From assembly GCF_004684205.1 (NCBI RefSeq), contig NZ_SRIO01000003.1, positions 124,001-188,000 on the forward strand: a stretch of DNA of 64,000 nucleotides, in the 5' to 3' direction. Made by a program: the position numbers and the translations under genes. Numbering within the stretch: position 1 is the first letter of the stretch; the number at the start of each line of letters is the position of its first letter. Below, in pieces: positions 1 to 64,000 of this stretch. The DNA comes from Candidatus Macondimonas diazotrophica (GTDB taxonomy: Bacteria > Pseudomonadota > Gammaproteobacteria > UBA5335). The notes below the pieces were generated by a model. It had not been told where the DNA came from, searched no databases, and worked only from the letters and a program-made list of their open reading frames with translations.

Positions 1-1323
1 CTGCATCAGACCCCCCACCGTCATGAGCACACGGCTCATGCCGACGAAGGAGTCTGGGACGATGATCCGGTGTTCCTGGAACACTTCCATCAGCTCCTCG
101 ATCACCTCGTCCACGCCTTTCTTCTTCATGTCACGCATGATTTCGCCAGCGCGGGTCTTGGCTTCGGGCTTGCCTCGCTTGGTCCGGATAAAGTACTGCG
201 ACAGATCCTCGACCGTTTCCGCATCGATGCCGCCGAAACCGCATTCCTGCATAAGCTTGCCCAGATTCTCGCCGGCCTGCGTCTCATCCTGTCCTTTGCC
301 CTGATTGAGCATGTAGAGCATCAGCCGGGTGTAGTTCATCGTCTCTTTGGGCGTCAGCCGACCGATCACACCATAATCCAGAATCCAGACATTCTTATCC
401 TGGTCGACCATGAAGTTGCCGGGGTGGGGATCGGCCTGGAACACACCGAACTTGGTGATCTGTTGCATGTAGCTGTCCTGGACGACGGACAGCAGATCAC
501 GCGCTTCTTCCTTATTGTTGCGATCGAGGTGACTGACCAGCCGGGTGCCCTCGATCCACTCGGTGACGATGACCTTTTCTTTGGACAGATCTTCCACCAG
601 CACCGGGATGCGAATGCGTGGATGGTGTTGTTGCTGCGAGAAAATCCGCATGTTTTCCGCCTCGATACGGAAATCCAGCTCCTCGGCGGTCATTTTCAGC
701 AGCTGCTCGATCATCTGCTTGATGTCGATCTGTGGCACACGGCTCTTGAGCAGTTCGGCCATCATCCGGAACAGACCGAAATCCTGGTAGAAGAGTTCCT
801 TGACATTCGGCAGCTGAACCTTAATGGCGACCAGCCGGCCATCTTTGAGCTTGGCCCGGTGCACCTGGCCGATCGACGCGGTTGCAGCGGGATCTTCCTC
901 CACCCACTCGAAGTGATCACGCCAGTTTGCACCGAGCTGGTCTTCCATGACCGGCACCACATCGTGGAACGGAACCGGTTTGGCGTCGTTCTGCAGCTTC
1001 TTGAGCGCGTCGATGTATTCACGCGGCAGCATGTCGGGACGCGCGCTCATGAACTGCGCGAGCTTCACCCAGGTTGCGCCATTGTGCTTGCAAAGGTTGT
1101 AGAGCAGTTCGGCGTTTTTCGGATGTGCTGCCTTGAAGTAAGGTTTGCGCTCTTTCCAATCGGACAGATGCTTGGTGCGCGCACGCACTTTCCGGTAAGA
1201 CCGGTCGATCTTGTAGACCGTGACGATCGCATTCAGATAGCGCCGCCGCCCGCGCCAGATCTGGCCGAGGTTCTTGAAGCTGAGCCAGCTCCCATCCGTG
1301 GAGGGTTCAGGTGTCCGTTGCAT
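1..1323 (-). CDS. ABC1/UbiB-family atypical kinase, 3' end outside window
   Basis: The first 441 residues are visible; the 3' end runs off the left edge. The protein is an ABC1/UbiB/ADCK-type atypical protein kinase-like ATPase, a family linked to ubiquinone synthesis and lipid homeostasis. Visible motifs are the N-terminal KxGQ region, present as KLAQ (residues 87-90) followed by FMSARPDMLP, an Ala-rich loop variant (PAATASIGQVH), the ATP-binding lysine in VAIKVQ, the catalytic ADPHPGNF and the metal-binding DYG. The Gly-to-Ala change in KxGQ is unusual by my recollection of the family. The ATG at 1323 is the first in-frame start before the conserved region. It lies 275 bp downstream of the TolC-like gene, so it probably has its own promoter. 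UbiB proper is less certain than family membership. Confidence 0.85.
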   Translation of the reverse strand, partial: MQRTPEPSTDGSWLSFKNLGQIWRGRRRYLNAIVTVYKIDRSYRKVRARTKHLSDWKERKPYFKAAHPKNAELLYNLCKHNGATWVKLAQFMSARPDMLPREYIDALKKLQNDAKPVPFHDVVPVMEDQLGANWRDHFEWVEEDPAATASIGQVHRAKLKDGRLVAIKVQLPNVKELFYQDFGLFRMMAELLKSRVPQIDIKQMIEQLLKMTAEELDFRIEAENMRIFSQQQHHPRIRIPVLVEDLSKEKVIVTEWIEGTRLVSHLDRNNKEEARDLLSVVQDSYMQQITKFGVFQADPHPGNFMVDQDKNVWILDYGVIGRLTPKETMNYTRLMLYMLNQGKGQDETQAGENLGKLMQECGFGGIDAETVEDLSQYFIRTKRGKPEAKTRAGEIMRDMKKKGVDEVIEELMEVFQEHRIIVPDSFVGMSRVLMTVGGLMQ

Positions 1324-1402
1324 TGGGAATGTCCTCGAGGGAAAACAGTACATGCCCTCGCCTTTCAGGAGGGCGCCACTGCTACATGAATCTGTAAAGA
1401 AA

Positions 1403-1418
1403 ACCCTGAATTCAGGGT
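1403..1418. promoter_or_regulatory. Perfect 16-bp palindrome upstream of the ABC1 kinase gene
   Basis: ACCCTGAATTCAGGGT is its own reverse complement over 16 bp and lies 80 bp upstream of the kinase start codon. A gapless dyad like this is typical of a site bound by a dimeric regulator. There is no T-run, so a terminator is unlikely. The regulator is unknown. Confidence 0.4.
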
Positions 1419-1480
1419 ATTAGGATTATTATTGAGCTTTAATAAAAAGAGGTCAACCTATTGATCCCGTAAATTGTACA

Positions 1481-1504
1481 AGTAAAAAGAACCCGCTTTT
1501 TACT
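1481..1504. repeat. Inverted repeat with 9-bp arms
   Basis: AGTAAAAAG and CTTTTTACT flank a six-base loop. The arms pair perfectly but are AT-rich, so an RNA hairpin would be weak. It could be a DNA-binding site or a weak element ending the efflux operon. Confidence 0.3.
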
Positions 1505-1598
1505 AAGGCGATGATTCTTCGGGAGAGTTTGGTCCTGTACGCTTTGGCTGACAGCAACATCGGCTCCTATTAGGGCCGACTGCACGCCAATGGATCCC

Positions 1599-3365
1599 TC
1601 ATTCAATGGCACCGGGAGCAGAGATTCCGCGATAAGTCAACAGCGTGCCGTCCTGCCGATACAGGTCAATCAGCGCTTTGCGCAGATTCACCACGGAGCG
1701 AACCTCTTCGATCTGGGCAGAAACCAGATCCCGCTGGGCGCGAGCGAGCAGGGTGGCGGTCGATTTACCGACCAGGAAGTTCTCCCGTTCTGCGATATGG
1801 GCCGCTTCCTGAAGCTGGCGTGTTGCGGCAGTTGCGGTGACCTGCTCCTCCGCCCGCTTGACTTCCATGAAGGCGCTTCGCACATCCAGCTCCGCGAGCT
1901 GCTCCAGGTTCTGCAAGGCGAGTTCACGTTGGTCCCGCGCCGTTAGCGACTGAAGATGGATTGCTCGGGATTGCCGGTTACCGACCGGGAAGTCCAGCCT
2001 TAGGCCGACTCCCGCGTCCCAAAATTCCTCGTCTCCGTTGCTGATGTTATCGACGCTGTCGCTGAACGATTCGGCGTAGCCGCTGCGCCCAAGCGTTATG
2101 AACAGGTTGAGCGCGGGCAACAGACCATTTCGTGTCTGTACCACTTGCAACTCTCCGCTGCGCAGCTGCATGCGGGCCTCGTTGAGATCGGGCCGGTAAC
2201 GCAATGCAAGCTTGACGTGATCCTCGACATTTCCGGTGAACGATGCCGGAAGGGTCGGGACATCGGCGATTTCGATCATCCGCTGCCAGCCATCCACACC
2301 TTGGGGATTGAGTTGCTGAAGAAATCGCAGGCGCAGCTTATCGAATGCGCTACGCGCATCGATGAGCGCCTGGCGACGCAGGGCCAACTCAGCACGTGGG
2401 GCAGGGAGTTGGGTTTGGGCAATCTGGCCAACCTCAACCCGCTCCTCGATTTCATGGAGCTGCTTTTCGGAAAGCCGGACGGAATCTTCCAGGATTTCCA
2501 GCTGACGCTTGAACAGATAGTAATCCCAGTAAAGCGATTCGATCTGGCTGACTAGCGTTTGGGTAAAGCCGCGTAACTGGTACTGGGTTGCCAGTGTTTC
2601 GGTTTCCGCCTGTTGGATGCGCGCCAGGTTGGCGGAGGGGCTGCCGCCTTTCAGCAGCGCCTGCGTCAAGGTCAGGCCGATGCGGGTCTGATTTTGGGCG
2701 TCTCGCGCACTACCCTCCAGATCCTCGAGGATGATGCGCTCGATGGTATCGCTCTGGCTCTTGATTCGCTCATTGGAGATCGACGCTTCGATCTGTGTCC
2801 CGGTGACCAGACGCTTGGTGGCGCCGACTTTGACTTCACTGCGTTCGCCGTCGATGACGCTGCCCTGACCGCTGCTGTCGGACGCGTCAATCACATCGCG
2901 ATCGCGATTTCGGCGGAACGGGCTCGGCAGCGCAACACGCGGATTGAAATCCAAGTCCTCGGGAATGGTGCCGACGCCTGGAAAGAAAAATTCCGATTTT
3001 TCCCGGCCCAGGGAGCCCTGGAGGAACAGATTGGTGTCGTAGCGGGATCGCTCGATATCTTCGAAGGCGCCTCTTAATACGGGCGTCAACATCTGGATGT
3101 TGAGCAGTTTGTTGTTCCTGAGCGCCAGCAAGACGGCTTCTTCGCGGGTGATTCGCAACGGGCCTGCCGGATTCGACGGTGCTGCTTTGCCACCTTTGAT
3201 CTGATTCACACCGGGCGTGCTGTCCCTGACGATCCTGTCCTGCAGCGGTGTCGGACCCGGTTTGGATTGCGGTGCAGGCGTCTCCGGGATTGCGGCATGG
3301 GCTGGGATGGTCAGGCTCAACAGAGCCCCGCCGATGAGATTCAGGCGAACGGTCATTTGTTTCAT
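1599..3365 (-). CDS. TolC-family outer membrane efflux channel
   Basis: A 588-residue outer membrane factor for the adjoining RND pump. An N-terminal signal peptide (about residues 1-25, ending AHA) is followed by a Pro-rich linker and then the TolC repeat region, with long coiled-coil segments such as the stretch around EILEDSVRLSEKQLHEIEE and a second half with many Ala/Glu/Leu heptads. It is longer than a typical TolC because of the roughly 60-residue linker after the signal. Its ATG overlaps the stop of the pump gene as ATGA (3362-3365), indicating translational coupling. It is the last gene of the adaptor-pump-channel operon. Confidence 0.9.
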   Translation of the reverse strand: MKQMTVRLNLIGGALLSLTIPAHAAIPETPAPQSKPGPTPLQDRIVRDSTPGVNQIKGGKAAPSNPAGPLRITREEAVLLALRNNKLLNIQMLTPVLRGAFEDIERSRYDTNLFLQGSLGREKSEFFFPGVGTIPEDLDFNPRVALPSPFRRNRDRDVIDASDSSGQGSVIDGERSEVKVGATKRLVTGTQIEASISNERIKSQSDTIERIILEDLEGSARDAQNQTRIGLTLTQALLKGGSPSANLARIQQAETETLATQYQLRGFTQTLVSQIESLYWDYYLFKRQLEILEDSVRLSEKQLHEIEERVEVGQIAQTQLPAPRAELALRRQALIDARSAFDKLRLRFLQQLNPQGVDGWQRMIEIADVPTLPASFTGNVEDHVKLALRYRPDLNEARMQLRSGELQVVQTRNGLLPALNLFITLGRSGYAESFSDSVDNISNGDEEFWDAGVGLRLDFPVGNRQSRAIHLQSLTARDQRELALQNLEQLAELDVRSAFMEVKRAEEQVTATAATRQLQEAAHIAERENFLVGKSTATLLARAQRDLVSAQIEEVRSVVNLRKALIDLYRQDGTLLTYRGISAPGAIE

Positions 3366-6300
3366 CGGGCAGCGTCCTTGCGATGGAACAGCGTGTAGAT
3401 AACAGGGACCACGAACAGGGTGATGAAGGTGGAGCTGATCAGTCCGCCGATGAGGGCGCGCGACATGCTCTGCTGGATCTGTGCCCCTTCACCCTGCGCC
3501 ACGGCAAGTGGTACCAAGGCCAGCATGGTGGTCAGGGCGGTCATTAAAATGGGACGCAGACGCGTCCGTCCGGCTTCGAGCAGGGCATCGTGCAATGCGA
3601 ACTGACGGTCATAGCGCAGGTGATTGGCCTGATCGACCAGCAGAATGGCGTTGTTGACCACGACACCGATCAGGATGATCGAGCCGATCAACGACACGAT
3701 GTTGTAGGTCGTTCCGGTCAAGAGCAGCATGAGATTCACGCCAATCAGTGCCAACGGCACGGAGAACATGACGATCAACGGGTCGCGCAACGATTCATAC
3801 AGCATGGCCATGATGATGTAGACAAGAATGATGGCCAGGATCATGACGGTGATCAGGTCTTTGAATGCAGCCCGGAGTTCCTCATATTCGCCGACGAACA
3901 GCACCTGATACCCGGCTGGAATAGGGACACCGGCAATCGCCTTGCGGACGTTGCTGACAACCGTGCCCAAGTCGGAGCCCGAGATGTTAGCTCCGATCTG
4001 AATGGCGCGTTGCTGGTCATTGCGCAGAATCCGAATCGGGCCGAGTTTCGCCTCGGTGTTGACGAGATTGCGCAAGGTAATTTGCTGACCTAATGGATTG
4101 AGGATATTGAGATCCAGAATCTCATCCACAGTCAAAAGAGTGGCGTCTTTGAGTTTCACGACGATGTTGGATTCATCGCCGCTTTCGGCATAACGGCTCG
4201 CAATCGTGCCGCCCAATGCAATTTCCAGCGTGCGTGCAATCTGAGCCACGCTCACGCCGAGGTCCGCGGTTTTGGCGCGGTCGACATGAAGCTCGACTTG
4301 GGGAACCCCTTCGCGATCGGCGCGCCGCACGTCGGTTACATTGGGCACCGTTTCCACCGCATCGGCAATCTGATCGGCCAAATCATTCAGTCTATCGAGA
4401 TCCGGGCCGCGAATCTCGACTTGAAGGGCTTCGCCACCGCCGATCATCTGCAGCATCACATCCTGCGGCGCGCGCGAGCGGAGCACCCCACCTGGGTAAT
4501 CGGCGAGCGCGACGCGCAGGTCATCGGCGATTTCGTGGCTGGAACGTTTGCGCTCGACGACGGGAATCAGCGCCGCAGTCATTTCAGCTGTCGAGGTGGC
4601 CTCGGGCTTGAACAGCGTGGGACCGACTGCGACGACCATGTGCTTGAGCTCAGGGACATTGTCCCGGACAATCTGGGAGATTTCCTGGATTTTCTCTTCC
4701 ACAACGTCCAGTCGCGTTCCGGGACGCATCTCGAATTCCACCCGAACCTCGCTTTCATCGGAAGGCGGCATGAATTCGGTACCGATGAGCGGAATCAGGG
4801 CAAACGACAGCAGGACCAGCAACGCCGTTGCCGTGAGCGTGCGCCCGGGATGGCGTACGCAGGGATCCAGGGCACGCTTGTAGCGTGTTTCGGCCTGGGC
4901 GATGAGCCGACCGATGCGTTCGGCCAGGCCATGAACCTGGTTGCCGAGATTGATCTGGCGACTGAGCAGGCGCGAAGCCAGCATGGGCGTAAACGTGAGT
5001 GCAACCAACAGCGAAGCGATGAGCGAAAAACTCACGACCCAGCCGAGCTGGCCAAACATTTCCCCGGCGATCCCTTCGGCGAAGATCAGCGGCAGGAACA
5101 CCACCATGGTCGTAAACGTACCGCCTGCAATGGCCAGCGCGATCTGCTGCGCACCCTCGATGGCCGCGTTCTGCGGATCGAGCCCTTCTTCCTCGCGTTT
5201 CCGGGCAATGTTCTCAAGCACCACGATGGCGTTGTCCACCATCATCCCGACACCCAACGCAAGACCGCCAAGGGTCATCATGTTGATGGTGAAACCCGAG
5301 AAGTAGATCAGTACGAACGCCACCAGAACCGAAATCGGCATGGCCGTGGCGACGAGCAATGCGGCGCGTGCATTGCGTAGGAAGAACAGCAGGATGGCAA
5401 AGGCTAGGAAGGCACCCCCGAACAGCGACGTGGTCAGATTGTCGATTGCGCGCTGGATGTACTGTCCGGTGTTGACCACGGTCACAAACGAAAGCTGCGG
5501 AAAGTCGCGGCGGATCTTCTCCATCTCCGCTTCCACCCGGTTGGTGACTTCCACGGTGTTGTAGCCGGATTGCTTACGCACCATCAGCTGGACGCCCGGA
5601 ACGCCGTTGACCAAGGCCTTACGATCGATTTTTGCCGTGGTATCCACGACATCGGCAATCTGGTGGAGGTAGATCGGTCCGCCTCGATTGGCGATCAGGG
5701 TGCCGCGAATTTCATCGAGGTTGTCAAATCGCCCTGGAATGCGGATGCGGATGTTGGCATTGCCGCGATCGATGCTGCCCGCGGGCAGTGTGACGTTGGC
5801 AGTGCGGAGCGCCTGAACCACTTCATCGAGGCTGAGACGCAGGGCGCGGATCTTGTCCGGATAGATCTGTACCTGGATCTCGCGTTCCAGGCCGCCCCAG
5901 ATGTTAATGGCGGCCACACCTTTGAGCCGCTCGAGGCGGAACTTGATCTGGTCATCGATGAGCTTGCGCAGGGTGAGCGCATCGAGATTGCTACCGATGC
6001 CGAGAATCATGACCGGGAATGCATTGGTATCGAATTTTAGCATGATCGGTTCGTCGGCATCGGCCGGCATGAACTCGCGGATGCGTCCGAAACCGTCGCG
6101 GATGTCATTGGCTGCGCCATCCAGGTCGGTGCCCCAGATGAAGCTGACGCGAATGACGCTCTGGCCTTCTCGAGAGGTGGAGGAAAGCGTTTCCACGCCC
6201 GGGATCGCTGCGAGAATCTCCTCGATCGGCTTGGTGATCAGCTCTTCGATTTCTTCGGGGCTCGCGTTTTCGTAGGTCGTGATCACAGTGAGCGTCGGTA

Positions 6301-6424
6301 GGCTCAGCTCCGGCATCAGATCGATGTTGGTGCGCATCAGGGTAAAGCTGCCCAGGATCACCATGATCAGCATCACCATGCTGGTGAACACCGGATGAGT
6401 AACGGTAAAGCGCGGCATGTTCAT
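3362..6424 (-). CDS. RND-family efflux pump inner membrane transporter
   Basis: A 1,020-residue inner membrane RND transporter with the usual duplicated 12-TM layout and two large periplasmic loops. The start (PRFTVTHPVFTSMVMLIM) is the characteristic first TM. Of the AcrB proton-relay residues Asp407, Asp408 and Lys940, only the first aspartate is kept: TM4 reads VDNAIVVLEN and TM10 reads VNNAILLVDQ, so Asp408 and Lys940 are both Asn. That pattern occurs in other RND branches (SwrC-like, from memory) and argues against a close AcrB ortholog. Substrate is unknown; the sequence looks like a multidrug or hydrophobic-compound pump rather than a CzcA-type metal pump. It is encoded between its adaptor (53-bp gap) and its TolC-like channel (4-bp overlap). 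Confidence 0.92.
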   Translation of the reverse strand: MNMPRFTVTHPVFTSMVMLIMVILGSFTLMRTNIDLMPELSLPTLTVITTYENASPEEIEELITKPIEEILAAIPGVETLSSTSREGQSVIRVSFIWGTDLDGAANDIRDGFGRIREFMPADADEPIMLKFDTNAFPVMILGIGSNLDALTLRKLIDDQIKFRLERLKGVAAINIWGGLEREIQVQIYPDKIRALRLSLDEVVQALRTANVTLPAGSIDRGNANIRIRIPGRFDNLDEIRGTLIANRGGPIYLHQIADVVDTTAKIDRKALVNGVPGVQLMVRKQSGYNTVEVTNRVEAEMEKIRRDFPQLSFVTVVNTGQYIQRAIDNLTTSLFGGAFLAFAILLFFLRNARAALLVATAMPISVLVAFVLIYFSGFTINMMTLGGLALGVGMMVDNAIVVLENIARKREEEGLDPQNAAIEGAQQIALAIAGGTFTTMVVFLPLIFAEGIAGEMFGQLGWVVSFSLIASLLVALTFTPMLASRLLSRQINLGNQVHGLAERIGRLIAQAETRYKRALDPCVRHPGRTLTATALLVLLSFALIPLIGTEFMPPSDESEVRVEFEMRPGTRLDVVEEKIQEISQIVRDNVPELKHMVVAVGPTLFKPEATSTAEMTAALIPVVERKRSSHEIADDLRVALADYPGGVLRSRAPQDVMLQMIGGGEALQVEIRGPDLDRLNDLADQIADAVETVPNVTDVRRADREGVPQVELHVDRAKTADLGVSVAQIARTLEIALGGTIASRYAESGDESNIVVKLKDATLLTVDEILDLNILNPLGQQITLRNLVNTEAKLGPIRILRNDQQRAIQIGANISGSDLGTVVSNVRKAIAGVPIPAGYQVLFVGEYEELRAAFKDLITVMILAIILVYIIMAMLYESLRDPLIVMFSVPLALIGVNLMLLLTGTTYNIVSLIGSIILIGVVVNNAILLVDQANHLRYDRQFALHDALLEAGRTRLRPILMTALTTMLALVPLAVAQGEGAQIQQSMSRALIGGLISSTFITLFVVPVIYTLFHRKDAAR

Positions 6425-6477
6425 GTTCGATTTCCCGGCCGTCCTTGCAATGGCGTGTGACGATGTTTCAATCTGGA

Positions 6478-7644
6478 TCAGGGTTCGCGGACGCGGGAAA
6501 CTTCCACGCCTTTCCCATCATCCAGCAAATGCAGGCCGAGTGTGACCACCTGTCCTTGCAAGGGGGGGGAGACGATCTGTGTGAGGTCACCGTCCTGTAG
6601 GCCGGTCTCTACAGGAACGAAACGAGCGATTGCACCATCCTCGGTTTGCTCGACACGAAAGACACCCATCTTGCCCTGGCGCTCGACGAGCGCATCGTTG
6701 GAAACAGCGATGGCATTCGGCGCTTGGTCGAAAAGGATACGGGCCCGGCCGAACATACCGGGTTTCAAGTCTCCGGATTCATTGGGAATCGTGACTTCGA
6801 GCAAGGCTTGTCGGGACATTTCGTTGAACTGGGGTGAGATACGGGAAATCACGCCCGTGAACTCCTGATCCGGATACGCCGCGGTAGTCAGGGTGACGGG
6901 TTGGCCGATGGTCAGGCGGCTGTAATCCCGCTCGGTCACGCTCATCTGAGCGATGATCGGCTGAAACGCCAATACTTGGACAACGGGTTCGCTTGGACGC
7001 AACAAGGCGCCTTCATCAACAAACCGCTGCCCCACCACACGCGTCGTATCCTCGTCCGGCCAATCCGCATAGATTTTGGTGTAGGACAGCTTGAGTTCCG
7101 CAGCCTTGAGCGCGGCTTGCGCTTGTTGCAACTGGGCTTTGGCCACGCTCAAGCGAGCTCGGCTGGCGGTGACGCGGGTCAATGCGCCATCGTATTCGGC
7201 CTCTGAGGCAATCTTGCGATCCAGTAGCTGCTTGGTGCGCTGGAAATCACGTTCTGCAACCTGCGCCGAGGCGGTGGCCTCGGACAACTGGGCCTTTGCG
7301 ACCGTCAGCTGAGCCCGGATTCGAATCACTTCCTGGGCGATCTCGTCATCTTCCAGTTCCGCAATGAGCTGACCCTTTTCCACCTGATCACCGACTCCGA
7401 CGGTCAGCTTAAGCAAAATACCACCGACTTTGGGTGTGATGAGGAATTGGGCATTCGGGCGCAGCGTGCCATTGAAGTAACGATAGTCATTCATGTCGAG
7501 TTGGCGCACTGCCGCAGCCTCGACTGCAATGACTGCGGCTGCCTCGGGCTTATCTGCGTTGGAGACGAAGAGACGTTGGATAACGACGCCGACGAACAAC
7601 AGGAAAAACGCGATGACCAGAACGCGTGGAAGCCTTTTCGGCAT
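6478..7644 (-). CDS. RND efflux periplasmic adaptor (membrane fusion protein)
   Basis: A 388-residue HlyD/AcrA-type adaptor linking the pump to the outer membrane channel. One N-terminal TM anchor (about residues 8-26) has no lipobox. A barrel-sandwich half (about 65-100, GDQVEKGQLIAELEDDEI), an alpha-helical hairpin (about 105-195, Ala/Gln/Leu heptads), the second lipoyl half and beta-barrel, and a membrane-proximal domain follow. It is the first gene of the operon. An AAGGAAGG Shine-Dalgarno sequence precedes the ATG at 7644, supporting this start. Confidence 0.9.
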   Translation of the reverse strand: MPKRLPRVLVIAFFLLFVGVVIQRLFVSNADKPEAAAVIAVEAAAVRQLDMNDYRYFNGTLRPNAQFLITPKVGGILLKLTVGVGDQVEKGQLIAELEDDEIAQEVIRIRAQLTVAKAQLSEATASAQVAERDFQRTKQLLDRKIASEAEYDGALTRVTASRARLSVAKAQLQQAQAALKAAELKLSYTKIYADWPDEDTTRVVGQRFVDEGALLRPSEPVVQVLAFQPIIAQMSVTERDYSRLTIGQPVTLTTAAYPDQEFTGVISRISPQFNEMSRQALLEVTIPNESGDLKPGMFGRARILFDQAPNAIAVSNDALVERQGKMGVFRVEQTEDGAIARFVPVETGLQDGDLTQIVSPPLQGQVVTLGLHLLDDGKGVEVSRVREP

Positions 7645-7939
7645 GAGTTTCCTTCCTTGGGATCAATGGCAACAAGCTTTCGGAAGCTACTATAGTGCCG
7701 TTTCAATGACAATCAGCCGGAGTGGATCATTCCCTGCGATCTATGCTCAACCCATTCCGGAAAAGTGGCTGGGCGACTCTGATGCTTCGGGATGACGGCC
7801 TGACGCCGCTCAGCCATTCGCGGCCAATCTGGGCGGCGTGTGGCATCGGCGGGCGTATACGATGCTTGACGCGTGGGTGTTCGGTGCTGTTCTCGGTTCT
7901 GAGTCGAAAAACGATCGCGCCAGTGATCGATCGGATCGG
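7645..7939. other. Spacer upstream of the efflux operon
   Basis: This 295-bp spacer has no credible ORF. It should hold the efflux operon promoter on the minus strand. A TATAGT-like -10 lies about 50 bp before the adaptor start, but no good -35 pairs with it. No adjacent TetR- or MarR-type regulator gene is present. Confidence 0.4.
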
Positions 7940-8446
7940 TCAATGCTCTCGTGCAGGCGTCTGAGCGCGCCGAGCCTCCCAGTTTTCGATGGCTTGAAGT
8001 GCCAGCAGACCCGCGTTTCGCAACGCGGTTTCCGCAGAGCCTTGATCCTGATGCTGCAAGGCGTGCCAGGCATTTTCGGTCAGCATGGTCGGAGATGGCA
8101 GGACGCCCTCCATGTTCAGCAATTCCTGGCCAGCCTGTAGCGCTTTCAGACACGTGAGGCGCGTTTCCTCGTCCATGTCCGCCAGACCGATGGCCATGCT
8201 GCACGCACCCAGGGGCGCCAGGGACAAGGTGGCCCAGGGGGAGCGAGAGTGTGTATCTCCCGCTTGTGGGCTCACCCAGTACCACTCGGTCAAACCACGA
8301 ACCAGATGCATCAGGACCAGCATTGCGGGAAGGTCGTCAAATAGCTGGCGATGTCCGCGCGCGGCTGCGAGGTGGGCCGTCACCTTCATGGGCGGCGCCA
8401 CCAACAGGGCGTATTCGGTCTCAGACAAGGCGACGATATCGGACAT
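7940..8446 (-). CDS. Uncharacterised protein, 168 aa
   Basis: I do not recognise this family. The predicted protein is soluble, mostly alpha-helical, with an N-terminal part rich in Leu/His/Met (LPAMLVLMHLVRGLTEWYW) and no signal peptide or known motif. It starts 13 bp after the stop of the DUF2863-like gene on the same strand, so it is probably cotranscribed with that gene and the DUF2126 gene further upstream. Its Shine-Dalgarno is weak, and a start at Met20 is possible. The tight spacing and plausible composition are the main support for it being real. Confidence 0.6.
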   Translation of the reverse strand: MSDIVALSETEYALLVAPPMKVTAHLAAARGHRQLFDDLPAMLVLMHLVRGLTEWYWVSPQAGDTHSRSPWATLSLAPLGACSMAIGLADMDEETRLTCLKALQAGQELLNMEGVLPSPTMLTENAWHALQHQDQGSAETALRNAGLLALQAIENWEARRAQTPAREH

Positions 8447-8459
8447 GATCGATTCCAGG

Positions 8460-9614
8460 TCAGTGCAGTTGTTTCGAGACCGGCAGCGGTGCGTCGACGG
8501 TCTGTGTATGGGTCAGTTCGCCATCCGCCCCCGGGAACAGGGGGGCGCCACAATCCTCGCAGTCGGCAACGGGGAACCGCCCGCGGAGCACGTCGATGCG
8601 TTTGATGCCCATCTGCTGCAATACATCGCGGATCTGAGTGGCAACATCCGAGAGATCATCTTCGCCTTCCAGCAAACCCCATACGGAGCCGTGCAGTACT
8701 TCTGGGTGATTCTCCCGCAACAGACCGATTCGATATTCGACCAGGACAGCGTTGTCATAGCACGGCGCAATCACCGCATGGATCCGGTCCGGTGTCAGGT
8801 CGTACTGCGCCTGCATCTGGGCCGCACAGGCCTGCAGCGTGAATGAGCGCCCATGTTCATCGGTACGGCGCAAGGCCGGGAAATATGCATCTGGCGACAG
8901 CAGGGTGATCGCGCAGTTGCTCAGGAGGTCAGACAATGGCCGGTGAGCCACCTGCTGCCAGTGTTGATCGATGTCGTCTCGGCTTGCGGCAGCGTCGTGC
9001 CAGCGAAACAAGGCCTGATCGCCCGGGCGGGCGCGGATCAGCCCCAGCAGATAGCGCGGGTCCGCCAGATAGCGGTTGCTGGTGGGCATTGCAGCGGCAT
9101 CGACGGCCAGAACCGGCTCGGCCTCAGCCAGCCGTTGTCGCAGATGCGAAGTCAGGGAGTAGGCACCGCAATATCCGGCGGGCAGTTGGTCGGGGCCGAA
9201 CAGAAAATCGGCCAGGACCAGTGAAGCCCCGGCCGCGACCACGCCATCCTTCAGCAGCGCGCACAACTCATGGCACTGCTCGGGGTTGAGTGAACGAGCG
9301 GGAATGTCGTACCGGGACCAGGCCAGGATCGGCAGGGCGATCAACAGTCCCGTCTCACCTCCCATGGCTTCAGCCTCGATCAGGTCCGACAAGCCTTCGA
9401 ACGCCCGGGGAAGCTGGGTATGGAGTCGATCAAGCGCTTCAATGAGGCTCTTTTCGTGACCATCGGCCAGTAGGGCGCGGATCAGGGGCTTCAGGCGATC
9501 TTGATAAAATCGGTCTTCCTGCGCGCATTCCGAACGGCCTAGTCCCAATGCCAGCTGCACCAGTTCGTCGATCCGGCGATGGCCGCGCGATGCGCTTCGG
9601 CTCACTCGTCTCAT
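8460..9614 (-). CDS. DUF2863-like protein of unknown function
   Basis: Starting at the ATG at 9614, which has a GAGGAA Shine-Dalgarno eight bases upstream, the product is 384 residues; the open frame continues upstream but that part is not protein-like. The N-terminus (RRIDELVQLALGLGRSE, then EDRFYQDRL) resembles DUF2863 as I remember it from betaproteobacteria. No catalytic motif is apparent. The C-terminus carries a possible metal-binding pair, DCEDCGAPLF. The gene lies 85 bp downstream of the DUF2126 transglutaminase gene on the same strand, suggesting a shared transcript and perhaps a shared pathway. The family call rests on recall, not a search. Confidence 0.65.
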   Translation of the reverse strand: MRRVSRSASRGHRRIDELVQLALGLGRSECAQEDRFYQDRLKPLIRALLADGHEKSLIEALDRLHTQLPRAFEGLSDLIEAEAMGGETGLLIALPILAWSRYDIPARSLNPEQCHELCALLKDGVVAAGASLVLADFLFGPDQLPAGYCGAYSLTSHLRQRLAEAEPVLAVDAAAMPTSNRYLADPRYLLGLIRARPGDQALFRWHDAAASRDDIDQHWQQVAHRPLSDLLSNCAITLLSPDAYFPALRRTDEHGRSFTLQACAAQMQAQYDLTPDRIHAVIAPCYDNAVLVEYRIGLLRENHPEVLHGSVWGLLEGEDDLSDVATQIRDVLQQMGIKRIDVLRGRFPVADCEDCGAPLFPGADGELTHTQTVDAPLPVSKQLH

Positions 9615-9699
9615 TCCACGGTTCCTCACCCACCCCGGCTTCGGACCGGATAACTGACCTATTTTACCCGACCCGGGACCCTGGGTGATGGGGGCCGAT

Positions 9700-12600
9700 T
9701 CAGCGCGGCATCCAGATCGAGCGCCGGCGCAGATCCAGCGTATGCGGATATTCGCGATTGGTCTCCTCCGGTGGAGGCTGCATGGGCCCCAATGGATGAC
9801 CATTGGGAAGGAAACGGCTCAGGCGCGCGATGTCCGGCGGGACTTCCAATACGCCGGGTGTGTGGCCGAATCCCCAGAAGCGGCTGACCCGCCGGGTTTC
9901 GGCGGCGTAGGCATTGACCGGGTAGACATCGTAGCTGCGCCCGCCGGGATGGGCGACATGATAGGTGCAGCCGCCGATGGATCGGCCATTCCAGGTGTCG
10001 ATGATGTCGAAGATCAGCGGCGAGTGAATTCCGATGGTCGGGTGCAGGGCAGAGGGCGGCTGCCAGGCGCGGTAGCGCACCCCGGCCACATACTCGCCAT
10101 GCGTGCCGGTGTTGTGCAAGGGGACGCGGCGGCCGTTGCACGCGATGACATGGCGCGAATCGGTCAGGCCGGTTACCCGTACCTGCAGCCGCTCGACCGA
10201 CGAATCGACGAAGCGGGCGGTGCCCAGATTGGTGGATTCCTCGCCCAGCACATTCCACGGCTCCAGTGCACCGCGCAGCTCCAGATGGATGTCGCCAACA
10301 CGGACTTCGCCGTAATGGGGGAAGCGGAATTCCAGAAAGGGGGCGAACCACTCCGGATGGAAGGGAAATCCCGATTCGCGCAGGAAACGGGTGACATCCT
10401 GGATGTCCTGCCACACGAAATGCGGCAGCATGAAGCGATCGTGCAATGCGGTTCCCCAACGCACCAGATCATGGCGGTAGGGGCGGTACCAGAAATGCGC
10501 GACCAGGGTGCGCAGCAGCAGCATCTGCACCAGACTCATGCGGGCATGAGGCGGCATTTCGAAGGCGCGCAACTCAAGCAGTCCCAGCCGGCCGCGCTGG
10601 CTGTCCGGCGAATAGAGCTTGTCGATACAGAACTCGGCGCGGTGAGTGTTGCCGGTCAGGTCCGTCAGCAGGTTGCGGAGCAGCCGATCGACCAGCCACG
10701 GCTGCGGCACTTCGCCATCCGGCATCTCCTTGAAGGCGATATCGAGCTCATAGAGGCTTTCGATGCGCGCTTCATCTGCCCGGGGGGCCTGGCTGGTCGG
10801 ACCAATGAACAGTCCCGAGAACAGATAGCTCATGGCCGGATGATGCTGCCAGAAGGTGATCAGGCTACGCAGCAGGTCGGGTCGGCGCAGGAAGGGGCTG
10901 TCGGCTGGCGTGCTGCCGCCGAGAGTGACGTGATTGCCGCCGCCGGTGCCGGTGTGGCGGCCGTCGAGCATGAATTTTTCGGTACCGAGCCGCGCCCGGT
11001 GGGCTTCGTCATACAGCGTTTCGGTGATTTCGACCATCTCCGCCCAGTTTTCCGCGGGGTGGACGTTGACCTCGATCACGCCCGGATCCGGTGTGATATG
11101 CAGCCGTTTGAGGCGCCAGTCATGCGGCGGCTCATAGCCTTCGAGGCGGACCGGCAGGCCGAGCTGCGCCGCGGTGGCTTCGATGCAGGCGAGCAGATTC
11201 AGGTAGTGTTCGAGATAGCTGACCGGTGGCAGGAAGATATGGAGGCAGCCGTCGCGGGGTTCGATGCACAGTGCAGTGCGAAACACATCCGCCCAGCGCG
11301 CCGGGTTCAGATCATCAGCCTGTTCCATTTCACGGATGGGCTGGGGCGGCGCTGGTGTCCAGGTGCTGTAATGGCGTGCGACTTCGCCCTGCAGGTCATC
11401 CAGCGGTGGTCGGGGCTCGAACGGGCTTGGTTCCGGAACGACCTCGCGCCGTTCACGCTGCTGGGCGCTCCAGGGTAATTGATCCAGGGGCAGGCGCAGG
11501 CCCATGGGCGAATCGCCGGGCAGCAGAAACATCACCTCGCGGCGGAACGGCCAATGCACGCTCTCCCACCGGTTCGAGCCGTAGTTCCAGCGCACCGGCA
11601 GGCAGTAACCCACCGGCATGTCGAGTCCTCGTTCCAGGACCTGCCGCAGGCTCGCATGATCGGGGTGCTGTTTGTCCGCGAGTTTCAGGGGGTCGAGGTC
11701 GAGCGGCAGGCTGTCCGCCTTCCAGAGGTGATAGAGCGTGTCCTCATAACCCGGCTGCACGTGGTCCGGCGCAACCCCGAGGCGACGAGCCAGTTCGCGG
11801 CCGAAGCACAGCGCATCGTCGATCGTGCATCCATAATCCTTACCATCATCGGCAAGTAGGTCGGGCCGCTGCCACACCGGCCGGCCATCGGTCCGCCAGT
11901 AAAGCGACAAGGCCCAGCGGGGCAGTTCCTCGCCGGGATACCACTTCCCCTGTCCCACGTGGAAGACCCCGCCGGGTGCGAATCGATCCTGCAGCCGGCG
12001 CAACAGCACGCCGGCGCGTTCTCGCTTGTGCGGGCCTAGCGCCGCGGTGTTCCATTGGGGAGACTCCATGTCGTCGACCGACACGAAGGTGGGCTCCCCG
12101 CCCATGGTGAGCCGCACGTCGCCGGCCCGAAGCTGATCGTCCACCGCACGTCCCAGAAGTGTGATCGCTTGCCACTGGTCGTCACTGTAGGGCTTGGTGA
12201 CGCGGGGATCCTCATGAATGCGCTGGACTTCGTTATGGTGAGAAAACGTCACTTCGGTGTCGGGATCACCCCAGAAGTTGCCGGTCACGGGGGCGGCGCT
12301 CACCGGATCCGGCGTGCAGGCCAGCGGGATATGGCCTTCGCCAGCGAACAGCCCGGAAGTGGGATCGAGGCCGATCCAGCCCGCGCCGGGGACATACACT
12401 TCGCACCAGGCATGCAGATCCGTGAAATCGGCTTCGGGCCCGGAGGGGCCGTCCAGTGACCTGACATCAGGTTTGAGCTGAACCAGATAACCGGAGACAA
12501 AGCGTGCGGCCAGACCGAGGTGGCGCATGATCTGGACCAGCAGCCAAGCCGAATCCCGGCACGAACCGGTGGTTTTTTTCAGAGTCTCCTCGCAACTCTG

Positions 12601-13101
12601 GATGCCGGGTTCCATCCGGATCAGATAGCCGATATCGCGTTGCAGCCGACTGTTGAGGTCCACCAGAAAATCGACGACATACGGGCGTTTTCCGCGTTCC
12701 ACGCCAGACAACCACTTGCGCAGCAGCGGGCCGTTCTCCGTGACCTCCATGTAAGGCGTCAATTCCTTGCGTAACTGGCGGTCGTAGGTGAAGGGGAAAT
12801 GCTTGGCATATTCCTCCACGAAGAAATCGAAGGGATTGATGACCACCATCTCGGCGATCAGGTCGACTTCGATGCCGAGAGTCCGGGTTTCCTGCTGAAA
12901 GACGACCCGGGCGAGGATGTTGCCGAACGGGTCCTGCTGCCAGTTGATGAAATGATCCTCCGGCGTCACGCGCAGCGAGTAGGACAGAATCGGCGTCCTG
13001 CTGTGCACCGCCGGACGCAGGCGGATCACCTGCGGGGACAGCGCAACGGGGCGATCATAGTGGTAGACGGTCTTGTGGTTGAGCGCCACGCGCAGGGACA
13101 T
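9700..13101 (-). CDS. Transglutaminase-like/DUF2126 protein
   Basis: A 1,133-residue protein with a bacterial transglutaminase N-terminal domain (about 1-90), a transglutaminase core with the complete triad Cys181 (GSCRD), His230 (DLHAW) and Asp246 (GLDPTSG), and a very large DUF2126 region (about 290-1120). No signal peptide is visible, so it is probably cytoplasmic. Proteins of this architecture usually accompany circularly permuted ATP-grasp and alpha-E proteins, as they do here across the divergent spacer, and comparative genomics has predicted a peptide or amide ligation/hydrolysis role. The substrate is unknown. A GGAGG Shine-Dalgarno precedes the ATG at 13101. Length and layout match the family. 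Confidence 0.9.
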   Translation of the reverse strand: MSLRVALNHKTVYHYDRPVALSPQVIRLRPAVHSRTPILSYSLRVTPEDHFINWQQDPFGNILARVVFQQETRTLGIEVDLIAEMVVINPFDFFVEEYAKHFPFTYDRQLRKELTPYMEVTENGPLLRKWLSGVERGKRPYVVDFLVDLNSRLQRDIGYLIRMEPGIQSCEETLKKTTGSCRDSAWLLVQIMRHLGLAARFVSGYLVQLKPDVRSLDGPSGPEADFTDLHAWCEVYVPGAGWIGLDPTSGLFAGEGHIPLACTPDPVSAAPVTGNFWGDPDTEVTFSHHNEVQRIHEDPRVTKPYSDDQWQAITLLGRAVDDQLRAGDVRLTMGGEPTFVSVDDMESPQWNTAALGPHKRERAGVLLRRLQDRFAPGGVFHVGQGKWYPGEELPRWALSLYWRTDGRPVWQRPDLLADDGKDYGCTIDDALCFGRELARRLGVAPDHVQPGYEDTLYHLWKADSLPLDLDPLKLADKQHPDHASLRQVLERGLDMPVGYCLPVRWNYGSNRWESVHWPFRREVMFLLPGDSPMGLRLPLDQLPWSAQQRERREVVPEPSPFEPRPPLDDLQGEVARHYSTWTPAPPQPIREMEQADDLNPARWADVFRTALCIEPRDGCLHIFLPPVSYLEHYLNLLACIEATAAQLGLPVRLEGYEPPHDWRLKRLHITPDPGVIEVNVHPAENWAEMVEITETLYDEAHRARLGTEKFMLDGRHTGTGGGNHVTLGGSTPADSPFLRRPDLLRSLITFWQHHPAMSYLFSGLFIGPTSQAPRADEARIESLYELDIAFKEMPDGEVPQPWLVDRLLRNLLTDLTGNTHRAEFCIDKLYSPDSQRGRLGLLELRAFEMPPHARMSLVQMLLLRTLVAHFWYRPYRHDLVRWGTALHDRFMLPHFVWQDIQDVTRFLRESGFPFHPEWFAPFLEFRFPHYGEVRVGDIHLELRGALEPWNVLGEESTNLGTARFVDSSVERLQVRVTGLTDSRHVIACNGRRVPLHNTGTHGEYVAGVRYRAWQPPSALHPTIGIHSPLIFDIIDTWNGRSIGGCTYHVAHPGGRSYDVYPVNAYAAETRRVSRFWGFGHTPGVLEVPPDIARLSRFLPNGHPLGPMQPPPEETNREYPHTLDLRRRSIWMPR

Positions 13102-13471
13102 CAGGGCCTCCAGGGGGGGATTCTCAGCAAGTGATTGTGACCCGAGCGTTGGTGGGATGCGATTGATGCCGCTTGACTAGCCAACATCATGCCAGCCCGG
13201 TGGCGTTTCCGGATTCAGGTGATTCCCCGCCTGTACTGGCTGGCGTAAGAATCGCTACGCCCCCAAGATACCGCTGGCGCACCATTATGAGGCTCTTTTG
13301 TGACCCTGCTGAGATGCCCGAAAGGTGGATTGATCATCTCGGCACGAATTACTCGGGCTGTTTGGGGACGACCTGCTCCTGTCGTGTCTAGGGTGATCCG
13401 GCGCGTTTCTTGTAAGGAAATTGTGAAAAACTGAGATGGCCGTTGGATTCATCTCACGATCGGGAGCCCAC
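13102..13471. other. Divergent promoter region of the transglutaminase/ATP-grasp cluster
   Basis: This 370-bp spacer separates the divergent DUF2126 and ATP-grasp genes and has no credible ORF. It must contain both promoters. I found no confident -35/-10 pair, no clear sigma-54 site and no strong dyad. The AT-richest part is at about 13405-13435, close to the plus-strand gene. Confidence 0.5.
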
Positions 13472-14938
13472 ATGTCGCAGCAATGGCGCGATTACCTGCA
13501 GCAGGATTTCTACGATGAACTCATTGGCCCCGATGGGCCGCGCCCGGCGGCGCGTCATCTGATCGAGCATCTGAACAAACTGGGACCCGAGACGCTGCGC
13601 GAACGGCAACGCGCCGCCGAACTCGAGATCAAGACGCTGGGCATCACTTTCACGGTCTACAGTGACGGCAACGCCATCGACCGGGCTTGGCCGATGGACA
13701 TCATTCCACGGGTGATTCCGGCGCCCGAATGGCGGCGCACCGAGGCGGGCCTGAAGCAGCGCGTGCAGGCGCTCAATCTGTTCATCAACGACATTTACGG
13801 GCCGCAACACATCATTCGGGACAAGCATTTCCCCGAAGCGCTCATCGCCAGTTCCCGGAATTTTCGCCCGCAATGCCGCGATTTCACGCCGCCACTTGGG
13901 GTTTGGGCGCACATCTGCGGTTCAGACATGGTGCGCGACCGTGATGGAACGCTGTATGTCCTGGAAGACAACCTGCGGGTGCCGTCGGGTGTGTCCTACA
14001 TGATGATGAATCGCATGGTGATGAAGCACGTCTTTCCGGAACTGTTCGAGGACCAGCTCATCCTGCCGGTGGATGACTATCCCTCGCAGCTCTTCGACAT
14101 GCTGGCGGCGATGTCGCCTCGCCCGGGTGACTATCCCTGCGTCGTGGTGATGACCCCGGGTATCTATAACTCGGCCTATTTCGAACACGCCTATCTGGCC
14201 CAGCAGATGGGCGTGGAACTGGTGGTGGGTTCGGACCTGTACGTCGGCGAGGATGACTGTGTTTACATGCGCACTATCCAGGGGCCGGAGCGGGTCGACG
14301 TCATCTACCGTCGCATCGATGACGATTTTCTCGATCCAGAAGCCTTCCGGGCCGACTCCACCTTGGGCGTGCCGGGGCTGCTGAGGGCCTGGCGAGCGCG
14401 CAAGGTGGCCTTGGTCAATGCGCCCGGCGCGGGGGTTGCGGATGACAAGGTGGTCTACACCTATGTTCCGGACTTCATCAAATACTATCTGGATGAGGAT
14501 CCGATTCTGCCCAATGTGCCGACTTGGCGCTGTGAGGACCCGGTATCGCTGAAACACGTGCTGGCCCAGCTTCCCGAACTGGTGATCAAGCCGGCGAACG
14601 AGTCGGGCGGCTACGGCATGCTGGTCGGACCCAAGGCCAGCCGCGCCGAATGCGCGCACTTTGGGCAGTTGATTCAAAGCGATCCGCGCAACTATATCGC
14701 CCAGCCGACGCTGGCGCTGTCGACGGTTCCATCGCTCACCGATCATGTCCCCGAGCCGCGCCATGTCGATCTGCGCCCATTCATCCTCAGTGGCAACGAG
14801 ATCCAGGTCACCACTGGCGGCCTCACCCGTGTGGCGATGGTCAAAGGATCGCTGGTGGTGAACTCGTCGCAAGGGGGTGGAAGCAAGGACACCTGGGTGG
14901 TTGAACTCGGCGACGCCGAGGCTCAGTCCGGACGATGA
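13472..14938 (+). CDS. Circularly permuted type 2 ATP-grasp protein
   Basis: A 488-residue member of the circularly permuted ATP-grasp family (formerly DUF404/DUF407), predicted to form an acyl-phosphate and ligate it to an amine. Signature stretches are LEDNLRVPSGVSYMM (N-terminal half), VIKPANESGGYGMLVGP, and near the C-terminus VDLRPFIL with VVNSSQGGGSKDTW. The start at 13472 has a GGGAG Shine-Dalgarno; the open frame reaches 12 codons further upstream but that extension is not typical. It is followed 21 bp later by the alpha-E gene and is divergent from the DUF2126 gene. Confidence 0.9.
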   Translation: MSQQWRDYLQQDFYDELIGPDGPRPAARHLIEHLNKLGPETLRERQRAAELEIKTLGITFTVYSDGNAIDRAWPMDIIPRVIPAPEWRRTEAGLKQRVQALNLFINDIYGPQHIIRDKHFPEALIASSRNFRPQCRDFTPPLGVWAHICGSDMVRDRDGTLYVLEDNLRVPSGVSYMMMNRMVMKHVFPELFEDQLILPVDDYPSQLFDMLAAMSPRPGDYPCVVVMTPGIYNSAYFEHAYLAQQMGVELVVGSDLYVGEDDCVYMRTIQGPERVDVIYRRIDDDFLDPEAFRADSTLGVPGLLRAWRARKVALVNAPGAGVADDKVVYTYVPDFIKYYLDEDPILPNVPTWRCEDPVSLKHVLAQLPELVIKPANESGGYGMLVGPKASRAECAHFGQLIQSDPRNYIAQPTLALSTVPSLTDHVPEPRHVDLRPFILSGNEIQVTTGGLTRVAMVKGSLVVNSSQGGGSKDTWVVELGDAEAQSGR

Positions 14939-14959
14939 CGGCCACAAGGAGCTTTACTG

Positions 14960-17928
<2,969 letters not shown>

Positions 17929-17932
<4 letters not shown>

Positions 17933-18489
17933 ACCCCTATGAGCAGGCGCATCAGTGGCTGGCCGAGCAGCCGGACACGGTGGCACTGCTGATCCGGAAG
18001 GCAGCGGCACTGGAGTGTTGTGGGGCGAGCCATGCGGGGTTGACGCCGCACCCTCCGCGGCTGGTGTTCGATTTGCGCGGTACCCGAGCCGGGAGTTCGG
18101 ACAGCGCGGGCACGATTCGTCTCAATCCCGTGCTGCTTCGCGAAAATACTGCGGCATTCATGGCGCTGACGTTGCCGCATGAAGTGGCGCACTGGATCGT
18201 ATTCCGCTGGCGTCCGGGCGCCTCGCCTCACGGTGCGGAGTGGCGGCAGGTCATGGCGTGGCTGGGTGCGCCGGCGCAACGGTGCCACGACTTCGATGTC
18301 ACGCGAGCGCGTCTCAAGACGGGGCGGCGGTACGCCTACCGGTGCGCTTGCCGGCAGCATACCCTCGGCGCTGTGGCGCATCGACGCAGTCAGACCGGCC
18401 GGACGATCTATCGATGTCGCGTCTGTGGGAGCGTCCTGCGCCCACTCGATACCGCAATCACCGCCATGGTGTGCGGATTGCCTCAATGA
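17929..18489 (+). CDS. SprT-like zinc metalloprotease-domain protein
   Basis: A 186-residue SprT-family protein. The metalloprotease motif HEVAH gives His84, Glu85 and His88, with a third ligand candidate at His101 (PHGAEW). A C-terminal zinc ribbon has Cys139/Cys141 and Cys163/Cys166. The start is TTG at 17929, overlapping the aroE stop as TTGA; no ATG lies before the conserved region. SprT proteins are related to the eukaryotic DNA-protein crosslink protease Spartan, but the bacterial role is unclear. It is translationally coupled to aroE. Confidence 0.88.
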
Positions 18490-18590
18490 TCTCGCTGGCG
18501 GGTACGATGTTCGCAAGCAAGCTAAGATTGCAGGCAGGAACATCGCACACGCCAAAAGCGTGGAGCTGAATAAACTCAGGAGGAAGGGCA

Positions 18591-18932
18591 ATGCTGAGAC
18601 AAGTTTGCGGAGTGGATGATCTGACGGTCGGCGGGATGCAGAAATTCGATGTCGCCGGAACCGCCATCATCCTTTATCGGCTCGAGGACGGCTTTTACGC
18701 CACCCAGCGGTTGTGTACCCATACCTGGGGGCCGTTGGACCGCGGAAAGCTCGAGGACGGATGCGTCGTGTGCCCCTTGCATCGCGCGCGCTTCGATGTG
18801 CGCACCGGGGCGGTCAAGCAATGGGCCAATTTTCCGCCGGGCGTTCAGTTGCTCAACTTCTTGCGCGGTCACAAGCCACTGACCACTTATCCGGTCGAAG
18901 TGAAGGAGGGGCGGATCTGGGTGGATGTTTGA
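18591..18932 (+). CDS. Rieske [2Fe-2S] ferredoxin-type protein
   Basis: A 113-residue single-domain Rieske protein with ligands Cys42-X-His44 (LCTHTWG) and Cys61-X2-His64 (VVCPLHRARFD), the standard CxH-X16-CxxH pattern. There is no TM segment or signal, so it is a soluble ferredoxin of the NirD or dioxygenase-ferredoxin type. No partner oxygenase or reductase is adjacent, so its electron partners are unknown. AGGAGG precedes the ATG. It follows the SprT-like gene by 101 bp and precedes the lysC promoter. Confidence 0.9.
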   Translation: MLRQVCGVDDLTVGGMQKFDVAGTAIILYRLEDGFYATQRLCTHTWGPLDRGKLEDGCVVCPLHRARFDVRTGAVKQWANFPPGVQLLNFLRGHKPLTTYPVEVKEGRIWVDV

Positions 18933-18947
18933 AGCCATGCCGCCGGC

Positions 18948-18976
18948 ATCTGCACCGGTTGCGGTTCAGTTATAAT
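18948..18976 (+). promoter_or_regulatory. Putative lysC promoter
   Basis: A perfect TATAAT -10 hexamer lies at 18971-18976, about 95 bp before the lysC start. The -35 position is poor (ATCTGC at 17-bp spacing), so the call rests on the -10 element and its place in the gap between the Rieske gene and lysC. Confidence 0.5.
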
Positions 18977-19070
18977 CGGCGCCTTTGGGCCCCGGATGCT
19001 CGGGCGGTGACAATCCGCCGCAATGAGCCTTGGCGCGAGCCGCAATTCAGCGAAGGATCCAGCAGGTACC

Positions 19071-20297
19071 ATGGCCTTGATCGTCCAAAAATACGGAGGC
19101 ACCTCGGTCGGCACCATCGAGCGGATCGAACGCGTGGCTCGCAAGGTGATCGCCGCCCGCGCGCGAGGCGACCAGGTCGTCGTCGTCGTATCGGCAATGA
19201 GTGGGGAAACCGACCGGTTACTCGGGCTGGCGCGCCAGATCGCGTCCCGTCCCGAACCCCGGGAAGTCGATGTGCTGATTTCGACAGGTGAGCAGGTCAC
19301 CATCGCCCTGCTTGCCATGACGCTGCAGAAGCTCGGCTGTCCCGCACGCTCCTATACGGGCGCACAGGTGCCCATCATCACCGATTCGGCGCATGGCAAG
19401 GCGCGGATCGCGCGCATCGATCCGCACCAGGTGCGCGCGGCTCTGGACGCCGGCCAGGTGGTCGTGGTGGCGGGCTTTCAGGGCGTTGATGCCCTGGGCA
19501 ACATCACCACACTCGGACGGGGTGGTTCCGATACCACGGGTGTGGCCCTGGCGGCAGCCTTGAAGGCAGATGAATGCCAGATCTTTACCGATGTCGATGG
19601 GGTGTATACCGCCGATCCACGCATTGTTCCCACAGCGCGGCGACTGGATCACATCACCTTCGAGGAAATGCTTGAGCTGGCCAGCCTCGGAGCCAAAGTG
19701 TTGCAGATCCGATCCGTCGAATTTGCGGGCAAGTACAACGTTCCGCTGCGTGTCCTGTCCACCTTCCAGGAAGGGCCCGGCACGCTGATCACCTATGAGG
19801 AGCAGCAAGTGGAAGAGGTCGTCATCTCCGGAATCGCGCAAAATCGTGACGAAGCGCAGATCACGGTGAGCGGAATTCCCGATCATCCGGGTGTGGCCTA
19901 CCGCGTGCTCGGGCCGGTTGCCGATGCCAACATCGAAGTGGACATGATTGTGCAGAACGTTGCCCGTGACGGGACGACCGACCTCACCTTCACGGTCCAT
20001 CGCAACGACCATGAGCGTGCAATGGAGATCTTGCGTGGGCGACAGAAGGATCTGGGCGCCCGCGAGATCGCCGGTGATTCGGCGATCGCCAAGATCTCGC
20101 TGGTCGGGGTCGGGATGCGCAGCCATGCCGGCGTCGCGGCGCGCATGTTCAGTGTTCTCGCGTCCGAAGGAATCAACATCCGGATGATCTCCACTTCCGA
20201 GATCAAGATTTCGGTCGTGGTCAGCGAAAAATATGTCGAGTTGGCGGTTCGGGCGCTTCATGAGGCCTTCGCGTTGGATCGGGCGCCTCATCGCTAA
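19071..20297 (+). CDS. lysC: Aspartate kinase
   Basis: A 408-residue aspartokinase phosphorylating aspartate at the head of the lysine, threonine and methionine pathways. The N-terminal motif [15 protein letters not shown], the GRGGSDTT loop and [13 protein letters not shown] mark the catalytic domain; two ACT domains follow from about residue 265, suggesting feedback regulation by lysine and threonine. The start is the ATG at 19071 (AGCAGGTACC just upstream), because the family begins [10 protein letters not shown]; the frame is open 16 codons further upstream. It precedes csrA, a common gammaproteobacterial arrangement. Confidence 0.96.
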
Positions 20298-20389
20298 CGT
20301 TCAAACAGACCCGTCTTGGGCCGATATCAAAACGGGGTATCACAGGATGTGGCGACCCCAACACGTTGATAGACAGCAAGGAGCATTCA

Positions 20390-20590
20390 ATGCTGATTTT
20401 GACAAGGCGAGTGGGCGAAACGGTCATGGTGGGCGATGAGATCACCATTACCGTTCTGGGCGTCAAGGGCAACCAGGTACGTCTCGGCATCAATGCGCCC
20501 AAGGATGTAGCGGTTCACCGGGAAGAGATTTACCAGCGCATCAAGCACGAGCATGACGATATGGAACCGGGGGATGTAATCGGGCGTTGA
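20390..20590 (+). CDS. csrA: Carbon storage regulator CsrA
   Basis: A 66-residue CsrA, the homodimeric RNA-binding regulator recognising GGA motifs in mRNA leaders. The start [16 protein letters not shown], the [13 protein letters not shown] core and the VHREEIY RNA-binding strand are canonical. The ATG at 20390 has an AGGAGC Shine-Dalgarno; an upstream in-frame start would add eight non-conserved residues. The gene lies 92 bp after lysC and about 100 bp before tRNA-Ser(GCU), matching the E. coli csrA-serV order. Confidence 0.97.
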
Positions 20591-20600
20591 GCCGGGCGGC

Positions 20601-20629
20601 TTTACCCCGCGTCGCAATCCCGATAGAAT
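20601..20629 (+). promoter_or_regulatory. Putative tRNA-Ser promoter
   Basis: TTTACC (20601-20606) and TAGAAT (20624-20629) are separated by 17 bp and lie about 60 bp upstream of the tRNA. Four of six bases match the -35 consensus and five of six match the -10. Confidence 0.45.
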
Positions 20630-20688
20630 CGGCGCTCTTCTCTTGGCAGCACCGGCGGTTCTCGACGATGCTGCTGTCTACCGATCAC

Positions 20689-20779
20689 GGAGAGATGGCC
20701 GAGAGGCCGAAGGCGCTCCCCTGCTAAGGGAGTATGGGTCAAAAGCCCATCGAGGGTTCGAATCCCTCTCTCTCCGCCA
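20689..20779 (+). tRNA. tRNA-Ser (anticodon GCU)
   Basis: The 91-nt gene has a 7-bp acceptor stem (GGAGAGA/TCTCTCC), discriminator G and an encoded CCA. The anticodon arm is CTCCC-CTGCTAA-GGGAG, placing the anticodon GCT at 20723-20725 to read AGC/AGU serine codons. A long variable arm (TATGGGTCAAAAGCCCATC) confirms a class II tRNA. The T-arm GAGGG-TTCGAAT-CCCTC is intact. It sits downstream of csrA as in E. coli. Confidence 0.97.
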
Positions 20780-21022
20780 CTTTTCTGCGACGACGTCGTT
20801 CGCGCTCCCACCCCTGGCGGCTCGGAATGGTTGATTTCGGCCGACCGTGTCTCCTTTGCGCAGGGTCTTGACGGGCATCCTCGACAACGAGGCAGCGGTG
20901 AGTGTGAACCATCTGCCGTCAGTCAGGCGAACGCGCGACGACGGGCGGCACGAAAATGGCATGTGTTCGGCAGAGTGCCCGGGTGATCGGGGCATCGGAT
21001 AGTGGTTGAGTCAGGAGGGGAA

Positions 21023-22414
21023 ATGGCGGGACAAGGATGGTGGCGGACCAAGCCGATCGATCAGGCGCTCGAAGCAGGAGAGGGCGGCCTGCATCGGGTT
21101 CTGTCTGGGTTGGACCTGACGTTTCTCGGTATCGGTGCCGTCATCGGCGCGGGTATTTTCGTCCTGACCGGGATTGCCGCCGCGACCAAAGCCGGTCCGG
21201 CGCTGACCCTGTCTTTTGTCATTGCCGGGATGGCCTGCCTGTTCGCGGCGTTGGTCTACGCCGAATTTGCGAGCACCGTTCCACTCTCCGGCAGTGCCTA
21301 TACCTACTCCTATGTGACCCTTGGCGAACTGCCGGCCTGGATCATCGGTTGGGATCTGATCCTGGAATATTCGGTCGCTTCGGCTGCCGTTGCAATCGGC
21401 TGGTCGGGCTACTTCAACCGGGTTTTGGAAGGACTGGGCCTCGGTCTGCCTGAGATGCTGACCCGCACGCCATTCGATGGGGGTTGGATCAATCTCCCTG
21501 CATTCGTCGTGATTCTGGTGGTCAGCGCACTGCTGGCAGTCGGTGTCCGGGAAACCAGCCGATTCAACAACGCGATGGTGGTGCTGAAACTCGGAATCAT
21601 CGCGCTCTTTCTCGTCACGGCCATTCCCAAGATCGATGTCACCAACTGGGATCCCTATTTTCCGTTCGGATGGAGTGGCGTCGTCGGTGGCGCAGGGCTG
21701 ATCTTTTTTGCCTATATCGGATTCGATGCGGTGTCCACAGCAGCGGAGGAGGCGCGCGACCCACAACGCGATATCCCGCGCGGAATTCTCGGCTCCCTGG
21801 TGATCTGCACGCTGATTTACATTCTGGTAGCCGGGGCACTGACCGGGATCGTCAACTACACCCAGCTCAATGTGCCCGATCCTGTGGCAGCGGGTTTGGC
21901 GTTGATCGGCGCTCACAGTGTAGCGGGTTTGATCAGCGTCGGCGCCATCGCCGGGCTGAGCTCGGTCCTGCTGGTGTTGCTTTACGGGCAAAGTCGCATC
22001 TTTTTCGCCATGTCCCGTGACGGACTGCTGCCCCCCGTTTTCTCGCGCGTACATCCCCGCTTCAGAACCCCGTTCCAGGTGGTGCTGATGACCGGGCTCG
22101 TGGTGGCGCTGGTTGCCGGTTTCATGCCGATCCGTCAGGTCGCAGAACTGGTAAACGTGGGTACACTTGCCGCCTTCATCCTGGTCTCGGTGGCGGTCAT
22201 GGTGCTGCGCTACACGCGCCCTGATCTCCATCGCCCGTTCCGGACGCCCCTGGTGCCATTGATTCCGCTCTTGGCCATCGCCTTTTGCGCCTATCTGATT
22301 GCGAGTCTGGATGCCGTGACGCTTTGGCGGTTCGTGGCCTGGATGGCATTGGGCATGGCGGTCTATGTGTTCTATGCCCGCCATCACAGCCGGCTGAGGT
22401 CTGAGCAGGGATAG
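21023..22414 (+). CDS. APC-superfamily amino acid permease
   Basis: A 463-residue, about 12-TM permease of the APC superfamily, most like the cationic amino acid transporter/YfnA group. TM1 contains the substrate-binding GIGAVIGAGIFVLTG; FFAYIGFDAVSTAAEEARDP in the TM6 region is typical of CAT-type permeases. The start at ATG 21023 follows a strong AGGAGGGG Shine-Dalgarno; a GTG seven codons upstream is less likely. The substrate cannot be fixed from sequence. It is monocistronic, following the tRNA by 243 bp with nothing else recognisable between them. Confidence 0.9.
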   Translation: MAGQGWWRTKPIDQALEAGEGGLHRVLSGLDLTFLGIGAVIGAGIFVLTGIAAATKAGPALTLSFVIAGMACLFAALVYAEFASTVPLSGSAYTYSYVTLGELPAWIIGWDLILEYSVASAAVAIGWSGYFNRVLEGLGLGLPEMLTRTPFDGGWINLPAFVVILVVSALLAVGVRETSRFNNAMVVLKLGIIALFLVTAIPKIDVTNWDPYFPFGWSGVVGGAGLIFFAYIGFDAVSTAAEEARDPQRDIPRGILGSLVICTLIYILVAGALTGIVNYTQLNVPDPVAAGLALIGAHSVAGLISVGAIAGLSSVLLVLLYGQSRIFFAMSRDGLLPPVFSRVHPRFRTPFQVVLMTGLVVALVAGFMPIRQVAELVNVGTLAAFILVSVAVMVLRYTRPDLHRPFRTPLVPLIPLLAIAFCAYLIASLDAVTLWRFVAWMALGMAVYVFYARHHSRLRSEQG

Positions 22415-22465
22415 GTCTGGGCCGGGGCGGTACGACGGTAGCTTGAGCAGCTATCCGCCCAGACC
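22414..22465. terminator. Possible hairpin between convergent genes
   Basis: GGTCTGGGC at the permease stop pairs with GCCCAGACC (22457-22465), enclosing a smaller hairpin TAGCT-TGAGC-AGCTA. It sits between convergent genes, where a bidirectional terminator is expected, but lacks a T-run. Confidence 0.3.
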
Positions 22466-22513
22466 GGCTTCGCCGGACCGGGCGGCTTGGATGGCGCCTG
22501 GAATTTCAGTAGA

Positions 22514-22969
22514 TCAGTAGAGCGGATCCGGCAGATGGGCGCGGACGACATCCGGCGTCGTGCAGTGCGTGAGATCCAGATCGACACTGGCCAGCACCCG
22601 CGATGCAAGCTGATGATCCAGCGCGTCACGCAGAAATCCCAGGAACCGCGGGGGCGCGACCAAGACCAGATGGTTAAAGGCGTGGGCCTGGTATCGTTCC
22701 CGCAGTCGCGCGCAGAGCTCGGCGGCGAAGCGCCGGGCTTCCTCATCCTTGGGGTCGATCGTCGGCTCCATCCCGTGGCGGTGTTCACCATGGGAGTCCA
22801 GCGCACGTCCGGGCCGGTCGGCGAGCAGTTCATGGCCTGGAAGGCGCGATGCAGGGTGCACGGCATCCTCGAGTTCGAGCAAGGGACCGCGGGCACCCTG
22901 GGCTTGATAGAAGCGAGCGCGTGCTGCGTCCGCGACGAGAATCCAGACTGTCTGCTCAGCATGCGTCAT
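22514..22969 (-). CDS. Host-attachment-family protein (Host_attach-like)
   Basis: A 151-residue protein starting MTHAEQTVWILVADAARARFY, the usual beginning of the family annotated as host attachment protein, named after a gene required for plant attachment in Rhizobiaceae. DGHGE/HRHG-like residues occur mid-protein (DSHGEHRHGMEP), and FNHLVLVAPPRFLGFLR is a conserved core stretch. The fold is related to eRF1-domain proteins. The biochemical role is unknown. A start at 22969 is preferred because the family begins there; a start 12 codons upstream is open. Confidence 0.72.
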   Translation of the reverse strand: MTHAEQTVWILVADAARARFYQAQGARGPLLELEDAVHPASRLPGHELLADRPGRALDSHGEHRHGMEPTIDPKDEEARRFAAELCARLRERYQAHAFNHLVLVAPPRFLGFLRDALDHQLASRVLASVDLDLTHCTTPDVVRAHLPDPLY

Positions 22970-23054
22970 GGCGCCGTCTCCAAAGTAAGGTCGTGTCGTC
23001 TGCACGATAGCAAAACTTCAAAACCGGCTTTTGACGCGGATCATGCGATGCGCA

Positions 23055-23306
23055 TCAGCGTTCCGGAAGGATGATGTTCAGTTCCAGGATGTCGCAATCA
23101 CCCTGGTGATCGACCTCGACCTTCACGGCATCATCGTTGACGGTGACATAGCGTCGAACCACCTCCAACAAATCACGCTGCAAATTGAGAAAGTAATCCG
23201 GGCGCTGACTCTCGCGGCGCTGGTGGGCGACCACGATTTGCAGACGCTCTTTCGCCACCGAGGCGCTGGACTTGTTGGATGAACGGAAGAAACTGAGAAT
23301 ACCCAT
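23055..23306 (-). CDS. minE: Cell division topological specificity factor MinE
   Basis: An 83-residue MinE, which stimulates MinD ATPase and drives MinCD pole-to-pole oscillation so that FtsZ rings form at midcell. The N-terminal membrane-targeting stretch MGILSFFRSS, the MinD-binding segment (AKERLQIVVAHQR) and the C-terminal dimerisation domain (VKVEVDHQGDCDILELNIILP) are all present. It lies three bases after minD and ends the minC-minD-minE group. Confidence 0.97.
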   Translation of the reverse strand: MGILSFFRSSNKSSASVAKERLQIVVAHQRRESQRPDYFLNLQRDLLEVVRRYVTVNDDAVKVEVDHQGDCDILELNIILPER

Positions 23307-23309
23307 GGT

Positions 23310-24116
23310 TCAGCCTCCAAACAGCCGTCGCAGGAAGCTTCGCTCCTCTTCCACGAAGCGCAGGGGGCGGGACTCGCCGAGAAAACGGGCGACGGTATCG
23401 GCATAAGCCTGGCCGGCTTCGCTCTTGTCCTCCAGGATCACCGGTGTTCCGGCATTGGAGCATTGCAACACGGTCGGTGATTCGGGAATCACACCCAACA
23501 ACGGGATCGAGAGAATCTCCTGCACGTCCTGAAGGCTGAGCATTTCACCCTTGCTGACGCGTTTGGGTGCATAGCGGGTGATGACCAGATGCTCGTTGAT
23601 CTTGCCGTCCTGACGCTCGGCGCGGCGTGTCTTGCTGGCGAGCAGTCCCAGGACCCGATCCGAATCGCGGACCGAGGACACTTCGGGATTGGTGACGATG
23701 ATGGCATCGTCGGCGAAATACATGGCCAGATGTGCGCCCTTCTCGATGCCCGCCGGCGAATCGCAAAGGATGTAATCGAAGTCTTGGGACATCTCTTCGA
23801 GGACGCGACCGACGCCGTCCTGAGTGAGGGCATCCTTGTCCCGCGTCTGTGAGGCGGCGAGGATGGAGAGATTGGGCAGACGCTTGTCGCGGATCAGGGC
23901 CTGACCCAGGGAGGCCTCGCCGTGGATGACATTCACAAAGTCATACACGACGCGGCGCTCACACCCCATGATGAGGTCGAGATTGCGCAGGCCGACGTCG
24001 AAGTCGACCACCGCGGTCTTGAAACCGCGCAGCGCCAGGCCAGTTCCGAAAGCAGCGGAAGTGGTGGTTTTTCCGACCCCTCCTTTGCCAGAGGTCACCA
24101 CAATGATGCGTGCCAA
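23310..24116 (-). CDS. minD: Septum site-determining protein MinD
   Basis: A 268-residue MinD ParA-like ATPase. The start ([17 protein letters not shown]) contains the deviant Walker A GKGGVGKT, and the C-terminus SFLRRLFGG is the amphipathic membrane-targeting helix. The start codon is TTG at 24116, since the conserved start falls there and no ATG lies nearby; AGGAG is 11 bases upstream. A non-ATG start could moderate MinD dosage relative to MinC and MinE. Confidence 0.97.
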   Translation of the reverse strand: MARIIVVTSGKGGVGKTTTSAAFGTGLALRGFKTAVVDFDVGLRNLDLIMGCERRVVYDFVNVIHGEASLGQALIRDKRLPNLSILAASQTRDKDALTQDGVGRVLEEMSQDFDYILCDSPAGIEKGAHLAMYFADDAIIVTNPEVSSVRDSDRVLGLLASKTRRAERQDGKINEHLVITRYAPKRVSKGEMLSLQDVQEILSIPLLGVIPESPTVLQCSNAGTPVILEDKSEAGQAYADTVARFLGESRPLRFVEEERSFLRRLFGG

Positions 24117-24190
24117 GGGAGATGCTCCTCATTTTGTTCCGTAAAAGTCATGACATTCAGTGCAGGGGGCATGGATCGCCCAGCGCTGCG

Positions 24191-24886
24191 TCACAGGGCC
24201 TGGACGTGAAGGTTCTCGCCGTCCAGATGAATCTGTGCCGGCTGCCCGCGCTGCGCCGGTTCCAGATCGTCGGCCAGCCGGTAATAACCCGCAATGGAAA
24301 TCAACTCTGCTTCAAGCGATCGACAAAAAATACGCGCTGTCCGGTCGCCACGCAGGCCCGCGAGCGCGCGACCCCGCAGCGCGCCATAGACATGGATGTT
24401 GCCGTCTGCGAGCAATTCCGCGCCATGGCTGACCGGTCCAACAACAATCAGGTCGCTTTTGGCATAGACCTGTTGTCCGGATCGCACCGGCTCAGTAATC
24501 AGGCGTGCGGGCATATTCCGTTCGACCGCCTTGGGTTGCGAATCGACTGCCGATGAACGGGTCTCGTTCAGCACACCCAGCGCCAGATCGCGTGCCTGCT
24601 GTTCGTGTATCGGGTCTGCTCCGCGGATGGCGATGGGGATCAGCTCGAGTGCACGCAGCGCTTCGACCAGTGCGGCGATCGTCCACGCCACCTGTTCGAC
24701 TGCCTGCACGTCAACGATGATCGGCGCGCCCTTGAAGAATCCGGGCGCCTGATCGATGCGCCGCCGCACGTCCGAAACCACCCGTTCGGGGGTGGGATCG
24801 AAGACCTTCAGGACCGTGAAGGTGAAGCCGCTGCCTTTCAGCTCACAGGACGGGGTCTGGGGAAAGGCGGATGATCGCATCGACAT
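24191..24886 (-). CDS. minC: Septum site-determining protein MinC
   Basis: A 231-residue MinC inhibitor of FtsZ assembly. The N-terminal domain (about 10-110) is followed by a linker and a C-terminal right-handed beta-helix (about 125-230) with GPVSHGAELLADGNIHVYGALRGRALAG, the conserved MinD-interacting motif. It is the first gene of min; a 74-bp gap separates it from minD. Confidence 0.95.
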   Translation of the reverse strand: MSMRSSAFPQTPSCELKGSGFTFTVLKVFDPTPERVVSDVRRRIDQAPGFFKGAPIIVDVQAVEQVAWTIAALVEALRALELIPIAIRGADPIHEQQARDLALGVLNETRSSAVDSQPKAVERNMPARLITEPVRSGQQVYAKSDLIVVGPVSHGAELLADGNIHVYGALRGRALAGLRGDRTARIFCRSLEAELISIAGYYRLADDLEPAQRGQPAQIHLDGENLHVQAL

Positions 24887-24957
24887 GAAGAAGGCTCCCG
24901 GCGGGATATTTCAGAACGATAACAAAGCTGGCCAATGCCGAATACCCATGTGCCCGT

Positions 24958-25281
24958 TCATGTCTCGCCGCGCGCAGCCTGGACCCGTCCGAAATGCCAC
25001 GCCAAGCCCAGTGCAAGCGTCAATGCGCCCAGCGCCAGCGCGGCCGTTTCGCCGTTGTAGCCAGGCTGATAGGGGCTCATTGCGCCCAACAGCAGACAGC
25101 CGCCGACGAAATTGGCAGATCCCCACAGCACATTGACCACGGGTGAGGAGTTCCCGACGCCGGGCGGTTGCGCGAACGGGGAGGGAAACGGTTTGCCGGA
25201 TACGCCGTGAACGAAATGCGGAATGCCGTTGGCCAGAAAGATACCGGCCAGAAACCGGATCAGTAACAGGCTCCATGCCAT
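24958..25281 (-). CDS. Small integral membrane protein of unknown function
   Basis: A 107-residue protein with about three TM helices (near residues 3-20, 45-65 and 75-95) and a conserved-looking segment GIPHFVHGVSGKPFPSPF after the first helix. I recall similar uncharacterised proteins in proteobacteria but no named function. The ATG at 25281 has an AAGGAG Shine-Dalgarno; an upstream in-frame start adds eight residues. It lies between gpmA and minC on the same strand, without evident functional link. Confidence 0.78.
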   Translation of the reverse strand: MAWSLLLIRFLAGIFLANGIPHFVHGVSGKPFPSPFAQPPGVGNSSPVVNVLWGSANFVGGCLLLGAMSPYQPGYNGETAALALGALTLALGLAWHFGRVQAARGET

Positions 25282-25334
25282 GTGTGACTCTCCTTGATGC
25301 GGCACACCTCCGCGGCAGGTTGGTGCTCGCGCCG

Positions 25335-26024
25335 TTACGCCAGGATCGATTTGGACCGGATGTCGATCGTTTCCGGCGTCACCTCGAGATCATAGGCGAT
25401 CGGCACACCGGTGGGGATTTCCAGGCCCATGATGTCGGCATCGGAAATGCTTTCCAGATCCTTGGTCAGCGCGCGCAGCGAATTGCCGTGAGCGGAAATC
25501 AGCACCTGCTTGCCGGCGGCCAGCTCGGGCCGGATGTGCTGCTCGAAATAGGGGCGTACCCGCTCGCAGGTGTCCTTCAGACTCTCGCCGTTGGGCGGCG
25601 GTGTATCGTAGCCGCGCCGCCACTGTTTGAACTGCGCCTCACCATGGCGGGCCAGAACCTCATCCTTGTTGAGGCCCTGCAGGTCGCCATAGTGACGTTC
25701 GGCCAGGGCGGTCACATGCAGATAGACCGGAAATTCATTTGCGCCGGGCCGGTAGGACTCGCGTGGCAGCGTACCTTCGGCGGGTAGGAAGATGGGCGTC
25801 CGGCCGCTGCGATTTTCTCGCAACACGACCTGCAGGGTCGTGATAGCGCGCTGGAGGTGAGAGGTGAAGGCGACATCGAACGCGCGGTCGGCGAGCAGGC
25901 GGCCCGCCTGGGCTGCTTCTTCCCAGCCATCCGCCGCTAGGGGGACATCGACCCAACCGGTGAATCGGTTCTGGGCATTCCAGACGGATTTGCCATGCCG
26001 GATCAGGATCAGGCGTGCTTGCAT
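25335..26024 (-). CDS. gpmA: 2,3-bisphosphoglycerate-dependent phosphoglycerate mutase
   Basis: A 229-residue dPGM interconverting 3- and 2-phosphoglycerate. The phospho-histidine motif LIRHGKSVWN, the substrate motif ERHYGDLQG and the second histidine ISAHGNSLRAL are intact. Compared with E. coli GpmA from memory, it has an inserted segment (about residues 70-105, including IFLPAEGTLPRESYRPG) before ERHYG and a shorter middle region, so it belongs to a different dPGM branch. AAGGGG precedes the ATG. Confidence 0.92.
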   Translation of the reverse strand: MQARLILIRHGKSVWNAQNRFTGWVDVPLAADGWEEAAQAGRLLADRAFDVAFTSHLQRAITTLQVVLRENRSGRTPIFLPAEGTLPRESYRPGANEFPVYLHVTALAERHYGDLQGLNKDEVLARHGEAQFKQWRRGYDTPPPNGESLKDTCERVRPYFEQHIRPELAAGKQVLISAHGNSLRALTKDLESISDADIMGLEIPTGVPIAYDLEVTPETIDIRSKSILA

Positions 26025-26230
26025 CGGTAGTTCCCCTTCGTGCGATGAGATGGCGTCAAGTGGCCTATTGTAAAGGAGCTGAACTGTTTCGCTAAGGTGA
26101 AGGGGCGAGGCGACGCGCGCTCGAGCCGGCGGCTGGAATCAAGATCCCGGCGCACCATTGCGTGCCCAGCAGCCGAGCTTCGCTACGCGGATCACGAGGG
26201 AATCCACGAATGGATGCATCGGCGCACAGA

Positions 26231-26248
26231 CCGGCCCGGTCGGGCCGG
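26231..26248 (-). terminator. Putative trxB terminator hairpin
   Basis: CCGGCCC-GGTC-GGGCCGG is a perfect 7-bp GC stem with a four-base loop, starting 12 bp past the trxB stop. The stretch that follows in the minus direction is only weakly T-rich. Confidence 0.45.
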
Positions 26249-26259
26249 CTGCCAGGCGT

Positions 26260-27276
<1,017 letters not shown>

Positions 27277-27320
27277 CTATCGCCTGTTCGCGCGAGGACT
27301 GACGCCCGGCACGGCGTGTC

Positions 27321-27920
27321 TCACAGCGCGCTGCTGTGCTCCGCGAGGTAGCTTGCCACACCTTCGGCAGTGGGCTTCATGCCAGGCTTGCCCTTGCGCC
27401 AGCCGGCGGGGCAGACCTCACCGTGCTCTTCGGTGAATTGCAGGGCTTCCACCAGGCGAAGCATTTCATCCACTTCCCGGCCCAGCGGCAGGTTGTTGAC
27501 GACCTGATGCTGCACGATGCCGTTCTTGTCGATCAGGAAAGAGGCGCGCAGCGCGACGCCGTCCGGATGTTCGACGCCGTAGGCACGGACGATGTCGTGG
27601 CGCACATCCGCCACGATGGGAAACTGTACCGGACCGATGCCGCCTTTTTCGACCGGCGTGTTCCGCCAGGCATGGTGGGTGAAGGCAGAGTCGATGGAAA
27701 CCCCGACCACTTCCACACCCAGGTCTTTGAACTTGGAGACACGGTGGTCGTGAGCAATGATTTCGGAAGGGCACACGAATGTGAAATCCAGCGGCCAGAA
27801 GAACAGAACGACGTACTTGCCCTTCAGATCCGAAAGACGGAAGTTTTCGTTGATACTGCCGTCGGGAAGCACGGCGGCGGCGGTGAAATCAGGGGCAGGT
27901 TGGCTGACCAGAACGCTCAT
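27321..27920 (-). CDS. Typical 2-Cys peroxiredoxin (AhpC/TSA family)
   Basis: A 199-residue typical 2-Cys peroxiredoxin reducing hydrogen peroxide and organic peroxides. The peroxidatic Cys50 lies in FTFVCPSE and the resolving Cys170 in GEVCPAGW. The ATG at 27920 has an AAGGAG Shine-Dalgarno; the open frame runs 38 codons upstream but that part is not conserved. It is transcribed towards trxB, which could supply its reducing power via thioredoxin. Confidence 0.95.
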   Translation of the reverse strand: MSVLVSQPAPDFTAAAVLPDGSINENFRLSDLKGKYVVLFFWPLDFTFVCPSEIIAHDHRVSKFKDLGVEVVGVSIDSAFTHHAWRNTPVEKGGIGPVQFPIVADVRHDIVRAYGVEHPDGVALRASFLIDKNGIVQHQVVNNLPLGREVDEMLRLVEALQFTEEHGEVCPAGWRKGKPGMKPTAEGVASYLAEHSSAL

Positions 27921-28000
27921 GAGGGGGCTCCTTTGCGAAGGGGTGGATGGACTCGACCGACATCTTAAAGCAAGCCGGTCGGATGGGTGCAATCCAAAAA

Positions 28001-28033
28001 TGATCAGAAGGCGATCACATTTTTCGATGATCA
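28001..28033. promoter_or_regulatory. Cluster of TGATC words upstream of the peroxiredoxin gene
   Basis: TGATCA occurs at 28001-28006 and 28028-28033, with GATCA at 28013-28017 between them, in a short AT-rich region about 80-115 bp before the peroxiredoxin start. Part of it reads as an inverted repeat GATCA-N10-TGATC on the minus strand. It could be a regulator site, but it matches no consensus I can name. Confidence 0.3.
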
Positions 28034-28076
28034 CTCTGTGTCACGGAAGCGTTTCGCCCAACGGTCCGCGATTCGT

Positions 28077-29327
28077 TCAGTCTGGCTCCGGGTAGTTGCG
28101 GGCGCGGTGATGGGGCGTATTGATCTCATAGCCGCGCAACATGATTTCCCAATACAGGAAGGGCAGCAGACTGGTCTTGAGCCACCACATGCTGCGCCGT
28201 TCGACATACGGGTCGAGCGGCAGGGTGGGCGTGACCACACCGTCGTAGACGAACTCGGCCAGCATGACCTTGCCCTTGGCCGTGGTCAGCGGGCAGGTCC
28301 CATAGCCATCGTAGCGCGCGGTCGGTTGCTTGCCGCCGAGCTCCGCCAGCAGGTTGCGCACCACCACGGGCGCCTGCTGACGCACTGCGCCGGCGGTTTT
28401 GGAGTTTGGTGTCGAGGCGACATCACCCAGCGCATGGACGTTGGGATAGTGCACATGGCGCAGCGTGAACTTGTCCACGTCCACATAGCCTGCCGCATTG
28501 GCGAGTGGGCTGTGGCGAACGAAATCGGCCGGTCGTTGCGGCGGCGTGACATGCAGTAGATCGAACGGCTGCTCGATTCGGGTTTTCTGGCCATCCGCAC
28601 CGGTGTGCTCGAAGGTGGCGACCCGCGCCGGTCCGTCTACGGCGACGAGTGTATGCTGATAATGGCGCTGCACACCATAGCGGTCGGCGACCCGCTCCAG
28701 CGCGCGGGAAAAGGGGGCGACTCCGAAGATTACCGGCGTGGCGCAGTAATAGTGCAGCTCGGCCTCGCGGCCATTCTGCTGGAAGTGATCGGCCGCCAGA
28801 TAGAGGATCTTCTGCGGGGCGCCTGGGCATTTGAAGGGCATGGGCGCTGCCGTGAAGACGGCGCGTCCGCGGCTGAACTCCTGGATGCACTGCCAGGTGT
28901 ATGGCGCGAGATCGTAGTGGTAGTTGCTGCAGACGCCATTCTGTCCAAGTGTTTCCTCCAATCCGGCCACGGCGCCCCAGTCGCTGACGATGCCCGGGCA
29001 GACAATCAGATGCTCGTAGTGGACGAGTCGCCCATCGTCCAGGACGAGCTGATTCTGGTCGGGTTCGAGCGCGGCCACCGCTTGGCGTATCCAGGTCACG
29101 CCCAGCGGCATCAAGCCATGCATGGGCCGGCGGGTTGCGGTGGCGGGGAAAACCCCGCCCCCCACCAGCGTCCAGCCGGGTTGGTAGAAATGGAACTCAG
29201 CTGGCTCGATGACCGCAACATCCAGATGATTGTTCAATCGCAAGAGGCGGGCGGCGACCGCGAGACCAGCGGCGCCACCGCCAATGACAACAATCTGGTG
29301 GGCAGAAGGGGGGGATGCAGTGACCAT
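28077..29327 (-). CDS. Sulfide:quinone oxidoreductase, type II
   Basis: A 416-residue flavoprotein oxidising sulfide and passing electrons to quinone. The N-terminal FAD motif is VIGGGAAGLAVAARL. Two cysteines sit in the type II (SQOR-like) contexts: Cys167 in FKCPGAPQK and Cys345 in YGTCPLTTAKGKVMLAEF. HALGDVASTPNSKTAGAVR is the second FAD-contact region, and the C-terminal WWLKTSLLPFLYWEIMLRG is the membrane-associating segment. AGGAG precedes the ATG. Its neighbours are the peroxiredoxin and trxB genes on the same strand. Type II enzymes are thought to serve sulfide detoxification or low-affinity oxidation. Confidence 0.9.
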   Translation of the reverse strand: MVTASPPSAHQIVVIGGGAAGLAVAARLLRLNNHLDVAVIEPAEFHFYQPGWTLVGGGVFPATATRRPMHGLMPLGVTWIRQAVAALEPDQNQLVLDDGRLVHYEHLIVCPGIVSDWGAVAGLEETLGQNGVCSNYHYDLAPYTWQCIQEFSRGRAVFTAAPMPFKCPGAPQKILYLAADHFQQNGREAELHYYCATPVIFGVAPFSRALERVADRYGVQRHYQHTLVAVDGPARVATFEHTGADGQKTRIEQPFDLLHVTPPQRPADFVRHSPLANAAGYVDVDKFTLRHVHYPNVHALGDVASTPNSKTAGAVRQQAPVVVRNLLAELGGKQPTARYDGYGTCPLTTAKGKVMLAEFVYDGVVTPTLPLDPYVERRSMWWLKTSLLPFLYWEIMLRGYEINTPHHRARNYPEPD

Positions 29328-29438
29328 GAATTGCTCTCCTGACGGGGGACATCAACGGTTTGGTCCCTTTGAATCGGGACGGGGGTCATGATGCCAGTGT
29401 TGGGTCGTTGCTCGGAGCCGTGATGGCGTAACAGACCC

Positions 29439-29984
29439 TCAGGAATCGTTGGCGATCAACTGAAGCATGGGCAGTGCACCGGCGTAGCGCGGCGCCCAAT
29501 AGTTCGCATCGATCGCATCGATCCGCACGACCTTTCCTGAGCCAGGCGCATGCACCATGCGTCCGTCACCCATGTAGATCCCGACATGGGAGATGGCACC
29601 ATCGACGCGGAAAAACAGCAGATCCCCGGGGGCCAGTGCATGTGGCGGCACCCGCCGCGCCCGTTCGGCCTGGTCGATCGCGCGACGAGGCAATGAAAAT
29701 CCGGCTTGCCGATAAGCGTAGGTCACCAGCCCGCTGCAGTCGAACCCGCCGGGTTCGGCGCCGCCCCAGCGATAGGGCTGGCCGGTCATTGCCAAGGCGT
29801 GTGCCACCACTTCCATCCGCCGGGACGCCACATCGGCGTTTGCGGCCGATCCCGACGGCATGCGGGTGGCGGGCCCCCATGTGGGTGCGCACGCGACCAG
29901 CATCATCACGAGGCTGAGCAGGATGGCGCGGGGGATGATCGGTTTCAAAGGCCGGTCTCCAGGACGCAGGATATCGGGAATCAT
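29439..29984 (-). CDS. NlpC/P60-family lipoprotein peptidase
   Basis: A 181-residue lipoprotein with a signal ending LVAC (lipobox) at about residues 29-32, followed by a short linker and an NlpC/P60 domain. The catalytic Cys is in FDCSGLVTYAYRQ and the His in SHVGIYMGDGRMVHAP. The family cleaves peptidoglycan stem peptides (D-Glu to diamino acid bonds). The start at 29984 overlaps the mgtE stop as ATGA; longer upstream frames are not protein-like. It ends the eleven-gene metG-rsx transcript. Confidence 0.9.
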   Translation of the reverse strand: MIPDILRPGDRPLKPIIPRAILLSLVMMLVACAPTWGPATRMPSGSAANADVASRRMEVVAHALAMTGQPYRWGGAEPGGFDCSGLVTYAYRQAGFSLPRRAIDQAERARRVPPHALAPGDLLFFRVDGAISHVGIYMGDGRMVHAPGSGKVVRIDAIDANYWAPRYAGALPMLQLIANDS

Positions 29985-31429
29985 TGCAGAAACACGCTGG
30001 CCAGGCCAAGGAAGATGAAAAATCCACCGCTGTCGGTCGTTGCGGTCAGAAGGACGCTCGAACCCAGCGCCGGGTCTCGGCGCAGCCGATGCATGGCCAG
30101 TGGGATGAGCATGCCGGCCAATGCTGCGAGCAGGAGGTTGAGCAGCATCGCCGCACTCATCACCACCCCCAGGGCGGGGTTGCCATACAGACCATAGGCC
30201 ACTGCCCCGACCACACTGCCCCATACCAAGCCATTGAGCAGGGCAACCCGGATTTCCTTACGGATCAGGCGATGGGTGTTGTTGTCGTTGAGCTGATCCA
30301 GCGCCAGGGCACGGATGATCAATGCCGAAGTCTGGTTGCCGGTATTGCCGCCGATGCCGGCGACGATGGGCATCAGCGCTGCCAGGGCCACCAGCCTTTC
30401 GATGGTCCCTTCAAACAGGCCGATGACCCGCGAGGCAATGAGTGCCGTGACCAGATTCACAGCCAGCCAGGGCCAGCGGTTGCGGACACTCGGCCCAACG
30501 CCGGCGAAGAGGTCCTCGTCCTCCCGTAGCCCTGCGCGCCCCAGCATCTCCGCATTGCGCAGCTCTTGCAGGTAATCGACCACCACGTCGATGGTCAGGC
30601 GTCCGAGGACATGGCGCCGTTCATCGACGACGGGCGCCGAGACGAGGTCATAGCGCTCGAAGGCCTGTGCCGCTTCTTCGGCAGGGTCGCCGGGAGAGAA
30701 CGTGACCACATCCCGCGCCATGACCTCCGACACCCGCCGCGCCGGATCTTCGGCCACGAGGCGCCGCAGCAGCAGGATCCCGGTGAGCTGGCCGTGTCGA
30801 TTGGTGACGAACAGCTTGTCTGTGTGATCGGGCAGCTCGCCAATGCGCCGCAGATAGCGGTAGACCACATCCAAGCTGATGTCCTCCCGGATCGTGACCG
30901 GAGCATAGTCCATCAGGGCGCCCACCGTGTCCTCGGGATAGGACAGAGCGGCTTGGAGTCGTGCGCGATTCTGCGCGTCCATGGCATCCAGTACGCTCTG
31001 CAGCACATCGCGTGGCAGGTCGGCCGCCAGGTCGGCCAACTCATCGGCATCGAGCTGGGCCGCTGCGGCCTGAAGCTCGGCCTGATCCATGCGGGCAATC
31101 AGGCTTTCGCGGACAGCATCGGACACCTCGAGCAGGATCTCGCCGTCCAGATCGGCGCGGACCAGATCCCAGACTGTCAGCCGCTCCTCCAGCGGAAGGG
31201 CTTCGAGGATATGGGCGATGTCTGCCGGATGCAGACGACTGAGCTTGCGTTCCAGTTCGCTCAGGTGCTGCCGGTGCAATACCTGCTGTTCCAGGGCATG
31301 GCGCGGCGTATCGGTGCGGTCCAGAAGCTGTTCCACCAGATGCTGCTTGCGCAACAGCTCGCTGACCTCGCGCATGATGTGCTGCAGGCGGGTACTGTCG
31401 GCGGGACGCTGGTTCGGAGCCGGTTCCAT
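29981..31429 (-). CDS. mgtE: Magnesium transporter MgtE
   Basis: A 482-residue MgtE channel: cytosolic N domain (about 35-150, Asp/Leu/Ala-rich repeats such as LADLAADLPRDVLQSVL), paired CBS domains (about 155-280), a connecting helix, and five C-terminal TM helices with LMPIVAGIGGNTGNQTSALIIRALAL, the pore signature. Channel gating by cytosolic magnesium is the family rule. It lies 24 bp after the DUF1841 gene and overlaps the NlpC/P60 gene. Confidence 0.95.
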   Translation of the reverse strand: MEPAPNQRPADSTRLQHIMREVSELLRKQHLVEQLLDRTDTPRHALEQQVLHRQHLSELERKLSRLHPADIAHILEALPLEERLTVWDLVRADLDGEILLEVSDAVRESLIARMDQAELQAAAAQLDADELADLAADLPRDVLQSVLDAMDAQNRARLQAALSYPEDTVGALMDYAPVTIREDISLDVVYRYLRRIGELPDHTDKLFVTNRHGQLTGILLLRRLVAEDPARRVSEVMARDVVTFSPGDPAEEAAQAFERYDLVSAPVVDERRHVLGRLTIDVVVDYLQELRNAEMLGRAGLREDEDLFAGVGPSVRNRWPWLAVNLVTALIASRVIGLFEGTIERLVALAALMPIVAGIGGNTGNQTSALIIRALALDQLNDNNTHRLIRKEIRVALLNGLVWGSVVGAVAYGLYGNPALGVVMSAAMLLNLLLAALAGMLIPLAMHRLRRDPALGSSVLLTATTDSGGFFIFLGLASVFLQ

Positions 31430-31453
31430 GCAGGCCTCAGGGTCGGATTCGTG

Positions 31454-31879
31454 CTACAGCCCTTTGAGGCATTCCAGGTAGCGGTTCTCGTCGGGCGGCT
31501 GTCCGGATCGTTGTGCCTCCCACAGGGCCTGTCCGAGGCAGCTCATCATCCGGTGTTCGGCGGCGTGGGCCGAACCTTGACGGCTGCTCAGGCGCTGGTG
31601 GATGCGGCGAATGCCGCTCGGTCGGTCGGTCGTGACCTGCTCCCGTAGCGCCATGTGCAGGCCAAGATGCAGGAATGGGTTTTCCGTTCCCCGCTCGGGT
31701 GGAAATTCATGCTGCGCCAGCGCTTCGCCGCTGCCCTCGAATAGCGACTGGTATTCCGGATGCTCCTCGACGAGTGTCGCGAGGGCGGTTTCGAGGGGGC
31801 TCAGAGCTTCGCCGGCCCGGGCTTTTTGCCAAGCGGTTGCATATTGGGCGCGCAGGCCTGCGCGGTCGTTGCCGAACAT
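31454..31879 (-). CDS. DUF1841 family protein
   Basis: A 141-residue cytoplasmic protein of the DUF1841 family, recognised from the ordered features HPEYQSLF, ENPFLHLGLHMALREQ and AEHRMMSCLGQALWEAQRSG. The histidines in HLGLHMALREQ and AEHRMM could bind metal, but function is unknown. The ATG directly abuts the nth stop codon, so translation is probably coupled. The family commonly neighbours nth in gammaproteobacteria. Confidence 0.88.
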   Translation of the reverse strand: MFGNDRAGLRAQYATAWQKARAGEALSPLETALATLVEEHPEYQSLFEGSGEALAQHEFPPERGTENPFLHLGLHMALREQVTTDRPSGIRRIHQRLSSRQGSAHAAEHRMMSCLGQALWEAQRSGQPPDENRYLECLKGL

Positions 31880-32563
31880 TCAGTGCACTCCGGTTTGAGT
31901 CTCTGGGGCATGGGCGTGTCGCGGAGCCGAATCGCCGAAGAGCGCGGCGCTGGCGCACAGGTCACGCACCGAACATTGCGCGCACAAGGGCTTGCGTGCC
32001 TTGCACACATAGCGTCCGTGCAGAATCAGCCAGTGATGGGCGTGCTGGCGGTAGGCGGATGGAACACACTGCATCAGCTGATCCTCGACTTCCCGTACGG
32101 TCTTGCCCGACGCGAGGCCAGTGCGATTGGCGACCCGGAAGATATGGGTATCGACCGCCAGGGTTGGTTCCCCAAACGCGACATTCAGGATCACATTGGC
32201 GGTTTTGCGGCCGACCCCAGGCAAGGCCTCGAGCTCGGCGCGGCTGCGCGGGACCTGGCTGCCATGGCGTTCGACCAGCATGCGGCTCATCGCGATCACG
32301 TGGCGGGCCTTGGATCGATACAGTCCGATGGTGCGGATGGCCTGCGTCAGCCCTGGTTCGCCCAGCGCCAGCATGTCCTCCGGCGTGCGGACTTTTTCGA
32401 ACAAGGGCGTGGTCGCCTTGTTCACGCCCGCATCGGTTGCCTGCGCCGAGAGAATGACCGCGACCAGCAGCTGGTAGGTGTTGTGGTAGACCAGTTCGGT
32501 TTCGGGTTCCGGGTTGGCCGCAGCCAGGCGCGCAAAAAAGGTGGCGCAGCATTCGGGCGTCAT
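31880..32563 (-). CDS. nth: Endonuclease III
   Basis: A 227-residue DNA glycosylase/AP lyase removing oxidised pyrimidines. The helix-hairpin-helix LPGVGRKTANVIL contains the catalytic Lys, VDTHIFRVANR contains the catalytic Asp, and the C-terminal [4Fe-4S] motif is C-X6-C-X2-C-X5-C (CKARKPLCAQCSVRDLC). It overlaps rsxE by four bases (ATGA), keeping the classical rsxE-nth order. Confidence 0.96.
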   Translation of the reverse strand: MTPECCATFFARLAAANPEPETELVYHNTYQLLVAVILSAQATDAGVNKATTPLFEKVRTPEDMLALGEPGLTQAIRTIGLYRSKARHVIAMSRMLVERHGSQVPRSRAELEALPGVGRKTANVILNVAFGEPTLAVDTHIFRVANRTGLASGKTVREVEDQLMQCVPSAYRQHAHHWLILHGRYVCKARKPLCAQCSVRDLCASAALFGDSAPRHAHAPETQTGVH

Positions 32564-33201
32564 TCGATCGACTCCGCAGACATGGGGGGTATGGTCCGCG
32601 ATGGCGTCCGGTGTCTCAAGGTCCGTCCGATGACGATCAGCAGGGCGAACGCCACGAAACCTCCAGTGGGCCAGGCCGCGATGGGGAAGACCAGGTGGCG
32701 AGGGACGGGGATCGGACCGGTCCCGATCAGGGGCAACAGTCCAATGCGGAGACTGGCAGCCAGTTCTCGGAGTGCGCCCATCAGTGGCGGCAGTCCCGCG
32801 ACGATCAGCAGCGTACGCCGCGAGAACGATGGCCGCACCGCCGGCGCCGGTTCTATTGGATGACCCGGCACCATCAGCAGAAGCAGTCCCGTTGCCGCCA
32901 CTAGGGGGAGGGGGCCAGCCATGGCGGCATGCAGATGGTGCAGGTAGGTATCGATGAGACGGTCCAGGATCGCAATGAAGCCGGCGAGCAGCAGTGTGGC
33001 GATAGGCAGTCGCAGTTCCGCGTCCGGAAGACGGGTCAGCCGCGGCTGCAAGACGCTGATGGCTGCGAACAGGGCGCCGGCGGCGAGTCCCAAAGCCAGC
33101 CCGGAGATGAGCGAGGTGCTCGCGATGGCTAGAGGAACCGCCGCCAGCGCAATCCGTGGGGTCTCGCCGGCTGCAGATTCCGGTGAGGGTGCAATGGTCA
33201 T
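32560..33201 (-). CDS. rsxE: RsxE/RnfE subunit, divergent and cysteine-free
   Basis: A 213-residue, six-TM protein in the RsxE position, between rsxG and nth. Recognisable RnfE features are PLAIASTSLISGLALGLA, LRLPIATLL and MGALRELAASLRIGLL. The protein contains no cysteine. Aligned by eye to E. coli RsxE, the expected cluster ligands become Val22 (in AAVPLA, for LGLCPLL) and Gly105 (in PLVAATGLL, for IVTNCIVVGRAE), and the conserved GRAExFA stretch is absent. Family membership is supported by synteny, length and topology; conserved redox function is doubtful. It overlaps both neighbours by four bases. Confidence 0.82.
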   Translation of the reverse strand: MTIAPSPESAAGETPRIALAAVPLAIASTSLISGLALGLAAGALFAAISVLQPRLTRLPDAELRLPIATLLLAGFIAILDRLIDTYLHHLHAAMAGPLPLVAATGLLLLMVPGHPIEPAPAVRPSFSRRTLLIVAGLPPLMGALRELAASLRIGLLPLIGTGPIPVPRHLVFPIAAWPTGGFVAFALLIVIGRTLRHRTPSRTIPPMSAESIE

Positions 33202-33854
33202 TTCACGGCGTCCTGCGGCGCAGGGGTGAGCAGCAGCACCCGGTGGCGTTCAAAATACTTCAGGGCACCGGCCACCGCATGGATGACGGCGCGAGGGGTC
33301 AGGGTCGCGCCTGTGATCTGATCGAAATCACCACCATCTTTACGCACGTTCCAACGTCCCTCCGGAGGACTTCCCAGGCTGTGGCCGTCGAACTGGGTAA
33401 TCCAGGCCGAGCGCGCCCGATCGATGCGATCGCCCAGCCCCGGGGTTTCGTGGTGGCGCGTTACCCGCACGGCGACGATCGCGCCCAAAACATCGATTCC
33501 CACCAATAGCTCGATCCGACCGCTGTACCCATCGGGCGCTACGGCCGGCACGATCACGGTCTCGACGCGATCGTCCACCACCACCTGATAGGCATTGAAC
33601 GGGCTATTCTGGTGGAGTTCTCCGGCCGGTGGAAGTCTCAGCGAGCGCAGGGCATCCGGCTGGGCGATGCGGGATCCGGCGATTTCCCGCACCTGGGCCA
33701 GCCGGTCCCATTCGCGGTTTTTGCTCATGCGCGGTTCAGTCCAGTACATCGTCGCCAGCACCAGTCCCAGCACGCCCAGCGCGCAGCCGCCGACGCTGAG
33801 GCCGGCGCGCAGCAGGCTCCAGCGGGCGGACTCAGTCGTCGCGGGGCGTGCCAT
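33198..33854 (-). CDS. rsxG: Rsx/Rnf electron transport complex subunit G
   Basis: A 218-residue RsxG with one N-terminal TM helix (about 18-38) and a periplasmic FMN domain. HHETPGLGDRID is the family signature, and the flavinylation motif DQITGATLTPRAV offers the threonine to which FMN would be linked through a phosphoester. It overlaps rsxD by 23 bases and rsxE by four. Confidence 0.93.
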   Translation of the reverse strand: MARPATTESARWSLLRAGLSVGGCALGVLGLVLATMYWTEPRMSKNREWDRLAQVREIAGSRIAQPDALRSLRLPPAGELHQNSPFNAYQVVVDDRVETVIVPAVAPDGYSGRIELLVGIDVLGAIVAVRVTRHHETPGLGDRIDRARSAWITQFDGHSLGSPPEGRWNVRKDGGDFDQITGATLTPRAVIHAVAGALKYFERHRVLLLTPAPQDAVK

Positions 33855-34845
33855 AAGGTCTCGGGATGGTCAGGCGGTCAATCAGGGGGACAGCCAGATT
33901 CATCAGCAGAACGGCAAAGGCGAAGCCGTCGGGATAGGCGCCGAAAGTGCGGATCAGATAAACCAGCGCGCCGATCCCCGCGCCGTAAAGCAACCGGCCG
34001 CGCGGGGTGGTGCTCGCCGAGACGGGATCGGTGGCAATGAAAAACGCGCCCAGCATCGTCGCCCCTTGTGTCAGATGGAACAGCGCCGAGGGATAGCGAT
34101 CCGCGTCGATGACCTGAAAAACCAGCGCTCCGGTGGCAACCGCCACGAGCACGGCGACGGGGATGCGCCAGCCGATGACGCCCCGTGCCAGCAGGTAACC
34201 GCCACCGGCTGCGTAGGCCAGGTTCACCACCAGCCCCGCCCGGCTACCCGCGGGGCCGCCCTCTGCGTGGATCTCGAACAAGGTATGGGTGAGGGCCAGT
34301 CGCGTGCGGGTATCACCCAGCGCGGTGGCGCCGGTCAATCCATCCCAAGCGTGTTCTGCACCGGTCCAAGCCAGTGCTGCCAGGTGCCAATCCCAGGCCG
34401 ATGCCGCAGCGGGCCACCGGGTCATGGCCACGGGAAAGCTCACCAGCAACAGGGCGTAGGCGGCCATGGCGGGATTGAAGGGGTTCTGCCCCAGCCCGCC
34501 GTAAGCGTGTTTGACCAGTAACACGGCGAATGCCGTGCCCAGAATCGGTAGCGGGAGCGGCAACCAGGGCGGAAGCGCCAGTGCGATGAGCGTTGCCGTC
34601 ACCGCCACACTACCATCCTGGAGGGCCGGCTTGGGCGGATGTCCGCGCAGTCTCATGGCGAGGATTTCACAGCCGTAGGCCGTTGCCAGACACAGAGCCA
34701 AGTTGAGCAATACCCCCGGACCGCGATAGAAAAGCGTCGCCGCCGCACCAGGCAACAGCGCCAGCAGCACTTGGCTCATCACCCAGCTGACCGGGCGTGC
34801 ATGCGGCAAGTGAGGCGCTGAGGCGGTCGGAAACGCCTTGCTCAT
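33832..34845 (-). CDS. rsxD: Rsx/Rnf electron transport complex subunit D
   Basis: A 337-residue, roughly nine-TM RsxD related to NqrB. Visible family features are LQDGSVAVTATLIALALPP, LGQNPFNPAMAAYALLL, the flavinylation-like DGLTGATALGD, and GAFFIATDPVSASTTPRGRLLYGAGIG. FMN is expected on the threonine of the TGAT motif. It overlaps rsxC by one base and rsxG by 23, so translation is coupled. Confidence 0.95.
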   Translation of the reverse strand: MSKAFPTASAPHLPHARPVSWVMSQVLLALLPGAAATLFYRGPGVLLNLALCLATAYGCEILAMRLRGHPPKPALQDGSVAVTATLIALALPPWLPLPLPILGTAFAVLLVKHAYGGLGQNPFNPAMAAYALLLVSFPVAMTRWPAAASAWDWHLAALAWTGAEHAWDGLTGATALGDTRTRLALTHTLFEIHAEGGPAGSRAGLVVNLAYAAGGGYLLARGVIGWRIPVAVLVAVATGALVFQVIDADRYPSALFHLTQGATMLGAFFIATDPVSASTTPRGRLLYGAGIGALVYLIRTFGAYPDGFAFAVLLMNLAVPLIDRLTIPRPYGTPRDD

Positions 34846-36356
34846 CAGGGCTCCTGATTCGGTGTGGCGTCTTTGCGCGCACGATGAGCCCGGAGCCGGG
34901 CCAATCGTTCGCGGGGATCTTCGCCGCGTGTACCGGACTGGGTCACCTGTTGGGCCCTGCGGTCTTCCAGGCGGCTTTCCCGCGCTTCAATCCGTTCCTT
35001 GAGCCAGGCCGCACGCTGATCGAGACTGGTTGCACGGGTCAGTTGAAACTTGGCCGTCTGGAACGTTTCGACCAAGGGAATACGGCTCGGGCAGACCACA
35101 TCGCAGCACCCGCATTCGATACAGGCATCGAGTGCATGGGCTTCCAGGGCATTCTGGTCCATCGTACGCGCATGCCAGTACAACTGCTGCGGCAGCAGAT
35201 TCATCGGGCAGACGCTCGCGCACGCCCCACAGCGGATACAGGGCTGGACCGGCGCACTCTCCTCGAATGGTTGTTGGGTCGGGACCCACAGCGCCTGGCT
35301 GCCCTTGGTAATGGGGATGGCATCGTTGGGCAGCGCCACGCCCATCATCGGGCCACCGAGGATAAGCGAGCCGGCCGTGTCCGTGGTGCCACCACAAGCG
35401 GCGAGGATGGCGGATACCGGAGTCCCGATGCGGGCACTGAGATTGGCGCTCCGGGCCAGCCCAGGGCCGCTGGCTGTAATGATGCGGGAGATCACCGGCG
35501 TGCCTTCCAGCAGTGCCTTGCCGGCGGCCGCGACCGTGGCGATGTTCAGGCACAGGCAGCCCACTTCGGTCGGGAGGGCGCCGCGGGGGATCTCCCGACC
35601 GGTCAGCAGGCGGATGAGCACCTCCTCGGCGCCGGCGGTATAGCGGGCGGGCACCCGGATGATGCGGACGGCATTCAGGCCGGCTGCATCCAAGGCTCCC
35701 GCGAGGGGTGTCGAATCAAGCGTTTCCTTCAGTCCGATGAGGACTTCCGGCTGCCCGAGAAACGTAGACAGCGCATGAATGCCCTGTGCGATGTCCGCTG
35801 GGCAGTGGGCCAGCAGTCCCTCATCACAGCGGATGTGGGGTTCACATTCAGCTGCGTTGACGATCAGCGTGCCAATCGGTGTTGCGCTGGCGCAGGATAG
35901 CTTGGCTGCGGTGGAAAACACCGCACCACCCAGGCCGACCACGCCGGACTCGGCCAGGCGTCGCAGTACGGCGGCGCGGTTCTCGGTTGCTGGATCGCAG
36001 CGTGACATGGGCGCCTCGGAACGGTCTTCGCCGTCGGTGCGGATCAGCATGCAGGCGCGCGCGGCGACATTTCGAAGGGCCACCAGATGCGGTTCGATGG
36101 CGATGACCTCCCCCGAACTGCTGGCATGAATGGCAGCATCCCAAGGCCCTGGTGGCCGGGCAATGCATTGCCCGCGCTTGACCTTGTCCCCCACCGCGAC
36201 GCAGGGGGTGGCTCGGACCCCCGATGGGCTCTCCAGTGGCAGCACCAGTACCGATGGGATGGGCCCGTCTGACCAGGGCAACGCGGCAGCGGGTCGGGCG
36301 GGTTCCAGTGCCAGGCCGCCGTGCAAGGGGTGACGGCTGGTTTCAATGGTGGCCAC
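34845..36356 (-). CDS. rsxC: Rsx/Rnf electron transport complex subunit C
   Basis: A 503-residue soluble subunit related to the NADH-binding Nuo/Nqr flavoproteins. A GLGGAVFSTAAKL loop (usually GGAGFPT) and TLIVNAAECEPHIRCDEGLL mark the nucleotide/FMN domain. Two [4Fe-4S] motifs are intact: CIRCGACASVCP and CIECGCCDVVCP. The start is GTG at 36356, 14 bases inside the end of rsxB with CGGAG just upstream; the frame is open 37 codons further up but that part is antisense-like. It lacks the long Ala/Lys-rich C-terminus of E. coli RsxC. Confidence 0.93.
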   Translation of the reverse strand: MATIETSRHPLHGGLALEPARPAAALPWSDGPIPSVLVLPLESPSGVRATPCVAVGDKVKRGQCIARPPGPWDAAIHASSSGEVIAIEPHLVALRNVAARACMLIRTDGEDRSEAPMSRCDPATENRAAVLRRLAESGVVGLGGAVFSTAAKLSCASATPIGTLIVNAAECEPHIRCDEGLLAHCPADIAQGIHALSTFLGQPEVLIGLKETLDSTPLAGALDAAGLNAVRIIRVPARYTAGAEEVLIRLLTGREIPRGALPTEVGCLCLNIATVAAAGKALLEGTPVISRIITASGPGLARSANLSARIGTPVSAILAACGGTTDTAGSLILGGPMMGVALPNDAIPITKGSQALWVPTQQPFEESAPVQPCIRCGACASVCPMNLLPQQLYWHARTMDQNALEAHALDACIECGCCDVVCPSRIPLVETFQTAKFQLTRATSLDQRAAWLKERIEARESRLEDRRAQQVTQSGTRGEDPRERLARLRAHRARKDATPNQEP

Positions 36357-36906
36357 GAGGGAGATGCTCCGGGCGCAACGGGGTGGGCGCCTGCCACAGC
36401 CAAGCGGCGGGCGGCACGGGATCGAGCTCGATGCAATCGACCGGGCAGACTGGCAGGCACAACGCACAGCCCGTGCATTCGTCGGTCAGGACCGTATGGG
36501 CCAGGCCGCGTGCGCCGACGATGGCGTCGACTGGACAGGCGTCCAGACACAAGGTGCAGGCGACGCAACGCGCCTCATCGATTCGGGCGAGGGTCGGCTC
36601 GGGGCGTCGGGGTGCGGGGTAGGCCTCCGCCAGATGCCAGAGCTCCAGTCGTTCCAGCAACTGATCGCGGGTACGGGTTCCGCCCGGCACACAACGGTTC
36701 GGGGGAGCGGTTCCCGCCGCCAAGGCTTCCGCGTACGGCCGGCAGCCGGCATAGTCGCACTGGCCGCATTGAGTTTGGGGCAGCAGCGCGTCAAGCGTCG
36801 CCGCCAGATCGGCCTGTGCGGCCACCGGGCGGCGCGCCAGCCAGGGAAGAGCCATGCCCAGGCCCGCGAACAGTCCGGTCAATGCCAGCAGTGCGAGCCA
36901 ATTCAT
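36343..36906 (-). CDS. rsxB: Rsx/Rnf electron transport complex subunit B (ferredoxin)
   Basis: A 187-residue iron-sulfur subunit with one N-terminal TM helix (about 3-22). LPQTQCGQCDYAGCRPYAEA is the first cluster motif, with a further cysteine in NRCVPGG. Two ferredoxin motifs follow: CVACTLCLDACPVDAI and CTGCALCLPVCPVDCI. All cluster ligands appear intact, unlike RsxA and RsxE. It starts three bases after rsxA and overlaps rsxC by 14. Confidence 0.95.
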   Translation of the reverse strand: MNWLALLALTGLFAGLGMALPWLARRPVAAQADLAATLDALLPQTQCGQCDYAGCRPYAEALAAGTAPPNRCVPGGTRTRDQLLERLELWHLAEAYPAPRRPEPTLARIDEARCVACTLCLDACPVDAIVGARGLAHTVLTDECTGCALCLPVCPVDCIELDPVPPAAWLWQAPTPLRPEHLPRGHH

Positions 36907-36909
36907 CGG

Positions 36910-37488
36910 CTAGACCTTCACCAGTCCGTTGAAGCCCAGAAAGGCCAGCGCGATCACGCCCAGTGACACGAGGGCAATCGGCAGGCCCCGGAATGGGGCG
37001 GGCACTGCGGCCGCCGCCAGATGCGCGGTGAGCGCGGCAAAGGGAATGAGGACCAATGCGGCGCCGCCTGCCGTCCCCATTCCCATTCCCAGCGCCGATC
37101 CCAGCGATCGGGGGGGCGGGGCCAGGACCAGCGCGATTCCCAACAAGGTCCAGTAAAGGCTCAGCCATGGATCCGTTCGCCCTGCGCGGTGGACCGCGCC
37201 CGATTGCCGGCGCAGCATCAACGCAGCGGCCTGCGCCAGGAGCGCGGTGAGCCCCATGACGAGGGGCAGCCGGAGCACTTCCCATCCTTGGGGGTGGAGC
37301 CAGAGCACGTCCAGCAGATAGCTCAGCGCGCTGACCACAGTCAGCAGCGGAATGCCAAGCAGGCAGCCGATCACGACCTGCTCCAGCCGTGCCGGTGCCG
37401 CCAGGGCCAGACTCACCCCCAACCCCAACGCGAGTGTCGCATTCTGTAACAGGGCGGTGGCAACGAAAGGGGTGGTCCAGTTATCCAT
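36910..37488 (-). CDS. rsxA: RsxA/RnfA subunit, divergent, missing cluster cysteines
   Basis: A 192-residue, six-TM protein aligned by eye to E. coli RsxA across its length: FVATALLQNATLALGLG matches the first helix and VPAPFRGLPIALVSLGVIALAFLGFNGLVKV matches the C-terminus almost exactly. The first ligand cysteine (LGLCPF) is Ser26 here, and the second (TTNCAVLG) is Trp113 in LYWTLLG. The only cysteine, Cys42, lies elsewhere. So the gene is a true rsxA homolog but should not hold the intramembrane [2Fe-2S] cluster. It follows metG by 33 bp. Confidence 0.88.
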   Translation of the reverse strand: MDNWTTPFVATALLQNATLALGLGVSLALAAPARLEQVVIGCLLGIPLLTVVSALSYLLDVLWLHPQGWEVLRLPLVMGLTALLAQAAALMLRRQSGAVHRAGRTDPWLSLYWTLLGIALVLAPPPRSLGSALGMGMGTAGGAALVLIPFAALTAHLAAAAVPAPFRGLPIALVSLGVIALAFLGFNGLVKV

Positions 37489-37521
37489 CAGGTCCGTATC
37501 GGATGGCGGTGATGACGGCGG

Positions 37522-39579
37522 TCATTTCACACGCATGCCCGGCTCGGCCCCTTGATCCGGGGAGAGCAGGAAAATTCCTTTGCCGTCGCCGGCAGCGAGC
37601 ACCATGCCTTCGGAAAGGCCGAATTTCATCTGGCGCGAGGCGAGGTTGGCGACCATGATCGTGAGCCGGCCAACCAGTTCTTCAGGGCGATAGGCCGCCT
37701 TGATGCCGGCAAATACCTGGCGCCGCTCACCGCCGAGATCGAGCTGCAGACGCAGCAGCTTGTCGGCCCCTTCCACGTGCTCGGCCGAGGCGATGCGGGC
37801 GATGCGCAGGTCGATCCGGGAAAAGTCCTCGATGCCGATGGTCGGCGCGATTGGCGCGATGGCGGGTACTTCTTCCGGCGCAGTCGTGCGGCTTGCGGCT
37901 TCTGTCGAGTCAGCGACGAGCCGGGCCAGCGCGTCAGGTTCGATGCGCCGCGCCAGATGCTGGTAGACGCCGATGGCGTGACCGGTCGGCAGCAGGCTTG
38001 CCGCGTCATTCCAGGTGAGGGGTGGAATGTTCAGGAAATGTTCGGCGGCCTCGGCCATGGCCGGCAGCACCGGCTTCAAGTAGAGGATGAGGAGCCGAAA
38101 GGCATTGAGCGCGATGCTGGTCACGATATGGAGCTGTGCAGCATCGGCTGGGTTTTTGGCGAGTTCCCAGGGCTTTTTTTGATCGACGTAGGCGTTCACT
38201 GCATCGGCGAGCGCCATGATTCGGCGCATCGCACGCGCGTATTCGCGCTGCTCGTAGCAGGCGGCAATTTCATCGGCCGCCTGCATCAGGTCGAAGGTGA
38301 GCGAATCGACGTGATCACCGCTACGCTGCGGGTCTGCGCCGCCGATCAGGACCGCGCCCAGCTTGCCGTCGAAGCGTTTGGTGATGAACCCAGCGCAGCG
38401 GCTGGCGATGTTGGCGAGCTTGCCGACCAGATCGGCGTTGACGCGGGCCGCGAAATCCTCGAGGTTGAGGTCGATGTCTTCGACCTCGGGCCCCAGCTTG
38501 GCGGCAAAGTAATAACGCAGGTATTCGGGCGTGAGGTGGCGGGCGAAGGTCTCGGCGCGGATGAAGGTGCCGCGCGACTTGGACATCTTCTGACCGTTGA
38601 CGGTGAGGAAGCCGTGGGCGAAGACGGCGGTTGGCATGCGGAAGCCCGCGCCGTGCAGCATGGCCGGCCAGAACAGCGTGTGGAAATAGGCGATGTCCTT
38701 GCCGATGAAGTGGTACAGCTCGGTGTCTGTCCCCGGCGCCCAGAAGTCCTCGAAGACGAGATCTTCGCGCTGCTCGCACAGGGCCTGGAAACTCGCCATG
38801 TAGCCGATCGGGGCGTCTAGCCAGACGTAGAAATACTTGCCCGGTGCATCGGGGATCTCGAAACCAAAATAAGGCGCATCGCGCGAGATGTCCCAGTCCG
38901 ACAGTCCGGCGTCGAACCATTCCGCGAGCTTGTGGCGGACCGCGCCCTGGAGCGCGCCGTCGTCGATCCAGCGGCGCAGCATCGGCTCGAAGTCGGCCAG
39001 CCGGAAAAAGTAGTGCTCCGAATCGCGCTCCTCCGGCGTGGCCCCGGAGAGCACCGAAACGGGATTCTTGAGGTCGGTCGGGGCGTAAGTGGCGCCGCAG
39101 ACCTCGCAGGAATCGCCGTACTGATCCGCCGCGCCGCAGCGTGGGCATTCGCCCTTGATGAAGCGGTCGGGCAGGAACATTTTCTGCGAGGGGTCGTAGG
39201 CTTGGCGGATGCTGCGACGCGCGATATGCCCGGCATCGCGCAGCCGGGTATAGATCAGCTCGGCGAAGTGGCGATTCTCGGGCGAGTGGGTGGTGTGGTA
39301 ATGGTCGAAGCCGATGCCGAAGCGGGCGAAGTCGGCGGTGTGTTCGGCCCACACGCGCTGAATCTGGTCTTCGGGTGCGATGCCGTGCTCGCGCGCTTTC
39401 AGCATGATCGGCGTGCCATGGGCATCGTCCGCGCACACATAGAAGCACTGATGGCCGCGCATTCGCTGAAACCGCGCCCAGACGTCGGTCTGGATGTATT
39501 CGACCAGATGGCCCAGGTGGATCGGGCCATTGGCGTAGGGCAGGGCACTGGTGACGAGAATGCGGCGTGGGGTGTTCAT
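37522..39579 (-). CDS. metG: Methionyl-tRNA synthetase
   Basis: A 685-residue class I synthetase with ATP motif [13 protein letters not shown] (HIGH-like), KMSKSRGTF, zinc-binding [18 protein letters not shown], and a C-terminal tRNA-binding domain (about 580-685, [27 protein letters not shown]) used for dimerisation. Length fits E. coli-type MetG. It is divergent from mrp, as in many gammaproteobacteria, and begins the long minus-strand run ending with the NlpC/P60 gene. Confidence 0.97.
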
Positions 39580-39692
39580 TGGAGGTGGTGGGGGCTGCTG
39601 GAAATGCCCTCTAGTATGCCATAGCCCCCATGAGCGGCCGATGCCGACTGTTCTGGCGTAGAATCGCGATTTTGATCTCGAGGGGATGCGAT

Positions 39693-40787
39693 ATGGGCGA
39701 CGATGCCGCCGTTCGAAGCCGAATCGAAAGCCTGCTCGGCGAGGTACAGGATCCCTACAGTGGCTGCGATCTTCATCGCGCGGGTATGGTGGATGCCGTC
39801 ACCAAGGCCAACGATCAGTGGGTGGTCAAGCTGAAGGTGGGTTATCCGTGCGGCGAACATGCCGCCACACTGGCCGCACTAGCCCAGGATCATTTGACTC
39901 GCGCGCTGCCCGGTATGGCGATTCGGGTCGAGTCGCGCAGGGTGTTGAAAAAGCCGGCCGAGAACGCCACTCGGCAGTCCATACCGGATGTCGGCTGGAT
40001 ACTGGCAGTCGCCTCCGGCAAGGGCGGTGTGGGCAAATCGACCACCGCCGTGAACCTGGCCCTGGCGCTCGCGGCCGATGGCGCGCGCGTCGGCCTGCTG
40101 GACGCCGACCTGTACGGCCCCAGTCAGCCGCGCATGCTGGGCTATGTGGGCGGCGCGCCCCAAGCGGGTCCAGACGGGCGGTTGCCGCCCATCGTGCGCC
40201 ATGGTCTGCGCACCATGTCGGTGGGCTATCTGGTGGACGAGGATCAGCCGGTGATCTGGCGGGGGCCGATGGTGACGCAGACGCTGACCCAGCTTCTGCG
40301 CAACACCGACTGGGGCGGAATCGATTACCTCATCATCGATCTGCCGCCGGGAACGGGCGATGTGCAGCTGTCGCTCAGCCAGCAGGTGCCCCTCAGCGGC
40401 GCGCTGATCGTGACCACCCCGCAGGATATCGCGCTGCTGGATGCTCGCAAGGCGCTGCGCATGTTCGAAAAGGTCGCGGTTCCGGTGCTGGGGGTCATCG
40501 AGAACATGAGCACGCATATTTGCTCGCGTTGCGGCCACGAGGAACCCATCTTTGGCGCAGGCGGTGGCGAGCGCATGGCAGCTCAGTACCGTGTGCCGTT
40601 CCTTGGCAGCCTGCCGCTGGACCTGCGTATTCGGGAGCAGACCGATGGCGGCCGGCCGACTGTCGTGGCCGAGCCGGGCGGCGCGCTGGCGCAGGCCTAT
40701 CACGACATCGCCCGCAAGGCCACGGCCCAGCTGGTTCTGGATGCCGGTCCGAGCGATTTTCCGGAAATCCGGATCGTCGAGGACTGA
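39693..40787 (+). CDS. mrp: Iron-sulfur cluster carrier protein Mrp/ApbC
   Basis: A 364-residue P-loop ATPase carrying Fe-S clusters. An N-terminal MIP18-like/DUF59 domain (about 1-95) precedes the deviant Walker [11 protein letters not shown], and CSRCG supplies the CxxC for cluster binding at the dimer interface. The start at ATG 39693 is preferred over a site 21 codons upstream, which would run into the metG leader. It is divergent from metG across about 110 bp. Confidence 0.95.
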
Positions 40788-40831
40788 GCCGTTGGCCAGC
40801 GCAGCGAGCGATCTGGCGGAGGCGTCTGGCT

Positions 40832-40990
40832 CTAGCGCTTGGCGATGATCCAGATGGCATGCACCAGACCCGGGACATATCCGAGCAAGGTAAGCACGAT
40901 ATTGAGCCAGAACGCGCCCTTGAAACCGACTTGCAGGAAGACGCCCAAGGGTGGCAGCACAATGGCGATGACGATGCGCAGCAGATCCAT
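40832..40990 (-). CDS. YqaE/Pmp3-family membrane peptide
   Basis: A 52-residue two-TM proteolipid of the Pmp3/UPF0057 family: [23 protein letters not shown], then [23 protein letters not shown]. Members affect membrane potential and stress tolerance in other organisms; the bacterial role is loosely defined. The ATG at 40990 gives the canonical length; a 29-residue upstream extension in the open frame is not family-like. It is monocistronic and convergent with mrp. Confidence 0.9.
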
Positions 40991-41073
40991 CGGAACTCCA
41001 TCAGTGGTGCGGCGCGATCGATAACGCCGCGCCAGTTCATGGCAGTTAAGACGCATGCCGACATGCTTCAGTT

Positions 41074-41092
41074 CCATGGCGTTGCGGGTTTC
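41074..41092 (-). repeat. Intergenic GAAACCCGC/CCATGG motif, copy on minus strand
   Basis: On the minus strand GAAACCCGC is followed after four bases by CCATGG. Two further copies with longer spacers lie at 55027-55050 and 61126-61151. All three are intergenic; this one is upstream of dcd. Confidence 0.35.
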
Positions 41093-41200
41093 CGGCGAAT
41101 GGGTGCGCCGATGACGGTCCCGGGGCTGAGCCTTTTCCCGGGCCGCGATTCGTGCGAAATTGCCCCGTTTCCCATGGGCTACTCACAATCAGGACGTCCG

Positions 41201-41767
41201 ATGAGCATCAAATCCGACCGCTGGATCCGCCGCATGGCCGAAGAGGCCGGCATGATCGAACCTTTCGAGCCCGGTCAGGTGAAGCAGCGGGCGGGCCACA
41301 AGGCCATTTCCTACGGGACCTCCAGCTACGGCTACGATGTGCGCTGCGCCGACGAGTTCAAGATTTTCACCAACATCAACTCGGCCATCGTCGATCCCAA
41401 GGAATTCAGTGCCAACAGCTTCGTCGACTTCACCGGCGAGGTGTGCATTATCCCGCCGAACAGCTTCGCATTGGCCCGCACGGTCGAGTACTTCCGCATC
41501 CCGCGCAATGTGCTCACCATCTGCCTCGGCAAGAGTACCTATGCCCGCTGTGGCATCATCGTCAACGTCACGCCGCTGGAACCCGAATGGGAAGGCTATG
41601 TGACGCTCGAGTTTTCCAACACCACGCCCTTGCCGGCGAAGATCTACGCCAATGAGGGCGTGGCCCAGATGCTGTTCTTCGAATCGGATGAGGTCTGCGA
41701 GACGTCCTATAAGGATCGTGGCGGGAAATATCAGGGTCAGGTCGGCGTCACCTTGCCGCGGGCGTGA
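41201..41767 (+). CDS. dcd: dCTP deaminase
   Basis: A 188-residue dCTP deaminase converting dCTP to d[24 protein letters not shown] opens the protein; [51 protein letters not shown] and the C-terminal lid [13 protein letters not shown] are family signatures. The ATG at 41201 is fixed by homology even though the frame stays open far upstream through mrp. Its 3' end overlaps the convergent DUF3108 gene by 20 bp. Confidence 0.96.
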
Positions 41768-42521
41768 CGCTTGCCGGCCCCATTTTCAAGGCTTCCAATT
41801 CCAGCTTCAGATGCAGACTGCCGCGGTCCTGTTCCACCCGCACTGGCAGATAGTGGGCCTTTGGCGCAAGCCAGAAGGTCATCGGCTTCTTGCTGTCGAC
41901 TTGGGTCATGCGCCGCGTTTCGAATCGGCCGGCGGGCGTCTCCAGCGTTTCGACCGCCGCCGTGCTTTCAAAGCGGATCGGCTTGATCTTGTTCTTTTCC
42001 AGCATGCGGATGCGTATCGGGCTGATGTCACGGAGGGCGGCTGCCCGGACCAGAACCTGCAGGCTGAGACGGTCGTAAGTATGCGCCTGCAGGCTTAGAT
42101 CGAAAGCGCTTTGGTCGACGGCACCCGTGACCCGCTGGGCGGGCCAATTGAAATTTGCGGTCTCGGTTTTGATCTCGCCGGGCGCCTCATGGCGCATCTG
42201 GTAGTGCAGGGGCAGCAGACGATCGCCCTGGATGCGGAAACGGCTGGTTTCCTCGATACGATCGGCGCGCACGGTGGACAGCCACCCTTGCGTCTCGGTC
42301 AGCGAGGTCAGCTCCCATTCGTCCTGGCCGCTGACCTTGCGCAGGGAAAAAGTCGCCCGCGCCAGCGTGATGGGGCCCTGTCGCAAGCGATAGGTGGCCT
42401 GATAGGGCGTGAGCAGAGTACCGAAGGGGGCAGCGGCGGCCGCTGACGCAATCCCGGTCATGGACATCGCGCTCACCAACAGGAGCAACGCGCCGATGCG
42501 TCTGCAGACGCGGCGACTCAT
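41748..42521 (-). CDS. DUF3108-family exported protein
   Basis: A 257-residue exported protein with a signal peptide (about 1-30, ending ASAAAAA). The mature part starts [24 protein letters not shown] and has the DUF3108 pattern, including [16 protein letters not shown] and the C-terminal [19 protein letters not shown]. The fold is predicted all-beta; function is unknown. It overlaps the purN stop by four bases (ATGA), so purM-purN-DUF3108 form one unit, a recurring gammaproteobacterial arrangement. Confidence 0.88.
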
Positions 42522-43174
42522 GATACGCAGTCCACCGCTTCACTCCACTGAATGGGTTCGTGAAGCGGCGCGCCATCGAACCATGGCCCGTCCTGCCAGC
42601 GCAATCGCCTGCCGGCGATCCAGCCAAGCGCGGTGGGGTAGAGCCGATGTTCCAGACCCTGCACCCGTTCACGCAGAGTGTCTTCGCTTTCCCCCGGCCG
42701 GATGGGCAGCCGGCCTTGGAGGACGACGGGTCCGCCGTCAAGCTCGGCCGTGACGAAATGGATGCTGCTGCCGTGCCAGTGCTCACCGGCGGCCAGTACC
42801 CGGGCGTGGGTATGCAGGCCGCGATAGGCGGGCAGCAGAGACGGGTGCACATTAAGCATTCGACCCTCGAAGCGGGCTACGAAATCGGCCGTGAGGACCC
42901 GCATGAAGCCAGCCAGCGCAATGAGGTCGGGGGCGAACCGGACGATCTCGGCTTCGAGCGCGGCCTCGAATGCCGGGCGGTCGGGGTAGCGGGTGTGATC
43001 GACGACGCATGACGGTACACCGGCCTGCGCAGCACGGGCCAGGCCTGCCGCCTGCGGCCGGTTGCTGATCACGCCGGCCACTGTATAGCCTTCGGTGCGC
43101 TGGGCATCGAGAATGGCCTGCAGGTTGGTGCCGGTTCCCGATATCAAGATGACGACACGCAAGGGCGGACTCAT
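42518..43174 (-). CDS. purN: Phosphoribosylglycinamide formyltransferase
   Basis: A 218-residue GAR transformylase using 10-formyl-THF in de novo purine synthesis. [18 protein letters not shown] is the phosphate-binding N-terminus, FMRVL the substrate loop, [16 protein letters not shown] carries the catalytic His, and [15 protein letters not shown] the catalytic Asp. The start at 43174 overlaps the purM stop as ATGA; the frame is open 76 codons further upstream inside purM. Confidence 0.96.
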
Positions 43175-44217
43175 GAGGCGCCCAGAACCACCGTCGGCCG
43201 TTCTTCGTCGCTTGCCTCGATCCGGCCGATGAGGGCACTGTCGATCCCCTGCCGGGCGAGCAGTTCGCGCGCCGGCGCGGCGGCATCGGATGGCAGGCAG
43301 ACGCACATCCCGATCCCGCAGTTGAAGGTGCGCCACATTTCGGCTTGGGGCACCTCGCCCTGCTGCTGGAGCCAGTCGAAGATGGCCGGGCGCGTCCAGC
43401 ATGCCGGATCAATCAGGGCACGTGTGCCGCGGGGCAGCACGCGCGGCAGGTTTTCCACCAGTCCGCCGCCGGTGATGTGAGCCAGGGCGTGCACTGGCTG
43501 AGACTGCAGCAAGGCGAGCAGCGGTTTGACGTAGAGCCGGGTGGGCGCCAGCAGTGCCGCGCCCAGCGTTGTCCCGTCGAAGGGTGCATCGAGCGTGCTA
43601 TCGGTGCGGGCGAGGATGCGCCGGATCAGCGAATAGCCATTGGAATGAGGACCCGAGGAGAATAGGCCGAGGATGACATCACCCGGCACGACCGCGCGTC
43701 CATCGAGGATGCGCGAGCGTTCCACCACGCCGACCGAGAAACCCGCGAGGTCGAAATCGGCTTCGGCGTAAAGGCCCGGCATCTCCGCGGTTTCGCCGCC
43801 GACGAGGGCGCAGCCTGCTTCGGCACAGCCTGCCGCAATGCCTTCGATAACCATGGCGGCACGATCGACATCAAGCCGGCCGGTGGCGTAGTAGTCGAGA
43901 AACAGGAGCGGTTCGGCGCCCTGGACGATGAGGTCGTTGACGCACATGGCCACCAGGTCGATACCGATGGTGTCGAGCTGGTTCATGTCCAGCGCGAGCT
44001 TGAGCTTGGTCCCTACACCGTCGGTCGTGGAGACCAGCACTGGCTCGCGGTAGCGATCGATCGGCAGTGCGAACAGGGCGCCGAAGCCGCCCAGGCCACT
44101 GAGTACTTCGGGACGGGTTGTGCGTTGTGCCGCGGGTTTGATGCGGTCCACCAGACGATTGCCAGCATCGATGTCGACGCCGGCGTCGCGATAGGTCAGA
44201 GGCGTTTTGCCGCTCAT
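43171..44217 (-). CDS. purM: Phosphoribosylformylglycinamidine cyclo-ligase
   Basis: A 348-residue AIR synthetase. [17 protein letters not shown] is the conserved N-terminus; [37 protein letters not shown] and [16 protein letters not shown] are ATP- and substrate-binding signatures. The start at 44217 is set by homology. It is divergent from the DUF2066 gene with 85 bp between and is the first gene of purM-purN-DUF3108. Confidence 0.97.
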
Positions 44218-44302
44218 GGGGTTCCTTGGGCGATGCGAGGTGAAAAACGGTGCATGGTGTATCTTACCCCAGCCAGAGCAGGGGCTCGAAAAAGGAGAAT
44301 GC

Positions 44303-45325
44303 ATGCGAGTGACCGAAGCGGTGCGGCGCATCCTGTGGTGCGTCGGGTTATGGCTCGCCGTGCTGGCGGTGCCGCTGCACGCCGAAGCGGCTGTGCGGGA
44401 TTTGTATCAGGCGCGGCTTCCCCTGGATGCCGGTGCCGCGCCGGAGCAGTCAGCCTTGTTCAGCCAGGGGCTCGACCAGGTGGTCCGGCGTCTGGTCGGG
44501 CCCGGCCGGAAGCTGACCGACGTGCGTGTCGAGGATCTCGTGATCCGCTACGGCTATGCGCGTGATGCGCTGGGGCGCCGGGTGTTCGAGGCAACCTACG
44601 ACGCAGCGGCGGTTGAGGCGGCGTTGGCCCGACTGGGTGCAACGCCCTGGACGGCGCCGCGTCCAACGACCCGGCTGGTAGTGCGGGCGCAAGCCGGGCA
44701 CATGACAGACCAGGCGGGCGCACATGCAACCCTGGTTGCCGAATGCCTTGCGCAGGCCGACCGGCTGGGCTTGCCGCTGAATCCCGCGCCGCCGGGTATC
44801 GATGCAGGCGAAGAAGGCGCGGCCGCTGACTCGGGAAATCTGGTGCTGGCGTTGACGCTCTCCGAGGCTGGCGAGGGGCAATGGGATGCGCGGATCCAGA
44901 CTCTCCTGGGGGGGCAGGAGGCGGGCACCTCGCAGGCCGGCCCAGCTACTGCGCGCGCATTGGCCGAGGCGGCCATGACGCATCATGAAGCGATCCTGCG
45001 CGCGCGATTGGCGCCATCCGAAGCTGCAGCGACCGGGGCTTCACCGGCCCGGCGTGAGCGCCGGCTGGTGCGGATCGCGGTGCATGGGATCCTGCAGTAC
45101 GGCGATTATGTCGGTGTGGCGAGCGAGCTGCGCACCTTCGGTGCACTCACCGAGTTGTTTCTCGAGGAGGCCAGCCCGACGACCTTCATCTGGTTGACCA
45201 ACACCAACGTGCCGCCGGAGTCCCTGATCGAGCTGCTCGAGTCGGGGGGGCGTTTGCGACGCCAATTCGGGACCGACGCCGTCCGTGCGGACCGGCTGGA
45301 ACTGGAATGGACCGCGAGCCCATGA
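44303..45325 (+). CDS. DUF2066-family exported protein
   Basis: A 340-residue protein with a signal peptide (about 1-30, ending HAEA) and the DUF2066 pattern: [35 protein letters not shown] near the start. The C-terminal half resembles family members that precede hda. Function is unknown, but the divergent position beside purM and the overlap with hda are conserved in gammaproteobacteria. AAAGGAG precedes the ATG at 44303; its stop overlaps hda (ATGA). Confidence 0.88.
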
Positions 45326-46113
45326 ACGGCGGAGCGGGCTCGTCGTCTCATGCGCCCAGCGGGCAGCTGCCCTTGCCGGTTCAACTCGATGACGCTGCCG
45401 TATTCGAGAATTTTTATCGGGCCGCCGCGGGCGATGACGGCAACTGCATTACCTTGGCGGCGGTTCAGGCGCTGGCCCATCCGGCGGCCACCGGCACGGT
45501 GTTTCTCTCGGGGGCTTCGGGCAGCGGCAAAACCCATTTGCTCAAGGCGCTGTGTCGGGACAGTCAGGTCCATCGGCCGGTGCGGTACCTGTGTCTGGAT
45601 CAACATGCTCAATGGCGGCCCGAGCTGCTCGAGGGGTGGGCGCCGGTATGCGCCGTGGTGGCGCTCGATGGCATCGACCGCATCGCGGGAAAACGCGATT
45701 GGGAAGCGGCGATTCTCGCGCTTTACCACGAGGTTCAGGAGACAGGTGGCGTTTTTGCCGCGGCGGCCGCCAAGCCCCCGGCGGGCTACCCGTGGGCGCT
45801 CGCCGATCTGGCCTCTCGACTGGGTTGGGGCGGGGTGTTTGGTCTGCAGCCGCTGGACGATGAGGGTAAGCTCAGGGCCCTGCAGATGCGGGCTGAGCGC
45901 CGCGGGTTGGCGCTCAGCGACACGGTTGGCCGCTATCTGCTTGCACGGGAGGCCCGACATCCGGCCCATCTGTTCGCGATTCTGGACAGTCTCGATCGTG
46001 AGGCGCTGGCTGCGCAGCGGCGCCTGACTATTCCACTGCTGCGCGCTTTGATGGCGCGGGCCGATGCCGCTTCGGCGCCGGGGTCCGCGTTGCAGCGTGG
46101 TGATCCGGGATGA
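45322..46113 (+). CDS. hda: DnaA regulatory inactivator Hda
   Basis: A 263-residue AAA+ DnaA paralog lacking the DNA-binding domain. The beta-clamp binding motif QLPLPV lies at about residues 15-20 and the Walker A SGASGSGKTH includes Lys70. Hda with the clamp stimulates hydrolysis of DnaA-ATP after replication starts. The start at 45322 overlaps the DUF2066 stop as ATGA and is preferred to one five codons earlier. The Walker B region reads VVALDGIDRIAG, with Gly where Asp/Glu is usual. Confidence 0.9.
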   Translation: MNGGAGSSSHAPSGQLPLPVQLDDAAVFENFYRAAAGDDGNCITLAAVQALAHPAATGTVFLSGASGSGKTHLLKALCRDSQVHRPVRYLCLDQHAQWRPELLEGWAPVCAVVALDGIDRIAGKRDWEAAILALYHEVQETGGVFAAAAAKPPAGYPWALADLASRLGWGGVFGLQPLDDEGKLRALQMRAERRGLALSDTVGRYLLAREARHPAHLFAILDSLDREALAAQRRLTIPLLRALMARADAASAPGSALQRGDPG

Positions 46114-46234
46114 GGGCCCCGGGGGTGCATCGAACCGTGCTCGTGCCAGCCCTGAAGAAGGGCCAGCCTGGCGACCCGGCTGACCCCATTGAAGCGGCCG
46201 AAGCGATGTGCGATCGGGCGTGCCGCAACCGCGC

Positions 46235-47107
46235 TCAGGTCTTGGATTCCACCGGCTTGTCGCCGGCGATGATTTTTTTATCGACCTTGACTTTGGCGTT
46301 CTTGCGCAGCTCGGCCAGGTAGTCTTCGATCTGCTTGTTATTGGCATGATTGGTGACGGTGTCGCGCGCCTCATCCAGCTTGGGGATCTCGGCCTCGCGG
46401 GTTTCGTCCAAGCGCACCACATGCCAGCCGAAATCGGTCTGGACCGGCGCTTCGGCGGTTTCCCCGGCCTTGAGCGCGATCACCGCGGCTGAGAACGGCT
46501 CGACCATCTGATCCGGCGTGAACCAGCCGAGATCGCCGCCCTCACTTTTTGAGGGATCGAGCGAATGCTCGGCGGCCAGTTCGGCAAAATCAGCGCCCTG
46601 ATCGAGTTTTTCAAGGATCGCCTGGGCCGTGGCTTCGTCCTTCACCAGGATATGACGGGCGTGATATTCGGTCTTGGGCAGAGTGTTGACCCAATCCGCG
46701 TATGCGGCTTGGATCTGCTCCTCGGTCAGAGGATGATCCGTGGTGTAGTGCTGCACCGCAAGGCCGGCCATGGTGGTGTAGTACTGTGCCAAAAGGGAGG
46801 AGGCCATTTCGGGGTCCTGATCCAGCTTCTGGCGCGCAGCGTCCTGAGCCAGAAGTTCCAGATCGGTGAGCTGCTCGGCGAGCTTCTGCCGCGCCTCGCG
46901 GTTTTCGGCAGTGGCCGGGCTCAGGCCTTGGGCTGCGGCAAAGGACTCGAACACCGGCTCGCTGATCGACGTGCCGTCGACGGTGACAACGGCTTTTCCG
47001 GGGACCGCGCTCTGATAACCGGGACCGGTGGTTTTCGGCTGGTCGCAGGCGGTCAATACCAGGGTCAAGCCAAGCAGGACGGGAAGAGACGATTTGCGAG
47101 TGATCAT
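46235..47107 (-). CDS. Parvulin-type peptidyl-prolyl isomerase lipoprotein
   Basis: A 290-residue lipoprotein with lipobox LTAC at about residues 18-21 and Asp at the +2 position, which in E. coli favours inner membrane retention. A SurA-like N-terminal helical region (about 45-145) is followed by a parvulin domain (about 147-240): EYHARHILVKDEATAQAIL, EHSLDPSKSEGGDLGWF, FGWHVVRLDETRE. It probably assists periplasmic protein folding. It follows bolA by 65 bp, an order (yciI-bolA-ppi) familiar from gammaproteobacteria. Confidence 0.92.
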   Translation of the reverse strand: MITRKSSLPVLLGLTLVLTACDQPKTTGPGYQSAVPGKAVVTVDGTSISEPVFESFAAAQGLSPATAENREARQKLAEQLTDLELLAQDAARQKLDQDPEMASSLLAQYYTTMAGLAVQHYTTDHPLTEEQIQAAYADWVNTLPKTEYHARHILVKDEATAQAILEKLDQGADFAELAAEHSLDPSKSEGGDLGWFTPDQMVEPFSAAVIALKAGETAEAPVQTDFGWHVVRLDETREAEIPKLDEARDTVTNHANNKQIEDYLAELRKNAKVKVDKKIIAGDKPVESKT

Positions 47108-47172
47108 AACGGTCCTTGAAGGATTGGAAAGAACTGAATGGTAGCCCCAGACGGATTAAAACGCCCGCCTTT

Positions 47173-47451
47173 TCACGCAATGGCCTCATCGGGGGCCAGG
47201 GTCTGTAGCGTCAACGCATGGATCGCGCTCCCCATCAGGGGATCCACGGCTGCATAGACCGCTCGGTGACGGGCAAGCGCCGACAAGCCATTAAAGCGCG
47301 AGGAGCGGATCAGAACGTGATAATGCCCACCGTTTCCGGCGCCGGCATGTCCTGCATGCAGGGCGCTGTCATCGCGGATGACCAATTGCGTGGGGCAAAA
47401 TTCCGCCTCGAGCAGGAATCGAATGCGTTCGGGAATCGATGGGGTGCTCAT
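47173..47451 (-). CDS. BolA-family protein
   Basis: A 92-residue BolA-like protein with the DDSALHAGHAG motif, which supplies the His used in Fe-S binding with monothiol glutaredoxins, and the C-terminal RHRAVYAAVDPLMGSAIHAL containing the invariant His. BolA proteins link iron-sulfur homeostasis and morphology or stress responses. The ATG at 47451 overlaps the yciI stop by four bases, so the two are translationally coupled. Confidence 0.93.
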   Translation of the reverse strand: MSTPSIPERIRFLLEAEFCPTQLVIRDDSALHAGHAGAGNGGHYHVLIRSSRFNGLSALARHRAVYAAVDPLMGSAIHALTLQTLAPDEAIA

Positions 47452-47747
47452 GGCATGACCTGCTTGAAGGGGAAGACCGTGATGCGTTCGGTGACCCCGG
47501 CTGTGCGATAAGGATCCGCTTCGGCCCAGATCCGCGCGGCATCCAGGTCGTTGAACTGCGCCACGATGGCCGAGCCGCTGTAACCCGCCGCGCCTGGGTC
47601 GTCGGCGTCGATTTTGGGTAAGGGCCCGGCCAGTACCAGCCGGCCTTGCTGGCGAAGTTCGTCGAGTCGCGCTAGATGCGCTGGGCGAGCATCGGGCCGC
47701 CGTGCCGAGCCATTCTCGGCCTCGTGGAGCAGGATCAGATAATGCAT
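47448..47747 (-). CDS. YciI-family protein
   Basis: A 99-residue YCII-domain protein (MHYLILLHE at the start, then LRQQGRLVLAGPLP and WAEADPYRTAGV near the C-terminus). The fold is a dimeric ferredoxin-like domain with a putative His/Asp active site; function is not assigned. The start at 47747 is set by family length. It opens the yciI-bolA-isomerase run. Confidence 0.92.
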   Translation of the reverse strand: MHYLILLHEAENGSARRPDARPAHLARLDELRQQGRLVLAGPLPKIDADDPGAAGYSGSAIVAQFNDLDAARIWAEADPYRTAGVTERITVFPFKQVMP

Positions 47748-47923
47748 GGTCGTCTCGCATCGGGTAAAGACGACATCATAATAAGGGATCGTCGGATCCT
47801 GGCGCCTGCTCGCCATCCAGGGAACTCCCGGCGATCGTGGACTGCCGAACCTTGCATCGGTCTGCGTGGCCAATCGCCGCGCACATCGCCATCGATTCAT
47901 GGCCTGGACAAGAGAGTTTTCGA

Positions 47924-48562
47924 ATGACGCAGTGCATCAGCATTCATCCCACGCATCCCCAGCCGCGCCTCCTCAAGCAGGCCGCCGAGCGCATTCGCGA
48001 TGGTGCCGTAATGGCCTATCCGACCGACTCCTGCTATGCCCTGGGCTGTCACCTGGGCGATAAGGAGGCCATGGAGCGCATTCGGGATCTGCGTGGTTTC
48101 GGCAAGGACCATCATTTCACGCTGGTCTGCCGGGATCTGTCTGAAATTGCGCAATACGCGCAAGTGGATACGGCAGCCTACCGGCTGTTGCGTGCCGTGA
48201 CCCCCGGACCTTATACCTTTCTGCTGCCGGCTACCCGGGAGGTGCCGCGTCGTTTGCAGCATCCGAAACGACGCACCATCGGTATCCGCATTCCCGACCA
48301 TCCGGTGGTCCAGGGTCTGTTGGAGATGCTGCGGGAGCCATTGATGAGCTGTACCTTGCTGATGCCCGGCGAGGTTGATCCGCCTACCGATGCCGATGCG
48401 ATTGCGGCCCGCTTCGGTAAGCGCCTGGACTTCATTCTGGACGGCGGCGCTTGCGGACTGGAGCCGACGACAGTTGTGGATCTGTTTGGCGATGCTCCAG
48501 CAGTGGTGCGCGCTGGAAAGGGGGCTCTGGAGCCGCTGGGGCTGGTCTCGATCCCGGATTGA
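47924..48562 (+). CDS. YciO-like protein of the Sua5/YrdC family
   Basis: A 212-residue YrdC-domain protein: GAVMAYPTDSCYALGCHLGDKEAMERI and the conserved FTLVCRDLSEIAQYA core with GPYTFLLPATREVPRR. Sequence style and length fit YciO rather than Sua5 or TsaC, so a direct role in tRNA threonylcarbamoyladenosine formation is uncertain. The ATG at 47924 is favoured by homology; 29 upstream open codons are not family-like. It is divergent from yciI across about 175 bp. Confidence 0.9.
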   Translation: MTQCISIHPTHPQPRLLKQAAERIRDGAVMAYPTDSCYALGCHLGDKEAMERIRDLRGFGKDHHFTLVCRDLSEIAQYAQVDTAAYRLLRAVTPGPYTFLLPATREVPRRLQHPKRRTIGIRIPDHPVVQGLLEMLREPLMSCTLLMPGEVDPPTDADAIAARFGKRLDFILDGGACGLEPTTVVDLFGDAPAVVRAGKGALEPLGLVSIPD

Positions 48563-48578
48563 TCGGAGGCATAAAGAA

Positions 48579-48596
48579 GGCCGCCCGTAGGCGGCC
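48579..48596 (-). terminator. Terminator of secreted paralog A
   Basis: A 7-bp GC stem GGCCGCC/GGCGGCC with a four-base loop lies 30 bp past the stop of the minus-strand gene; in that direction it runs into TTCTTTAT. It is nearly identical to the terminator of paralog B at 49525-49552. Confidence 0.7.
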
Positions 48597-48626
48597 AGGA
48601 TCGACGTGGCACACTGAATCAAGGAA

Positions 48627-49346
48627 TTAATAGCCGTTGCGTGCTTCCAGGGTATCGAGTCGCATGGCGGTGCGGCCCGCTTGAGCTTGGGCGATGCGGC
48701 CGAAGACCCGGCTGGTGAAGTTCAGACCATTGTCGCCGCTTGCCACCGAGGCTGCCGCAAAGGCATTGGCGATGCGGGGCCCGGTGACTTCAATCAGCGC
48801 ATAGGCGATGCCATCAACAGTCGCTTGGGCACGTCCGGTGGTGCCATCGATGACCCGGCTGGCTGGACCGAACAGCGCGTTGAGCGGCGCGGTGAGGATC
48901 GCGGTCGCGGTTCCGACTGCGCCGCCTTCGAGCGTCGCAAACACATTGCCCGCGATATCCAGGGGCGCAGAAATCGGCAGAAACAGGAAATCAAGCGCCG
49001 TACTCACGCCCTGATCGGCCAGGACGAGTGGCCGAAACAGCGGCGCTGCCAGAATGTTCGCGACACCGGCGCCGAATACGCCTGCATTGTTCAGCGCGCC
49101 GTTGGTGAAACCGTTAATGGCGGCCAGTGGCAGGGTGATCGGCAGCAGCAGCGGATTGCTGCTGATCAGCGCGGCGGTGGTCGCCGTCGTGGTGGCATTG
49201 GTGCTGGCGTCGATGTTGACGGTCAGCTGCCCGCTCACGGCCGACAATTCAGAATCCGCGATGCGGATCAGGCCGGCCTCGGCGGTGAGCGGCAGTGCGA
49301 TGGTGAGGGCGAGCGCCCCCAAGGTGTTCAGACCAGAGGTTTTCAT
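48627..49346 (-). CDS. Exported protein of unknown function, paralog A (VSGQ motif)
   Basis: A 239-residue protein with a signal peptide (about 1-24, ending AEA). Directly after the cleavage site comes IADSELSAVSGQ, shared in pattern with paralog B (MTETQMADVSGQ). A Thr/Ala/Leu-rich variable region follows (about 40-111), then a 128-residue C-terminal domain (112-239) that aligns to paralog B without gaps. The domain has TAPLNALFGP, TVDGIAY and FTSRVFGRIAQAQAG. No cysteine, catalytic motif, TM barrel or anchor is evident, though the C-terminus ends in aromatic GY. I do not recognise a characterised family; VSGQ-type motifs after a signal recur in some gammaproteobacterial surface proteins. 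Confidence 0.88.
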   Translation of the reverse strand: MKTSGLNTLGALALTIALPLTAEAGLIRIADSELSAVSGQLTVNIDASTNATTTATTAALISSNPLLLPITLPLAAINGFTNGALNNAGVFGAGVANILAAPLFRPLVLADQGVSTALDFLFLPISAPLDIAGNVFATLEGGAVGTATAILTAPLNALFGPASRVIDGTTGRAQATVDGIAYALIEVTGPRIANAFAAASVASGDNGLNFTSRVFGRIAQAQAGRTAMRLDTLEARNGY

Positions 49347-49524
49347 CGGGATCTCCTGAGATTCAAGTCATGGCCAGTGGGAGACGCAATCGGCGCTCCT
49401 GGCCTTGGGTTCTTCCCTTGTGGATTGCGTCTGCGAGTGCATCGGCAGGGGCCAGGGAGACTTGAGTCACGCTTTCCAGAATGACTGGACAATCGAGCCC
49501 GGATCGAAGGTGGGACGATTCAAA

Positions 49525-49552
49525 GAAAAGGCCGCCCGAAGGCGGCCTTTTC
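49525..49552. terminator. Strong terminator after secreted paralog B
   Basis: A 12-bp perfect stem (GAAAAGGCCGCC paired with GGCGGCCTTTTC) starts 37 bp past the stop of paralog B. On the minus strand the loop reads TTCG and a T4 run follows; the A-tract lets it work in both directions. The GC core matches the terminator of paralog A. Confidence 0.88.
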
Positions 49553-49588
49553 AAACGATCCATCAGCGCCCCACGGGGCGCGGCAGGA

Positions 49589-50329
49589 TCAATAGCCGTA
49601 CTTGCCGGAAATGGCGTCCAGACGCTGGGTGGTCAAGCCAGCCTGAGCCTGGGCAATGCGGCCAAACACGCGGCTGGTGAAGGCCAGGCCGCTGTCTCCC
49701 GCCGCAGCGGAAGCGCCCGCGAAGGCGTTGGTGATCAGAGCGCCCTTCACTTCAATGGCAGCGTAGGCAGCGCCGTCAACAGTCGCTTCGAAGCGGCCGG
49801 TCACGCCGTCCACATAGCGGTTGACCGGGCCGAATACCGCGTTCAGCGGAGCAGTCAGGATGCGCGAAGCCGTGAAGACGACGCCGTCGTTCAGAGCGTC
49901 AAAGACGTTGCCAGCCACATCCAGCGGCGCGGAGATCGGGAAGAACAGGAAGTCCAGCGCAGTGCTCTTGCCCTGAGCGGCCAGATCCAGCGCGCGGAAC
50001 GGACCCATGAACGCGATGTCGGCGATGCCTTCGCCAAAATCTTCCGCATTGTCGATCAGCTGGTCATTGGTGGCACCAGCGGCGACAAAGGGCTGGAAGT
50101 TGTCGTTGAACTCGGGCCACAGGATCAAACCGTCCCCATCAATGAACGTGGGGAGATAGTCCTGGGGGACAACGGGCGAATAGGAGTTGAAGGCGATGGC
50201 GCTGAGAACGCCTTGGCCGGAGACATCGGCCATCTGGGTTTCGGTCATTTCGACCATTTCAGCCTGGGCAGCCATGGGAGCGGCCAGGGCGGCCAGCGAG
50301 GCCAAGGCAGTGAACTTCATGTTGGACAT
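49589..50329 (-). CDS. Exported protein of unknown function, paralog B (VSGQ motif)
   Basis: A 246-residue protein with a signal peptide (about 1-23, ending AQA), then EMVEMTETQMADVSGQ and an acidic, aromatic variable region (about 40-118: FIDGDGLILWPEF, DNAEDFGEGIADIAF). Residues 119-246 align without gaps to residues 112-239 of paralog A; I count 89 identities in 128. FTSRVFGRIAQAQAG is identical in both. GAGGAG nine bases before the ATG is a strong Shine-Dalgarno. A separate terminator lies between the two genes, so they may be transcribed separately. Function unknown; secretion or surface display is inferred. Confidence 0.9.
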   Translation of the reverse strand: MSNMKFTALASLAALAAPMAAQAEMVEMTETQMADVSGQGVLSAIAFNSYSPVVPQDYLPTFIDGDGLILWPEFNDNFQPFVAAGATNDQLIDNAEDFGEGIADIAFMGPFRALDLAAQGKSTALDFLFFPISAPLDVAGNVFDALNDGVVFTASRILTAPLNAVFGPVNRYVDGVTGRFEATVDGAAYAAIEVKGALITNAFAGASAAAGDSGLAFTSRVFGRIAQAQAGLTTQRLDAISGKYGY

Positions 50330-50364
50330 GTGGCAAAACTCCTCGGAGTAACATTAACGATACT

Positions 50365-50380
50365 GATCCGCGACCGGATC
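50365..50380. promoter_or_regulatory. Dyad near the paralog B promoter
   Basis: GATCCG-CGAC-CGGATC is a perfect 6-bp inverted repeat with a four-base centre, 36-51 bp upstream of the paralog B start codon. The position suits an operator overlapping its promoter or a leader hairpin. Confidence 0.35.
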
Positions 50381-50398
50381 GACTCTTCCCTCTTCACT

Positions 50399-50428
50399 TC
50401 CCGAAGACGGGTGCACCCGTCTTCGGGA
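50399..50428. repeat. Perfect 30-bp palindrome
   Basis: The arm TCCCGAAGACGGGTG is followed at once by its reverse complement, giving an uninterrupted 30-bp palindrome 70-99 bp upstream of paralog B. As RNA it would form a very stable hairpin on either strand. No T-run follows, so a standard terminator is unlikely; a large operator or processing element is possible. Confidence 0.5.
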
Positions 50429-50620
50429 TCGTTCTCGGTGCCCGACTTATCCGGCCTCGAGCTGGCTGCTGCCCCACGCCGCCGAAACAGAGTGTTTCAA
50501 CAGCGTCTGGCGGGCAGGATATCCGGTTTCTAAATTGCCCTTCAGTCACCCACGCAGCACCGAGTCTGAGCGTCGTGGAGCCTAGACGATGCGGCTCTCC
50601 GCGTGCAAGCGTCTCAAAAT

Positions 50621-50641
50621 GACGACATTTTGCATGTCGTC
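50621..50641. repeat. Inverted repeat in the ygiQ upstream region
   Basis: GACGACAT-TTTGC-ATGTCGTC is a perfect 8-bp stem with a five-base loop, about 340 bp upstream of ygiQ. Its role is unknown. Confidence 0.3.
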
Positions 50642-50978
50642 GTCGATCCGTACTCGCAGGTATCGGCTGCAAGCGGAGCAAAATCCGGGCCATGTCGTAT
50701 TTCCCCGGAGGCCCGGCCGCCATTCAGGCTCCTTGGCTGAAGGCGCTCACTTTAAGGTAGGCGTGTTTCAGAAGGATGACGACGTGTTGACCGTAGATTG
50801 GGATATCCAGACTGGGGACGGGCCTGACTGCGCCAATCTTGTGCGAACCCTGGCGCATACGATCGATTCTGGTGCGCAGACTCTGGTTTCGTCGGGCCTG
50901 GTCGGATCCAATCGCGATACGGCTGCGCTGCGGACTTCGCCGGATGAGCTGATAAACTAGGGGCCGGAAGGTTGCCAC

Positions 50979-53357
<2,379 letters not shown>

Positions 53358-54151
53358 TTGTCGGTTTCATCGGCAAAGCGGACGCAGCCTTCGGCATCGA
53401 CAATGATCACGGTCGGCAGGACGGCGTCGGTGTCGTAGCCGAGTGCAGCCATGCCGACCGGCAAGGCGTCCCGGTGCAGGATACCGAGCGCCCGGGCGGC
53501 GTTCAGCGCCGGATCGTGCAGGTAGCGGAACGGGACGTCGAAGCGTGCCGCCAAGCTGCGGTTGTGGGCGATGGACTGCGGGCTGATCAAGAGAATCTGG
53601 GCGCCGCGTTCGGCAATCTGCCGATATTGCGCGGCGATCTCCTTGACCTGGGCCATGCACAGCGGACACCAGTTGCCGCGAAAGAAGAGCAGGATGGCCG
53701 GCTTTCCGCGCAGATCGCGTGAACGCAGTCGCTGCCCGCTGTTTTCGATCAACTCGAAATCGGGCAGGACAGTGCCCGGGCGAAGTCGCTCGCTGGGCTG
53801 GCGTCCGAAGCGTGAATACCAGTAGACATAGACCCATCCACCCAGTCCGTAAACACCGCCGGCGTAGATCAGGGCCAGCAGACTGCCGCCGGTCATGACG
53901 CCGAGCAAAGCCAGAAACGTTCCAAGACCGGCGCCCCAAGTCAGGGTCGGCAGCTTCGGTCGCGTGCGCGCCTTACCCATCAGGATGAAGCCGGCGAAGG
54001 TCCCCACACTGGCCAGCCCGGCCAGGGCTGCTCCGGTCCAGGCGAGATCCGGGCCCTGGCGCCACAGGACGCTGAGAATATGGCCCAGAACGCCCACCAT
54101 CACGACGATGTAGGGCGTGATGAACCAACGTTTGAGTTGTGCTTGCGTCAT

Positions 54152-54485
54152 GGTTGCGCTCCTTGCTTGCGTGTTTCCTTGCTCTGGTCAGGCGCGTCGT
54201 GTCCGGCGTGCGAGGGAACCGCGGCCGGGAACCACCCGGCGCCTGATGTGGCCGACCGTGGGCGCGTCGACGATCTGTGCGCGACGGGGCTTAAGACTCG
54301 GTCGCCGGAGGATAGCGCAGGCTTACACAAATCGCGCGCGGATGCCCGGAGCGGCTTTGAAAAAGCGGAACGCATCGGCTGGTCGGAAGTCCAAACCGAT
54401 CCGGCCGCTGAGTCCCAGATTGGGCTATGCTTTGTCTTGAGTTACTCAACGCAACCGGATGTGTTCATCCATGCAAGGAGCAGAT
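54152..54485. other. Divergent spacer between the redoxin and DUF2282 genes
   Basis: This 334-bp spacer has no credible ORF. It must contain promoters for both genes. A TATGCT -10-like hexamer lies at 54426-54431 without a good -35, followed by a dyad at 54437-54449 (listed separately). Confidence 0.45.
54437..54449. promoter_or_regulatory. Dyad upstream of the DUF2282 peptide gene
   Basis: TTGAGTTACTCAA is an inverted repeat with 6-bp arms and one central base, 37-49 bp before the start codon and just after a possible -10 hexamer. The position suits a repressor or metal-sensor site. Confidence 0.4.
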
Positions 54486-54812
54486 ATGAGTCAGTCCACG
54501 AAGTCCGCCAAGCTTTCCGGCGCCGCCCTGGCCGCCGCCCTGGGTACGGCGCTTGCGCTCACCGCCGGGCCGGTCACGGCCGGATCGGATCACGGCGCAG
54601 CAGCGGGCAAGGAAAAATGCTACGGCGTTTCGCTCAAGGGCAAGAACGATTGCGCGGCCGGGCCGGGAACCTCCTGCGCCGGCTCGTCCAAGGTCGACTA
54701 TCAGGGCGATGCCTGGAAGATGGTACCCAAAGGCACTTGCGAAGAAACGCCGTCCCCCACCTCGCCGACCGGTTTCGGTCAGCTCGAGCCTTTTGCTGAA
54801 AAGAAAGACTAG
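54486..54812 (+). CDS. DUF2282 protein, bufferin-1-like precursor
   Basis: A 108-residue DUF2282 protein with a signal peptide (about 1-32, ending VTA). The core has four cysteines, Cys45, Cys56, Cys64 and Cys85, in the family pattern [23 protein letters not shown] and [14 protein letters not shown]2282 proteins include bufferin-1 precursors (BufA1), exported peptides modified on cysteines by a DUF692/MNIO enzyme (BufB) with a DUF2063 partner (BufC) and binding copper. Neither partner gene is adjacent here, so modification is inferred only from the precursor. AAGGAG precedes the ATG. Confidence 0.85.
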
Positions 54813-54830
54813 TCTGCATCGACAAGACTG

Positions 54831-54858
54831 CTGTAGGGAGCGCGATCTCCCTGCAGCG
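54831..54858. terminator. Hairpin downstream of the DUF2282 gene
   Basis: An 11-bp stem (one G-T pair) with a six-base loop CGCGAT begins 19 bp after the DUF2282 stop. It lies between convergent genes and is a likely transcript end, although a T-run is absent. Confidence 0.45.
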
Positions 54859-55026
54859 GTTCGCAGCGGCTGCCTCCACTGCGGATAACCCGCATCCTCT
54901 CCCCGTAAGCAGGCCGGAACATCGGCCGCGCCAACGGCGCCTTTTCCACATGATCTGTGTCGTTGCCGAACGCTCCAGGCTCAGGGAAGTCATGCAACGG
55001 CCTGTCGGCTACCCGTCAAACCGGCC

Positions 55027-55050
55027 GAAACCCGCGTTTGCGGCCCATGG
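55027..55050 (+). repeat. Intergenic GAAACCCGC/CCATGG motif, copy 2
   Basis: GAAACCCGC, nine bases, then CCATGG, lying between the DUF2282 gene and lpdA. The rest of the 288-bp spacer (54813-55100) shows only the hairpin at 54831-54858. Confidence 0.35.
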
Positions 55051-55100
55051 CCAATTGCAGCGAACGGCTTTTGCGTCTCGATGCGCTCTGGCTGGCACGT

Positions 55101-56882
55101 TCAGCGTTTCTTCGGCGGCATCAGGTCGGTGATGGTGCCGCTGTAGGATTCGGCAGCGAACGCGATGGTTTCCGACAGGGTCGGGTGCGCATGGATGGTG
55201 AGAGCGATGTCTTCGGCATCGGCGCCCATCTCGACTGCCAGGGCCAGCTCGGCGATCAGATCACCGGCATGCGGTCCGACCACGCCGCCGCCGAGCACAC
55301 GGCCGGTTCGGGAATCGAAGATGAGTTTGGTCAGGCCGTCGTCGCGTCCCATACCCAGCGCCCGGCCGCTTGCGGCCCAGGGAAAGACGCCTTTGCCGAT
55401 GTCGCGATGTGCGGCTTTCGCTTCGGTTTCGGTGAGACCGCACCAGGCCAGCTCGGGGTCGCAATAGGCGACCGAGGGAATCACGCGGGCAAGGAAGGCC
55501 GACTTTTCACCCGCAGCGGCCTCTGCCGCGACCTTGCCCTGATGGGTGGCCTTGTGAGCCAGCATGGGGCCCGGCGTGCAGTCGCCGATCGCGTAGATAT
55601 CCCCCCGGGATGTGGCCATGCGATCATCGACCGGAATCAAGCCCTGCGCATCGAGTGTCAAGCCCGCGGCCTCCAGATTGAGGCGGTCGCCGTTCGGTCG
55701 CCGGCCCACGGCGACCAGAAGCCGATCGTAACGTTGTTCCTCCGGCGCCTGATCGCCTTCGAAGCGAACGACCAGGCCATCCGGCTCGGCCTCCACCGCA
55801 TTCACCCGGGTCTGCAGGTAGATCGCCTCCAGCCGGCGTGAGAGCGATTTTTGCAGGATGCGCACCAGATCGGCATCGGCGCCCGCAACCAGTTGCGGTG
55901 CCATTTCAACCACCGTTACCCGGCTGCCCAGTGCGCTGTAGAATGTTGCCATCTCGAGGCCGATGATGCCGCCGCCAATGATCAGGAGCCGCGGTGGGAT
56001 CTCGGGCAGATCCAGCGCGCCGGTGGAATCCATGATGCGTGGGTCCTCGGGCAGAAACGGGAGGCTCACGGGGCGCGAGCCGCAGGCGATAATGGCCTGT
56101 TCGAAGTCGAGTTTGTGTTCACGCTCGCCGTTCCTGAGGGTGACCGAGTGCGGACCGGCGAAGCGCGCTTCGGCCTGGATAACCTCGACGCCCCGCTGTT
56201 TGGCCAGCTGCGCCAGCCCGCCGGTCAGCCGGCCAACGACCCCGTCCTTCCAGTTACGCAGCGCATCGGTGTCGATTTCGGGCTCTCCAAAGCGGATGCC
56301 ATGATCGGCCATGGCGCGCGCATCGGTCATCACCTGCGCAGCATGGAGCAGTGCCTTGGACGGAATGCAGCCGATGTTGAGACAGACGCCACCGAGGGTA
56401 GGTTCGCGTTCGACGAGGGTGACCTTCATGCCCAGATCGGCGGCCCGAAAGGCAGCGGTGTAGCCACCGGGTCCGCCGCCGATGACCAGCACGGACGAGC
56501 CGGCGCCTTTTCGCACTGCGGCGGCATTCGGGCGCCCCGCCGGGCTGGGTTCGGGCGGCGCCGATGCCGGTTCTGAGGGCGTGTCAGCGGAAGGCGGCGT
56601 CTCGGCGCTGTCTTCGGCTTTGGGCGCTTCGGCCGGTTCGGTGTCGGTGGCCAGCACGACGATCGGGGTGCCCTGGGAAACCTTGTCGCCGACCTTGACG
56701 AGGATGTCCTGGACGGTTCCGGCGGCGGGCGCCGGGACATCCAGGGCGGCTTTTTCGCTTTCGAGGGTGATCAGCGGCTGTTCGGGGGTGACGGTATCGC
56801 CGGGTTTGACCAGCACGTCCACCACGTCGACATTCTCGAAATCCCCGATGTCGGGGACGGTCACTTCCTGGGTCTGGGCCAC
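55101..56882 (-). CDS. lpdA: Dihydrolipoyl dehydrogenase with N-terminal lipoyl domain (E3)
   Basis: A 593-residue E3: an N-terminal lipoyl domain (about 1-80, lipoyl Lys44 in ESEKA), an Ala/Pro/Glu linker (about 82-125) and a full dihydrolipoamide dehydrogenase. FAD motif VIGGGPGGYTAA, redox pair Cys167/Cys172 (GGVCLNIGCIPSK), NAD motif IGGGIIGLEMA and the C-terminal HAHPTLSE containing the catalytic His are present. It follows aceE by 27 bp. The linked lipoyl-E3 form occurs with PDH in several beta- and gammaproteobacteria. No E2 catalytic domain (HxxxDG) is present. Confidence 0.95.
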   Translation of the reverse strand: MAQTQEVTVPDIGDFENVDVVDVLVKPGDTVTPEQPLITLESEKAALDVPAPAAGTVQDILVKVGDKVSQGTPIVVLATDTEPAEAPKAEDSAETPPSADTPSEPASAPPEPSPAGRPNAAAVRKGAGSSVLVIGGGPGGYTAAFRAADLGMKVTLVEREPTLGGVCLNIGCIPSKALLHAAQVMTDARAMADHGIRFGEPEIDTDALRNWKDGVVGRLTGGLAQLAKQRGVEVIQAEARFAGPHSVTLRNGEREHKLDFEQAIIACGSRPVSLPFLPEDPRIMDSTGALDLPEIPPRLLIIGGGIIGLEMATFYSALGSRVTVVEMAPQLVAGADADLVRILQKSLSRRLEAIYLQTRVNAVEAEPDGLVVRFEGDQAPEEQRYDRLLVAVGRRPNGDRLNLEAAGLTLDAQGLIPVDDRMATSRGDIYAIGDCTPGPMLAHKATHQGKVAAEAAAGEKSAFLARVIPSVAYCDPELAWCGLTETEAKAAHRDIGKGVFPWAASGRALGMGRDDGLTKLIFDSRTGRVLGGGVVGPHAGDLIAELALAVEMGADAEDIALTIHAHPTLSETIAFAAESYSGTITDLMPPKKR

Positions 56883-56909
56883 GGGCGTTCTCCTCGGGAT
56901 GGCAGGGCG

Positions 56910-59597
56910 CTAGACGGTCCAGGGCGCCGGTTTCTCGGGATCGATGCCCAGTTCGGTCAGCGCCTGGGCCAGCCGGTCCATGGGCTTTTCGCCCTCCTCG
57001 GTGCCGGCCTCGGTCATCAGCTCGCCATCCTCGGCAAGGGATCTGAGGGCGGTGAGGACGACATACTCGGCGGTGACCTCGAAGAACTCCCGCAGCGCTG
57101 CTCGGGTGTCGGAGCGGCCATAGCCGTCGGTACCCAGAACGCGGTAGCGCCGAGGAACGTAAGGCCGGATCTGCTCCGCATAGGCGCGCATGTGATCGGT
57201 AGTGGCAACGATCGGTCCCTGGGTATCCGACAGACAGTCCATCACATGACAGCTGCGCGCGGGTTCAACCGGATGCAGCATATTCCAGCGCTCGGCGGCC
57301 ATGCCTTCGCGTGCCAGCTCGGTAAAGCTCGTCACGCTCCAGACATCGGCTGCCACACCGAAGCGCTCTTCCAGGATCTGGGCGGCGCGCTCGACTTCGC
57401 GCAGGATGGTGCCCGAACCCAGCAGCTGGACACGTGGCCCCTCGTGGTTGCTCTGGCGCAGGCGATACATCCCCTTGACGATATCGTCCGCCACCGCGTC
57501 GGGAAGTGCCGGGTGTGCATAGTTCTCGTTCATCACGGTGATGTAGTAGAAGACATCCTCATGGTGCTCGAACATGCGTCGCATGCCGTCGTGCAGGATC
57601 ACCGCCAGTTCGTAGGCGTAGCATGGATCGTAGGCGATGCAATTGGGGTGGGTCAGAGCAAGGATATGGCTGTGGCCATCCTGATGCTGCAGGCCCTCGC
57701 CGGCCAGGGTGGTTCGTCCGGCCGTCCCGCCGAGCAGGAAACCCCGGGCGCGGCTGTCGCCTGCGGCCCAGATCAGGTCGCCGATGCGCTGGAAGCCGAA
57801 CATCGAGTAGAAAATGAAAAACGGGATCATGCTCATCGCATGATTGCTGTAGGCCGTCGCCGCCGCCAGCCAGGATGAGAAGGCGCCAGCTTCGGTAATC
57901 CCTTCCTCGAGGATCTGGCCTTTGGTGTCCTCCCGGTAGTAAGCCAGTTGATCGGCATCCTGTGGCGCATAGAGCTGTCCCACGGGGGAGTAGATGCCAA
58001 TCTGGCGGAACAGGCCTTCCATGCCGAAGGTGCGGGCTTCGTCCGGGACGATGGGGACGATGTGTGGCCCGAGTGTGGGGTCGCGGCTCAAGGTGCTGAG
58101 CATGCGCACAAAGGCGGTGGTGGTGGACATCTCCCGTCCGTCGGTGCCCTTGAGCAGAACATCGAAGGTGGACAGGGGTGGGATGGCCTGGGGCTCGCTT
58201 TCTCGTCGGCGCGAGGGGAGATAACCACCCAGGGCGCGGCGCCGCTCCTGCAGATAGGTGATCTCCGGGCTGTCTGGCGGCGGCCGATAGAAAGGCGCTT
58301 CTGCGATCTCGGCATCTGAAATGGGGATGTTGAAGCGGTCGCGGAAGGCCTTGAGCGCATCTTCGCCCAGTTTCTTCTGCTGATGCGTGATGTTCTGGCC
58401 CTCGCCGGCCTCACCCATGCCATAGCCCTTGACGGTCTTCGCCAGAATGACCGTGGGTTGGCCTGTGTGTTGTACCGCTGCGGCGTAGGCGGCGTAGATC
58501 TTGTGTGGATCGTGCCCGCCGCGATTGAGCCGCCAGATGTCCTGGTCGGTCATGCGCGAGACCATGGCCTTGAGCTCGGGATACTTGCCGAAGAAGTGTT
58601 CGCGCGTGTAGGCGCCGCCCTTGGCCTTGTAGTTCTGGTATTCGCCATCCACCGCTTCGGTCATGCGCTGGCGCAGCAGGCCCTTGGTGTCAGCGGCAAG
58701 CAGGGGATCCCAATAGGACCCCCAGATGACCTTGATGACATTCCAGCCCGCGCCCCGGAAATCGCCCTCGAGTTCCTGGATGATCTTGCCATTGCCGCGC
58801 ACCGGGCCATCGAGACGCTGCAGATTGCAGTTGATCACGAAGATCAGGTTGTCCAGTTTCTCGCGTCCCGCCAGGCCGATGGCACCCAAGGATTCGGGTT
58901 CGTCCATCTCACCATCGCCGCAGAAGACCCAGACCTTGCGGTTATCCGTTTCGGCCAGACCTCGATGCTGCAGGTATTTCATGAAGCGGGCCTGGTAGAT
59001 GCCCATGATGGGACCCAGTCCCATCGAGACCGTGGGGAACTGCCAGAATCCCGGCATGAGGCGGGGATGCGGATAGGACGATAGGCCGGGTGCGAGCGCT
59101 TCCTGACGGAAGCGGTGCAGATGTTCCTTGTGCAGGCGGTATTCGAGATAGGCGCGCGCGTAGATGCCCGGCGTGCAGTGCCCCTGGATATAGAGCAGAT
59201 CGCCGCCATGGGTTTCGCTGGGCGCGTGGAAGAAGTGGTTGAAGCCCACGTCATAGAGTGTGGCGGCCGACGCAAAGCTGGCAATGTGTCCGCCGATGCC
59301 GGGATTGAACTTGTTGGCCTTTACGACCATCGCCAGCGCATTCCAGCGCACCAGCGACCGGATCCGCCATTCCATGTCGGCGTCACCGGGGCTGCGTTGC
59401 TCTTGCGCAGCCGGGATGGTGTTGAGATAGGCGGTATTGGGATCGAATGGGATGTGAGCGCCGGAGCGGCGGGCATGATCGATCAGTGCTTCCAGGAGAA
59501 CATGGGCGCGCTCTGGCCCTTCTCGCTCGATGACCGCTTCCAGGGCATCCAGCCACTCCCGGGTCTCCTGGGGGTCCACGTCGGCGGGCTTGGCCAT
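56910..59597 (-). CDS. aceE: Pyruvate dehydrogenase E1 component, homodimeric type
   Basis: An 895-residue AceE oxidatively decarboxylating pyruvate with ThDP and loading acetyl onto E2 lipoyl groups. GHIASFASAATLYDVGFNHFF, the ThDP motif GDGEMDEPESLGAI with INCNLQ, and RYRVLGTDGYGRSDTR are diagnostic. AAGGAGACGCC precedes the ATG at 59597; the frame is open 17 codons further upstream. aceF does not follow: lpdA comes next after 27 bp. No PdhR-type site is apparent upstream. Confidence 0.97.
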   Translation of the reverse strand: MAKPADVDPQETREWLDALEAVIEREGPERAHVLLEALIDHARRSGAHIPFDPNTAYLNTIPAAQEQRSPGDADMEWRIRSLVRWNALAMVVKANKFNPGIGGHIASFASAATLYDVGFNHFFHAPSETHGGDLLYIQGHCTPGIYARAYLEYRLHKEHLHRFRQEALAPGLSSYPHPRLMPGFWQFPTVSMGLGPIMGIYQARFMKYLQHRGLAETDNRKVWVFCGDGEMDEPESLGAIGLAGREKLDNLIFVINCNLQRLDGPVRGNGKIIQELEGDFRGAGWNVIKVIWGSYWDPLLAADTKGLLRQRMTEAVDGEYQNYKAKGGAYTREHFFGKYPELKAMVSRMTDQDIWRLNRGGHDPHKIYAAYAAAVQHTGQPTVILAKTVKGYGMGEAGEGQNITHQQKKLGEDALKAFRDRFNIPISDAEIAEAPFYRPPPDSPEITYLQERRRALGGYLPSRRRESEPQAIPPLSTFDVLLKGTDGREMSTTTAFVRMLSTLSRDPTLGPHIVPIVPDEARTFGMEGLFRQIGIYSPVGQLYAPQDADQLAYYREDTKGQILEEGITEAGAFSSWLAAATAYSNHAMSMIPFFIFYSMFGFQRIGDLIWAAGDSRARGFLLGGTAGRTTLAGEGLQHQDGHSHILALTHPNCIAYDPCYAYELAVILHDGMRRMFEHHEDVFYYITVMNENYAHPALPDAVADDIVKGMYRLRQSNHEGPRVQLLGSGTILREVERAAQILEERFGVAADVWSVTSFTELAREGMAAERWNMLHPVEPARSCHVMDCLSDTQGPIVATTDHMRAYAEQIRPYVPRRYRVLGTDGYGRSDTRAALREFFEVTAEYVVLTALRSLAEDGELMTEAGTEEGEKPMDRLAQALTELGIDPEKPAPWTV

Positions 59598-59864
59598 GGC
59601 GTCTCCTTCTTGTTCATGCGTCAAACCGGTTGGAACATGATTCGGCAAGGCAGGCTGCCCACGATAGTAGCGCCAGCGCCGCGACGATTGCCAGCGTGCG
59701 GCTGCTCTGTGGTGAGCGATGGCGAACCCCTGTGCGATCGTGGGACGTGCTGCCGATCCGCCGGTTCTGGTGGGACAATGCTCCGGGCTGAAGGATCCCC
59801 GGGACAGGGTCGGGAGCGTTAATCCGCTGCGCCGGCGAGGCCCGGGAAGGATCGCTTCGGTATG

Positions 59865-59888
59865 GCCCGGAAAGCCGGTTCTCCGGGC
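59865..59888. terminator. Possible lrgB terminator hairpin
   Basis: GCCCGG and CCGGGC pair around a 12-base loop, just past the lrgB stop on the minus strand. There is no T-run. The remaining sequence up to aceE (59598-59864) shows no other structure. Confidence 0.3.
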
Positions 59889-59891
59889 TCG

Positions 59892-60614
59892 TCAAAGCCC
59901 CAGCGCGCGCGCGATGGCTGGGAGCAACAGGGCGGTCAGCAGACCGGTCAGACCCAGGCCGAGGGACGCAAAAGCGCCAGCCAGCGGACTGATTTCGAAC
60001 GCTTTGGCGGTGCCGAAGCCGTGTGCGGAAACTCCCAGCGCGAATCCTTGCACGGCGGGGCTGCGAATGCGGAGCAGCCGATAGGCAAGCGGCGCGAAGA
60101 CGCAGCCGATGACGCCGGTGAGCAGGACGATCCCCGCGGTCAATGACGGGGATCCGCCGAGCGATTCGGCCACCCCCATGGCGATGGGTGTGGTGACCGA
60201 TTTCGGCAGCAGGGAACGCAGGGTGACCGGCCCCAGATCGAGCCAGTAACCGGCCGTCCAGGCACTGGCGGCCGCGAAGGCGGCGCCGGTCACCAGCGCA
60301 GCCGGGAGTGCCCAGCCGATGCGGCGGATGTGATCGAGATTGCGATAGAGCGGGACAGCGAGCGAAACCGTGGCAGGGCCGAGCAAGAAATGAATGAAGG
60401 CGGCGCCCTCGAAATAGTGCGCATAATCAATATCGCCCACAACCAGCACGCCGATGATGATCGCCATGGCGGTGATTGCCGGATGCAACAGGGCGGGACG
60501 GCCGACGCGGCGGTAGAAGCCCAGCGCCATGGCATAGCTGCCGAGGGTGAGCAGCAGCGCGGTGGGGATGGCGGTGCCGGGGTTTTGCCACAGCCACATC
60601 CAGAGGTTCTTCAA
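59892..60614 (-). CDS. lrgB: LrgB-family membrane protein
   Basis: A 240-residue, about eight-TM LrgB/CidB protein. GDIDYAHYFEGAAFIHFLLGPATVSLAVPLY, LPKSVTTPIAMGVAESLGG and GVSAHGFGTAKAFEI are family signatures. LrgA/LrgB were described as holin-antiholin-like proteins modulating murein hydrolase activity; in other organisms they act as pyruvate or glycolate transporters. Next to aceE, pyruvate transport is an attractive possibility, but this is only inference. It overlaps lrgA by four bases. Confidence 0.9.
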   Translation of the reverse strand: MKNLWMWLWQNPGTAIPTALLLTLGSYAMALGFYRRVGRPALLHPAITAMAIIIGVLVVGDIDYAHYFEGAAFIHFLLGPATVSLAVPLYRNLDHIRRIGWALPAALVTGAAFAAASAWTAGYWLDLGPVTLRSLLPKSVTTPIAMGVAESLGGSPSLTAGIVLLTGVIGCVFAPLAYRLLRIRSPAVQGFALGVSAHGFGTAKAFEISPLAGAFASLGLGLTGLLTALLLPAIARALGL

Positions 60615-60961
60615 GCCGAACCGCTCCGCATGAATCGCTTCAGCACCAGCGCAGTCAACACCAGGGTCGACAGCGTGCTCACCACAAGGGTGACGAGCAG
60701 CGCGATGCCCTCGGTGCGGAGAACGGCGGCATGCGTCATGAGTCCGACGCCCGCGGGCACGAAGAGCAGAGACAGATGACGCTGGGTCAGTGCGCTGACG
60801 CGTTCCAGTTCGGCGGAAACCCGTCCCCGGATGATCAGCGCGGTGAGCAGCAGGACCATGCCCATCACGGCACCCGGAACGGGCAGGCCGCTCACATGGG
60901 CCAGCACTTGTCCTGCCAGGGTGAACCCCAGCAGGGTGATCAGGGCCAGCAGGCCGTCCAT
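60611..60961 (-). CDS. lrgA: LrgA/CidA-family membrane protein
   Basis: A 116-residue, four-TM LrgA/CidA protein (LITLLGFTLAGQVL at the start, then LPVPGAVMGMVLLL and LLFVPAGVGLMTHAAVL). It is translationally coupled to lrgB by an ATGA overlap and is the first gene of the pair. It works with LrgB as a two-component membrane system. Confidence 0.9.
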   Translation of the reverse strand: MDGLLALITLLGFTLAGQVLAHVSGLPVPGAVMGMVLLLTALIIRGRVSAELERVSALTQRHLSLLFVPAGVGLMTHAAVLRTEGIALLVTLVVSTLSTLVLTALVLKRFMRSGSA

Positions 60962-61291
60962 CGAATCAGATCCTTTTCGGGCAAGCCGGGATACCCCTGT
61001 GAGGGCGGACGTCCGGATCGGATCGGACCCATGTCCATGGGGACCGCCGACCTTCGGTGCCGAGATGTGTTCACGGTGCTGCCGCGCCCGAACCGTGGCT
61101 GATGTTCAGGCGGGCCGATATGACCGAAACCCGCATTCCGGCCGTCCATGGCCGAAGACAATTCCCGGTCGCCGCAATGTTCGAGCGGCGCGGGTGGCGT
61201 TAGGACGGCGGTCTTTCGAGCATGCGGCATCAAGCGCACGAAATGCCTGCCCGAAAAATCGCCAGAAATCCAGAGGACGCGGCTTCGGGGG
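60962..61291. other. Spacer between the thioesterase gene and lrgA
   Basis: This 330-bp spacer has no credible ORF. It holds the lrgA promoter on the minus strand, not confidently located, and the third GAAACCCGC/CCATGG motif (61126-61151), around a CGGCC-GTCCAT-GGCCG hairpin. Confidence 0.5.
61126..61151 (+). repeat. Intergenic GAAACCCGC/CCATGG motif, copy 3
   Basis: GAAACCCGC, eleven bases, then CCATGG. Its 3' half folds into CGGCC-GTCCAT-GGCCG. See the copies at 41074-41092 and 55027-55050. Confidence 0.35.
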
Positions 61292-62191
61292 CTAACGCTT
61301 GCTGGGGCGGACCAGATGCGTCATGGTGCCGAAGGCCTTGAGCCGGAGGCTCTCAGCGCCGAAGATCTGTACCAGATTGTGCGTTAATCCATCTTCACGG
61401 CGCAGGCTTGTGGCGTGCGCGACGAGCGCCTCGCCCGCTGCAGGCTCGCAAAAGGCGGTCTGGATGCTGAGCGTCACCGCCATGCCCAGATCATCGGCCA
61501 GCGAGCAACCAGCGCCGCCGCCGGTATTGTCGAGCAGGGTCAGAATCTGGCCCGGAGAGATCTGGCCGTTCCAGTCTCGGTGCTCCGGAATGTCATCCTG
61601 GCGCATCCGGCACAGGCCATCGCCCATCCACTCCGTGGTGCAGCCGGGGTGAGCGCGACCCATGGCCTGGTTGAAGAGCTTCACCATAGGGCCGAAACGG
61701 GTGAGGGCGGCCTCCGAGGGCTGTGCCAGCGCGGTGAAGGGGTCCTGCGGCTGATTCGGATGTGTGACCGCGCTGCCCGTCGGTGCATTGCGGAACAGAA
61801 CCTGGGCGCGGGCGATGCATTCACCCGCTGCGTTGATCGCTTCGACATGTACGAAGCTGAATTCCCGCGTGCGCCGCGACAACGTGGCGCGCGCGCTCAG
61901 CCCTTCGCGGCCGCCACCGGCAAGGTAGGCGATCTGAAAATCCAACGTCTGCGGCAGCGCGGCGTCCTCGCTTTCCGCCTGGCCCCAGACCAGCAGCTTG
62001 GCCGCATCGTGCAGAAAACTGGCGAGCATGCCGCCATGGGTGCGCCCGGCCATGTTCATGTTGCTGGGCCGGAAGGGGAGTTCGACCTCCAAGAGTGGGG
62101 CAGCATCGTGCCACGCCAGAGGTGCGGCGCCTAGACGTTCGCCCCAAGCATCTGCGGCGTAGCGGGTCTTGAGTACAGGGATATCAAGCAT
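61292..62191 (-). CDS. Double-hotdog acyl-CoA thioesterase-like protein
   Basis: A 299-residue protein with two hotdog domains. The first (about 25-140) has NMAGRTHGGMLASFLHDAAKLL, the PaaI/4HBT HGG-x-D pattern. The second (about 165-290) has GQISPGQILTLLDNTGGGAGCSLA, with Pro-Gly in place of His-Gly. This suggests a single functional site or a divided one. Acyl-CoA thioesterase activity is likely by fold; substrate is unknown. No clear Shine-Dalgarno precedes the ATG at 62191. It is divergent from the NUDIX gene. Confidence 0.82.
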   Translation of the reverse strand: MLDIPVLKTRYAADAWGERLGAAPLAWHDAAPLLEVELPFRPSNMNMAGRTHGGMLASFLHDAAKLLVWGQAESEDAALPQTLDFQIAYLAGGGREGLSARATLSRRTREFSFVHVEAINAAGECIARAQVLFRNAPTGSAVTHPNQPQDPFTALAQPSEAALTRFGPMVKLFNQAMGRAHPGCTTEWMGDGLCRMRQDDIPEHRDWNGQISPGQILTLLDNTGGGAGCSLADDLGMAVTLSIQTAFCEPAAGEALVAHATSLRREDGLTHNLVQIFGAESLRLKAFGTMTHLVRPSKR

Positions 62192-62197
62192 TGTAAG

Positions 62198-62216
62198 GAT
62201 TCATTCTCATTATTGC
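62198..62216. promoter_or_regulatory. Fur-box-like sequence
   Basis: The stretch CATTCTCATTATT (62202-62214) matches the Fur repeat pattern CATTATCATTATC at 11 of 13 positions. It lies seven bases upstream of the thioesterase start and about 75 bp upstream of the NUDIX start. Iron-responsive control is possible but unproven. Confidence 0.3.
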
Positions 62217-62289
62217 GGGTTATAGGAATTATAAAAGGTGTCACACTTCCAGGAAAGATTTCGAGCGGGCCAACCCAAGGGAGAGGCCG

Positions 62290-62838
62290 ATGGCAGACGG
62301 ATATGAGCATGAGATCAAGGGCCGGTTTCTGCGGTTTCAGACCCGAGCGTTCGATTTGCCTGATGGGAAGTCGGTGCAACTCGACTGGGTGGGACATCCT
62401 GGCGCGGCGGCTGTGGTAGCGGTGGATGACAGCGGGCGCCTGTGCCTGCTGCGTCAATATCGCCCGGTGATGGGGGCCTGGATGTGGGAGATCCCTGCTG
62501 GGAAGCGTGACGATGGTGAGGCACTGGCGGTGACTGCACGCCGGGAGCTGACCGAAGAAACCGGTCTTCATGCCGATCGGTGGGTGGATCTGGGGCCGAT
62601 CTGGCCCAGTCCCGCGTTTTGTGACGAGGTCATCCACCTGTACGCCGCGTGCGACCTGTCGTCCGGCGATTCGTGTCCGGACGAGGACGAACATCTCGAA
62701 GTGCACTGGGTCACCCCGGCTGCGTTATCAGCCATGATTCGTTCTGGAGAAATTCTCGACAGCAAGACACTGGCGGCGCTGATGCGCGCCTGTCTGGCCG
62801 GTTTGCTGACTTTGCCGCCCGCGGCCCAGCGGGGTTAA
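62290..62838 (+). CDS. NUDIX hydrolase, ADP-ribose pyrophosphatase-like
   Basis: A 182-residue NUDIX hydrolase with a complete box from Gly71 to Leu93: G-x5-E-x7-RELTEETGL. LLRQYRPVMGAWMWEIPAG preceding the box is the pattern of ADP-ribose/nucleoside diphosphate sugar pyrophosphatases. SPAFCDEVIHLYAACDL follows it. The Shine-Dalgarno is GGGAGAGG. It is divergent from the thioesterase gene. Confidence 0.9.
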   Translation: MADGYEHEIKGRFLRFQTRAFDLPDGKSVQLDWVGHPGAAAVVAVDDSGRLCLLRQYRPVMGAWMWEIPAGKRDDGEALAVTARRELTEETGLHADRWVDLGPIWPSPAFCDEVIHLYAACDLSSGDSCPDEDEHLEVHWVTPAALSAMIRSGEILDSKTLAALMRACLAGLLTLPPAAQRG

Positions 62839-62949
62839 ATCGTGCAGTCGGACGCGGGGCTGTGCCCAAGATGTCAGGGACGGCAGGGGGGGTGTATCCG
62901 TCGACCCCACTCCTGCCGCGCCCAGGTTCGGCGGGCTAAGCCGCCCATT

Positions 62950-63225
62950 TCAGGCTTGATAGACACCGAGCCGGCGAGGGAGCCACCAGATGAAGCCGAA
63001 GATGAGCGTCTTGACGACCACGGTCAGTGGCGGCACGCCCATGCCCTTGAGTGCGATGAAAGCCAGGATGATTTCGCCGGCGTGGATCAGCAGGATGATT
63101 CCCCAAAGCATGCCGAGCGGGTGATCGAAACCTTGCCCCGAGCCGATCATCACGCCGAGCGCGAGCAGGTGAAAGAGAACGATCCCGATTCCCTGAATGA
63201 GCCAGAACGTACGCGATTGCAGCAT
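62950..63225 (-). CDS. Small membrane protein of unknown function
   Basis: A 91-residue protein with three predicted TM helices (about 5-28, 38-60 and 66-85) and a basic C-terminus (PRRLGVYQA). I do not recognise the family. It is separated from the NUDIX gene by 111 bp and lies 66 bp downstream of the SpoVR gene on the same strand, so cotranscription is possible. Confidence 0.75.
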   Translation of the reverse strand: MLQSRTFWLIQGIGIVLFHLLALGVMIGSGQGFDHPLGMLWGIILLIHAGEIILAFIALKGMGVPPLTVVVKTLIFGFIWWLPRRLGVYQA

Positions 63226-63291
63226 GGGTCCCTTCCTTGGACAGTTTAGTGCGGAAATGCGGCCGCTAGCATACCAGAAGTCGTTCCGGCA

Positions 63292-64000
63292 TCACTCGCC
63301 GACTGCAAGCCGCGCTTCCTTACCCTGGCCGGTTACGGAGTACAGGACCACCGGGCGGCGCCAGATGGCGTGAATGTATTCGAGCACTTTGCGGGCTGAA
63401 TCCATTTCCAGGCCGCGCTGGTCGAGCGCATGGTCCTGCTGAAGAACCAAGGTGCCGTCCCGGCGCATTTCAGTGACCTGAACATGGGGCGCGCCATAGT
63501 GATACTTGGGGGCCAGCAGGGTTTCCTTGAGCGCATCGATATCCCGGTCATGAACCACCGCCTCGCGTCCGCGGCGACGCGTGGTGTAATGGAACAGATC
63601 CAAGCGCCTGGCGAGATCCTCATCCAGATAATTGCGGATGAAACCGAAGTCATCTTCGCTGGCCATGATCTGGCGGGCGACATCCAGTCCGTGGTGTTCG
63701 ATGATGTGCTCCCACAGACTAAAGCCGAGGTGATAGGGGTTGACCTGCAGCGAGATCTGCGCATCGCCTGCGTAGGGGCGGACCACGTCCGAATGAGTCT
63801 TGATTGCATCCACGTACATCTCGTCGGGCAAGAAGCGTGCCTCGCGCAGCAGGCGGGCATGCCAATAGGACGCCCAGCCCTCGTTCATGATCTGGCAGGC
63901 GAAAATTGGCTTGAAATAGAACGATTCTTCCCGCACGGCGAGAAGGATGTCGCGTTCCCAGCCGTCGAGATCCGGTGCGTAGTGGGCGATGAACCACAGC
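63292..64000 (-). CDS. SpoVR-family protein, 5' end outside window
   Basis: The C-terminal 235 or so residues of a SpoVR-family protein; the N-terminus runs off the right edge. WFIAHYAPDLDGWERDILLAVREESFYF, CQIMNEGWASYWHARLLRE and NPYHLGFSLWEHIIEHHG are family signatures. An internal GTG would give a shorter ORF, but the frame is open and conserved to the edge. SpoVR is named for spore cortex formation in Bacillus; in proteobacteria it is usually next to prkA and yeaH, which would lie beyond the right edge. Biochemical function is unknown. Confidence 0.92.
   Translation of the reverse strand, partial: LWFIAHYAPDLDGWERDILLAVREESFYFKPIFACQIMNEGWASYWHARLLREARFLPDEMYVDAIKTHSDVVRPYAGDAQISLQVNPYHLGFSLWEHIIEHHGLDVARQIMASEDDFGFIRNYLDEDLARRLDLFHYTTRRRGREAVVHDRDIDALKETLLAPKYHYGAPHVQVTEMRRDGTLVLQQDHALDQRGLEMDSARKVLEYIHAIWRRPVVLYSVTGQGKEARLAVGE

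Follow-up and report, generated by a model that had tools for sequence, protein, structure and literature searches.

A stand-alone bufferin-1 precursor gene in Candidatus Macondimonas diazotrophica, probably served by modifying enzymes encoded on another contig

Introduction

A bufferin-1 precursor (Buf1, BufA1; DUF2282/PF10048) that is encoded away from BufB (DUF692/MNIO) and BufC (DUF2063) raises the question of whether it is modified at all and, if so, by which enzymes. Stand-alone Buf1 precursor genes in genomes whose MNIO lies elsewhere have already been reported in a family survey, which states that such precursors may be modified by enzymes encoded at a different locus or may stay unmodified, and that their modification in trans is an open question (PMC12452194). 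Stand-alone precursors have thus been described before, as has the idea of their modification in trans, and the gene described here is no different in kind from those of the survey; we add a comparison of synteny, selection and promoter for one case. The gene lies in a window of 64,000 nucleotides from Candidatus Macondimonas diazotrophica (the whole stretch analysed, contig NZ_SRIO01000003.1), and its genome is a clean test case, with exactly one MNIO, one DUF2063 and, of its two similar precursors, just one in the operon.

Results

The precursor gene is intact and its candidate enzymes lie on another contig

The initial annotation had described the product as a DUF2282 peptide with four cysteines in the BufA1 pattern, and both parts of this description were borne out. 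A profile search gave a DUF2282 score of 88.8 bits against a curated cut-off of 22.4, and Cys 45, 56, 64 and 85 align with those of the copy in a genus-mate (G003) and of a second precursor encoded on contig C5 of the same genome. A chance reading frame is ruled out. By eye, the N-terminus resembles a signal peptide, with a basic start, a hydrophobic stretch and a VTA-G site. A PDB sequence search with the protein returned no match. The gene is intact, and its product is a small, presumably secreted peptide that probably binds copper.

Whole-genome searches of the assembly (2.80 Mb, 96% complete) for DUF2282, DUF692 and DUF2063 identified two genes for DUF2282 and a single gene each for DUF692 (MNIO) and DUF2063. 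The search for the two enzyme genes had been proposed together with the claim that the window holds neither, and this claim stands, since the sole matches sit on C5. There, bufA, bufB, bufC and doxX follow one another as a complete locus with the second DUF2282 gene, and genes for an ECF sigma factor and a zf-HC2 protein are oriented toward the buf genes from the other side. Because the only DUF692 and DUF2063 genes lie with this second precursor, the gene in the window is an orphan solely with respect to its neighbours; the term fails for the genome as a whole, and we use it below in the narrower sense. The orphan resembles the BufA1/BufB/BufC systems in its domain, its four-Cys register and its full conserved core, and in that MNIO and DUF2063 genes, as candidate enzymes, are encoded in the same genome. 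Unlike canonical BufA1 loci, it lies outside the enzyme operon and is not preceded by the promoter motif seen at the canonical locus; adjacency of MNIO and DUF2063 genes, which is absent here, is usual, not universal, and not decisive for membership. Since the modifying enzymes are encoded once elsewhere in the genome, the orphan is probably a second substrate for them.

Table 1 Features of the orphan precursor locus (positions in the window).
Feature	Position	Strand	Remarks
ygiQ-type radical SAM gene	50979..53357	+	next to the orphan on its left in the genus-mate
Divergent membrane AhpC/TSA redoxin gene	53270..54151	-	PF00578, AhpC-TSA 86.6 bits; outside the conserved neighbourhood
Shine-Dalgarno AAGGAG	54475..54480	+	5 nt before the orphan ATG; also in the genus-mate copy
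Stand-alone bufferin-1 (DUF2282) precursor gene	54486..54812	+	108 aa; PF10048 88.8 bits; 25/25 conserved columns
Cys45 codon, first Cys	54618..54620	+	by alignment; reported disulphide partner in the bufferin-1 family (PMC12452194)
Cys56 codon, central Cys	54651..54653	+	by alignment; expected thiooxazole site (PMC12452194)
Cys64 codon, central Cys	54675..54677	+	by alignment; expected thiooxazole site (PMC12452194)
Cys85 codon, last Cys	54738..54740	+	by alignment; reported disulphide partner in the bufferin-1 family (PMC12452194)
lpd (dihydrolipoamide dehydrogenase) gene	55101..56882	-	conserved right neighbour of the orphan

The orphan is conserved and under purifying selection in a genus-mate

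A syntenic ortholog of the orphan was found in G003 between lpd and the end of the radical SAM gene that we take to be ygiQ, with 71 nt from the ygiQ stop to the precursor ATG. The two proteins are 77% identical over the preprotein and 87% over the domain, and the two upstream regions have little in common beyond the Shine-Dalgarno sequence. In the mature part, 9.0 changes at 155.3 non-synonymous sites and 25.0 at 45.7 synonymous sites gave a dN/dS of 0.061, a rough value with dS at about 1 and near saturation; the signal part gave 0.257. The precursors of C5 and of contig C162 gave 0.092 for the mature part and 0.222 for the signal part. The mature part of the orphan is thus under strong purifying selection, unlike a decaying gene, rough as the ratio is.

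These results bear on the case that the initial annotation named as counting against its reading, a second complete buf locus with a closer precursor that leaves this gene unexpressed. A second complete locus does exist, and together with the lack of a recognisable promoter and the unconserved upstream DNA of the two species it would suit a relic or redundant copy that is not expressed to any effect. Yet the frame is intact, the Shine-Dalgarno sequence is conserved and a syntenic ortholog with a low dN/dS in its mature part is present; conservation and purifying selection in the genus-mate argue against a dead gene, and we regard a relic as quite improbable. In other relatives, G004 carries lpd with other neighbours and lacks the orphan gene there, the G002 contig ends at lpd, and the fetched G001 contig ends before lpd. 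Neither the orphan nor an MNIO was found in the G001 and G002 assemblies. Absence at the locus is insecure in these two because the G002 contig ends at lpd and ygiQ was recovered from neither assembly, and on the same grounds a co-loss of orphan and MNIO within the genus was dropped.

The orphan keeps the core of enzyme-linked precursors

Core columns were defined as those conserved in at least 90% of 85 precursor sequences from MNIO-linked loci, which yielded 25 columns; one sequence of the set (L035) was wrongly cut, which can only lower conservation, and another (L056) apparently comes from G003's own contig. The orphan matches every one of them, including all four Cys and the columns around the central Cys, and the genus-mate ortholog and the C5 precursor match 24 each. 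Identity between the orphan and the C5 precursor is 76.9% over the 65 residues of the domain and 80.5% from Cys1 to Cys4. This falls within the range of tandem precursor pairs beside one detected MNIO (65.5-100% over the domain), and we infer that such pairs share their enzyme, as was also inferred in the family survey (PMC12452194). The initial annotation had put forward three alternatives, namely modification in trans, no modification, or a stand-alone copper-binding peptide; the first fits best, because one MNIO and one DUF2063 are encoded elsewhere beside a precursor with a similar core.

Phylogenetic analysis placed the orphan pair and the C5/C162 pair in clades of their own. Supports were 99/91 and 100/97, respectively, in a 92-row tree, where one mis-cut row (L035) produced an extremely long branch and made the root meaningless, and 100/94 and 99/96 in a 48-row tree, where that row was replaced and the rows of L066-L101 and four others, mostly alphaproteobacterial, were dropped. 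Both trees were built without about 15 distant rows of loci below L025 and without the L056 row. Because each pair forms its own supported clade, the split between the orphan and the C5 precursor looks older than the two species, and an origin of the orphan as a recent duplicate of the C5 precursor was rejected. Forcing the four rows into one clade was not rejected in the 48-row set (p-AU 0.239).

The orphan lacks the promoter motif of the canonical operon

The sequence TGTAAG-N16-CGACTA is present upstream of C5 bufA. Among 95 upstream regions (250 nt each, start codons chosen by rule), TGTAAG-N15..17-CGWCT was found in 17, against 0.015 expected from mononucleotide shuffles, and in 16 of these 17 it lies 76-132 nt before the ATG; a GTAAC form was found in 12 of the 95, a raw count with no shuffle baseline. 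The exact motif is missing from 78 regions, including that of G003's other operon (C29), and one stand-alone precursor, L051, has it. The full motif has a single occurrence in the orphan's own genome, the one at C5, with a reversed-pattern control of two. The C5 and C162 precursors have upstream matches of 12/12 and 11/12 letters, and neither orphan has an upstream match better than 8/12, the level of shuffled sequences. A scan for a sigma-70-type promoter upstream of the orphan found none, with 0.1 expected by chance. The C5 operon is probably controlled by an ECF sigma factor, and the one encoded next to it presumably reads this motif. From these comparisons of upstream sequence, the orphan is likely to be under control separate from that of the C5 operon.

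A similar arrangement has been described in Caulobacter, where the reported sigF regulon contains two DUF2282-DUF692-DUF2063 operons with the promoter GTAACC-N16-CGAA (PMC3511200). The canonical operon on C5 resembles this system in its promoter architecture and in its putative ECF sigma control. In the Caulobacter account, however, each DUF2282 gene comes with enzymes of its own and both belong to the regulon, whereas the orphan has neither adjacent enzymes nor the motif.

A probable second precursor modified in trans

Taken together, we consider it probable that the orphan is a functional second bufferin-1 precursor that is modified in trans by the C5 enzymes, exported, copper-binding and expressed apart from the operon. 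The precursor would be made in the cytoplasm, where the C5-encoded BufB and BufC (DUF692/DUF2063) would convert its central Cys 56 and 64 to thiooxazoles; it would then be exported via its putative Sec signal peptide and would bind copper in the periplasm. The thiooxazole and disulphide chemistry of this proposal is taken from PMC12452194 and PMC13097082. In the latter, a two-repeat substrate loses 8 Da, which would come to about 4 Da for each converted central Cys; absorbance near 305 nm would also be expected. Lying outside the ECF-linked operon, the gene may be expressed alone or with its neighbours, and so differently from bufA of C5. More tentatively, and with rather more doubt than belief, one enzyme pair could serve two precursors under two controls, the C5 operon giving an ECF stress-induced supply and the orphan being separately expressed and conserved in the genus, with modification in trans by the MNIO as a stable, selected state.

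Stand-alone and split precursors occur in other genomes

DUF2282 genes numbered 21 in 17 of 56 genomes, the orphan's own genome included. In 12 of the 21, an MNIO match lies on the same contig no more than about 1 kb away; the remaining nine include a G032 precursor whose position at the end of a contig allows no judgement. Eight of these nine are in genomes with an MNIO elsewhere, the exception being G045, whose genome (94% complete) gave no MNIO match. In a scan of a species-genome collection, bufB was present within the fetched flank (up to 6 kb) in 78 of the best 80 of 530 confirmed loci, and the genomes of the other two, L049 and L051, both have an MNIO elsewhere. If an MNIO is able to act from a distance, split loci are to be expected, of the kind found in G052 and G024. 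In G052, a single contig, genes for DUF2063 and a sigma factor come after DUF2282 (L136, 6462-8160), with the nearest MNIO about 222 kb off; in G024, DUF2282, DUF2063 and DoxX genes lie together (L140, 4693-6325), with the MNIO on another contig.

The DUF2282 protein of G045 is a candidate for an unmodified one, and because that genome has no MNIO match, some stand-alone precursors may be unmodified. The orphan, too, might work in this state, as a periplasmic four-Cys peptide with free thiols or two disulphides and a role in copper, another metal or redox. No MNIO gene is near it, the stand-alone precursor of G045 is in a genome without an MNIO match, and the survey's treatment of stand-alone genes leaves the possibility open (PMC12452194). 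We nevertheless consider this unlikely for the orphan, which retains every column that is conserved among the MNIO-linked precursors, the ones around the central Cys included, and whose genome has the enzymes; moreover, DUF2282 genomes without MNIO are rare in the figures of the survey, at 21/4072 (PMC12452194).

At the G045 locus (L137, 4111-7132), DUF2282 is followed by genes for gluconate 2-dehydrogenase subunit 3, a GMC oxidoreductase and DoxX. At a locus of Microbulbifer rhizosphaerae (L143), two DUF2282 genes lie within 3 kb (6388-6993 and 8859-9479) with no MNIO, and the product of the first is lipoprotein-like by eye, with a Cys after LPS. A passage search of a paper on Microbulbifer copper RiPPs found no mention of DUF2282 (PMC12538549).

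Neighbouring genes in the window

The redoxin gene reported beside the orphan in the initial annotation is real and divergent from it. This arrangement would suit a functional unit of redoxin and orphan, serving thiol maintenance or acting as a metal-redox pair. However, no redoxin gene is present between ygiQ and the precursor at the orthologous G003 locus, and the G003 assembly (82% complete) has no close redoxin homologue, its best match having an E of 4.8e-9 and 25% identity; moreover, the homologues (50-54%) of two family members both sit in genomes without any DUF2282 match. Because the genus-mate copy has no redoxin beside it, the link is unconserved, a conserved partnership was rejected, and we regard a functional unit as highly implausible.

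Shortly before the orphan's Shine-Dalgarno sequence, at 54432-54454, is an imperfect palindrome, TTGTCTTGAGT-T-ACTCAACGCAA, which was not seen upstream of the genus-mate precursor. On the lpd side (55101-59648), lpd comes directly after aceE, and the order in G002, G003 and G004 is aceE-aceF-lpd. In the window, the lpd product begins (VAQTQEV...) like the aceF products of the genus-mates and not like their lpd products; aceF and lpd are fused in frame between the two lipoyl domains, and the E2 core is lost. The cause is either a genuine deletion or a collapse during short-read assembly. On the minus strand at 48627-50329, two adjacent genes encode a pair of similar proteins, each about 240 residues long and apparently secreted; both contain 'VSGQ' close to the N-terminus and 'RVFGRIAQAQAG' close to the C-terminus.
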